Below are positions 1 to 35,397 of a stretch of DNA of 35,397 nt, piece after piece. The stretch is from assembly GCA_015486015.1 (NCBI GenBank), contig WFSL01000023.1, forward strand, positions 1 to 35,397, read 5' to 3'. The translations under genes and the position numbers were made by a program. A model generated the notes under the pieces. It was not told the origin of the DNA. It did not search any database and worked only from the letters and a program-made list of their open reading frames with translations. The DNA is from Aquificota bacterium (GTDB lineage Bacteria > Thermosulfidibacterota > Thermosulfidibacteria > Thermosulfidibacterales > B14-G1). Each line of letters begins with the position of its first letter. The first letter of the stretch is position 1.

Positions 1-414
1 ATGACAGGTAGACAGGGGCATCCAGGTACGGGGGTGGGCCTTCAGGGAGAGGGGAGGAGGGTGGAGTTGGAGGCTCTGGTGAGGGGTTTGGGCGTGGAGA
101 GGGTGAGGGTGGTAGACCCCTACGATCTTAAGACCCTTGAGGGAACCCTTAAGGAGGAGATGGATGTGCCTCAGCCTTCAGTGGTAATAGCTAAGAGGCC
201 GTGCACCCTTCTCACAGATGGTCCTTTGGGCAACTATTGTGTGGCTGAGGAATTGTGTGTGGGGTGTGGGACTTGCATCAAGGTGGGGTGTATTGCCCTT
301 TCCATGGATGGAGAGAAGGCAAAGATAGACCCTCACCTCTGCTACGGTTGCGGTGTCTGTGCGCAGGTTTGTCCCAAGGAGGCCATCAGGGAGTGTAGTT
401 GTGGCGATCACTAA
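1..414 (+). CDS. iorA: Indolepyruvate:ferredoxin oxidoreductase, alpha subunit (3' end)
   Basis: This is the C-terminal 137 residues of the alpha subunit, truncated by the window edge. IorAB is a cytoplasmic, oxygen-sensitive thiamine-diphosphate enzyme. It oxidatively decarboxylates aryl pyruvates (from Trp, Phe and Tyr transamination) to aryl-acetyl-CoA and reduces ferredoxin. The fragment opens with the family signature MTGRQGHPGTG and ends with two [4Fe-4S] motifs, CVGCGTC around residues 87-93 and CYGCGVCAQVCP around 114-125, as in the ferredoxin-like tail of IorA. The 3' end overlaps iorB by 14 nt, so the two are translationally coupled. The true start lies outside the window. Confidence 0.93.
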   Translation: MTGRQGHPGTGVGLQGEGRRVELEALVRGLGVERVRVVDPYDLKTLEGTLKEEMDVPQPSVVIAKRPCTLLTDGPLGNYCVAEELCVGCGTCIKVGCIALSMDGEKAKIDPHLCYGCGVCAQVCPKEAIRECSCGDH

Positions 415-979
415 TCTGGTATTCTGTGGTGTAGGGGGTCAAGGGGTGCTTTTGGCTTCGGAGATAGTAGCGGAAGTGGCCTTAAGGTCAGGCATGGATG
501 TTAAGAAGAGTGAGGTTCACGGTATGGCCCAGAGGGGGGGATCTGTGGTATCCAACGTGCGTTTTGGCGATAAGGTCTACTCTCCGGTGATCCCTATGGG
601 AGAGGCCCATTTTATAGTGGCCTTCGAAGAGTTGGAGGCCTTGAGATATGCATCTTATGCTTCTCTTCAAGCCATATTCCTTGTGAATACCCTCAAAGTG
701 AACCCTGTCACCGTGCTCTCAGGCGAGGCAAACTATCCCCAGGCTCCCTTAGCAATGTTGGGCAGGTATTTTGGGCGTGTGATAACCATTGATGCCCTTG
801 CCCTTGCCCAGAAGGCTGGCTCTCCCCGTGCCCTCAATTCTGTGATGATAGGTCTTCTGTCTCGCTTTCTCCCTTTTTCTAAGGAGGCTTGGGTAGAGGT
901 TTTGGCTGAGCGTGTGCCAGGAAAGGCAAAGGACACCAATGTTAAGGCCTTTGGCCTGGGGAGGGACTCTTTTTCTTAG
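401..979 (+). CDS. iorB: Indolepyruvate:ferredoxin oxidoreductase, beta subunit
   Basis: The beta subunit (about 192 aa) belongs to the pyruvate:ferredoxin oxidoreductase gamma-domain family. It completes the IorAB enzyme for ferredoxin-linked oxidation of aromatic 2-oxo acids. The N-terminus shows the family glycine motif FCGVGGQGVLLAS, followed by SEVHGMAQRGG, typical of IorB and KorC. I chose the GTG at 401 because the homologous start (ITNLVFCGVGGQG) begins right there. The frame is open further upstream, but that sequence is the shadow of iorA. An AAGGAGG at 376-382 is somewhat far away, and coupling to iorA probably assists initiation. The length is usual for the family. Confidence 0.92.
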   Translation: MAITNLVFCGVGGQGVLLASEIVAEVALRSGMDVKKSEVHGMAQRGGSVVSNVRFGDKVYSPVIPMGEAHFIVAFEELEALRYASYASLQAIFLVNTLKVNPVTVLSGEANYPQAPLAMLGRYFGRVITIDALALAQKAGSPRALNSVMIGLLSRFLPFSKEAWVEVLAERVPGKAKDTNVKAFGLGRDSFS

Positions 980-1008
980 ATAAGACAGGTGGAAGCAGGG
1001 TCCTTTTT

Positions 1009-2247
1009 GTGGTCCTGGATGGAGTGGGGGACCAGGCCCAGGAGGTGTTGGGGGGCAGGACCCCATTACAGGTGGCTCATACCCCCAATCTGGATCATCT
1101 TGCACTTTTGGGTGGAGGTGGTTGTTACCATCCTGGGAAGGTGGGCCTTGCTTATTTCAGTGATCTGGCCCTGTTCTTGGCTTTGGGTTACAGTGTTTCA
1201 GATTTCCCTGGTAGGGGGGTGTTGGGCTGCTACGCTACCTCTATCCCAGTATCTACCCGGCACATCTACATGTTGGCCTCACTGGTCTCTCTGGAGAACG
1301 ACCCCTCTGGGGAGCCTATCTTGGTGGACAGGGGAACGGATCTCACCCTTGATGAATGGCAGGAGGCTGTGGAAATCCTTTCAGAAACTTGGGAGGGTAA
1401 AGGGCTGGTAGTGGAGTTTCTTCCATTGGAGCCGGGGGTAGGGGTTTTACAAATCGTAGGAGATGGAGATCCCCGGGTAACGGACTCTGATCCTTCTCAT
1501 AGGGGTAGTAGGGTCTACAGGATCGCTCCAAGGGATGGTGGAACCAGATTTTCCAGGTATCTGGCTCAGGAGCTGAATCGGTATTCGGATTGGGCAGCCT
1601 CCCGTTTGAGGGATGCCCCTTTTAATAGGGAAAGGGTAAGGCGTGGGAAGAATCTCCTTGGTGCCCTTCTGCTCCAAGGCGCTGGGAGAGATGGCATCCT
1701 CCCTTCGCTCCAGGAAAAGTGGGGGTTTAAGGGGGCCATGGTGGCCTCTGATTTTCTCATTTTGGGCATGGGGAGAAAGTTGGGGATGGAGGTCTTTCTA
1801 TATGGGGAGGGAGAGCCTAAGAAGGAGCTTTTCCACAAACTCAGGGGGGCAACTGAGCTTTTGGAGAAGCACTCCTTGGTGTTGGTGCATACCAGGGTAC
1901 TGAAAATGGTTTCAAAGAGGCACAGCCCTTGGGATAAGGTAAGGGTGATAGAGGAGTTGGATGCGGCCTTTGCATATCTGGTGGAGCATCTCGTCCCACA
2001 AGAGGGGGTGCTTCTGGTAATCTGGGGTGGTGCTTCCACATCTTCAGGGGGGCTCTATCTTTATAGCGGAGAACCTTCACCCCTTCTGATGGTGGGGCCA
2101 AAGGTGAGGAAGGGCGGGAGTTTCAGATTTGACGAGCCCTCTCTGGCGTACGGGTCTTTGGGGCTACTGAGGGGCGAGGAGTTGATGCTGAGCATTCTTA
2201 GCGCCTCTGGTCGAGCACCCCTTGGTGGCAGGTATCCTCATGATTAG
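1009..2247 (+). CDS. Degenerate 2,3-bisphosphoglycerate-independent phosphoglycerate mutase-like protein (ApgM family)
   Basis: A 412-aa member of the alkaline-phosphatase superfamily, closest in pattern to archaeal-type cofactor-independent phosphoglycerate mutase (ApgM) and the related 'proposed homoserine kinase' group. Seen: an N-terminal VVLDGVGD with the metal-binding Asp4, TPLQVAHTPNLDHLA, a Ser-Asp pair at 51-52 where the catalytic Ser sits, and FPGRGVLG. Several metal ligands look lost. The expected Asp-His of the C-terminal (T/S)DH motif reads Gly-Ala (about 340-343, WGGAST), the following His motif reads LYLYS, and the Asp of the HxxxxDxxGH motif is missing. The protein may be catalytically inactive or altered. 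It lies 29 nt downstream of iorB in the same direction. Homology extends upstream of GTG 1009 (VLF codons), but no ATG, GTG or TTG is available there. Confidence 0.75.
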   Translation: MVLDGVGDQAQEVLGGRTPLQVAHTPNLDHLALLGGGGCYHPGKVGLAYFSDLALFLALGYSVSDFPGRGVLGCYATSIPVSTRHIYMLASLVSLENDPSGEPILVDRGTDLTLDEWQEAVEILSETWEGKGLVVEFLPLEPGVGVLQIVGDGDPRVTDSDPSHRGSRVYRIAPRDGGTRFSRYLAQELNRYSDWAASRLRDAPFNRERVRRGKNLLGALLLQGAGRDGILPSLQEKWGFKGAMVASDFLILGMGRKLGMEVFLYGEGEPKKELFHKLRGATELLEKHSLVLVHTRVLKMVSKRHSPWDKVRVIEELDAAFAYLVEHLVPQEGVLLVIWGGASTSSGGLYLYSGEPSPLLMVGPKVRKGGSFRFDEPSLAYGSLGLLRGEELMLSILSASGRAPLGGRYPHD

Positions 2248-2256
2248 ATCTCATTG

Positions 2257-2276
2257 CCCCCAAAGGTCTTTGGGGG
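2257..2276 (+). terminator. Hairpin after the mutase-like gene
   Basis: CCCCCAAA pairs perfectly with TTTGGGGG around a GGTC loop, 10 nt after the stop codon. The stem is terminator-like, but it is followed by TTGGCC rather than a good T-run, so termination may be weak or Rho-assisted. It probably ends the iorAB operon. Confidence 0.5.
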
Positions 2277-2305
2277 TTGGCCAGGAGCAGGGATTATGAG
2301 AGTAA

Positions 2306-2318
2306 AATTGGTCCAATT
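2306..2318. promoter_or_regulatory. Palindrome upstream of the toxin-antitoxin-like pair
   Basis: AATTGG-T-CCAATT is a perfect 13-bp palindrome 12 nt before the ATG at 2331. Toxin-antitoxin operons usually repress themselves through such sites at their promoter. The role here is inferred from position only. Confidence 0.35.
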
Positions 2319-2330
2319 GGAAAGAAGAAG

Positions 2331-2582
2331 ATGCCGGTAAAGAGTGCATTAGAGAGTATTGTAAGGGCAAAGGGGATCAACCTCACTGTTCTTGACTTCA
2401 CTACTCAGGACGCTGTCAGGCTTCTCAGGAAGCTCGGTTTCCATATTGTCGAGGGCAAATGCAAAAGGGGAGCACTAAGACGCTACATAGGCGCTTTGTC
2501 CATAGAGGGGAACGCCGTCAAAGACAAGGAGAAGGCTTACAATGATCCTGTTTGGCACCTCTTTTATCGTTGCTCTGCTTAA
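2331..2582 (+). CDS. Small hypothetical protein, probable antitoxin of the PIN-domain gene
   Basis: An 83-aa protein I do not recognise. The start is placed at ATG 2331 behind the purine-rich GGAAAGAAGAAG; an upstream TTG at 2277 falls on the edge of a terminator-like hairpin and is less likely. The middle reads DAVRLLRKLGFHIVEG, a short helix then strand. The tail is rich in Lys, Glu and Asp. It overlaps the PIN-domain gene by 41 nt, the usual layout for an antitoxin followed by its VapC-type toxin, with the PIN start behind AAGGAGAAGG. The antitoxin role rests on position and size alone. No clear DNA-binding fold (AbrB, RHH or Phd) is visible. Confidence 0.5.
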   Translation: MPVKSALESIVRAKGINLTVLDFTTQDAVRLLRKLGFHIVEGKCKRGALRRYIGALSIEGNAVKDKEKAYNDPVWHLFYRCSA

Positions 2583-2934
2583 CGGAGAAGGCATTTTTCA
2601 CAGCCAAGCCAAAAAGGTTTTTGAAAAAATACCTGACGAGGAAGACTTAGCCGTCCACTACCTGGTGATACAAGAAACCTATGCGGTCATGTGCAGGAAA
2701 GCTGTCGAACAAGGTCACAGCATAGAAGAGATTTTCTCGATTCTTGAAGGGTTCTTCGATGAGATAGGTATTATGAGCAGTTTACCTGACGAAGGAGAAA
2801 TCCTGGCCGTCATGAAGAGGAGCAAGTGCGGCCTAAGCTACGTGGATGCTGTGCTGGCACACCTAAACAAGAGAGCTGGGTTCAAAGTGCTCACCTTTGA
2901 CAGGAAGCTCATAGGGCACCTATCTCCTCTCTAA
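2542..2934 (+). CDS. PIN-domain protein, VapC-like, first active-site Asp replaced
   Basis: A 130-aa single PIN domain, the usual size of VapC ribonuclease toxins, which cleave tRNA or rRNA with Mg2+ held by three or four acidic residues. Seen: the N-terminal strand MILFGTSFIVALLN, Glu45 in VIQETYAV, Asp102 in LSYVDAVLA and Asp120 in VLTFDRKL. The first conserved Asp (normally (V/L)DTS) is Gly5 (codon GGC at 2554-2556), one base change from Asp. The protein may therefore be inactive or weakened. It overlaps the upstream small gene by 41 nt. Downstream DNA up to 3033 holds no gene. Confidence 0.8.
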   Translation: MILFGTSFIVALLNGEGIFHSQAKKVFEKIPDEEDLAVHYLVIQETYAVMCRKAVEQGHSIEEIFSILEGFFDEIGIMSSLPDEGEILAVMKRSKCGLSYVDAVLAHLNKRAGFKVLTFDRKLIGHLSPL

Positions 2935-3033
2935 GAGTCTGTCGGACTTGTCGTGAAAAGTCCAGGAGACAAAAGTAAGGGATGTCAAATGTTGAGACCT
3001 GACACCCGAGGTATTGGGATTTCTGCTGGGGGT
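2935..3033. other. Short gene-free junction, possible mobile-element scar
   Basis: This gap separates the convergent PIN and epmA genes. It contains a GGACTT/AAGTCC hairpin (2944-2949 with 2958-2963). It also holds TGTTGAGACCTGACACC around 2990-3006, which resembles terminal sequences I associate with REP/RAYT-type elements, though this is from memory and unverified. No transposase remains. Confidence 0.25.
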
Positions 3034-4005
3034 TTAAGTGAGGAGGAAGTCCCCTATGTCGCGGCCCCCAAATAGGAGCATCAGCAGCCTTTCCAGACCT
3101 AAGGCAGCGCCGGCAACGGGGGGCATGAGAGGTAAAGCCTTTAGGAGCTCTTCGTCTATGGGCCAATGTCCAGGCCTCTTTCGGGCCTCTGCCTCCAGCC
3201 TTCTTTTTTGTTCGTAGGGATCGGTGAGCTCAGAGTATCCGTTCATCAGCTCAATCCCGCCTACATAGAGTTCCACTCGTTCGCATACCTTAGGATCGGT
3301 GGGGGAAGGCCTTGCCATCACGGAAAGGGCAATGGGGTAATGATAGAGGAAGACAGGTTTGGTTAGCTGGGCCAGAGAGGGTTCCACCTTGGCAACGAAT
3401 AGGTAATGAAGGCATGTCTCCCAGGGATCCTCAGGCGATACCATAAGTCCCAGTTCTTCAAGGTATCTCCTGAGTTCCTTTGGATCTATGGCAAGGGGAT
3501 CTATACCTGAGAATCTCTTAAATGCTTCAGATACAGACATGGAGAGCCACTCTCCATCTAAATGTACCACCCCTTTGCCCATCACACTCACAGTAGGGGA
3601 CAGCTCCAATTCTCTGACCAGATAGAGGATCAGTTCTTTTGTGCCCTTCATAAGGTCAAGGTAGTCTCCATGGACCTTGTACCATTCCACCATGGTGAAC
3701 TCCCTCCGGTGCAGCGGAGTGATGGGGTCCTTTCTGAAGACCTTGCAGATCTGGAATATGCTTCCGGAATTGGCGGCCAATAAGCGCTTCATCTGGTACT
3801 CAGGGGATGTGTGGAGATAGAGCCCTTCTATTGTTTGAAAAGGCTCCACATAGGGATCAAGGTTGGGGGCCTCCTGAAGGTAGGGTGTTTCTACTTCCAG
3901 GAAGCCCTGGGAGAGGAAGAACCCCCTTATTAAATGTGCTACCCGAGAGCGGCGCCGAAGATTTTTAAAAAGCCCCGGCTCTTTCCTTAAGTCTCGCCAG
4001 TCTAT
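3034..4005 (-). CDS. epmA: Elongation factor P--(R)-beta-lysine ligase
   Basis: A class II lysyl-tRNA-synthetase-like enzyme (EpmA/PoxA/GenX). It attaches beta-lysine or lysine to a conserved Lys of elongation factor P. Seen: motif 1 region FLEVETPYLQEAPNLDPYVEPF, the substrate-site signature LHTSPEYQMKRLL, motif 2 FRKDPITPLHRREFTMVEW, GIELMNGYSELTDP, and motif 3 GAALGLERLLMLLFG. The usual N-terminus (WRxLRxxPxLFxNLxxRxRV...) is encoded upstream of the GTG at 3849, with no ATG, GTG or TTG in frame. Family alignment puts the start at ATA 4003-4005, giving 323 aa (E. coli has 325). An AGAGG lies 9 nt before the ATA. The frame is the same as dksA, separated only by its TGA. The function is secure; the start is not. 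Confidence 0.88.
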   Translation of the reverse strand: MDWRDLRKEPGLFKNLRRRSRVAHLIRGFFLSQGFLEVETPYLQEAPNLDPYVEPFQTIEGLYLHTSPEYQMKRLLAANSGSIFQICKVFRKDPITPLHRREFTMVEWYKVHGDYLDLMKGTKELILYLVRELELSPTVSVMGKGVVHLDGEWLSMSVSEAFKRFSGIDPLAIDPKELRRYLEELGLMVSPEDPWETCLHYLFVAKVEPSLAQLTKPVFLYHYPIALSVMARPSPTDPKVCERVELYVGGIELMNGYSELTDPYEQKRRLEAEARKRPGHWPIDEELLKALPLMPPVAGAALGLERLLMLLFGGRDIGDFLLT

Positions 4006-4008
4006 GCC

Positions 4009-4368
4009 TCAAAACCTCTTTTTTTCTCTCTCCTCTTGGCATCTTACACATAATACCGCGAATGGCTTCGCCAGTAGGCGTCCCTCCTCAATGGGCTCTC
4101 CACACTCTTCACAGTATCCGTACGTTCCATTCTCTATCCGCTGGAGGGCACCATCGATTGCCCTGAGTCGCTGGATCTCCATGGCAGTCAATGACGATCT
4201 GAGTTTTTCCTCTTCTAAGGCCACTGCATGATCTGCATCGTCTCCTACAGCCTGCCTACCCCGGTTGTTTTGCTCCTCCTCTTTGTTCCTCTGAAGCTTG
4301 CTCAAAATCTTTCCCTTTTCCCTCAGGAGCATTTCCTTGATCTTTTCCAAATCCCTTTGGTCCTTCAT
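4009..4368 (-). CDS. dksA: DksA/TraR family zinc-finger transcriptional regulator
   Basis: A 119-aa DksA-family protein. Such proteins insert a coiled coil into the RNA polymerase secondary channel and, with ppGpp, adjust rRNA and amino-acid promoters. Seen: an N-terminal coiled coil (residues 1-75), the acidic tip DDADHA, and a C4 zinc finger CEECGEPI...CVRC near residues 88-112. The length suits a DksA-like protein. ATG 4368 follows GGAGAGG on the minus strand. It sits between cysE and epmA on the same strand, and only TGA-GGC separates its last codon from the proposed ATA start of epmA, so the two are probably co-transcribed. Confidence 0.9.
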   Translation of the reverse strand: MKDQRDLEKIKEMLLREKGKILSKLQRNKEEEQNNRGRQAVGDDADHAVALEEEKLRSSLTAMEIQRLRAIDGALQRIENGTYGYCEECGEPIEEGRLLAKPFAVLCVRCQEEREKKRF

Positions 4369-4420
4369 ATCCAGCCCTCTCCACTTCTTTGATTTAACTT
4401 GGGCGATTTTGTTGTCATCT

Positions 4421-4452
4421 CAATTGTGGGGGTTTCGCCCCAACCCCAATTG
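4421..4452. terminator. Inverted repeat between cysE and dksA
   Basis: CAATTG at 4421-4426 and again at 4447-4452 flank an inner TGGGG/CCCCA stem, giving a strong hairpin. It lies 53 nt beyond the cysE stop on the minus strand. No convincing T-run follows on either strand, so it may terminate, attenuate or stabilise an mRNA end. Confidence 0.4.
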
Positions 4453-4504
4453 GTTTGTGTTTCAGTCCTTAGTGCTTGTGCTAAAGAGATGCCCACGCAA
4501 GTTT

Positions 4505-5260
4505 TTATCTTTCGTCGATAAATACACCTATTTCTTCCTCCATGCGCTTTAGCTTTTCCAACCTTGCAAGTCGCTGCTCAATGGTCTCTATCCGTTTCCT
4601 CCCCTTGTCGCCTTTTATCTCTTCCAGTTCCCTCCGCAGTTCAGAGATTTCCTCAGACATAGCCTTGATCACCTCCAGCACAGGGTCGGGTAGCAGATGA
4701 TGATCAAGATCCACTCCATGGACTTTAAGGGTTTTTTTCTTAGCTACCCTGCCTGGTACCCCTACTACCGTGGACTCAGGAGGCACTTCCCTAACCACCA
4801 CCGAGTTTGCCCCTATCTTGCTGTTTTCGCCTACTACAAAGGGACCGAGGATCTTGGCCCCAGCACCTACTACTACCTTTTCCTTCAATGTGGGATGGCG
4901 CTTCTCTTTCCTGAGGCTGACGCCCCCGAGGGTTACTTGATGATAGAGGGTGACGTTTTCCGCTATCTCCGCTGTTTCTCCGATCACTACCCCCATTCCA
5001 TGATCGATAAAGAACCCTTTTCCAATGGTAGCTCCTGGGTGTATCTCGATGCCTGTGAGAAAACGGGCGATATGAGAGAGGAGACGGGCCAGCAGGTAGA
5101 GCTTCTTCTTCCAGAGCCAATGGGAGACTCGATGAAATAGGATGGCGTGGAAGCCTGGGTAACACAGGAGTACTTCGAGTTTGCTCCTGGCAGCAGGGTC
5201 CCTTTCGAAAACTGCGTTAAAATCGGCTTTTACAACTTCCCATGCCCCCTTGAGGCCCAT
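4505..5260 (-). CDS. cysE: Serine O-acetyltransferase
   Basis: Cytoplasmic enzyme that makes O-acetylserine from serine and acetyl-CoA, the first committed step of cysteine synthesis. Seen: an alpha-helical N-terminal part with [24 protein letters not shown], then left-handed beta-helix hexapeptide repeats ([39 protein letters not shown]) and [11 protein letters not shown]. The catalytic His lies in the IDHG segment. The last 60 or so residues (about 190-251) form a charged coiled coil ([21 protein letters not shown]), an extension beyond the minimal enzyme seen in several bacteria. ATG 5260 follows AAGGGA. The gene diverges from the TPR gene. Confidence 0.93.
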
Positions 5261-5319
5261 ACAGATTCCCTTCTTCTTTGAATTTGGGCATATCCCCTAC
5301 ACATAATGGTATATCAAGT

Positions 5320-5351
5320 CAAGCCCTGTGCCTAACTGAGCCCAGGGCTTG
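5320..5351. repeat. Inverted repeat in the cysE/TPR divergent region
   Basis: CAAGCCCTG (5320-5328) and CAGGGCTTG (5343-5351) are perfect 9-nt arms with a 14-nt spacer, lying between divergent genes. It may be an operator or an mRNA leader hairpin. The minus-strand TTGACT next to it (5314-5319) could be part of the cysE promoter. Confidence 0.4.
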
Positions 5352-5384
5352 TGCCCCATATGCCCTGCTACTATAAGGAAGAGT

Positions 5385-7076
5385 ATGAGGAAGGTCTTTC
5401 TGGTAGCCTTGACAATGTTCATTATGGCCTTGGGTGAGGAGGCCTATGCCCAGCGTCCTTCCCGGGCCCAGGTATATGCCGACATTGTGACCATGCAGCT
5501 CCTCCGTATGGAAGGGGCCTCTCCAGCGAGGATTCTCCCATTGTGTAAGAGGATATTGGGGGTTATGCCTGTTCCCCAGGCGTATGTAGACATGGCCCAC
5601 ATCCTTTTGGAGGTGGGGGACTTAAAAACAGCCATAGATACCTTAGAGGAGGGGGCGGAGAAGTTCCCCAATGATTTCACTCTGCAGGTCCTCCTTGGGG
5701 AGATCTATGGGGACGTGGGAAAGAAAAATCATGCCCTCTTACACTTCGATAAGGCCCTGAGGATAAACCCCAAGGACGAGAGGGTGTACCAGAGGCTGAT
5801 AGGGCTGTATGTGGAAGAGGGAAACTACGAAGCAGCCAATACCCTGCTGGGGAAATGGGAGAAGGCCATGCCCCATTCCGTTTCCCTCTACCTCACCTGG
5901 GCAAGGGTTTACATCTCCATGGGTCTTTCCAATAGGGCCCTGGAGAAGCTTCAGGATGCCTCGAGAGAACATCCTGATAACCCTGATGTCTTTAGATTGA
6001 TGGGGCGGTTGTACGAGCTTAATGGAAACACAGAAGGGGCTATCAAGGCGTATAAGAAGCTGCTGGAGCTATCTCCGACTTCTGTTGATGCCTTGGGGCA
6101 CCTCGGAGAGCTTTATATTCAGGAGAAGAAGTACCCCTCTGCATTAAAGATATATAGGTCTCTTCTGAAGAGCCATCCAGGGTATCCACAGCTTTCGGCC
6201 AGGGTTGCCTCCATTTTAGTGGCCATGGACAGGAAGAAGGAGGCCCTTCGGACAATAAATGATGCCCTGAAGGTGCACAAAGACGAACGTCTCCTATTCA
6301 TGAAGGCCCTCCTCTTGGAGGATATGGGGAGAAAAGGGGAGGCACTGAGGCTGCTGTGTGGTGTGGTGGCTAAGGGTGGGACCCACGACCCCTCTTTTTA
6401 TATTCAGATAGCAAGCATCTATATGGACAAGGGTGATCGTGAGAGGGCCATAACTGTTTTACGAAGTGGCATCATGGTGCAGCCAGATGCCCCCCAGCTT
6501 TATAAGGCCCTTGCAATCGTTTATAATGAAATAGGGAAAAAAGAAGAGGCGTTGATGAATGCAGCCTATGCAGTGGTTCTCAGGCCCCATGATCCCTCTT
6601 ATCTCTTTTCTCTGGGTGCCCTTTTGGAAAGGCAGGGCCAATGGAAGAAGAGTGAGAAGTTTCTCAAAAGGGCCTTGAAGCTGGATCCCCAAAACCCCTC
6701 TCTGCTTAACTACTTGGGATATATGTACATAGACAGGGGAGTAAATCTGGATGAGGGGATTAGCCTGGTGCGGAAGGCATTGGCCATAAGGCCCAACAAT
6801 CCATATTATCTTGACTCCCTTGCCTGGGGGCTTTTCAAGAAGGGAAAGCTCAAAAGGGCGAGGCAGATTCAGGAAGGGGCATTGAGGCGGATCAAGGAGA
6901 AGAACGCCATCATGCTAAGCCATATGGGTGCCATTTACATGGCTCTGGGTATGAAGGAAAAGGCAAAGGCCCTGTATGCTGAGGCCCTCAGGCACTTGAA
7001 TAACAAGGAGTTGAGCACCTGGGAGCGGGAAGAGATCATCCGTTCGGCCAGGGCATTAGGACTATTATCGCCCTAA
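5385..7076 (+). CDS. Secreted tetratricopeptide-repeat protein
   Basis: A 563-aa protein with a Sec signal peptide (MRKVFLVALTMFIMALGEEAYAQ, cleavage likely after AYA) followed almost wholly by TPR units, roughly a dozen 34-residue helix pairs. Examples are IYGDVGKKNHALLHFDKALRI, LGALLERQGQWKKSEKFL and IRPNNPYYLDSLAWGLFKKG. TPR arrays are protein-binding scaffolds, and in the periplasm they often serve envelope assembly. I chose ATG 5385 over the upstream GTG because it follows TAAGGAAG and starts a textbook signal peptide. The stop overlaps the next gene's ATG (TAATG), so the lipoprotein is probably its partner. No specific function can be named. Confidence 0.85.
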   Translation: MRKVFLVALTMFIMALGEEAYAQRPSRAQVYADIVTMQLLRMEGASPARILPLCKRILGVMPVPQAYVDMAHILLEVGDLKTAIDTLEEGAEKFPNDFTLQVLLGEIYGDVGKKNHALLHFDKALRINPKDERVYQRLIGLYVEEGNYEAANTLLGKWEKAMPHSVSLYLTWARVYISMGLSNRALEKLQDASREHPDNPDVFRLMGRLYELNGNTEGAIKAYKKLLELSPTSVDALGHLGELYIQEKKYPSALKIYRSLLKSHPGYPQLSARVASILVAMDRKKEALRTINDALKVHKDERLLFMKALLLEDMGRKGEALRLLCGVVAKGGTHDPSFYIQIASIYMDKGDRERAITVLRSGIMVQPDAPQLYKALAIVYNEIGKKEEALMNAAYAVVLRPHDPSYLFSLGALLERQGQWKKSEKFLKRALKLDPQNPSLLNYLGYMYIDRGVNLDEGISLVRKALAIRPNNPYYLDSLAWGLFKKGKLKRARQIQEGALRRIKEKNAIMLSHMGAIYMALGMKEKAKALYAEALRHLNNKELSTWEREEIIRSARALGLLSP

Positions 7077-7597
7077 TGCTCCTCTTGGGGGGTTGTGCTA
7101 CAGTTCCCCCAAGGCCGTCTCTATATCTTTCAATGCCCAGCTCTTATAGTGCCTTAGGGAGTTTTGGCTACAAGGACCCCATGCACAGCCTGCATGGTAT
7201 GTGGGCTATGGAGTATCATGGAGACGAAAACTACCGCCTTTCCCTATACAGTAGCATCGGTACCCTGGAGGCATGTCTAAGCTTTGACCATGGTAATTTA
7301 CGCGCCTGCAAGGAGGGCTTGAGGGGCCCTGAAGCCCTAAATGCCTTGCCCCTTGAGCTGCTGGAGGACCTGCCTCGGGTGCTGCTGGGGAGGATCGAGG
7401 GGCATTTGGTCACGAGGGATAAGGTGGGCAGAACCCAGGAGGCACTCTTCGTAACCGACAGGGGGGTGTGGCGGCTCTCTTTTAGGTACTATTTGGAGGA
7501 GGAAGGGTTTCCTTATCCCACCTTGGTGAGTGTGGCAGGGGAGAGGGTGAGTTTGAGGATCAGGATTCAGGAGTTCCATCCAGGGCCCCCTCCATAG
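7076..7597 (+). CDS. Outer-membrane-type lipoprotein, LolB/DUF4292-like
   Basis: A 173-aa lipoprotein with lipobox LLGGC near the N-terminus and a beta-rich body (SLHGMWAMEYHGDENYRLSLYSS) that resembles LolB/DUF4292-like lipoproteins. LolB inserts lipoproteins into the outer membrane; that role here is only a possibility. From ATG 7076 the signal peptide is too short (MLLLGGC) and has no positive charge. The frame is open upstream and encodes IRTIIALMLLLGGC, a normal lipoprotein signal peptide that would begin at ATT 7055. So either ATT is the start or the ATG coupled to the TPR stop is used. The 3' end overlaps hisG by 38 nt, tail to tail. Confidence 0.75.
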   Translation: MLLLGGCATVPPRPSLYLSMPSSYSALGSFGYKDPMHSLHGMWAMEYHGDENYRLSLYSSIGTLEACLSFDHGNLRACKEGLRGPEALNALPLELLEDLPRVLLGRIEGHLVTRDKVGRTQEALFVTDRGVWRLSFRYYLEEEGFPYPTLVSVAGERVSLRIRIQEFHPGPPP

Positions 7598-8210
7598 TGC
7601 TGATCAACTTCTCCACAGGGCCTATCTTGGTTTTGAGACTGGACCTGTTTACCACCAATCGGGCCGTGATTTCTGCAATGGTTTCTACCTCCTCCAACTT
7701 GTTTTCCCGGAGTGTTCTACCTGTAGAGACCAGATCTACGATCTGATGGGCCAGGCCTGTTAGGGGTGCTAACTCTACAGATCCATAGAGCTTTATGATC
7801 TCTACCGTTACACCTTTGGAGTGATAGTGGGACCTGGCTATTCTTGGATACTTGGTGGCCACCCTTAGCCCTATCCTTGTCTCCAAGTCCAGCACTGTGC
7901 CTACGGGTTGGGCCACCACCATACGACAGTGCCCGAATCCAAGGTCCAACGGTTCATACAGGTCGTGTCCACCCTCCATCAGGATGTCTTTCCCCACTAT
8001 CCCAAAATCGGCAGCCCCATACTCCACATAGGTGGGTACGTCTTGTGCCCTGACCAGGAGGAATGATAGGCCATACTGTGGGAATGGGAATATGAGGCGT
8101 CTGCTCTCTTCCATCATGGGGGAGAGGTCATATCCCATGCGGGAAAAGAGCCTTACTGCCTCCTCCATGAGCCTCCCCTTCGGCAGGGCTATCTTTATCT
8201 GCTCACCCAT
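7560..8210 (-). CDS. hisG: ATP phosphoribosyltransferase, short form
   Basis: Catalyses the first step of histidine synthesis, joining ATP and PRPP. At 216 aa it is the short form (HisGs), which lacks the C-terminal regulatory domain and needs HisZ for activity; hisZ is not in this window. Seen: IKIALPKGRLMEEA at the start, the EYGAADFGIVGKDIL segment, ATKYPRIARSHY, and the PRPP-loop region IVDLVSTGRTLREN. ATG 8210 follows AGGGG, 16 nt after the smpB stop, so the two form an operon. The 3' end overlaps the convergent lipoprotein gene. Confidence 0.94.
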   Translation of the reverse strand: MGEQIKIALPKGRLMEEAVRLFSRMGYDLSPMMEESRRLIFPFPQYGLSFLLVRAQDVPTYVEYGAADFGIVGKDILMEGGHDLYEPLDLGFGHCRMVVAQPVGTVLDLETRIGLRVATKYPRIARSHYHSKGVTVEIIKLYGSVELAPLTGLAHQIVDLVSTGRTLRENKLEEVETIAEITARLVVNRSSLKTKIGPVEKLISTMEGALDGTPES

Positions 8211-8226
8211 TGCAAGCCCCTACTCT

Positions 8227-8688
8227 TTATGGCCTGTATTTCTTTATCTCGCGGGCCACTTCCCTCTCCATAGTCTTGCGGCGGATGGCCTCTCTCTTGT
8301 CCACTAAGGTCTTCCCCTTAGCCAAGGCCAACTCCACCTTTGCCTTACCCCTCTTGAAATAGATGGATATTGGCACCAGGGTTAAGCCCCTTTCGGTTAC
8401 CTTCCCTGCTATCTTCTTGATTTCTTCCCTATGCAGCAAAAGCCTCTTGGGCCTTTTAGGGTCGGGCGCAAATTGGGAGGTATGCGAGTACGGGGCGATG
8501 TGACAACCGTATAGGAATACCTCTCCGTCCTTCACTTGTGCGAAGGCGTCCTTCAGGCTCAGTTTTCCCTGGCGGATGGACTTTACCTCGCTTCCCTTAA
8601 GCTCTATCCCTGCCTCGTATGTGTCCAGGATCTCGTAATTGTGGCGCGCCTTCCTGTTTATGGCCGCTATCTTCCGCTCTTCACCCAT
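8227..8688 (-). CDS. smpB: SsrA-binding protein
   Basis: A 153-aa tmRNA-binding protein of trans-translation, which rescues ribosomes stalled on broken mRNAs. Seen: AAINRKARHNYEILDTYEAGIEL, the tmRNA-binding strand SEVKSIRQGKLSLKDAFAQV, the motif HIAPYSH, RPKRLLLHREEIKKI, and the basic C-terminal tail (KREAIRRKTMEREVAREIKK) that reads the empty mRNA channel. ATG 8688 follows GGGGAGA. It is the first gene of smpB-hisG, reading away from lepA. The ssrA gene itself is not in the window. Confidence 0.95.
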   Translation of the reverse strand: MGEERKIAAINRKARHNYEILDTYEAGIELKGSEVKSIRQGKLSLKDAFAQVKDGEVFLYGCHIAPYSHTSQFAPDPKRPKRLLLHREEIKKIAGKVTERGLTLVPISIYFKRGKAKVELALAKGKTLVDKREAIRRKTMEREVAREIKKYRP

Positions 8689-8716
8689 AGCATCTCCCCT
8701 CTGCCGGTATGGGTGC

Positions 8717-8745
8717 TATATGGCTCACAATGAGTGATTCGTCAA
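8717..8745 (-). promoter_or_regulatory. Possible promoter for smpB-hisG
   Basis: TTGACG (minus strand, 8745-8740) is followed after 17-19 nt by CATATAG. The -35 is good and the -10 only fair. It lies about 30 nt from the smpB start. Confidence 0.35.
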
Positions 8746-8764
8746 AGAGGAGGTCCCGAGACAA

Positions 8765-8793
8765 TTGACACCTCTATCAGAGGAGAATAAATT
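8765..8793 (+). promoter_or_regulatory. Sigma-70-type promoter of lepA-lepB-hemD, with spacer palindrome
   Basis: A perfect TTGACA (8765-8770), a 17-nt spacer and TAAATT (8788-8793) lie about 20 nt before lepA. The spacer contains the inverted repeat CCTCT-ATC-AGAGG (8771-8783), which could be an operator. Confidence 0.6.
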
Positions 8794-8813
8794 TTGCCAC
8801 GTCTTTTCAGGGG

Positions 8814-10619
8814 GTGTCTTTGGTAGAGAGTGTGAGGATCAGGAACTTCTCCATAATAGCCCACATAGATCATGGTAAATCCACCCTGGCTGACCGGTTT
8901 TTAGAGTATACCGGTGCCGTTCCCAAGGTGAAGATGAGGGAGCAATACTTAGACAGGATGGAACTTGAGAGGGAACGGGGTATTACCATAAAGGCTCAAA
9001 CTGTAAGGCTTTTGTACAAGGCGGAGGATGGAAACGGGTATGTCCTTAACCTCATAGACACCCCTGGCCATGTGGACTTCACTTATGAGGTTTCTCGGAG
9101 CCTCGCTGCGTGTGAGGGCGTCTTGCTCTTGGTGGATGCCAGTCAAGGTGTGGAGGCCCAGACTATTGCCAATTTATGTCTAGCCTTGGACCACGGACTG
9201 GAGATTATTCCTGTGATAAACAAGATCGATCTCCCTAACGCTGATCCCGATAAGGTTAAGCTGGAGATTGAGGAGGTCATCGGGCTGGATCCAGGGGATG
9301 TCATACTTACCAGTGCCAAGAAGGGCATAGGTACGAAGGAGGTATTGGAGGCCATTGTTCGCAAAATTCCCCCTCCCGGAGGGAGTCCGAAGGGGCCTTT
9401 GAGGGCCCTTGTCTTTGATTCTTGGTTTGACCCCTATCGAGGGGTGGTTGCTACAGTAAGGGTGATGGATGGGGCACTGAGGAGGGGGATGGATATCATG
9501 TTCATGTCCACGGGTAAGACGTTTCAGGTGGAGGAGCTGGGTGTCTTTACACCTGAACCCAGCCCTGTTGAGGATCTGGGACTGGGGGAGGTGGGGTACC
9601 TCATTGCCAACATCAAGAATTTAAGGGATGCCAGAGTAGGCGATACTGTTACCCAGGCCTCTCGCCCCTCTCAGGTTCCTCTGCCAGGCTTTAAGCCAGT
9701 TAAGCCTATGGTCTTTTGTGGTCTCTATCCTGTGGATCCTCAGGGATACGGGGCGCTGAGAGACGCCTTGGAGAAGCTGTGGCTCAACGATGCAGCTTTC
9801 AGCTTCGAGCCAGAGAGCTCTGCTGCTTTAGGGTTTGGTTTTAGATGCGGTTTTCTGGGGATGCTCCATATGGATATTGTGAAGGAGCGCTTAGAAAGGG
9901 AGTTTGGGCTTCAGTTGGTGGCCACTGCCCCTACGGTGGTGTACCGAGTGGTGAAGACCAATGGTGAGGTGATCATGATCGATAACCCTGCCAAACTTCC
10001 CCCTATGGAGGTGATATCCCGGATAGAGGAGCCCTTTGTCAGGGCCACGATAATCACCCCTTCGGAGTATATGGGGGGCCTACTTGCCCTGCTTTCAGAT
10101 AGAAGGGGGGAGCAGAAGGGGATAGACTATATGGAAGGGGGTAGGCTGGTCTTGCACTACTCGCTCCCTCTTGGGGAGATCCTAAGTGACTTCTACGATA
10201 GGCTGAAGTCTCTCAGCCGGGGATACGCCTCATTCGACTATGAGGTGGAAGGGTATCGCGCATCCCCCTTAGTGAAGCTGGACATTCTGCTGAATGGGCA
10301 GCCTGTTGATGCCCTATCTGTTATCGTGCATAGGGAGAGGGCCTATCAGAAGGGGAAGGAGTTGGCGAAAAGGCTCAAGGGGATTATCCCCCGGCAGCTT
10401 TTTGAGGTGGCCATCCAGGCGTCTATAGGTCGCAAGGTCATCACCAGAGAGACGATCAGACCTTTGCGTAAGAACGTCACAGCTAAGTGTTACGGTGGCG
10501 ATGTGACCCGCAAGAGGAAGCTTTTGGAAAAGCAAAGGGAGGGGAAGAGGAGGATGAAGCAGATAGGTAAAGTGGAGATTCCTCAAGAGGCCTTCATGGC
10601 TGTGTTGAAGAGGGGCTGA
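8814..10619 (+). CDS. lepA: Elongation factor 4 (LepA)
   Basis: A 601-aa translational GTPase that back-translocates or remodels stalled ribosomes. Seen: G1 AHIDHGKST, the switch region [12 protein letters not shown]3 DTPGH, G4 NKIDL, then EF-G-like domains and the LepA-specific C-terminal domain ([12 protein letters not shown]-type segment, here [36 protein letters not shown]). The length is typical. The start could be GTG 8814 or TTG 8820; the latter has AGGGGG at a better spacing. It is the first gene of lepA-lepB-hemD, with a 3-nt gap to lepB. Confidence 0.96.
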
Positions 10620-10622
10620 TCC

Positions 10623-11234
10623 ATGGAGGAGAGGCTTATAAAGGAGACCCATACCTTCTGGAGCAAGGTATGGGAGTATGCCAAGTCCATCATTATTGCC
10701 CTGGCTATAGCCCTTCTGATTCGTACTTTCGTAGTTCAGGCCTTTAGGATTCCATCTGGCTCTATGATTCCGACCCTACTCATTGGAGATCATATTTTAG
10801 TGAATAAGCTCTCTTACCGATTCGGTGACCCCCATCGCTTGGACGTGGCGGTTTTCCGGTTCCCCCTGAATCCCAAGAAGGACTACATTAAGCGCGTCAT
10901 AGGTCTGCCAGGGGATAGGGTAGAGGTGAGGAACAAGGTGGTATTCATAAATGGGAGGCCCCTCAGGGAGCCCTACGTTCAGCACACTGATTCTGCCATC
11001 TTTCCTGGGGCGATGCAGCCCAGGGATAACTATGGGCCCGTCTTGGTTCCTAAGGGCCACTACTTTGTCCTTGGCGACAACAGAGACAGCAGCTACGACA
11101 GCAGGTTTTGGGGGTTTGTTCCCCGGAAGGCATTCATAGGAAAGGCACTTATTATCTACTTCTCGTGGAATCCCCATGGGTCAAACCCACTCCACTGGGT
11201 CCGTTGGAAGAGGATAGGGAAGATAGTGAGGTAG
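10623..11234 (+). CDS. lepB: Signal peptidase I
   Basis: A 203-aa inner-membrane serine protease that removes Sec and Tat signal peptides outside the membrane. One N-terminal membrane anchor is visible (SIIIALAIALLIRTFVV, about 22-38). The catalytic Ser is Ser47 in IPSGSMIPTL and the general base Lys90 in DYIKRVIGLPGD. Boxes D and E follow, including YFVLGDNRDSSYDSRFWG. It lies 3 nt after lepA, the same lepA-lepB order found in E. coli and many Proteobacteria. Confidence 0.96.
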   Translation: MEERLIKETHTFWSKVWEYAKSIIIALAIALLIRTFVVQAFRIPSGSMIPTLLIGDHILVNKLSYRFGDPHRLDVAVFRFPLNPKKDYIKRVIGLPGDRVEVRNKVVFINGRPLREPYVQHTDSAIFPGAMQPRDNYGPVLVPKGHYFVLGDNRDSSYDSRFWGFVPRKAFIGKALIIYFSWNPHGSNPLHWVRWKRIGKIVR

Positions 11235-11238
11235 GTGC

Positions 11239-12018
11239 ATGGAGCTGAGAGACAAGAAGGTGGTGGTAACGAGGGAGAGGAGCCAAGCAGGGGAGATGAT
11301 GGATCTCCTGAGGGCAAGGGGGGCTGTGCCGGTGCTCTTTCCCACAATAGAGGTACATCCTCCAAGGAACTGGGGCCCATTGGATAATGCTATGGCTTTT
11401 ATTGATAAATATCAATGGGTGGTCTTTACCAGTGTTAATGGGGTGAGGTGCTTCTCCCGCAGGGTGAAGGCCCTGGGTAGCACCCTCAAGGGTGTGCTCT
11501 TGGGCAAGAAGATATGCGCTATAGGTCCTGCAACTGCTCGTGCCTTGGGGTTAGAAGGGATAGCGCCTACCTTGGTGCCCCCCAGGTTTGTGGCAGAGGA
11601 GGTGTTGGAGGCCCTTTTAAGATGGGGGGTGGCAGGAGAGAAGGTGCTTTTGCCCCGGGCAGAGGTTGCCAGGCAGGTGCTGCCAGATGGGTTACGCAGA
11701 GCGGGAGCTCAGGTGGATGTGGTGCCAGTCTATAGAATTGTTGCCCCTGTAGTTACCGAAGAGGCAAAGAGACGGGTGCTGAAGGCCGATGTCTTCACCT
11801 TCACCAGTCCCAGCACTGCAAGGAACTTTCTCGAGATTATGGGAGGATTCAATGTGATGGAGGTGCTGGCCAAAGGCACCGTTGCCTCCATAGGGCCTAT
11901 CACCACAGAGGCCTTGAGGGGATTGGAGGTGAGGGTTGATGTGGAGGCCCAGGAATACACGGTTGTAGGGCTTATCAGGGCCTTGGATATGTACCAGCCC
12001 CAGAGAACTTTTCCCTGA
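11239..12018 (+). CDS. hemD: Uroporphyrinogen-III synthase
   Basis: A 259-aa cytoplasmic enzyme that closes and inverts ring D of hydroxymethylbilane to give uroporphyrinogen III for heme, siroheme and cobalamin. Sequence conservation in this family is low. The two-domain pattern is clear: [24 protein letters not shown] at the start, [25 protein letters not shown], then [15 protein letters not shown] and [13 protein letters not shown] in the second half. ATG 11239 lies 4 nt after lepB. The 3' end overlaps convergent coaD by 44 nt. No hemC or cobA gene is beside it. Confidence 0.9.
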
Positions 12019-12487
12019 GCATCTTGGCTACTATGGGTGTCACCAAGCAATCTATGTTGCCTCCATAGTAGGCGATCTCCTTCACAATCCTGGAACTCAG
12101 ATATGTGTACTGCTCGCTCGGCATCATGAATAGTGTCTCTACGGAGTCATCCAGCTTTCTATTTATGAGAGCCATTTGGAACTCGTACTCAAAGTCTGAA
12201 ACTGCTCTGAGTCCCCTTATAATAGTGGTTGCACCTTTCCTCTTGGCGTATTTGATTAAGAGGGTAGAGAAGGACTCCACTTTTACATTGGGGAGATTTA
12301 GGGGGGAAAGTGACTGTTTCACCATCTCCACCCGCTCCTCCAGGGTGAAGAGGGGCATCTTACCAGGGTTGTGGGCCACGGCTATCACCAACTTGGGGAA
12401 TATTCTCGCTGCTCGCTGGATGATGTCTACGTGTCCCAGGGTGATGGGATCAAAGGTGCCAGGGTAGATGGCGATTTTGTCTCTCAT
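11975..12487 (-). CDS. coaD: Phosphopantetheine adenylyltransferase
   Basis: A 170-aa enzyme of coenzyme A synthesis that adds AMP from ATP to 4'-phosphopantetheine. Seen: the nucleotidyltransferase signature [16 protein letters not shown] (T/HxGH), [16 protein letters not shown], and [11 protein letters not shown] near the C-terminus. ATG 12487 directly follows the rsmD stop (TGA-ATG), and coaD next to rsmD is a widespread pairing. The last residues (SGAGTYPRP) are encoded within the overlap with hemD. Confidence 0.95.
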
Positions 12488-13033
12488 TCACTCCTCCTCT
12501 CGCTCAATCAGGGTGAGGCAATGCTCGCCTATCACCTTCCTTCTTACAGGAACCTTCCATGTGGGTTCAATGGAGAACTTCTTGAGGTGCTGAATCGCCA
12601 TAATCCCTCCTTTCCTTAAAAGTGGTAGATAATAGAGGACAAGCCTATCGTACTCGTTGAATGTGTAAGGGGGGTCAGCAAACACGATGGTGAATGGGGC
12701 AAAGGGTGACACCCTTGGAAGGGAGGTGAGGGCATCCCCACAAATGACTGTGGCCCTCTCTTCATGCCCTGTCAGGGCAAGGTTCTCCTGGATGAGGGGG
12801 ATCAACTCACCCCTCTTTTCCACGAGTAGCGCTCTGCTTGCCCCCCTGCTCAAGGCCTCTATAGCCACTATCCCTGTACCTGCAAAGAGATCCAAAAAGT
12901 GTGCACCACTAATCCTTTCTTGAAGCATATTGAAAAGACACTCGCGGATTCTGCTCAGCGTGGGCCTTGTCTTTCTCCCTTTGGGGACCTTGAGCCTTCT
13001 ACCCTTATTCTTCCCTCCGGTAATGCGTATCAC
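12488..13033 (-). CDS. rsmD: 16S rRNA (guanine(966)-N(2))-methyltransferase
   Basis: A 181-aa SAM-dependent methyltransferase that acts on G966 of 16S rRNA during 30S assembly. Seen: the N-terminal RITGGKNKGRRLKVPKG and RPTLSRIRECLFNML, the SAM motif FLDLFAGTGIVAIEALSRGA, and the catalytic DPPY in VFADPPYTF. It starts at GTG 13033, which overlaps the hfq stop (GTGA), so translation is coupled. It is followed directly by coaD. Confidence 0.94.
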   Translation of the reverse strand: MIRITGGKNKGRRLKVPKGRKTRPTLSRIRECLFNMLQERISGAHFLDLFAGTGIVAIEALSRGASRALLVEKRGELIPLIQENLALTGHEERATVICGDALTSLPRVSPFAPFTIVFADPPYTFNEYDRLVLYYLPLLRKGGIMAIQHLKKFSIEPTWKVPVRRKVIGEHCLTLIEREEE

Positions 13034-13281
13034 TGTGTGGGGCTCTTCTCTACCACTTCTAAAGCAAAATCGAGTATCTCCACGGGCTTTACAGGGGTGA
13101 TGCTGGAGATGGCATGCTTGAAGACCAGTTGCTGTCCCATCTCACTGGTCAAGATGACTGTAAAGTTGTCAAATCCCCCAATCCTCCCGTTGAGTTTTAC
13201 GCCATTTACCAGGTAGACATGGACGGGCACCTTCTTTTTCCTGAGCTGGTTGAGATAAGCATCCTGGAGATTGAGTTTCAC
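13030..13281 (-). CDS. hfq: RNA chaperone Hfq
   Basis: An 83-aa Sm-like protein forming hexameric rings that pair small RNAs with mRNAs. Seen: the Sm1 region NLQDAYLNQLRKKKVPVHVYLVNGVKLNG, FDNFTVIL, and the Sm2 signature VFKHAISSITP. The start is GTG 13281 behind GGGAGGAG. It follows miaA, the conserved miaA-hfq order of Proteobacteria, and overlaps rsmD by 4 nt. Confidence 0.96.
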   Translation of the reverse strand: MKLNLQDAYLNQLRKKKVPVHVYLVNGVKLNGRIGGFDNFTVILTSEMGQQLVFKHAISSITPVKPVEILDFALEVVEKSPTQ

Positions 13282-13321
13282 TTTATTTCTCCTCCCTTGT
13301 TTTTATTTCTATTTATCACCC

Positions 13322-14236
13322 TTAATGGTTCCCTTCAATCCATTCCTGGACTTTATGGATCACCTCTTCGGTAGAGGAGAGGAGCCATGTGAATCCCTCC
13401 CTCTTGAACCAGGCGATTTGCCTCTTGGCATAGTTACGGGTCCTCTTCTGGATCTCTTTCACCATCCTGTCCTTCGAGATGAGCCCTTTAAGGTAACTTA
13501 GGGCCTCCCTATAGCCGATGGCTTGAAGGGGCTTTATGGTGGGTGGATACCCCATGTTGAGGAGCCTCTCCGTTTCCTCTATCAGCCCCCTCTCTACCAT
13601 GCCTTGGACCCTGGCATTGATATTGGCATAGAGATCTGCCCTGGGGAGTATAAGGGCTATCTGCAAAAGGGGGCCTTCTTCAATAGGAGGCCTCCTGGTT
13701 CTCCACAACTCCCTTGGTGTCTTCCCCGTGAGATGGATTATCTCTAATGCCCTGATTATTCTAATTCTATCGTGGGGATGGATTGTGGAAGCCAGCCAAG
13801 GATCTATCTCCCTTAGCTTAGTGTATAAGATTCCTGGGTGTTGTTCTTCTTCTTCTAAGAGGCTCTTTCGCAGTTGGGTCTTCCGTCCCACACCGGGGGG
13901 AAGCCCATCGTAAAGGGCTTTCATGTAAAGGCCTGTCCCGCCCGCAATTATTGGTACCTTCCCCCTCCCTTGTATGTCCTTAATAATCTCGGATGCCTTC
14001 TCAGCATAGTGGTAGGCGTCAAATTCTTGGTCGGGATATAGGAAGTCTATGAGGTGATGAGGCACTCTTTCCCTTTCCTGTAAGGTGGGTTTTGCTGTTC
14101 CTATGTCTAAGTATTTGTAAAGTGAGAGGCTGTCTGCATTCACCACTTCACCATCAAGCGTCTGGGCCAGTTTTATGGCCAAGGCACTCTTACCCACCCC
14201 TGTGGGTCCACCCACGAAAATCAGCTTTTTCTCCAA
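13322..14236 (-). CDS. miaA: tRNA dimethylallyltransferase
   Basis: A 304-aa enzyme that transfers dimethylallyl to A37 of tRNAs reading UNN codons, including tRNA-Trp and tRNA-Phe. Seen: P-loop VGGPTGVGKSALA, VVNADSLSLYKYLDIGTAKP, the Asp/Thr-rich AGGTGLYMKALYDGLPP, DRIRIIRALEI, and IGYREALSYLKG with TRNYAKRQIAWFK. The start is TTG 14236, placed behind AAGAGG. It heads miaA-hfq-rsmD-coaD. A weak minus-strand promoter may lie at 14291-14319 (TTGACT, 17 nt, TCTACA). Confidence 0.95.
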   Translation of the reverse strand: MEKKLIFVGGPTGVGKSALAIKLAQTLDGEVVNADSLSLYKYLDIGTAKPTLQERERVPHHLIDFLYPDQEFDAYHYAEKASEIIKDIQGRGKVPIIAGGTGLYMKALYDGLPPGVGRKTQLRKSLLEEEEQHPGILYTKLREIDPWLASTIHPHDRIRIIRALEIIHLTGKTPRELWRTRRPPIEEGPLLQIALILPRADLYANINARVQGMVERGLIEETERLLNMGYPPTIKPLQAIGYREALSYLKGLISKDRMVKEIQKRTRNYAKRQIAWFKREGFTWLLSSTEEVIHKVQEWIEGNH

Positions 14237-14395
14237 TTTAGCCTCTTCTCTTCAGTCTTCAAATGTTTATGGGTTTCCTCATAATAAAGTTGTAGAGATC
14301 AATAGGATATTCAAGTCAACCTGGAGCTATCAGCTTAGGTATCATATTTTCACCCTTTGGTGTTCTTCGCTTGAGGGCAGAATTTTGGAGGCCTA
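14237..14395. other. Divergent intergenic region between miaA and the Hdr operon
   Basis: No gene is visible. The region is AT-rich near miaA and holds the possible minus-strand miaA promoter. The Hdr promoter begins at its right edge. Confidence 0.6.
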
Positions 14396-14424
14396 TTGAC
14401 ATTAGCATATTCGAATATTATGAA
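14396..14424 (+). promoter_or_regulatory. Promoter and palindromic operator of the Hdr operon
   Basis: TTGACA (14396-14401), a 17-nt spacer and TATGAA (14419-14424) form a good sigma-70-type promoter 43 nt before the first gene. The spacer ends with ATATTCGAATAT (14407-14418), a perfect 12-bp palindrome. A dimeric repressor bound there would block polymerase. No regulator gene is adjacent. Confidence 0.65.
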
Positions 14425-14467
14425 GTTCTACAGAAGTGCCTTAATGCGCTGCTCAGGAGGAGGTCTT

Positions 14468-15553
14468 ATGGCCAAGGTGGTTGAGATTCCTGAGGGACTG
14501 GAGGCCTTCCTCATTTCGCTTTTGGAAAAGGGCATTGTCAGCGGGCTGGTGGTCCTTAAGTATTTGGAAGAGTCTTCGAAGGCGTCTTATGCCCTTGTGC
14601 CCGCTGGGGGTGACACAGAGGGGTTGGCGCCTTTATTCCCCTTTATGCCTGCCAACGCGGGGAAGGTTCTCTCGCGTCTAACCTTGGAAGGTCCCTTCCC
14701 TAACCCTATTGCCGTGGTTGTGAGGCCCTGTGAGTTCAGGGCCTTCGTGGAGTTGGTGAAGCTGGAGCAAGGCCATATGGAGAACCTCCTCATCATTGGC
14801 TTAGAGTGCGGCGGTGTTTACCCCTTGGGGAAAATGGTGAAGGAGAATGTGGGTGATTTTATAGGGGCCTATTACGAGGCCTTGAAGAAGGGGGAAATAG
14901 TACCTGATATTCGTCCTGTGTGTCAGGGTTGTGACTTATTCCAGCCCGTGGGTGCCGATATTGTTGTCTCGGTGGTGGGGAGGGGGGTACCCCAACTCGC
15001 CTTTCTCACAGAGAAGGGCTTGGATGCAGCTGAGAAGCTGGGTTTGGAACTTAAAGAGGGAGAAGTTTTTGCTCCCCTTTCACAGGCACTCCTTGAGGCG
15101 AGGAGAGAAAGGAAGGGCCAGATTGCAGAGGAGATAAAGGGGGAGGTTAAGGGAATAGAGGGCCTTGAGAGGGTCTTTGGTAAGTGCATAGGATGCCATT
15201 GCTGTTCTCATGTATGTCCCATCTGCTATTGCAAGGACTGCTTTTTCGAATCTGCCACCTTTGATTATGAGCCCATAAGCTATACTGAGAGGCTGGAGAG
15301 GAAGGGTACCCTAAGGGTACCCATGGATACAGTGCTCTTTCACTTGGGGAGAATGACGCATATGGCCACCTCTTGCGTTGGGTGCGGAATGTGTGAGGAT
15401 GCTTGTCCCGTGGGGATCCCTGTTTCCCAGATTTTCAAGTTTATAGGTAGCGACCTACAGGAGCTCTTTGGGTATGTACCTGGTAGAAGCCTCCAAGAGG
15501 AGCTGCCTCTCACCACTTACAGGCTCGAGGAGTTTTCTGAGGTGGAGGAATAA
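14468..15553 (+). CDS. FdhB/FrhB-like iron-sulfur protein (first copy)
   Basis: A 361-aa cytoplasmic protein of the F420-reducing hydrogenase/formate dehydrogenase beta-subunit family, whose members carry FAD and iron-sulfur clusters and pass electrons between a small dehydrogenase and Hdr partners. Seen: VAVVVRPCEFRAFVELVKLEQ (about 88-108), LIIGLECGGVYPL, a Cys-rich block CIGCHCCSHVCPICYCKDC near 240-258, and CVGCGMCEDACPVGIP near 304-319. I chose ATG 14468 because AGGAGGAGG lies just before it; an upstream GTG/TTG-type extension from 14396 overlaps the promoter. The stop is 1 nt before the hdrC start codon region. Whether it binds F420, FAD or neither cannot be read here. Confidence 0.85.
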   Translation: MAKVVEIPEGLEAFLISLLEKGIVSGLVVLKYLEESSKASYALVPAGGDTEGLAPLFPFMPANAGKVLSRLTLEGPFPNPIAVVVRPCEFRAFVELVKLEQGHMENLLIIGLECGGVYPLGKMVKENVGDFIGAYYEALKKGEIVPDIRPVCQGCDLFQPVGADIVVSVVGRGVPQLAFLTEKGLDAAEKLGLELKEGEVFAPLSQALLEARRERKGQIAEEIKGEVKGIEGLERVFGKCIGCHCCSHVCPICYCKDCFFESATFDYEPISYTERLERKGTLRVPMDTVLFHLGRMTHMATSCVGCGMCEDACPVGIPVSQIFKFIGSDLQELFGYVPGRSLQEELPLTTYRLEEFSEVEE

Positions 15554-15554
15554 G

Positions 15555-16115
15555 ATGGGGTCTAATGCTCTCAATACATCAGCTATATGGGGGTTAAAAG
15601 AGCTCCTGGCTATCCCAGGGGGTGATCAGATCATTAAGTGCATCCAGTGTGGGACCTGTACGGGTTCCTGCCCCATGGCGCCGGTAATGGACTATGGACC
15701 CAGAAGGCTATTTGCCCTGGTTAAGGGGGGAGACTTTGACGAAGTTTTTTCTTCAAATACCTACTGGATATGCGCATCTTGTTATTTTTGCACTGTACGG
15801 TGTCCCAGGGGCATCAAGATCACTGATATCATGTATGCATTGAAGCGTATGGCTCAAGCACGTGGGCCCCAGGAGAAGGCGGCTTACATGTACAATGCCT
15901 TCAAGGAAGCTGTTGAGGGAAAGGGGAGGCTCTCTGAGCTTAAGATGATGCAAAAGTATTACAAGAAGGTGCCAATGGATGCCTTCAAGAATACCTCTTT
16001 GGGACTGAAGCTCCTGGCCAAAGGCAGACTGGAGTTTAAGGTGGAACCTCTCAAGAGCCTTGAAGGGTTCAGGAGGGTGATAGAGAAGGCTAAGCAGATT
16101 GAGGGACAGTCATGA
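15555..16115 (+). CDS. hdrC: Heterodisulfide reductase-like subunit C
   Basis: A 186-aa iron-sulfur protein that carries electrons from HdrA to HdrB. Two [4Fe-4S] motifs are clear: CIQCGTCTGSCP near residues 29-40 and CASCYFCTVRCP near 74-85. ATG 15555 follows GGTGGAGGAA and sits 1 nt after the preceding stop; the open frame extends upstream only as a shadow. The stop overlaps hdrB (ATGA). The length is usual for HdrC. Confidence 0.93.
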   Translation: MGSNALNTSAIWGLKELLAIPGGDQIIKCIQCGTCTGSCPMAPVMDYGPRRLFALVKGGDFDEVFSSNTYWICASCYFCTVRCPRGIKITDIMYALKRMAQARGPQEKAAYMYNAFKEAVEGKGRLSELKMMQKYYKKVPMDAFKNTSLGLKLLAKGRLEFKVEPLKSLEGFRRVIEKAKQIEGQS

Positions 16116-16954
16116 AATACGTGTTTTATCCAGGGTGTACATTGAAGACCGCTGCAGGATACGAGGAGTCCATTAATGCAACCTTAAATGTATTGGGATT
16201 ATCCATTCCAGAGGTGGAGGACTGGAACTGCTGTGGGGCTACTGCCTATTTCAGCTTAGATGAGCTGGTGGCCTTGGTGCTGCCTGCCAGGGTAATGGCC
16301 ATAGCGGAGGAGATGGGGGCAGAGGTCATTGCAACTCCCTGCAACGCCTGCTATGCGACCCTGCGTAAGGCAAGGGCCATCCTCGCAGATGAGGAAGGGC
16401 TCAAGGAGAAGGTGAACATGGCCCTGGGTGAGGAAGATAAGAGGTATCGTGGTAAGGTAAGGGTGAGGCACCTCTTAGACTACTATCTGGATCCTGAGAT
16501 CCATGCCCAATGGAAGGATAGGATTACCCATCCCTTAGATTCCCTTAAGGTGGCACCCTACTATGGCTGTCAATACTCCAGGCCCCAGGTGGAGGATGAA
16601 GATCACCCGGAGAGCCCTCGGGCCCTGGACCGTTTCTTGGAGACCTTAGGTTGCCAAGTGGTGGATTTCAGTTCCAGGACCGCATGCTGTGGTGCTGCTC
16701 AGATGATGGCCCATAGGGATGCCTGTGAGCCCTTGGTAAAGAGGATAATCAACGATGCCAAGCAAAAGGGTGCACACCTTATAGTCTCCATCTGTCCTCT
16801 ATGTCAGTTCAATCTCGAAGCTTTCCAGGAACAGTTTCATATAGAGGAGATCCCGGTGGTTTTCTTCACCCAACTTTTGGGACTCGCCATGGGTTTGAGT
16901 GAAAAGGAGCTGGGTTTAAGTAAGCTTCTGGTCCCGTTTAAGGGGGCCTTCTAA
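16112..16954 (+). CDS. hdrB: Heterodisulfide reductase-like subunit B
   Basis: A 280-aa protein with two CCG domains, which in methanogen HdrB hold the noncubane [4Fe-4S] clusters that split the disulfide substrate. Seen: YPGCTL with NCCGATAYF and TPCNACYATL (domain 1), then YYGCQYSRPQ with TACCGAAQM and SICPLCQFNL (domain 2). All key Cys pairs are present, so disulfide chemistry is likely intact. The bacterial substrate is unknown. It overlaps hdrC by 4 nt and lies 9 nt before hdrA. Confidence 0.93.
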   Translation: MKYVFYPGCTLKTAAGYEESINATLNVLGLSIPEVEDWNCCGATAYFSLDELVALVLPARVMAIAEEMGAEVIATPCNACYATLRKARAILADEEGLKEKVNMALGEEDKRYRGKVRVRHLLDYYLDPEIHAQWKDRITHPLDSLKVAPYYGCQYSRPQVEDEDHPESPRALDRFLETLGCQVVDFSSRTACCGAAQMMAHRDACEPLVKRIINDAKQKGAHLIVSICPLCQFNLEAFQEQFHIEEIPVVFFTQLLGLAMGLSEKELGLSKLLVPFKGAF

Positions 16955-16963
16955 GGGGGGGAC

Positions 16964-19900
16964 ATGATTAGGAGGGAGGAGCCCAGGATAGGCGTCTATA
17001 TCTGCCACTGTGGGATTAATATCTCCTATAAGGTGGATGTGGAGGAGGTGGTGGACTTTGCCTCTAAGTTGGAGCACGTGGTGGTGGCCCGTGATTACAA
17101 GTTTATGTGTTCTAACATAGGTCAGGAACTCATCATTAATGACATCAAGGAGTATGGCCTCAACAGGGTGGTGGTGGCATCTTGCTCACCGAGGATGCAT
17201 GAGAAGACCTTCCGCAATGCCTGCAAGAAGGCGGGACTGAACCCATATCTCTTCCAGATGGCCAGTATAAGGGAGCTGGTCTCATGGGTGACTGAGGATG
17301 AGAGGGAGGCTACGGAGAAGGCCAAAGATTATGTGGAGGCAGCAGTAAGGAGGGTGGCTAAGCACCAGCCTTTAGAACCAAGGATCGTGGACATCAACCC
17401 CAATGTGCTGGTGATTGGGGGAGGTATAGCGGGCATGCAGGCGGCCTTAGAGATTGCCGAGGGTGGGAAGACCGTTTATCTGGTGGAGAGGGAACCCAGT
17501 ATAGGAGGCCATATGGCCAAGTTTGACAAGACTTTTCCCACCTTAGACTGCGCCGCCTGTATCCTCACCCCTAAAATGGTGTCTGTGGGTCAGCATGAGA
17601 ACATCAAGCTCTTCACTTACAGTGAGGTAGAAGAGGTCTCAGGTTACATAGGAAACTTCGATGTGAAGATTAAAAAGAAACCCAGGTATGTGCTTGAGGA
17701 CAAGTGCACAGGCTGTTCTGAGTGCATCAAAGGTTGTCCAGTGACTCTGCCTAACGAGTTTGAGTATGGGATGATGGATAGGACTGCCATCTACCGTTCC
17801 TTCCCCCAGGCCGTTCCCAATGTCTTTGTCATCGATAAGGAAGGTTTCTCTCCCTGTCGCAATGCCTGCCCTGCAGGACTCAACGCTCACGGGTATGTGA
17901 AACTTGTCTCGGTCGGTAAGTACGAAGAGGCCTTTAAACTTATTATGGAGAGGGTGATCTTTCCTGCCAGCTTGGGGAGGGCGTGTCCAGCCTTCTGTGA
18001 GGAGGAATGTACCAGATGTCTGGCGGGAGGTCATGTGCAGATCAGGGCCTTAAAACGCTTTGTGGCAGATTGGTACTATGAGAATGTGGGCGTGAAGCTC
18101 CCCGTGGAATTGCCGGATGTGCAGAAAGACAAAAGGGTAGCGGTGGTAGGTGCTGGCCCAGCTGGCTTAGCTTGTGCATACTACTTGGCTATTCAGGGTT
18201 ATCCCGTTACGGTTTACGAGGCCTTGGAGAAACCTGGGGGCATGCTAAGATACGCCATTCCAGAGTACCGCCTGCCCAATCAGCTGGTGGATAAGGAGAT
18301 AGAGCTCATCAAGCAGGCAGGGGTGGAGATCGTGTGTAATACACCTGTGGGGGAGGGTGGGAAGTCTATAGATGAGCTGTTCGGCGAGGGGTACAAGGCC
18401 GTTTTTCTCGCCATTGGTGCCCATAGGGACAGGACCATGGGGATCCCCGGGGAAGACTTAAGGGGTATCTACACCTCTATTGGGTTTCTCAGGAGGGTTA
18501 ACCGTGGGGAAAAGGTGGAGCTTGGCGATAAGGTCTTTGTGGTGGGGGGAGGGAACTCTGCAGTTGATGCAGCAAGGGTGGCACTCCGTCTGGGATCGAA
18601 AGAGGTGACCATACTCTATAGGCGAAGTAGGGTGGAGATGCCAGCCTTCCCAGAGGAGGTAGAGGCTGCAGAGGAAGAGGGTGTTAAGCTTCAGATACTC
18701 ACCAACCCTGTCGCTTTTCATGGTGAGGATGGCAAACTCTCAGAGGTAGAGTGTGTGAGGATGGAACTGGGGGAACCCGATGAGTCCGGGCGCAGGCGCC
18801 CTATTCCCATAGAGGGTTCCAACTTTAAAGTACCAGCAGACTCGGTGATTTTGGCCATTGGACAGGCACCTGAATCTTCCGTGTTCAAGCAGGAAGGATT
18901 GGAGATAAACAGGGACGGTACCCTATGGGTGGATCCCGAAACCTTAGCCACCAATCGGGAAGGGGTCTTTGCGGGGGGAGATGCTACAAAAGGACCATCC
19001 ACTATTGTTGAGGCCATTGGACTGGGGAGGAGGGCAGCAGAGTATATTCGGAGGTATGTGGAAGGGGAGGACCTGAGGGCTAAGCCTTATGAGGAGCACT
19101 GGCTGGAGACAGTGGACAAGGAAGAGGTACTGAGGAGGCGCCGGTATACTGTGAGCCCACCTACGAGTCTTGTCAAGAGGCCTTCTCACGAGAGGATAAA
19201 GGACTTCAAGGAGGTGGAGGCCACCCTTTCAGAGGAGGCAGCGCTGGCGGAAGCTAAGAGGTGTTTAGATTGTGCTGGGTGCTGCGAGTGTCGTCAGTGC
19301 GAGCTGCTTTGCGAGGCACAGGCCATTGATCATCATATGAAGGAAGAGATCGTTGAGGTGAAGGTGGGCTCTATCATTGTGGCCACTGGCTTTAAGACCT
19401 TTGATCCTACACCCTTAATCCAGTATGGATACAAGCGGTATCCGGAAGTTTATACCAGTATAGAGTTTGAGAGGATAAACAACGCGGCTGGCCCCACTGA
19501 AGGGCAGATTAGAATGAAGGATGGTCGGGTGCCCGAGAGGGTGGCCATCATCCATTGTGTGGGTTCAAGAGACGAAAACACAAACCGCTACTGCTCCCGG
19601 GTATGCTGTATGTACTCCATGAAGTTTGCCCACCTGGTGCGGGAGAAGACTGGAGCAGAGGTTTTTGAGTTCTACATTGATATCAGGGCCCCGGGTAAAA
19701 TGTATGAGGAGTTTTATAACCGCCTCCAGGAGGAGGGAACCCATTTCATTAGGGGGAAGGTGGCTGAGGTTACAGACGTGGCTATGAGCCCGGAAGAGGA
19801 GGGGAGGCTCATTGTGGTGGCTGAGGATACATTGGCAGGCAAGGTCAGGCGCATCCCCGTGGATATGGTGATCCTTTCTGTTGGGCTTCAGGCAGCAGAT

Positions 19901-20353
19901 GGTGCCGAAGAGGTGGCCCACTTAGTAGGGATATCCCAGGATCAAGATGGGTGGTTCATAGAGCTTCATCCTAAGCTTGCCCCAGTCTCTACTGCCAGTG
20001 ACGGGGTGTTTATAGCTGGGTGTTGTCAGGGGCCAAAGGACATACCTGACACTGTGTCTCAGGCATCGGGTGCAGCAGCGGAGGCCCTCTCCCTCATCAT
20101 GAGAGGACAGGTGGAGGTGGAGGCTGCCACCTCTTACATAGATCCAGAGGTGTGTGTGGGTTGTCAGCAATGCAAAAGGATATGCATGTACTCCGCTATA
20201 GACTACGATCCCGCCCGGGGGGTCTGTGTGGTGAATGAAGCCATTTGTAAAGGGTGTGGGCTTTGCGCCGCCACATGCCCCAACAAGGCTGTGACTACAA
20301 AACACTTCAACAATGTAGAGATATTCTCCGAGCTTGAAGGGATATTGCTATGA
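16964..20353 (+). CDS. hdrA: HdrA with an inserted GltD-like NAD(P)H oxidoreductase module
   Basis: A 1129-aa flavoprotein, nearly twice the usual HdrA length. Order: N-terminal HdrA domain (1-140), FAD site VLVIGGGIAGMQAA (148-161), CAAC-ILTPKMV (196-206), and Fe-S motif CTGCSECIKGCP (248-259). An insert from about 297 to 760 matches the glutamate synthase small subunit: CRNACPAG, FPASLGRACPAFCEEEC, FAD motif VAVVGAGPAGLA (392-403), NAD(P) motif VFVVGGGNSAVDAA (about 525-538), and VFAGGDA. HdrA resumes with CLDCAGCCECRQCELLC, then VGSRDENTNRYCSRVCC, and ends with two ferredoxin clusters (about 1064-1105). HdrA hosts flavin-based electron bifurcation, and the insert supplies a direct NAD(P)H port. 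It overlaps mvhD by 4 nt. Confidence 0.92.
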   Translation: MIRREEPRIGVYICHCGINISYKVDVEEVVDFASKLEHVVVARDYKFMCSNIGQELIINDIKEYGLNRVVVASCSPRMHEKTFRNACKKAGLNPYLFQMASIRELVSWVTEDEREATEKAKDYVEAAVRRVAKHQPLEPRIVDINPNVLVIGGGIAGMQAALEIAEGGKTVYLVEREPSIGGHMAKFDKTFPTLDCAACILTPKMVSVGQHENIKLFTYSEVEEVSGYIGNFDVKIKKKPRYVLEDKCTGCSECIKGCPVTLPNEFEYGMMDRTAIYRSFPQAVPNVFVIDKEGFSPCRNACPAGLNAHGYVKLVSVGKYEEAFKLIMERVIFPASLGRACPAFCEEECTRCLAGGHVQIRALKRFVADWYYENVGVKLPVELPDVQKDKRVAVVGAGPAGLACAYYLAIQGYPVTVYEALEKPGGMLRYAIPEYRLPNQLVDKEIELIKQAGVEIVCNTPVGEGGKSIDELFGEGYKAVFLAIGAHRDRTMGIPGEDLRGIYTSIGFLRRVNRGEKVELGDKVFVVGGGNSAVDAARVALRLGSKEVTILYRRSRVEMPAFPEEVEAAEEEGVKLQILTNPVAFHGEDGKLSEVECVRMELGEPDESGRRRPIPIEGSNFKVPADSVILAIGQAPESSVFKQEGLEINRDGTLWVDPETLATNREGVFAGGDATKGPSTIVEAIGLGRRAAEYIRRYVEGEDLRAKPYEEHWLETVDKEEVLRRRRYTVSPPTSLVKRPSHERIKDFKEVEATLSEEAALAEAKRCLDCAGCCECRQCELLCEAQAIDHHMKEEIVEVKVGSIIVATGFKTFDPTPLIQYGYKRYPEVYTSIEFERINNAAGPTEGQIRMKDGRVPERVAIIHCVGSRDENTNRYCSRVCCMYSMKFAHLVREKTGAEVFEFYIDIRAPGKMYEEFYNRLQEEGTHFIRGKVAEVTDVAMSPEEEGRLIVVAEDTLAGKVRRIPVDMVILSVGLQAADGAEEVAHLVGISQDQDGWFIELHPKLAPVSTASDGVFIAGCCQGPKDIPDTVSQASGAAAEALSLIMRGQVEVEAATSYIDPEVCVGCQQCKRICMYSAIDYDPARGVCVVNEAICKGCGLCAATCPNKAVTTKHFNNVEIFSELEGILL

Positions 20354-20814
20354 AGGTTGAGGAAGAAAGGATGAAGAACGAAAGAGAAACAGAAGGGGTA
20401 TTTGAGCCCAAGATAGTGGGGTTTTTGTGTTACTGGTGTAGTTACACAGCCGCGGATCTCGCTGGGGTAAGTAGGATGAAGTATCCTCCTAACCTGAGGG
20501 TTATGAGGGTGATGTGCTCCAGTAGGGTGGACCCGGTTTTCATAATAAAGGCGCTATTGGATGGTGCGGATGGCGTTTTAGTGGCGGGGTGCCATCCGGG
20601 GGATTGCCATTATCAGAAGGGGAACTATTACGCCAGGAGGAAGATAGCCTTGACCAAAAGGCTATTGGAGAGTCTGGGCCTGGAGCCAGAGAGGGTGAGG
20701 CTTTCTTGGATAGCTGCTTCTGAGGGGCCAAGATTTGCAGAAGTGGCTAAGGAATTTACAGAGCGGATAAGGCAGCTTGGGCCTAATCCGGCCAAGGGGG
20801 CACTGTTCCTGTGA
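20350..20814 (+). CDS. mvhD: MvhD-like iron-sulfur protein (first copy)
   Basis: A 154-aa protein of the F420-non-reducing hydrogenase delta-subunit family, which carries a [2Fe-2S] cluster and docks electron-delivering partners onto HdrA. Seen: GFLCYWCSYTAADLAGVSR, VMCSSRVDP and the signature AGCHPGDCHYQKGN. All conserved Cys are present. The ATG is within the HdrA stop (ATGA). The charged first 20 residues (KVEEERMKNERETEG) are extra; a second ATG at 20371 is an alternative start. It precedes the double HdrA by 12 nt. Confidence 0.9.
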   Translation: MKVEEERMKNERETEGVFEPKIVGFLCYWCSYTAADLAGVSRMKYPPNLRVMRVMCSSRVDPVFIIKALLDGADGVLVAGCHPGDCHYQKGNYYARRKIALTKRLLESLGLEPERVRLSWIAASEGPRFAEVAKEFTERIRQLGPNPAKGALFL

Positions 20815-20826
20815 GGGAGGTGAGCC

Positions 20827-23814
20827 GTGGATAAAGAGAGCACTGTGTTGGTCTACGGCACCAATTTGGCAGGTTACAGGGCAGCTTATGCCTTGGCCAA
20901 GATAGGCTACAGGACCGTGCTCCTCAATCGGGGTGCATATGTGGATGAGTATAGGAATCAAGCCTTGGCGCAGCTGCCTTTGGACTTTTGTTGGGCCTGT
21001 GGTCATATGCCCCAGAGGCTCTTTATTGGGTTAGGGGCCATGCAGGTCTTTTATAACGCAGACCTCTTGGAGGTTAAGGGAGAGCCTGGTCACTTCACCG
21101 TGAAGATCAAAAAGAGAGATCACTACATAAATAACTTTGCCTGCACCGAGTGTGAGGCATGCATAAGGGCATGTCCAGTGGAAGTGGAAGAGGCTGGCAA
21201 GAAGAGGAAGGCCATCTACGTGTGCCCGGAGATCGCATGGGAGAACATCTTCATCATAGATGAAGAGCATTGTACCAAATGTGGCGAGTGTGAAAAGGTT
21301 TGCCCCACTGGTTGCCTCAAGCTGGATAGAACAGAGGAGACAATAGAGATGGACGTAGGGGCTATAGTCCTGGCACCTGAGTATGATGAGCCTACCGAAG
21401 ATGATCTTGCCAAATTTGGTTTTGGCAAAGTTTCCAATGTGGTGAAGTCTTCGGACTTGGCCAGGAGCTCTCTCTTCACAAACTTTGTGAGGAATTCCTT
21501 GGAGCGTCCCTCTGATGGCAGCCTTCCCAAAAGCGTGGCGGTTGTGGTGACCCCTCAGTACAACCATGGGGTGGAGTACGAGAGTTACAATGCCACCATC
21601 TCCGCCATTTACCGGGCGGTGAGGACTAAGGAGCTCATGCCTGAGGCACATGTGGTGGTCTTCTTCAGGGAATTCCGAGGTTTTGGTAAGGGGCATTATC
21701 GGTGGTACGAGAGGGCCTTAGAGTTGGGAATAGAGATCGTCAGGGCTTGGGATCTCAGTGTGGATAAGGGCAAGAAGAAGGGCGACGTAAAAATAAGGTA
21801 CACCTTGGGTGATCAAGAAAAGACCCTGGAGACAGAGCTGGTCATCCTTATTACAGGCCAGAAGCCCCCCACCGTTATGGAGAAGCTCTCTAAGGTTACG
21901 GGGGTGGAGGCGGACGAGCACGGATTTTGTAAGGTGCTACCCTTTACCTGTGGCAAGACTACCCAGGAGGGTGTCTTCGCCGTGGGTGAGTTTACAGGGC
22001 CTAAGGGCAATCCTGAGGTAGTGTGGGAGGGATACGGTGTGATTCCAGAGATAGTGGAATGTTTGGGTGAGAAGAATTTCTCTCCTGCTCCTCCTCCACA
22101 GCTCAGGGATGTTTCTGGTGAAGAGCCTAAAGTGGGGGTTTTTATCTGCTCCTGCTTCGGGGAGTTTAACAACTATATGGATCTGGATGCCTTGGTAGAA
22201 AAGGTAAGAGATCTACCGGGGGTGGCTCACGTAGAGATCATTAATGGGTGTTGTACACCCCCCACCATACAGGAGACCGCTCAGAGGATTAGGGATGCCC
22301 GGGTAAACCGGGTGGTGCTTGCGGCCTGTACCCCGCTGCAGAAGCTCCTGAAGTTCAGGCGAGTGGTGATGATGGCGGGGCTTAATCCGCTCCTCTCGGA
22401 GTTCCTAAGGCTCAGGGAGGATGTGATCAGGGTGCATGAAGACAGGGAAGGTATGCTTGAAAAGGCCTTTGTCCTTATCGCCTCTGGTGTGGAGAAGGTG
22501 AGAAAGGCCCAGGCTGCGCCTCCGCCGATGGAGACGTTCCATAGTGCGGCGTTGGTGATTGGTGGAGGTCCCTCTGGGATGGAAGCGGCCCTTGCTATAG
22601 CTGATGGAGGTTTCCCTGTGACCCTGGTGGAGAGGGAACAGGAACTGGGGGGTCTGGCCAAGGGGCTGCGCAAGGACCTCGAGGGGCATGACCTGTCTGG
22701 TTATCTCGCTCAACTGATCCAAAGGGTGGAGCAGCATCCCAATATAGGCCTCTATAAGGGGGTCCAGATCAAGGATTTGTGGGGGTATGCTGGTCATTTC
22801 TATGCCGAGTTGGAGGCAGGGGGAGAGGTAAAACTCGTTCAGGCAGGTGTGGTAATCCCTGCCATGGGGGCCAAACCCTTTGAGCCCAAAGGGGCCTTTC
22901 TCTATGGTGAAGATGAGCGTGTTGTCACCCAAAGCGAGTTGGAAGATTTGCTGGCTAAGGGGAAGGTACCTCCTGGTCCTGTAGTGATGATCCAATGCGT
23001 AGGCTCCAGGAATGAGTCCCATCCCTACTGTAGTAGGGTTTGCTGTTCTCAGGCCATCAAGAATGCCCTGGACTTGGTGGAGAGGGGCATAGAGGTCACC
23101 ATTCTCTATAGGGACCTCAACACGTACGGCTTTAAGGAAGATTACGGTATACTGGCCCGCGAGAAGGGGGTGAAGTTTATACGATTCTCGGCGGATAGGT
23201 ATCCCCAGGTGAGTCTCTCCAATGGGGAGCTCAAGGTTCAAGTCCATGACTTAGAGCGGGACTCTGTGGAAACTTTGGAGGCTGGGACTGTAGCGCTGTC
23301 TGTGGGGATGGTTCCGGACGTAGAGAACTATGCGAAGGTTGCGCAGTGGTTGGGATATAAGCTCGATTCCCAGGGCTTCTTCGATACAGAGACTAGCATG
23401 TGCCCCTATGAGGAGGCCATCAAGAGGCTCATGAAGCCGTGGGAGTTGTCCAGTAATGGGGTGTTTCCTGTGGGATTGGTTCATTCCCCGCGCTCCTTCA
23501 CAGAGGCCCTTCTCACTGCAAAGGATGCAGCAGGGCGTGCCCTTACCTTGTTGGGTAAGTCTCAGCTCCCGCCACCCAATGCCATGTATGTCTCGGCAGT
23601 AAAGGAGTCCAAGTGTGTGGGATGCGGTTTGTGCGTGGATGTGTGCCCTTACTATGCCAGGGAGATAGATGAGGCTCAAGGGGTGGCCAAGGTAAGGCCC
23701 TATCTCTGCGATGCCTGTGGGGCCTGTTTGGTGGCGTGCCCCAGTGAGGCGGCCTACTTGAGGGATGCCAGAGGAGAGCAGATGATTCCCAGTATAGACG
23801 CTTTGTTGCTGTAG
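20827..23814 (+). CDS. Tandem double HdrA-like flavoprotein
   Basis: A 995-aa protein made of two HdrA-like halves. The first half (1-430) has a weak FAD motif (VLVYGTNLAGYRAA), an unusual FCWACGH at 54-60, and Fe-S motifs CTECEACIRACP (106-117) and CTKCGECEKVCP (149-160). The second half (from about 431) restarts with an HdrA N-terminal domain (VGVFICSCFGEF), has the clear FAD motif ALVIGGGPSGMEAA (about 576), VGSRNESHPYCSRVCC (about 725) and two C-terminal ferredoxin motifs, CVGCGLCVDVCP and CDACGACLVACP (930-972). It lacks the CAAC-LTPKM segment of HdrA. GTG 20827 follows GGGAGGTGAG. QmoB-like proteins are an alternative comparison. Confidence 0.85.
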   Translation: MDKESTVLVYGTNLAGYRAAYALAKIGYRTVLLNRGAYVDEYRNQALAQLPLDFCWACGHMPQRLFIGLGAMQVFYNADLLEVKGEPGHFTVKIKKRDHYINNFACTECEACIRACPVEVEEAGKKRKAIYVCPEIAWENIFIIDEEHCTKCGECEKVCPTGCLKLDRTEETIEMDVGAIVLAPEYDEPTEDDLAKFGFGKVSNVVKSSDLARSSLFTNFVRNSLERPSDGSLPKSVAVVVTPQYNHGVEYESYNATISAIYRAVRTKELMPEAHVVVFFREFRGFGKGHYRWYERALELGIEIVRAWDLSVDKGKKKGDVKIRYTLGDQEKTLETELVILITGQKPPTVMEKLSKVTGVEADEHGFCKVLPFTCGKTTQEGVFAVGEFTGPKGNPEVVWEGYGVIPEIVECLGEKNFSPAPPPQLRDVSGEEPKVGVFICSCFGEFNNYMDLDALVEKVRDLPGVAHVEIINGCCTPPTIQETAQRIRDARVNRVVLAACTPLQKLLKFRRVVMMAGLNPLLSEFLRLREDVIRVHEDREGMLEKAFVLIASGVEKVRKAQAAPPPMETFHSAALVIGGGPSGMEAALAIADGGFPVTLVEREQELGGLAKGLRKDLEGHDLSGYLAQLIQRVEQHPNIGLYKGVQIKDLWGYAGHFYAELEAGGEVKLVQAGVVIPAMGAKPFEPKGAFLYGEDERVVTQSELEDLLAKGKVPPGPVVMIQCVGSRNESHPYCSRVCCSQAIKNALDLVERGIEVTILYRDLNTYGFKEDYGILAREKGVKFIRFSADRYPQVSLSNGELKVQVHDLERDSVETLEAGTVALSVGMVPDVENYAKVAQWLGYKLDSQGFFDTETSMCPYEEAIKRLMKPWELSSNGVFPVGLVHSPRSFTEALLTAKDAAGRALTLLGKSQLPPPNAMYVSAVKESKCVGCGLCVDVCPYYAREIDEAQGVAKVRPYLCDACGACLVACPSEAAYLRDARGEQMIPSIDALLL

Positions 23815-23824
23815 GAGGAGAGTG

Positions 23825-24253
23825 ATGGGAGGCAATGGGTTTATTCCGAAAATCCTCTATGCCTTGTGCGCCTGGTGTGGTACAGGCGGATCCGAGACTG
23901 CCGCAGCCCTGTGGCTCAAGTATCCAGAGAATGTGCGCCCCTTTAGGGTGGTGTGTACTGGGGCCTTGGACCCTGCATACGTACTGAGGGCCTTAATTGA
24001 AGGTGCCGATGGGATGGTAGTAAGTGGGTGCCATCCAGGTGATTGCCACTATAACCTGGGCAACTTCAGGGCAAGGAGGCGTTTGGCAGTGATGAAGGAG
24101 GTGCTGAACACCCTGGGGCTGGATGGCGATCGTCTATGGCTAAGGTGGGTAGCTCATGGGGAAGGGAAGAGGCTGGTGGACACGGCCTTCGAGTTTGATG
24201 CCCATATTCGGGGGAAGGGCCCCAATCCCTTAGTGAAACGTTGGGATACCTGA
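23825..24253 (+). CDS. MvhD-like iron-sulfur protein (second copy)
   Basis: A 142-aa paralogue of the MvhD-like protein at 20350. Conserved: ALCAWCGTGGSETA, VCTGALDP, GCHPGDCHYNLGN. It differs from the first copy in the first motif (GTGGSETA in place of SYTAADLA), so the two are not recent duplicates and may serve different HdrA partners. ATG 23825 is preferred over GTG 23822, with AGGAGGAG upstream. It lies between the double HdrA and the second FdhB-like gene. Confidence 0.88.
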   Translation: MGGNGFIPKILYALCAWCGTGGSETAAALWLKYPENVRPFRVVCTGALDPAYVLRALIEGADGMVVSGCHPGDCHYNLGNFRARRRLAVMKEVLNTLGLDGDRLWLRWVAHGEGKRLVDTAFEFDAHIRGKGPNPLVKRWDT

Positions 24254-24259
24254 GGAGAT

Positions 24260-25408
24260 ATGAACGTGTTTGTTACTAAGGGGGAAGGGAGAGGGAATTT
24301 GGTTTTCAGGGCCCTGTTGAAGGGGCTTATGGAGAAGGATGTGGTGAAGGTTGCCCTGGTTTGTGCTGAGGATCCCACAGGCAACTCGTTTGTCCACGTC
24401 TTGACAGGTGATACCTCTGTGGTTGAATCCTCTTGGCCTGTGCCCCCTGTGATGCCTGTTCAAGGGGCACGGGTGGTCTCTAAAATCACAAGGAAAGGGC
24501 CAGTAGAGTTGCCTACAGCAGTAGTGCTCCGTCCGTGCGAGCTCAGGGCTATGAGGGAGCTTGTGAAGCTTAATCAGGTAAAATTGGACGGCCTGCTTAC
24601 TATAAGTTTTGACTGCCCAGGAGTTTATCCCTTGCAGCAGTATTTATCGGGGGATAGATCTTTTATGAAGGCAAGCATTGATGAGGCCTTTGGCCACTTT
24701 GACCTCTCAGGCACCAGGCCACTGTGTCAAATATGCCATAGATTCACTGGGGAGCTGGCAGATGTAGAGGTGGGATTCCTGGGGGCCCCAGATGAAGGGC
24801 ACTATCTCATTGGTCATACTCGGAGAGGGGAGGAGGCATTGAAGGCCCTGGGTTACCAAGAGGAGGTGGATCTGGAGAGGCGTGTGGACGCTGTTCAGGA
24901 GGTGATTAAGCAAAGGATAGAGGCCCGCGAGGGTTACTTCAAGGGGGAGTTTGGCCCTAAGGTGGTTGGTGTAGAGGCCTTATTAACCACACTCCATGTG
25001 TGTATAAATTGCCACAATTGCATGAGAGTTTGTCCTATCTGCTTTTGCAGGGAGTGTTTCTTCGACTCTGATGCCCTGAAGGTTTTACCAGGGAACTACC
25101 TGGTGAGGGCAGAGAGGAAGGGGGCCTTGCGGTTTTTACCCGATACCCTCCTTTTCCACTTAGGGAGGATGAATCACATGAGCACTTCGTGTGTTTCCTG
25201 CGGCACCTGTGAGGATGCGTGCCCTAACGATGTGCCCGTTTCCAGGCTCTTTGCCATGGTGGCAGACAAGACACAGGCCATCTTCGATTATGAACCGGGG
25301 CAAGACCTGGATAGGCCTATTCCGTTTATAGATTATCAGGATGAGGAGCTTCACGATTATGAAGAGCCTTATATAGAGAGCACCACCCATCGACCATCCT
25401 CTTCATAA
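24260..25408 (+). CDS. FdhB/FrhB-like iron-sulfur protein (second copy)
   Basis: A 382-aa paralogue of the protein at 14468. Shared blocks: VVLRPCELRAMRELVKLNQ, ISFDCPGVYPL, the Cys-rich CINCHNCMRVCPICFCRECFF, PDTLLFHLGRMNHM and CVSCGTCEDACPNDVP. It probably pairs with the second MvhD and the double HdrA, as the first copy may pair with HdrCBA. ATG 24260 follows TGAGGAG. It is the last gene of the operon, with a terminator about 30 nt downstream. Confidence 0.85.
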   Translation: MNVFVTKGEGRGNLVFRALLKGLMEKDVVKVALVCAEDPTGNSFVHVLTGDTSVVESSWPVPPVMPVQGARVVSKITRKGPVELPTAVVLRPCELRAMRELVKLNQVKLDGLLTISFDCPGVYPLQQYLSGDRSFMKASIDEAFGHFDLSGTRPLCQICHRFTGELADVEVGFLGAPDEGHYLIGHTRRGEEALKALGYQEEVDLERRVDAVQEVIKQRIEAREGYFKGEFGPKVVGVEALLTTLHVCINCHNCMRVCPICFCRECFFDSDALKVLPGNYLVRAERKGALRFLPDTLLFHLGRMNHMSTSCVSCGTCEDACPNDVPVSRLFAMVADKTQAIFDYEPGQDLDRPIPFIDYQDEELHDYEEPYIESTTHRPSSS

Positions 25409-25439
25409 CCTTCTCTCCCGGTCGTTATGTTGGCCCGGC

Positions 25440-25466
25440 CCCGGCAGGAGCCGGGCATTTTTTATA
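25440..25466 (+). terminator. Rho-independent terminator of the Hdr operon
   Basis: CCCGGC (25440-25445), loop AGGA and GCCGGG (25450-25455) are followed by CATTTTTTAT. It is a strong intrinsic terminator for the plus strand. The same hairpin lies beyond livK on the minus strand but has no T-run in that direction. Confidence 0.85.
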
Positions 25467-25475
25467 AAAATACCG

Positions 25476-26654
25476 TCAGTAGCTTTCCATGACCCAGTGG
25501 CCGTTTTCGACCCTTACCATAATCATGGAGTCCACGCCCAATCCGTTGTGGTCTTTTGGGGACATTGTGTACACACCGCTTATGCCCACGTAACCTTTGG
25601 TCTTTTCTATGGCGTCTCTCAGTCTTTCTCTGTCTGGTCCGGACTTCCTCATGGCTCGTGTGAGGATCATGAGAGCATCCCAAGCGTATCCAGAGTGGGT
25701 GTTGATGGGGAACTCCTTATCATAGTGGTAGACGTCCTTATAAAGGTGAACGAACCTGGCTATCACGGGTTTCTGTGGATCCTTGTCGGGGAGCTGTTGC
25801 CAAGCCATGAGCTTGGTGGAGGGCATAATGCTTCCATTGGCAGCCTCCCCGGCTAACTCTACATACTTGGGATCGGGGAGACCATGGCATTGGATCAGGG
25901 GAACATTGATCCCCAACTGTTTCACGTTCTTGGCCACTATTGAGCCTGCTGGCCCAATGGTCCAGCAGATGATTGCCTGAGGGTTCTTGGTCCTGATGCT
26001 GGCCAGTTGGCTGGTCATATCTGTATCGCTGGGGCTGAAAGACTCTTGGGCCACCACCTTTATCCCGTACTGGGGCGTCAGCTTCAGCAACCATCGTTTT
26101 CCATCCTTCCCAAAGCCATCGGAAGAAGTGAGGATGGCCACCGTTTTGATCCCCTTCTTCTTGAGGTATATGAAGATCTTCTTTACGGCTGTACTGGACC
26201 GCTGAGGCGTCTTGAAGATGTAGCGGTAAGAACCGAATCTGCCACCCATTATCACTGGGTCGCCTCCAACGGTCATGATGGTAGGCACATGGGCCTGTTC
26301 CACGATCTTCTTCACTGCCATGCCCGTGCCCGTTCTCGTAGGGCCTATGATGGCTACCACCTTGTCCACATAGATGAACTTCTTGGCTATGGCCACGGCC
26401 TTTGTAGGGTCACCCTCGGTATCGCCGAAGACCAGCTCAATAGGCCTTCCGTTGATCCCTCCTTGCCTATTGATCTCATCTGCTGCCATTTGGGCTACGA
26501 GCTTGGTAGGTGTGCCGATGAAGGCAGCTGGTCCTGAGAGGGCAAAAAACGCCCCCACCTTGATAGGTTCTTTCTTTGCTGCCACCTTCTCCTTAGCCAA
26601 GGCTGGCTGAATCACCAGTCCAATAAAAAGCAGAACTACCATTAATTTCTTCAT
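25476..26654 (-). CDS. livK: LIV-type ABC transporter substrate-binding protein
   Basis: A 392-aa periplasmic binding protein (Peripla_BP_6, LivJ/LivK family). A Sec signal peptide is clear (MKKLMVVLLFIGLVIQPALA). The mature part has IKVGAFFALSGPAAFIGTP, AADEINRQGGINGRPIELVFGDTEGDP and VVAIIGPTRTGTGMAV, the standard first-lobe motifs. ATG 26654 follows GGGGGGAAG; the open frame further upstream is not coding. It is the last gene of livHMGF-livK, 58 nt after livF. Binding specificity cannot be read from sequence, but the attenuator upstream of livH points to tryptophan or another aromatic amino acid. Confidence 0.92.
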   Translation of the reverse strand: MKKLMVVLLFIGLVIQPALAKEKVAAKKEPIKVGAFFALSGPAAFIGTPTKLVAQMAADEINRQGGINGRPIELVFGDTEGDPTKAVAIAKKFIYVDKVVAIIGPTRTGTGMAVKKIVEQAHVPTIMTVGGDPVIMGGRFGSYRYIFKTPQRSSTAVKKIFIYLKKKGIKTVAILTSSDGFGKDGKRWLLKLTPQYGIKVVAQESFSPSDTDMTSQLASIRTKNPQAIICWTIGPAGSIVAKNVKQLGINVPLIQCHGLPDPKYVELAGEAANGSIMPSTKLMAWQQLPDKDPQKPVIARFVHLYKDVYHYDKEFPINTHSGYAWDALMILTRAMRKSGPDRERLRDAIEKTKGYVGISGVYTMSPKDHNGLGVDSMIMVRVENGHWVMESY

Positions 26655-26712
26655 TCTTCCCCCCTTTCTTTCATTTTCTCTTTTATCTTTGTTTTTTTCA
26701 TCTACATACCCA

Positions 26713-27435
26713 TCACCTCCTTTTCTTGCCAAGATAAGCGGTCTTTACCTTCTCCTCCTCTAAGAGTCTTGAAGAAGGTCCCTTTATTGCTACTCTTCCC
26801 GCTTCCAGTACGTACGCCCTGTCAGACACAGAAAGGGCCTCTCTGGCGTTTTGTTCCACCAGGAGGATGGTGCCCCCGTCATCCCTTAGCCGGGAAATTA
26901 CGTTGAATATCTCCTTCACTACCATGGGGGCCAGTCCTAAGCTGGGCTCGTCTAAGGCTAAGAGCTTCGTGTTTCCTACCAGTGCTCTCCCAATAGCCAG
27001 CATCTGCTGTTCCCCTCCACTGAGGATCCCTGCACGCAGATGGAGCCTCTTTTTGAGGAGTGGGAAGAGCTGTAACACATAGTCTAAATCTTCCTTGCTC
27101 TTGGCCTTTTCTTGAGGGGTTCTTTTGAGGTACGCTCCCAATTCCAGGTTCTCAGAGACAGTGAGGGGAGCGAAGATGCGCCTCCCTTCTGGCACCTGGC
27201 AAAGGCCTAACCGAACGATTTTGTGGGGTTTCTTGCCCTGTATAGGTATCCCCCTGAAGGTGATGGTTCCCCTCTGGGCCTTTACCAGGCCGGAGAGTGC
27301 ATTAAGGAGGGTGGTCTTTCCTGCTCCATTTCTCCCAATAATGGCGACAATCTCCCCTTTGGATACGTGGAGGTTTACCCCTTTTAGTGCGTGAAGTCCC
27401 CCATAATAAACATGGAGGTCCTGGACAATGAGCAT
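26713..27435 (-). CDS. livF: LIV-type ABC transporter ATP-binding protein LivF
   Basis: A 240-aa ATPase of the branched-chain amino acid-type ABC transporter. Seen: Walker A GRNGAGKTT, Q-loop region VPEGRRIFAPLTVSENLELGAYL (LivF signature), ABC signature LSGGEQQMLAIGRAL, Walker B LLALDEPSLGLAP and the switch His region LLVEQN. The ATG overlaps the livG stop (TGATG), so the two are coupled. It forms a heterodimer with LivG under the LivH-LivM channel. Confidence 0.95.
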   Translation of the reverse strand: MLIVQDLHVYYGGLHALKGVNLHVSKGEIVAIIGRNGAGKTTLLNALSGLVKAQRGTITFRGIPIQGKKPHKIVRLGLCQVPEGRRIFAPLTVSENLELGAYLKRTPQEKAKSKEDLDYVLQLFPLLKKRLHLRAGILSGGEQQMLAIGRALVGNTKLLALDEPSLGLAPMVVKEIFNVISRLRDDGGTILLVEQNAREALSVSDRAYVLEAGRVAIKGPSSRLLEEEKVKTAYLGKKRR

Positions 27436-28193
27436 CAGGCCCCTCCCAGATAGGCATCGATCACCTGGGGATCCTGCTGAACCTGTTGGGGAGTGCCCAG
27501 TGCTATCTTGTATCCGTGGTGGAGCACTAAGATTCTATGGCATACATCCATCACTAAGGAGATGTCGTGCTCGATGAGGATGAGTGTAATGCCTAACCCC
27601 CTCAGCCTCTCCAGCAGATCCCCCATCTCTTCTGTCTCCGCCTCATTCAGCCCTCCAGCAGGTTCGTCTAACATGAGGACCTTGGGATCACCTGCCAAGG
27701 CCCGGGCAATTACTACCTTCTTTTGCTCTCCGTATGGTAGGGCAAAGGCAGGCCAGTTGGCTTTTGCCTTCAAGCCCATAAGGTCCAGTAGATCCACAGC
27801 TTTTGCCGCTGCAGCCCTCTCCTCTTTCATCACCGAGGGAAGGTGTAGGAGACATGAGACTATGCCTGAGGATGAACGCGTATGATATCCGGCCATCACA
27901 TTCTCCAGTACTGTGATCTCAGGGAATATCTGAATGTGCTGAAACGTTCTGGCGATGCCCATCTTTGCCATGGCATGGGGGGGATAGCCGGTAACCCTTT
28001 CACCCCTGTAGAAGACCTCACCGGAGGTGGGCTTGTATATGCCAGAGATAATGTTGATCAGGGTGGTCTTCCCTGCCCCATTGGGGCCTATGATGCCCAA
28101 GATCTCCCCTTCCTTCAAGGAAAAGGAGATGCCTTTTAAGGCCTTCACTCCATTGAAGTGCTTCACTATCTCCTTAACGGCTAAGAGTTCCAT
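27435..28193 (-). CDS. livG: LIV-type ABC transporter ATP-binding protein LivG
   Basis: A 252-aa ATPase partner of LivF. Seen: Walker A GPNGAGKTTLINIISG, RTFQHIQIFPEITVLENVMAG (LivG signature), ALPYGEQKKVVIARAL as ABC signature (LPYGEQ in place of LSGGQ, common in LivG), Walker B VLMLDEPAGGLNE, and LILIEHD. ATG 28193 starts 1 nt after the livM stop. Confidence 0.95.
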   Translation of the reverse strand: MELLAVKEIVKHFNGVKALKGISFSLKEGEILGIIGPNGAGKTTLINIISGIYKPTSGEVFYRGERVTGYPPHAMAKMGIARTFQHIQIFPEITVLENVMAGYHTRSSSGIVSCLLHLPSVMKEERAAAAKAVDLLDLMGLKAKANWPAFALPYGEQKKVVIARALAGDPKVLMLDEPAGGLNEAETEEMGDLLERLRGLGITLILIEHDISLVMDVCHRILVLHHGYKIALGTPQQVQQDPQVIDAYLGGA

Positions 28194-28194
28194 T

Positions 28195-29166
28195 TTACTC
28201 CTGCACCTTCTTAAGCTGCGACATGAGCCGCCTCTTCTGATAGAGCTTTACCAACCCACCTGCCAGTCCCTGGGGGAGGAAGATGAGGACGCCCATGAAA
28301 ATAGCCCCATAGATGAGGTCTTTGTACTCCTCAAAGAAGTGGAGCAAATAGGGCAAGGGTGTGAGAAAAGCGGAGCCCAGCAAGGCCCCCCATAGAGAGC
28401 CTATGCCCCCAACGATTACCATAGCCACTACCTCTATGGAGTAAAAGATATCGAAGGTCTTGGGGCTTATGAAGCTCATGTAATGTGCATAGAGTGAGCC
28501 GGCCAGAGAGGCCATCAGCGCACTGACGATAAATACCTCTGTCTTGCATCTCCAGGTCTCTATCCCCAAGCAGCTGGCCGCCACCTCACTCTCTCTGATG
28601 GCCATCAGTGCCCTCCCCATCCTTGAGTGGACCAGGTTAAATGCGAGGAAGAGGCCCAGTAGTGCGAAGAACCAGACGAGCCAGTAGCACCTGAGATCCG
28701 TGGTGAAGCCCCACGTGCCTATGGTGTAGTATGGGATACGCGAGAGGCCGGATGGTCCTCCGGTAATGTCGTCGAGTTGGATCAATAGGATATAGACGAT
28801 GAGATTGAAGCCAAGGGTGGCCATTACCAGGTAATGCCCCCTAAGTCGGAGGGTGGGGATGCCTATGATGAGGGCTATCATCCCGGTGAGTGCCATGGCT
28901 ATCCCGGTGGTGATCCAGGGATTCCATCCCAGGTGTATAGCAAGGAGGGCAGAGATGTAGGCCCCCATAGCGTAAAAACCCCCGTGGCCCAGAGATATCT
29001 GGCCGGCGTAGCCTATGAGTAAGGTGAGACCTGCCACTACCAGGACGTTGAGTGCTACAATATTTAAGACATTGAGGTAGTAAGGGTTCCTCATTACCAA
29101 GGGAATGGAGAAGATCATGGCCCCCATTGTCAATAGAAGAAGCCTATCTCTTGCCAGGGGGCTCAT
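28195..29166 (-). CDS. livM: LIV-type ABC transporter permease LivM
   Basis: A 323-aa inner-membrane permease with about nine hydrophobic segments. Signatures: NVLVVAGLTLLIGYAGQISLGHGGFYAMGAY and GRALMAIRESEVAASCLGI (the EAA-like loop contacting the ATPase), plus VVGGIGSLWGALLGSAFL. I chose ATG 29166, which overlaps the livH stop (ATGA) behind GGAGAGGG; an upstream ATG at 29178 is possible. It pairs with LivH to form the channel. Confidence 0.94.
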   Translation of the reverse strand: MSPLARDRLLLLTMGAMIFSIPLVMRNPYYLNVLNIVALNVLVVAGLTLLIGYAGQISLGHGGFYAMGAYISALLAIHLGWNPWITTGIAMALTGMIALIIGIPTLRLRGHYLVMATLGFNLIVYILLIQLDDITGGPSGLSRIPYYTIGTWGFTTDLRCYWLVWFFALLGLFLAFNLVHSRMGRALMAIRESEVAASCLGIETWRCKTEVFIVSALMASLAGSLYAHYMSFISPKTFDIFYSIEVVAMVIVGGIGSLWGALLGSAFLTPLPYLLHFFEEYKDLIYGAIFMGVLIFLPQGLAGGLVKLYQKRRLMSQLKKVQE

Positions 29167-30041
29167 ACCCTCTCCCATTCTTCCTTACCCAGGATCCCCC
29201 TGGGTCTCAAGAAGAGGACCAACAGTAGCACTACAAATGCTATGACATCCTTGTATGTTGATGAGATGAGTCCTGCACCTAAGGACTCCAAGAGGCCCAG
29301 CAGTAGCCCCCCTATCACTGCCCCCATCACGTCTCCATATCCACCCAGGACCGCTGCAGCGAAACCTTTAAGCCCCAGCATCACCCCCATGTCGAACGTC
29401 ATGGTGGTGATAGGTATAATGAGTATCCCAGCCACGGCCCCAACCCCTCCTGCCAAGGCCAATGAAAGCATCATCATAGCTTCCACGTTGATTCCCATGA
29501 GTGCTGCCGCCTTTGGGTCATAGGCCACCGCCTTCATGGCTTTGCCCTGTTTGGTGTGGTGAAAAAAGTGATGAAGGGCCAAGAAGACAGCAATGGTCCC
29601 ACCTATCACCCATAGGCTCTGGGGGAGTATCCTGGCACCAAGCAGATCGATGGGGTGTGCCCCAGAGAAGTAGGGGAGGGATTTGGGGCTCTTTCCCCAT
29701 ATGAGTTTGATGCCCCCTCGGATGAAAATGGATGCCCCTATGGTGATGAAGACCAGAACCACTGTCTCCTTGGATTTGGCTAGACGCAAAGCGAAGCGCT
29801 CCATGGCGGCACCTATCAGGGCTACTGCCAGTACTGAGAGGACGATAGCTGGGAGGATGGAGAGGTGTAGTGCATAGAGCATGGAGAACATGAACATCCC
29901 ACCTAAGGTGAGGAAGTCCCCTTGGGCAAAATTAACGATTTTCATAGAGTTCTCTACAATGCAGAAGCCCAAGGCAATTAAGGCATAAATAGCCCCTGTA
30001 GTGGTCCCGGAGAAGATGAACTGGGCCAGGTTTTGGTTCAC
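29163..30041 (-). CDS. livH: LIV-type ABC transporter permease LivH
   Basis: A 292-aa inner-membrane permease and first structural gene of the transporter operon. Signatures: GTTTGAIYALIALGFCIVENSMKIVNFAQGDFLTLGG and GKAMKAVAYDPKAAALMGIN (cytoplasmic EAA-like loop), VLGGYGDVMGAVIGG. The start is GTG 30041, 6 nt after GGAGG. The frame stays open upstream, but that part is the attenuator leader and is not conserved. The gene begins only 11 nt after the terminator-type hairpin, so its transcription depends on read-through of the leader. Confidence 0.94.
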   Translation of the reverse strand: MNQNLAQFIFSGTTTGAIYALIALGFCIVENSMKIVNFAQGDFLTLGGMFMFSMLYALHLSILPAIVLSVLAVALIGAAMERFALRLAKSKETVVLVFITIGASIFIRGGIKLIWGKSPKSLPYFSGAHPIDLLGARILPQSLWVIGGTIAVFLALHHFFHHTKQGKAMKAVAYDPKAAALMGINVEAMMMLSLALAGGVGAVAGILIIPITTMTFDMGVMLGLKGFAAAVLGGYGDVMGAVIGGLLLGLLESLGAGLISSTYKDVIAFVVLLLVLFLRPRGILGKEEWERV

Positions 30042-30052
30042 CGTTTGCCTCC

Positions 30053-30086
30053 AAACAGAAAGGCTGTGGGTCAAGGCCCACAGCCT
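30053..30086 (-). terminator. Attenuator terminator hairpin before livH (regions 3:4)
   Basis: AGGCTGTGGG (30086-30077) pairs perfectly with CCCACAGCCT (30070-30061) around a 6-nt loop. TTCTGTTT follows (30060-30053). It is an intrinsic terminator placed between the leader peptide and livH on the minus strand. Confidence 0.75.
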
Positions 30087-30135
30087 GATCTCCTCTGCCG
30101 CGGGCCTCTGCCTGCCCACGGCCCCAATACCAAAG

Positions 30136-30201
30136 TCAGGCCTGGGACAAGCAGATAACCCCGCGCCACCACCAAGCCTGAATGTGGGTCCTTCTTTCCA
30201 T
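30136..30201 (-). CDS. Leader peptide with three consecutive Trp codons
   Basis: A 21-codon ORF starting at ATG 30201 and ending with TGA at 30138-30136. Codons 10-12 are TGG TGG TGG (30174-30166). The stop codon lies inside attenuator region 2, as in classical leader peptides. The Shine-Dalgarno match is weak (AAGAAAG), and if the adjacent TTGACA promoter is used the mRNA would start almost at the ATG, so it may be translated leaderless. Confidence 0.65.
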   Translation of the reverse strand: MERRTHIQAWWWRGVICLSQA

Positions 30202-30208
30202 GTTGTCT

Positions 30209-30237
30209 TTCTTAAGAAAGGATACTCACAGTGTCAA
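30209..30237 (-). promoter_or_regulatory. Promoter of the liv leader with overlapping palindrome
   Basis: On the minus strand a perfect TTGACA (30237-30232) is followed after 17 nt by TAAGAA (30214-30209, weak -10). CTTTCTTAAGAAAG (30220-30207) is a perfect 14-bp palindrome over the -10, a possible operator. Confidence 0.5.
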
Positions 30238-30269
30238 CCCTTATGCGCCTTGTCCAAATCCTATCTGTT

Positions 30270-32411
30270 TCAGTTGCCTTGATCCTTATCCAGGATGGTG
30301 TGCACCATTTGAACAAGACTCTCTGGAGTAAAGGGTTTCCTCAATATGCCGTGGGCATCGAGGTCCTTATAGTCATCCAGGAAGCCACTAATTACGATAA
30401 ATTTGGCTGATGGGTCTAATCCCCTGATGTTTTCCATCACCTTCACACCATCCATGAATGGCATCACCAGGTCCGTTATTACCAAGGAGATCTTTCGAAG
30501 GTTGTTTTTGTACAATCTTACCCCTAAGAGGGGCTTGTCTGTTGCAACTACATTAAATCCTCTGCTTCCGAGTATCTCCTTCACATACTCCAAGACCAAG
30601 GGATCGTCATCAATTACCAGGATGTTTTTCTCTTCCGCCCTTTCAAATGCCTCCTCCTCGGGGACTGCCTTGGGGGCTAAGGGGATATACAAGTGGAAGG
30701 TGGTGCCCTCCCCTTCTTCGCTTTCTACAGTGATGTGGCCATTGTGGTCCTTTACTATTCCATAAACCATGGCTAACCCTAAGCCAGTGCCTATCCCTTT
30801 TTCCTTGGTGGTAAAGAAGGGTTCGAAGATGCGCGTTATATACTCAGAGGGGATCCCTGTGCCTTCATCTGAGACGGTAATATGAACATAGCAACCAGAT
30901 ACCATGTGCCCATCTATGAATGTGCCGCCGCTCAAGTCTGCTATCTCTGTCTTTATCTTTATCTCACCACCCTCTGGCATGGCATCCCTGGCATTGAGGA
31001 TGAGGTTGATCAACACTTGTTCCATGTCCCCTATATCCCCTTCCACAATGGAGGGGTCTTTGCAAAGCTCACAGTTTAACACTATGTTTGAAGGCAGGTT
31101 ACCTTTCAATAACTCGACAGTCTCTTGGATTAGCCTATTGAGTTCGATAAAGTGGCGGTGTTCCTGTTCCTTCCTTTTGGCAAACTTCAAGAGTTTTCTG
31201 GCAAGCTGGGAGGCAGATCTGGCTGACCTCTCTATCTTTGCAAGCTTTCTCTTGAAGCTTTGGTCGAGATCCTCTTCCATCAAGAGCATCTCTGTGTGAC
31301 CCAAGATGACGGAGAGCATATTATTGAAATCATGAGCTATGCCGCCTGCAAGCACACCTATGGATTCCATCTTTTGTGACTGAAGGAGCTGTTCCTGGTA
31401 TCTCTTCTTTTCTGTAATGTCCCTGAGAAAGGTCTGAATCAGCACCTTCCCTCCTTCTATCTCCAATGCATTTGCGCTTACCTCCAAGGTCACCTTGGTT
31501 CCGTCTCTTCTGTAGTGGGCTGTCTCAAATAGGAGAGACTCTCCCTTCAAGAGACGCCGTAAGTGCTCTTTCCACCCCCTCTGATCTGCTTCTGCATCCA
31601 ACAGTTGGATGTTAGTGCCTATGAGGGATTCCTTTGTGAATCCATATATCTCGCAAGCCCTCTTGTTGGCGTTTACTATCTCCCCCGAGGGGTCGAGAAT
31701 TACAATCCCGTCGTTTGCATTGTCAAACATGAATCTGAGGAGCCGCTCGGATTTGTTGAGTTCTTTGGTTCTCTCCTCCACTAGCCTCTCAAGCTGGGTG
31801 GAATATTCTTCCAGCTTGGCACGCTCCTGAGCCAGATTATACTGCAAACTTATCTCGTTCAATAAGTTCTTTTGATTGAGGTATCTCCATGCGAGGGCGG
31901 CAATAAATAGTGAAGTGAGAAAGAAGAGGTTGTTCACAAATAGGGGAATGTTGGATATGTGTTGGGTGAGGAGTATCGGTACTAAATAGACAAGAAAAAC
32001 CTCTATGACTACGATGATGGCGACCCACATATCCACAGGCACAAACCCTAAGGCGCATACAATTAGCAGCATTAATCCTGCATAATAGCCAGAGGAGTAT
32101 CCCCCAAGAAAAAGTATCATTATTTCTATGGCTACGGCACTTAGAAGTGAACCAATAATAACAATACTGTCCTGCAGGAGCCTATTGGACTTTAGATTGT
32201 TCAAAAACCAAAACAATGCTAAGATAGCCGCTATTGAAACTCTTACAAAGAGAAAGAGTTTGAAATGTTGAGGGGTTATCAAATAATCTAAAGAAGCCAG
32301 GAACAGAAATATAAATATTCCCAGTGGAAGTGCCAAATTCAGCCAAAACTTTCCCGCTCGAACCAGCTGTTCCTTTATATAAAGATCCTTTTCTGTGTTA
32401 TCCTCTACCAT
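30270..32411 (-). CDS. Hybrid sensor histidine kinase (six TM, PAS, HisKA, HATPase, receiver)
   Basis: A 713-aa inner-membrane hybrid kinase. Order: six hydrophobic segments (about 22-44, 51-70, 82-102, 109-124, 128-149, 157-175), a short coiled coil (190-222), PAS domain (223-335), HisKA with phospho-acceptor His360 in GGIAHDFNN, HATPase with N473 (LILNARDAMPEGG), DEGTGI (515-520) and GTGLGLAMVYGIVKDHNG, then a receiver with DDD 601-603, phospho-Asp647 (VITDLVMP) and Lys692. No output domain follows, so a separate phosphotransfer partner is expected. I chose ATG 32411 behind AAAAGGTGAG; a TTG 39 nt upstream is an alternative. The membrane part with almost no periplasmic loops suits sensing a lipophilic ligand, as in PhcS. 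Confidence 0.88.
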   Translation of the reverse strand: MVEDNTEKDLYIKEQLVRAGKFWLNLALPLGIFIFLFLASLDYLITPQHFKLFLFVRVSIAAILALFWFLNNLKSNRLLQDSIVIIGSLLSAVAIEIMILFLGGYSSGYYAGLMLLIVCALGFVPVDMWVAIIVVIEVFLVYLVPILLTQHISNIPLFVNNLFFLTSLFIAALAWRYLNQKNLLNEISLQYNLAQERAKLEEYSTQLERLVEERTKELNKSERLLRFMFDNANDGIVILDPSGEIVNANKRACEIYGFTKESLIGTNIQLLDAEADQRGWKEHLRRLLKGESLLFETAHYRRDGTKVTLEVSANALEIEGGKVLIQTFLRDITEKKRYQEQLLQSQKMESIGVLAGGIAHDFNNMLSVILGHTEMLLMEEDLDQSFKRKLAKIERSARSASQLARKLLKFAKRKEQEHRHFIELNRLIQETVELLKGNLPSNIVLNCELCKDPSIVEGDIGDMEQVLINLILNARDAMPEGGEIKIKTEIADLSGGTFIDGHMVSGCYVHITVSDEGTGIPSEYITRIFEPFFTTKEKGIGTGLGLAMVYGIVKDHNGHITVESEEGEGTTFHLYIPLAPKAVPEEEAFERAEEKNILVIDDDPLVLEYVKEILGSRGFNVVATDKPLLGVRLYKNNLRKISLVITDLVMPFMDGVKVMENIRGLDPSAKFIVISGFLDDYKDLDAHGILRKPFTPESLVQMVHTILDKDQGN

Positions 32412-32475
32412 CTTTGCTCTCACCTTTTTCAAAATAGCATCTAATAGCAATCAAGTCAAGCAACCCTTTTTGAGT

Positions 32476-32504
32476 AATAAAAATCGGCCCGACAGAGTCG
32501 GGCC
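32476..32504 (-). terminator. Rho-independent terminator after the PilZ-methyltransferase gene
   Basis: GGCCCGAC and GTCGGGCC pair perfectly (32504-32486) with a 3-nt loop, followed on the minus strand by GATTTTTATT. It ends the upstream gene, so the kinase is probably transcribed from its own promoter or by read-through. Confidence 0.85.
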
Positions 32505-32537
32505 AAGGTCAGTTGTGATTTTAAATGAGGCAGATTT

Positions 32538-33953
32538 TCAGCTTTTTTCTATGACGAAGAACATTATTACTCCAGTTCTCTCTCGAGTAGTTGTGAGCTC
32601 TCTCTCTGGAATGCCTGCCTCCTCAAACAGTCTCATGCAGTCCCTCTCTGTTCTCTGATAGAAGGCATCCCACTTGGCAATCCAATGGTATGGCTGGGTC
32701 TTATACTTGTTACAGTCTTTGAAGGAGGTTATGATCTTTCCTCCAGGGTTAGTTAGCTTGTACAGGGCCCTTATCATCTTCACGAGGATGTTGTCTGTCA
32801 GATAGTCAAATAATCCAGTACTGTATATAATGTCCTGGTAATTAAATTCTCTCAAGTTTTTTTCGTGGTTGATCATTCTTATCGCATTGTATTTTCTGAA
32901 GGATATCTGGTTCAGAACAGTGGTGTAAGACATCCTGTCACTTGAGAACCTTAGGGAATCTGAATCGAAATCTACGCAGGTAAATTCAGCTCCTGATGAT
33001 CCTATCTCAGGGGCGAGTTCAAAGACTTCCCTGCAGGATCCAGAAGCTATATCCAGAACCCGTGGTCTCTCTCTCTTAGACAGTTCTCTTCTCAGCATTT
33101 CCCTAAGCGTTACTAATCTCTCTTTGACGGCTACTGCCAGTGTGGCTTCTAAGAAGAAAAGATCCAGCAGGTATCCGAGTCCTGAAGATAAAGGTACACT
33201 CCTATAGATGTCCTCCAAAATCTCATAATCTCCAGGGTAACCCTTAGGCCATGTTCTGGCATAATTGATGAAGTAACTTCGTGAGAAGTATGGGTCAGTT
33301 TCACTTCTAAATTGCTCTTGCTTACTCTTGGCAACATCGGACCTAACACCTACAACGTCTTCCAGTTCTGCACATACGTTGCATGTTCTGTGAATTGCTG
33401 CTGTTATTTCGTTGACCAACTCCCTTTCATCTCCTTTGCCAGTGACGAATAATCTTTCTATCTCGTCCATCTCTTTTTTTAGCCTGTCTACAGCTTCGTT
33501 CAGTTTTGTGGACTTAATAGATAAGAGATTGTTTTGGTATATGTCTATATATTCTTCGTTCCTGAAGTCTATGAACATGCCACAGCTGGGGCATATCTCT
33601 GATCTTTGCATCACGTGAACACCACAAAATGGGCACCTTGCAGTTTCGCACCTTATCTTCTCGTAAAGGAGATTCCACAAACGTCGTCTTTCATTTAAGC
33701 CGATATCGTTGAACTTCACGGCAATTCCATGATTATCTCTCCGTAGTATTCTTCCCCTCACTTTTAGTGGTCCTGAGGGAAGCTGCATTTCCATGTCCAC
33801 ATGGAAGCCTTGAGGAAGGTTTATCTTGGAGTTCACAAAAGCACCAAACAGACCCATATCCCTGGTATAGGTTTCATATGTTACTCTATTAATATCCGTA
33901 GTTGAAAGCTTAACGGGTATATTTGTTGCACACCTTAAATCTAACCTTGCCAT
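32538..33953 (-). CDS. PilZ-zinc ribbon-PhcB-like SAM methyltransferase
   Basis: A 471-aa multidomain protein. Residues 1-100 look like a c-di-GMP-binding PilZ domain: RxxxR at Arg3-Arg7 and DMGLFG at 32-37 in place of (D/N)xSxxG, so Ser is Gly. A zinc ribbon follows (CPFC 107-110, CPSC 121-124), then a helical linker (150-200). The C-terminal part has YARTWPKGYPGDYEILE (231-245), SAM motif VLDIASGSCREV (299-310) and CVDFDSDSL (326-334). This GYPGDYE-plus-methyltransferase pattern resembles PhcB, which makes 3-hydroxypalmitic acid methyl ester, the quorum signal of Ralstonia. The substrate here is unknown. ATG 33953 follows GAGGAGG. A codirectional membrane kinase lies downstream. Confidence 0.8.
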   Translation of the reverse strand: MARLDLRCATNIPVKLSTTDINRVTYETYTRDMGLFGAFVNSKINLPQGFHVDMEMQLPSGPLKVRGRILRRDNHGIAVKFNDIGLNERRRLWNLLYEKIRCETARCPFCGVHVMQRSEICPSCGMFIDFRNEEYIDIYQNNLLSIKSTKLNEAVDRLKKEMDEIERLFVTGKGDERELVNEITAAIHRTCNVCAELEDVVGVRSDVAKSKQEQFRSETDPYFSRSYFINYARTWPKGYPGDYEILEDIYRSVPLSSGLGYLLDLFFLEATLAVAVKERLVTLREMLRRELSKRERPRVLDIASGSCREVFELAPEIGSSGAEFTCVDFDSDSLRFSSDRMSYTTVLNQISFRKYNAIRMINHEKNLREFNYQDIIYSTGLFDYLTDNILVKMIRALYKLTNPGGKIITSFKDCNKYKTQPYHWIAKWDAFYQRTERDCMRLFEEAGIPERELTTTRERTGVIMFFVIEKS

Positions 33954-34517
33954 TTTTAACCTCCTCTTTCATTTTGTTTAAGTTTTTAAGTCCTTACTTT
34001 GCCTAAGCTTTAAAGGCCTGACTTAGGTACGCCTCAAAGGCGCTTTTGTCCTTATTGTTTGGGGGTTCTTCACAGGGAGGAGCCCGGGCCAACTTCACAT
34101 TACTTCCCCTTCGCCCCTCGCATGAGCTGGTGTCTTTATAAAAACAAGATTCTATAAAAACTCAGGGGCTTATATTTCTGAAGAGAAATTTAATGCATCT
34201 ACTATTTTTAGACAAGGGTTAATGGGTAAATATCCCCCATTAATTAGGTAAAAGGGAGTAGTAATGGGAGAGACCTGGTTATAAATAAATAGCACCAACC
34301 GGAGTAATTGGCGCAAATGCTGTTAAAAAGGGTTGTGTTTTGGTTGGTCTAAAGGGGCTTGGACTAATCATGCCAAGTTGGGTGGCAAGGTTAGTAGATT
34401 TGCCGGTGTTTTCGTGATATAAAAACTTACTTACTGCCCAGAGGGCCTTGGTGGTCCCATTCACGACACTTGACCAATTTGGGGAAGGGCGATGTGGGAG
34501 ATGCTATATGAGACTGG
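33954..34517. other. Gene-free, structured region between the PilZ gene and addB
   Basis: No convincing gene in 564 nt. On the minus strand there is a long probable 5' leader of the PilZ gene with hairpins CGCCT-TTG-AGGCG (34034-34046 area) and CCTAAG/CTTAGG. There is also a perfect inverted repeat TTAATGGG/CCCATTAA (34219-34226, 34236-34243). On the plus side lies a nested stem-loop around 34358-34395 (ACTAA/TTAGT outside TGCC/GGCA). TTTATAAAAAC and TCTATAAAAAC repeat at 34135-34162. I could not match it to a known riboswitch, including the c-di-GMP-I class. Confidence 0.5.
34187..34215 (-). promoter_or_regulatory. Possible promoter of the PilZ-methyltransferase gene
   Basis: On the minus strand TTGTCT (34215-34210), 17 nt, TAAATT (34192-34187). 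Each box matches four of six positions. Use of it would give a leader of about 225 nt. Confidence 0.35.
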
Positions 34518-35397
34518 ATGCATAAGATGGCTGTATTAGGTGGGTTTTCACATTCACTTAGGGTATTGGTGGGTCCTGCAGGGGTAGGGAAGAGCGAGAG
34601 GATCATTAAGTCCTTCATCCAGGAACTCAGGGCGGGTGGGGAGCCCCTTTTGCTCCTCCCCTCGAGCCATCGGGTGGGGGAGGTGAGGCGGAAGCTCCTT
34701 TTTCAAGGGGAACCACCGGGCCTGGACACCATCTGCACCATAGAGACCTTGTTGGATACCATTTTGGAGGGTACGCCCTTTCTCTCCTCACGTTTGAATG
34801 CCATAGAGACCCAAGCGGTGGTAGAGGAAGTGATCCGGAGGGTGGCGGGGAGGCTAAGGTATTTTGGCGATATGAGCGAGAAGTGGGGTTTTTCCAGGAT
34901 GGTGGGGCGGTTTCTCAGGGAGGCGGTAGGCTGGGGAGGGGACGTTGCACCTTTGAGGAGCATTAAACCAGAGCAAAAGGCCAAAGATCTTGCCCTCATC
35001 TTGAAGACGTACTTAGAGGTGATGGAGGGAAAGGGGATTATGGATGAGCCCCTCTCCCTCCTTAAGGCAGCTGAGCTGGTAAAACAGGGCCATAGCCCTA
35101 AGGCACGGCGCATCACCCATCTCTTTGTTGATGGGTTCTACGACTTTACTCATGCCCAGTGGGCCTTGATAGAGAGCCTTATAGGCCAAGTGCCCAGGAG
35201 TACTTTCTCCCTCCTTTATCACAGTGGGCGTCCCCGCCTGTTTCGTATTCCTAAGTCGCTCTTGGAGAGGCTGAAGGCTATGGGGGCGATAGTGGAAGAG
35301 ATGGGAACCTCATGGGAGTGGCCTCTTTCTCCTTTAGAGGAGGTCTTTGGTGGGGGAGGGGTGGAGTTGGGGAAGGTCCCAGAGCTTGATGATAGGG
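34518..35397 (+). CDS. AddB-like helicase/nuclease subunit (5' part)
   Basis: The first 293 codons of a large gene that runs off the window. The N-terminus has a P-loop VLVGPAGVGKSE (about 17-28). The fragment then reads PLLLLPSSHRVGEVRRKLL, a possible strand-helix pair, and ITHLFVDGFYDFTHAQWALIESL, a motif typical of AddB/RexB, the inactivated-helicase plus nuclease subunit of RecBCD-like break-processing enzymes. The PD-(D/E)XK nuclease and Fe-S Cys expected at the C-terminus lie outside. The start is either ATG 34518 or ATG 34527 in frame; neither has a good Shine-Dalgarno sequence. A TGA at 34509 bounds the frame. Confidence 0.75.
   Translation, partial: MHKMAVLGGFSHSLRVLVGPAGVGKSERIIKSFIQELRAGGEPLLLLPSSHRVGEVRRKLLFQGEPPGLDTICTIETLLDTILEGTPFLSSRLNAIETQAVVEEVIRRVAGRLRYFGDMSEKWGFSRMVGRFLREAVGWGGDVAPLRSIKPEQKAKDLALILKTYLEVMEGKGIMDEPLSLLKAAELVKQGHSPKARRITHLFVDGFYDFTHAQWALIESLIGQVPRSTFSLLYHSGRPRLFRIPKSLLERLKAMGAIVEEMGTSWEWPLSPLEEVFGGGGVELGKVPELDDR

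Follow-up and report, generated by a model that had tools for sequence, protein, structure and literature searches.

A predicted tryptophan attenuator upstream of an ABC importer operon for a putative aromatic solute in an uncultured bacterial phylum

Attenuation of transcription by a translating ribosome is a classical form of control. In the trp attenuator (trpL of E. coli, Sinorhizobium meliloti, Streptomyces and Corynebacterium), a short open reading frame (ORF) with consecutive Trp codons, mutually exclusive stems and an intrinsic terminator precede the first gene. The leader described here, which lies upstream of a livH-type permease gene, shares all of these elements, but it is predicted to control a transporter operon, comprises six strands rather than four and matches no Rfam model. 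The leader ORF of S. meliloti trpL has been reported to be leaderless (PMC7298713, PMC10117765), as we predict for the livH leader. The six-strand logic is common to the his attenuator of E. coli and Salmonella, in which helices AB, CD and EF stand against an alternative DE (PMC10989985), although the control codons of the livH leader are Trp rather than His, and the likeness is one of architecture, with no sequence relation claimed.

Two described systems link such control to transport. The His-leader attenuators of hisXYZ, in which ribosome-mediated attenuation was proposed for an ABC amino acid transporter (PMC9413887), set a precedent for the idea, the livH case differing in amino acid, transporter family and lineage. 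In Streptococcus, Trp-tRNA charging is known to control the ABC transporter trpXYZ through a Trp T-box (PMC9382623). Unlike the livH leader, the T-box RNA binds the tRNA directly and acts without a leader peptide. The binding protein of trpXYZ presumably also belongs to a different family from that of the livH operon. In the literature searched, whose coverage was partial, we found no LIV-type importer of the aromatic-acid-like kind behind a Trp leader.

The leader lies on the minus strand of a 35,397-nucleotide stretch of DNA analysed as a whole (the window), flanked by a gene for a hybrid histidine kinase (32450-30270) on one side and an ABC operon of five genes on the other. We favour, at a rough probability of 0.87, the reading that transcription of an importer for an aromatic, tryptophan-related solute is controlled by ribosome-mediated attenuation of the trp type.

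The livH leader and its alternating helices

A preliminary description of this locus had reported a 21-codon leader ORF with Trp-Trp-Trp at 30174-30166, a 10-bp terminator hairpin 11 nt before the livH start and three alternative pairings (1:2, 2:3 and 3:4). The coordinates of the ORF and its Trp codons were confirmed in the sequence, as was the hairpin (30086-30061), whose U-rich tract ends 11 nt before the livH GTG (30041; Table 1). The leader ORF, its Trp run and the helices also occur 5' of orthologous livH genes in four further genomes from this order (five in all), three from the same family (75-80% LivH identity) and one from another family (60%). The orthologous leader peptides are MEGCFIWQAWWWRRVVCPPQA, MRIDSINQAWWWRGEVCPLRA, MKGFNINQAWWWWQGLVCPLRA and MMVQMAHSNGFWWWCRGEVCPGAA, and all five livH leaders hold at least three consecutive TGG codons (WWW or WWWW). 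Behind each orthologous leader ORF come GGCCGTGGGCAGGC, a strand resembling GCCCAYGGC, GGCTGTGGGC and finally the terminator.

An unbiased scan for all ungapped helices of at least 7 bp whose strands pair in four or more of the five aligned livH leaders yielded exactly four, namely E:F (11 bp), C:D (10), D:E (10) and B:C (8), against a mean of 0.12 and a maximum of two helices in column shuffles of the alignment. Nearly all cells of these helices are paired (39/40 for B:C, 49/49 for C:D and 54/55 for E:F), and a further pairing, A:B, which joins strand A at the Trp codons to the last part of the ORF, is kept in four of the five leaders and displaced in G005. As predicted from the alignment, the livH leader is thus an array of six strands that can form five helices (A:B, B:C, C:D, D:E and E:F), which displaced the simple three-stem model after the scan: the mutually exclusive stems of the preliminary description stand, whereas its three pairings give way to a relay shared with trpE, aro and leu leaders.

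Covariation among the five livH leaders is weak, with one compensatory pair and other changes that are one-sided and keep the pairing, because the strands hardly vary. The comparison of orthologous leaders that had been proposed as a check came out in favour of the attenuator, Trp runs and alternative stems being kept in five genomes; covariation was dropped as the main proof since five such close leaders vary too little. Single-sequence statistics are modest as well: folding of the leader gives an energy z-score of -3.4, with one of 200 shuffles equally stable, a modest value by itself, and the 30086-30061 hairpin is the sole terminator-like site in the 600 bp scanned, where shuffles give 0.7, so that the scan alone is not significant. 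The U-tract of this terminator (TTCTGTTT) is broken by other bases. What sets the leader apart from chance is its conservation in five genomes, which is decisive over the shuffles.

Table 1 Coordinates of the leader, the importer operon and related leader loci. Positions refer to the window unless a genome, contig or locus is given.
Feature	Coordinates	Strand	Description	Basis
Promoter	30209..30237	-	TTGACA (30237-30232), 17-nt spacer, TAAGAA (30214-30209)	predicted position
Leader ORF MERRTHIQAWWWRGVICLSQA	30136..30201	-	ATG to TGA, 21 codons plus TGA; conserved in G001, G002, G003 and G005	
Control codons, three Trp	30166..30174	-	TGG TGG TGG = TGGTGGTGG	sequence
Strand A CAGGCTTGG	30172..30180	-	9 bp with 30145-30137 (CCAGGCCTG)	sequence
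Strand B TCTGCTT	30149..30155	-	predicted partner under ribosome stall, 30117-30111 of strand C	
Strand C GGCCGTGGGCAGGC	30110..30123	-	partner B or D; invariant in 5/5 livH leaders	
Strand D GCCCGCGGC	30097..30105	-	partner C, or E (30084-30076) as predicted antiterminator	
Terminator hairpin	30061..30086	-	strands E (30086-30077) and F (30070-30061); 10 pairs, 6-nt loop	
U-rich tract of terminator TTCTGTTT	30053..30060	-		sequence
livH-type permease	29163..30041	-	GTG start; PF02653; LivH model score 137.8 bits (cut-off 379)	
livM-type permease	28195..29178	-	PF02653	
livG-type ATPase	27435..28193	-	PF00005, PF12399	
livF-type ATPase	26713..27435	-	PF00005	
Substrate-binding protein	25476..26654	-	PF13458; aromatic-acid-binding branch of the LIV/HAAT family, not LivK	
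Aro-type leaders	L143 (G000:C2:34259-34411), L139, L140, L150, L151, L152, L153			
Phe-leader paaK-ACT loci	L169:11360-12822 (G000:C43), L172, L173, L174			

In G000 the -10 hexamer of the putative promoter matches only weakly, and it is missing from the consensus-scan list. The offset from the start of TTGAC to the ATG is 34-38 nt in 14 of the 15 liv, trp and aro leaders of the phylum and 58-59 nt in the two Leu leaders examined. Transcription would start at the leader ATG or no more than 2 nt from it and, with the promoter abutting the ATG in this way, the leader mRNA is predicted to be leaderless.

When Trp-tRNA is plentiful, the ribosome would reach the TGA and cover strand B, C:D and E:F would pair, and transcription would end before livH. 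When Trp-tRNA is scarce, a ribosome stalled at the Trp codons would leave B free, so that B:C and D:E could pair, no terminator would form, and read-through would allow expression of livHMGF and the binding protein. Without translation, A:B, C:D and E:F would form and lead to termination. In folding calculations with a mask for the stalled ribosome over the Trp codons and a transcript ending at E, B:C and D:E formed in all five livH leaders and in both trp leaders tested; when the ribosome was placed at the stop codon of a full transcript, C:D and E:F formed in five of five livH leaders. For a ribosome at the stop codon and a transcript ending at E, D:E equalled or surpassed C:D in several leaders, and termination would thus rely on C:D folding first. 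We infer ribosome stalling, this order of folding and the response to Trp.

Leaders of related design in and beyond the phylum

A covariance model built from the five livH leaders and run over nine genomes of the phylum-level group found trpE leaders with WWW or WWWW, one of them in the same genome as the window. Leaders such as MNQTMMKMNYRIFNWFWFYYWWGLPMRSLSA, with Trp, Phe and Tyr codons, precede an operon for ADH synthase and DHQ synthase II; judged by these codons, the aro leader is a single predicted sensor of three aromatic amino acids. Leu-rich leaders with the six-strand relay were also present (L154, L156, L157 and L159), in three genomes 5' of leuA. The B:C, C:D, D:E and E:F helices recur in each of the trp, aro and leu sets, and the trp and aro sets contain compensatory pairs, their covariation being stronger than that of the livH leaders. 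Together with the conserved livH leaders, these paralogous relays on trpE, aro and leuA make Trp-dependent ribosome-mediated attenuation of livH operon transcription very likely on genomic evidence, and the attenuator first proposed for this operon is supported by its conserved Trp runs, its alternating helices and the trpE relay.

Two of the trpE leaders (L041:1254-1414 and L047:12273-12471) carry tandem terminators, and the liv leader looks like a version of a trpE leader whose first hairpin lacks its U-tract. Outside the phylum, the covariance model matched one of 281 genomes, at tandem hairpins before a trpE-like gene. At this locus (L183; G051:C8:20847-20966) the hairpins have U-tracts and lie directly before the gene, on the opposite strand; the tandem design is therefore not confined to the phylum. 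In seven genomes, runs of Trp, Phe and Tyr codons (for example, NWFWFYYWW) stand before the operon that encodes the archaeal-type ADH synthase and DHQ synthase II. Leaders were also sought at a second LIV-type operon, which the genome of the window carries on contig C9, and at the other iorAB operons, and none was found at these sites.

A four-strand form occurs in Phe-rich leaders (for example, MARESMICGGGFFFFGRLGP) in front of a PaaK-ACT operon, which suggests that phenylacetate may be assimilated into Phe. These Phe leaders (FSFF, FFFF and FFF) are accompanied by a conserved terminator 5' of paaK-ACT, and a second paaK and an indolepyruvate oxidoreductase (IOR) alpha gene come after it on the same contig.

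Among 80 LivH relatives, a clear Trp leader was found only in the four members of the phylum among them and in two Desulfobacterota metagenome-assembled genomes (MAGs); several other short ORFs containing WW near LivH relatives look like chance. Both MAGs have a Trp leader (MHLNRSWPWWWSSKDRSAHTPT and MRLNRSWPWWWWSY) and a terminator 5' of livH, together with a B:C-like pairing, strong in one MAG but weaker in its counterpart, and one of the two operons reads livHMGF-paaK-paaK. The two Desulfobacterota leaders (L067 and L097) lie 160-280 nt 5' of livH at 6001 and are absent from the close relatives L062, L073, L090 and L093.

The importer, its cargo and rival readings

With two BPD_transp_2 permeases, two ATPases and a Peripla_BP_6 binding protein, the operon has the composition of a LIV/HAAT-type ABC importer. 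Its binding protein had been named as the livK product, a designation that does not fit: with the LivK model it reaches 69.6 bits, where the cut-off is 477, and thus does not score as the LivK/LivJ of a LIV-I system. Also absent is the Glu226 of a LIV-I branched-chain amino acid transporter, which in LIVBP holds the amino group of the ligand; all aligned orthologues of the binding protein have His at this position. The nearest solved structures, both by sequence and by the fold of an AlphaFold2 model (pLDDT 88.9), are 7ylt, 3uk0, 4f8j and 4dqd. For 7ylt, the top match, the output names no ligand; complexes with p-coumarate, 3-phenylpyruvate, caffeate and hydroxybenzoate outrank amino acid binding proteins in sequence and in fold. 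The aromatic-acid binding proteins of Rhodopseudomonas palustris (4f8j, 4dqd, 3uk0 and 4eyo) are the closest ligand-bound solved relatives by both measures and share the His at the Glu226 position, but they are only about 24-28% identical and lack the Arg and His that the window protein has at LIVBP positions 78 and 276.

Gene neighbourhoods point in the same direction. IOR and/or PaaK genes lie near 34 of the 52 closest LivH loci; among the 22 most distant LivH loci listed, IOR is near two and PaaK near five. Because of the binding-protein homology, the change of Glu226 to His and these neighbours, the cargo is probably an aromatic solute related to Trp. The aromatic part of the earlier proposal, import of tryptophan or aromatic amino acids, is thereby retained, whereas an amino acid becomes only one option, an indole or aryl acid precursor being at least as likely on the same three lines of evidence. 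The genome has a trpE-to-trpA cluster, an attenuated trp operon of its own, which speaks against a Trp auxotroph that needs the transporter; the importer would be a supplement, not a substitute for an auxotrophy.

Under one and the same attenuator, the cargo could be L-tryptophan, with Trp shortage inducing uptake and synthesis together. Such co-regulation is the usual pattern, as seen for hisXYZ with its his attenuators (PMC9413887) and for trpXYZ with its Trp T-box (PMC9382623), and the trpE operon of the same genome has the same control codons; yet the His at the Glu226 position in all orthologues, the nearest structures, which bind phenylpyruvate, coumarate, caffeate and hydroxybenzoate rather than amino acids, and the PaaK and IOR genes adjoining relatives all argue against it, leaving L-tryptophan as a minority possibility, albeit a serious one. 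Alternatively, the importer could carry an aryl acid that is made into Trp: indoleacetate, through a CoA ligase and a carboxylating indolepyruvate:ferredoxin oxidoreductase, or indolepyruvate or anthranilate directly. The aromatic-acid type of the binding protein and the PaaK and IOR neighbours of close relatives speak for such a cargo, as do the Trp leaders before livH in the two Desulfobacterota MAGs, one with paaK in the operon itself, and the Phe leaders before the PaaK-ACT-PaaK-IOR genes of the phylum, which fit a biosynthetic direction. Methanogens, moreover, assimilate phenylacetate and indoleacetate with PaaK and Ior by reductive carboxylation (PMC6737245). Conversely, the livH operon of the phylum itself is without phenylacetate-CoA ligase and IOR genes, IOR may also run in the oxidative direction, and the binding site is read from an alignment alone; we place the aryl-acid cargo at close to even odds. 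A precursor acid (indoleacetate, indolepyruvate or anthranilate) thus appears somewhat likelier than Trp itself. A broader scheme is tentative and falls somewhat short of an even chance: Trp shortage would induce import of an indole or aryl acid for conversion into Trp and, together with the Phe leaders on the PaaK/IOR cluster, the aryl-acid route would be biosynthetic and under amino-acid-specific attenuation, forming a salvage regulon read from leader peptides.

Readings without a ribosome-mediated attenuator fare far worse. One of them takes the hairpin for an ordinary terminator, or a weak constitutive one, and the Trp run for a coincidence. It would agree with a terminator scan that, taken alone, does not exceed chance, but it is very improbable given that the Trp run and the alternative helices are conserved in five genomes and that related leaders stand before trpE. 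Even less probable is a tRNA-binding T-box or a ligand-binding riboswitch in place of a translated leader: both are known on amino acid transporters in Firmicutes (PMC9382623, PMC2494555), but the translatable ORF and its matching codon runs are conserved in frame, and Rfam gave no family match for the window at gathering thresholds; over the leader itself, a search relaxed to E = 10 returned chance matches only, with neither a T-box nor a Trp leader among them.

If a Trp-responsive attenuator indeed governs livH, leader codons would act as a direct label of the amino acid that an operon serves. Here they would move a transporter that would be annotated as branched-chain into tryptophan supply and mark the phenylacetate-CoA ligase/IOR cluster of the phylum as phenylalanine supply. 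The direction of the IOR route is not readable from a genome alone (PMC6737245), and such labels make it testable. A single attenuator design, with six strands and with aromatic leaders predicted to be leaderless, is also seen to recur on the trp, aro, leu and transport operons of an uncultured phylum.

Two other parts of the window were noted, both on the plus strand. The 3' end of an IOR alpha gene opens the window and is followed by the beta subunit (1-979), and a convergent cluster encoding HdrA-like, MvhD-like and iron-sulfur subunits (16964-25408) adjoins the end of the liv operon.
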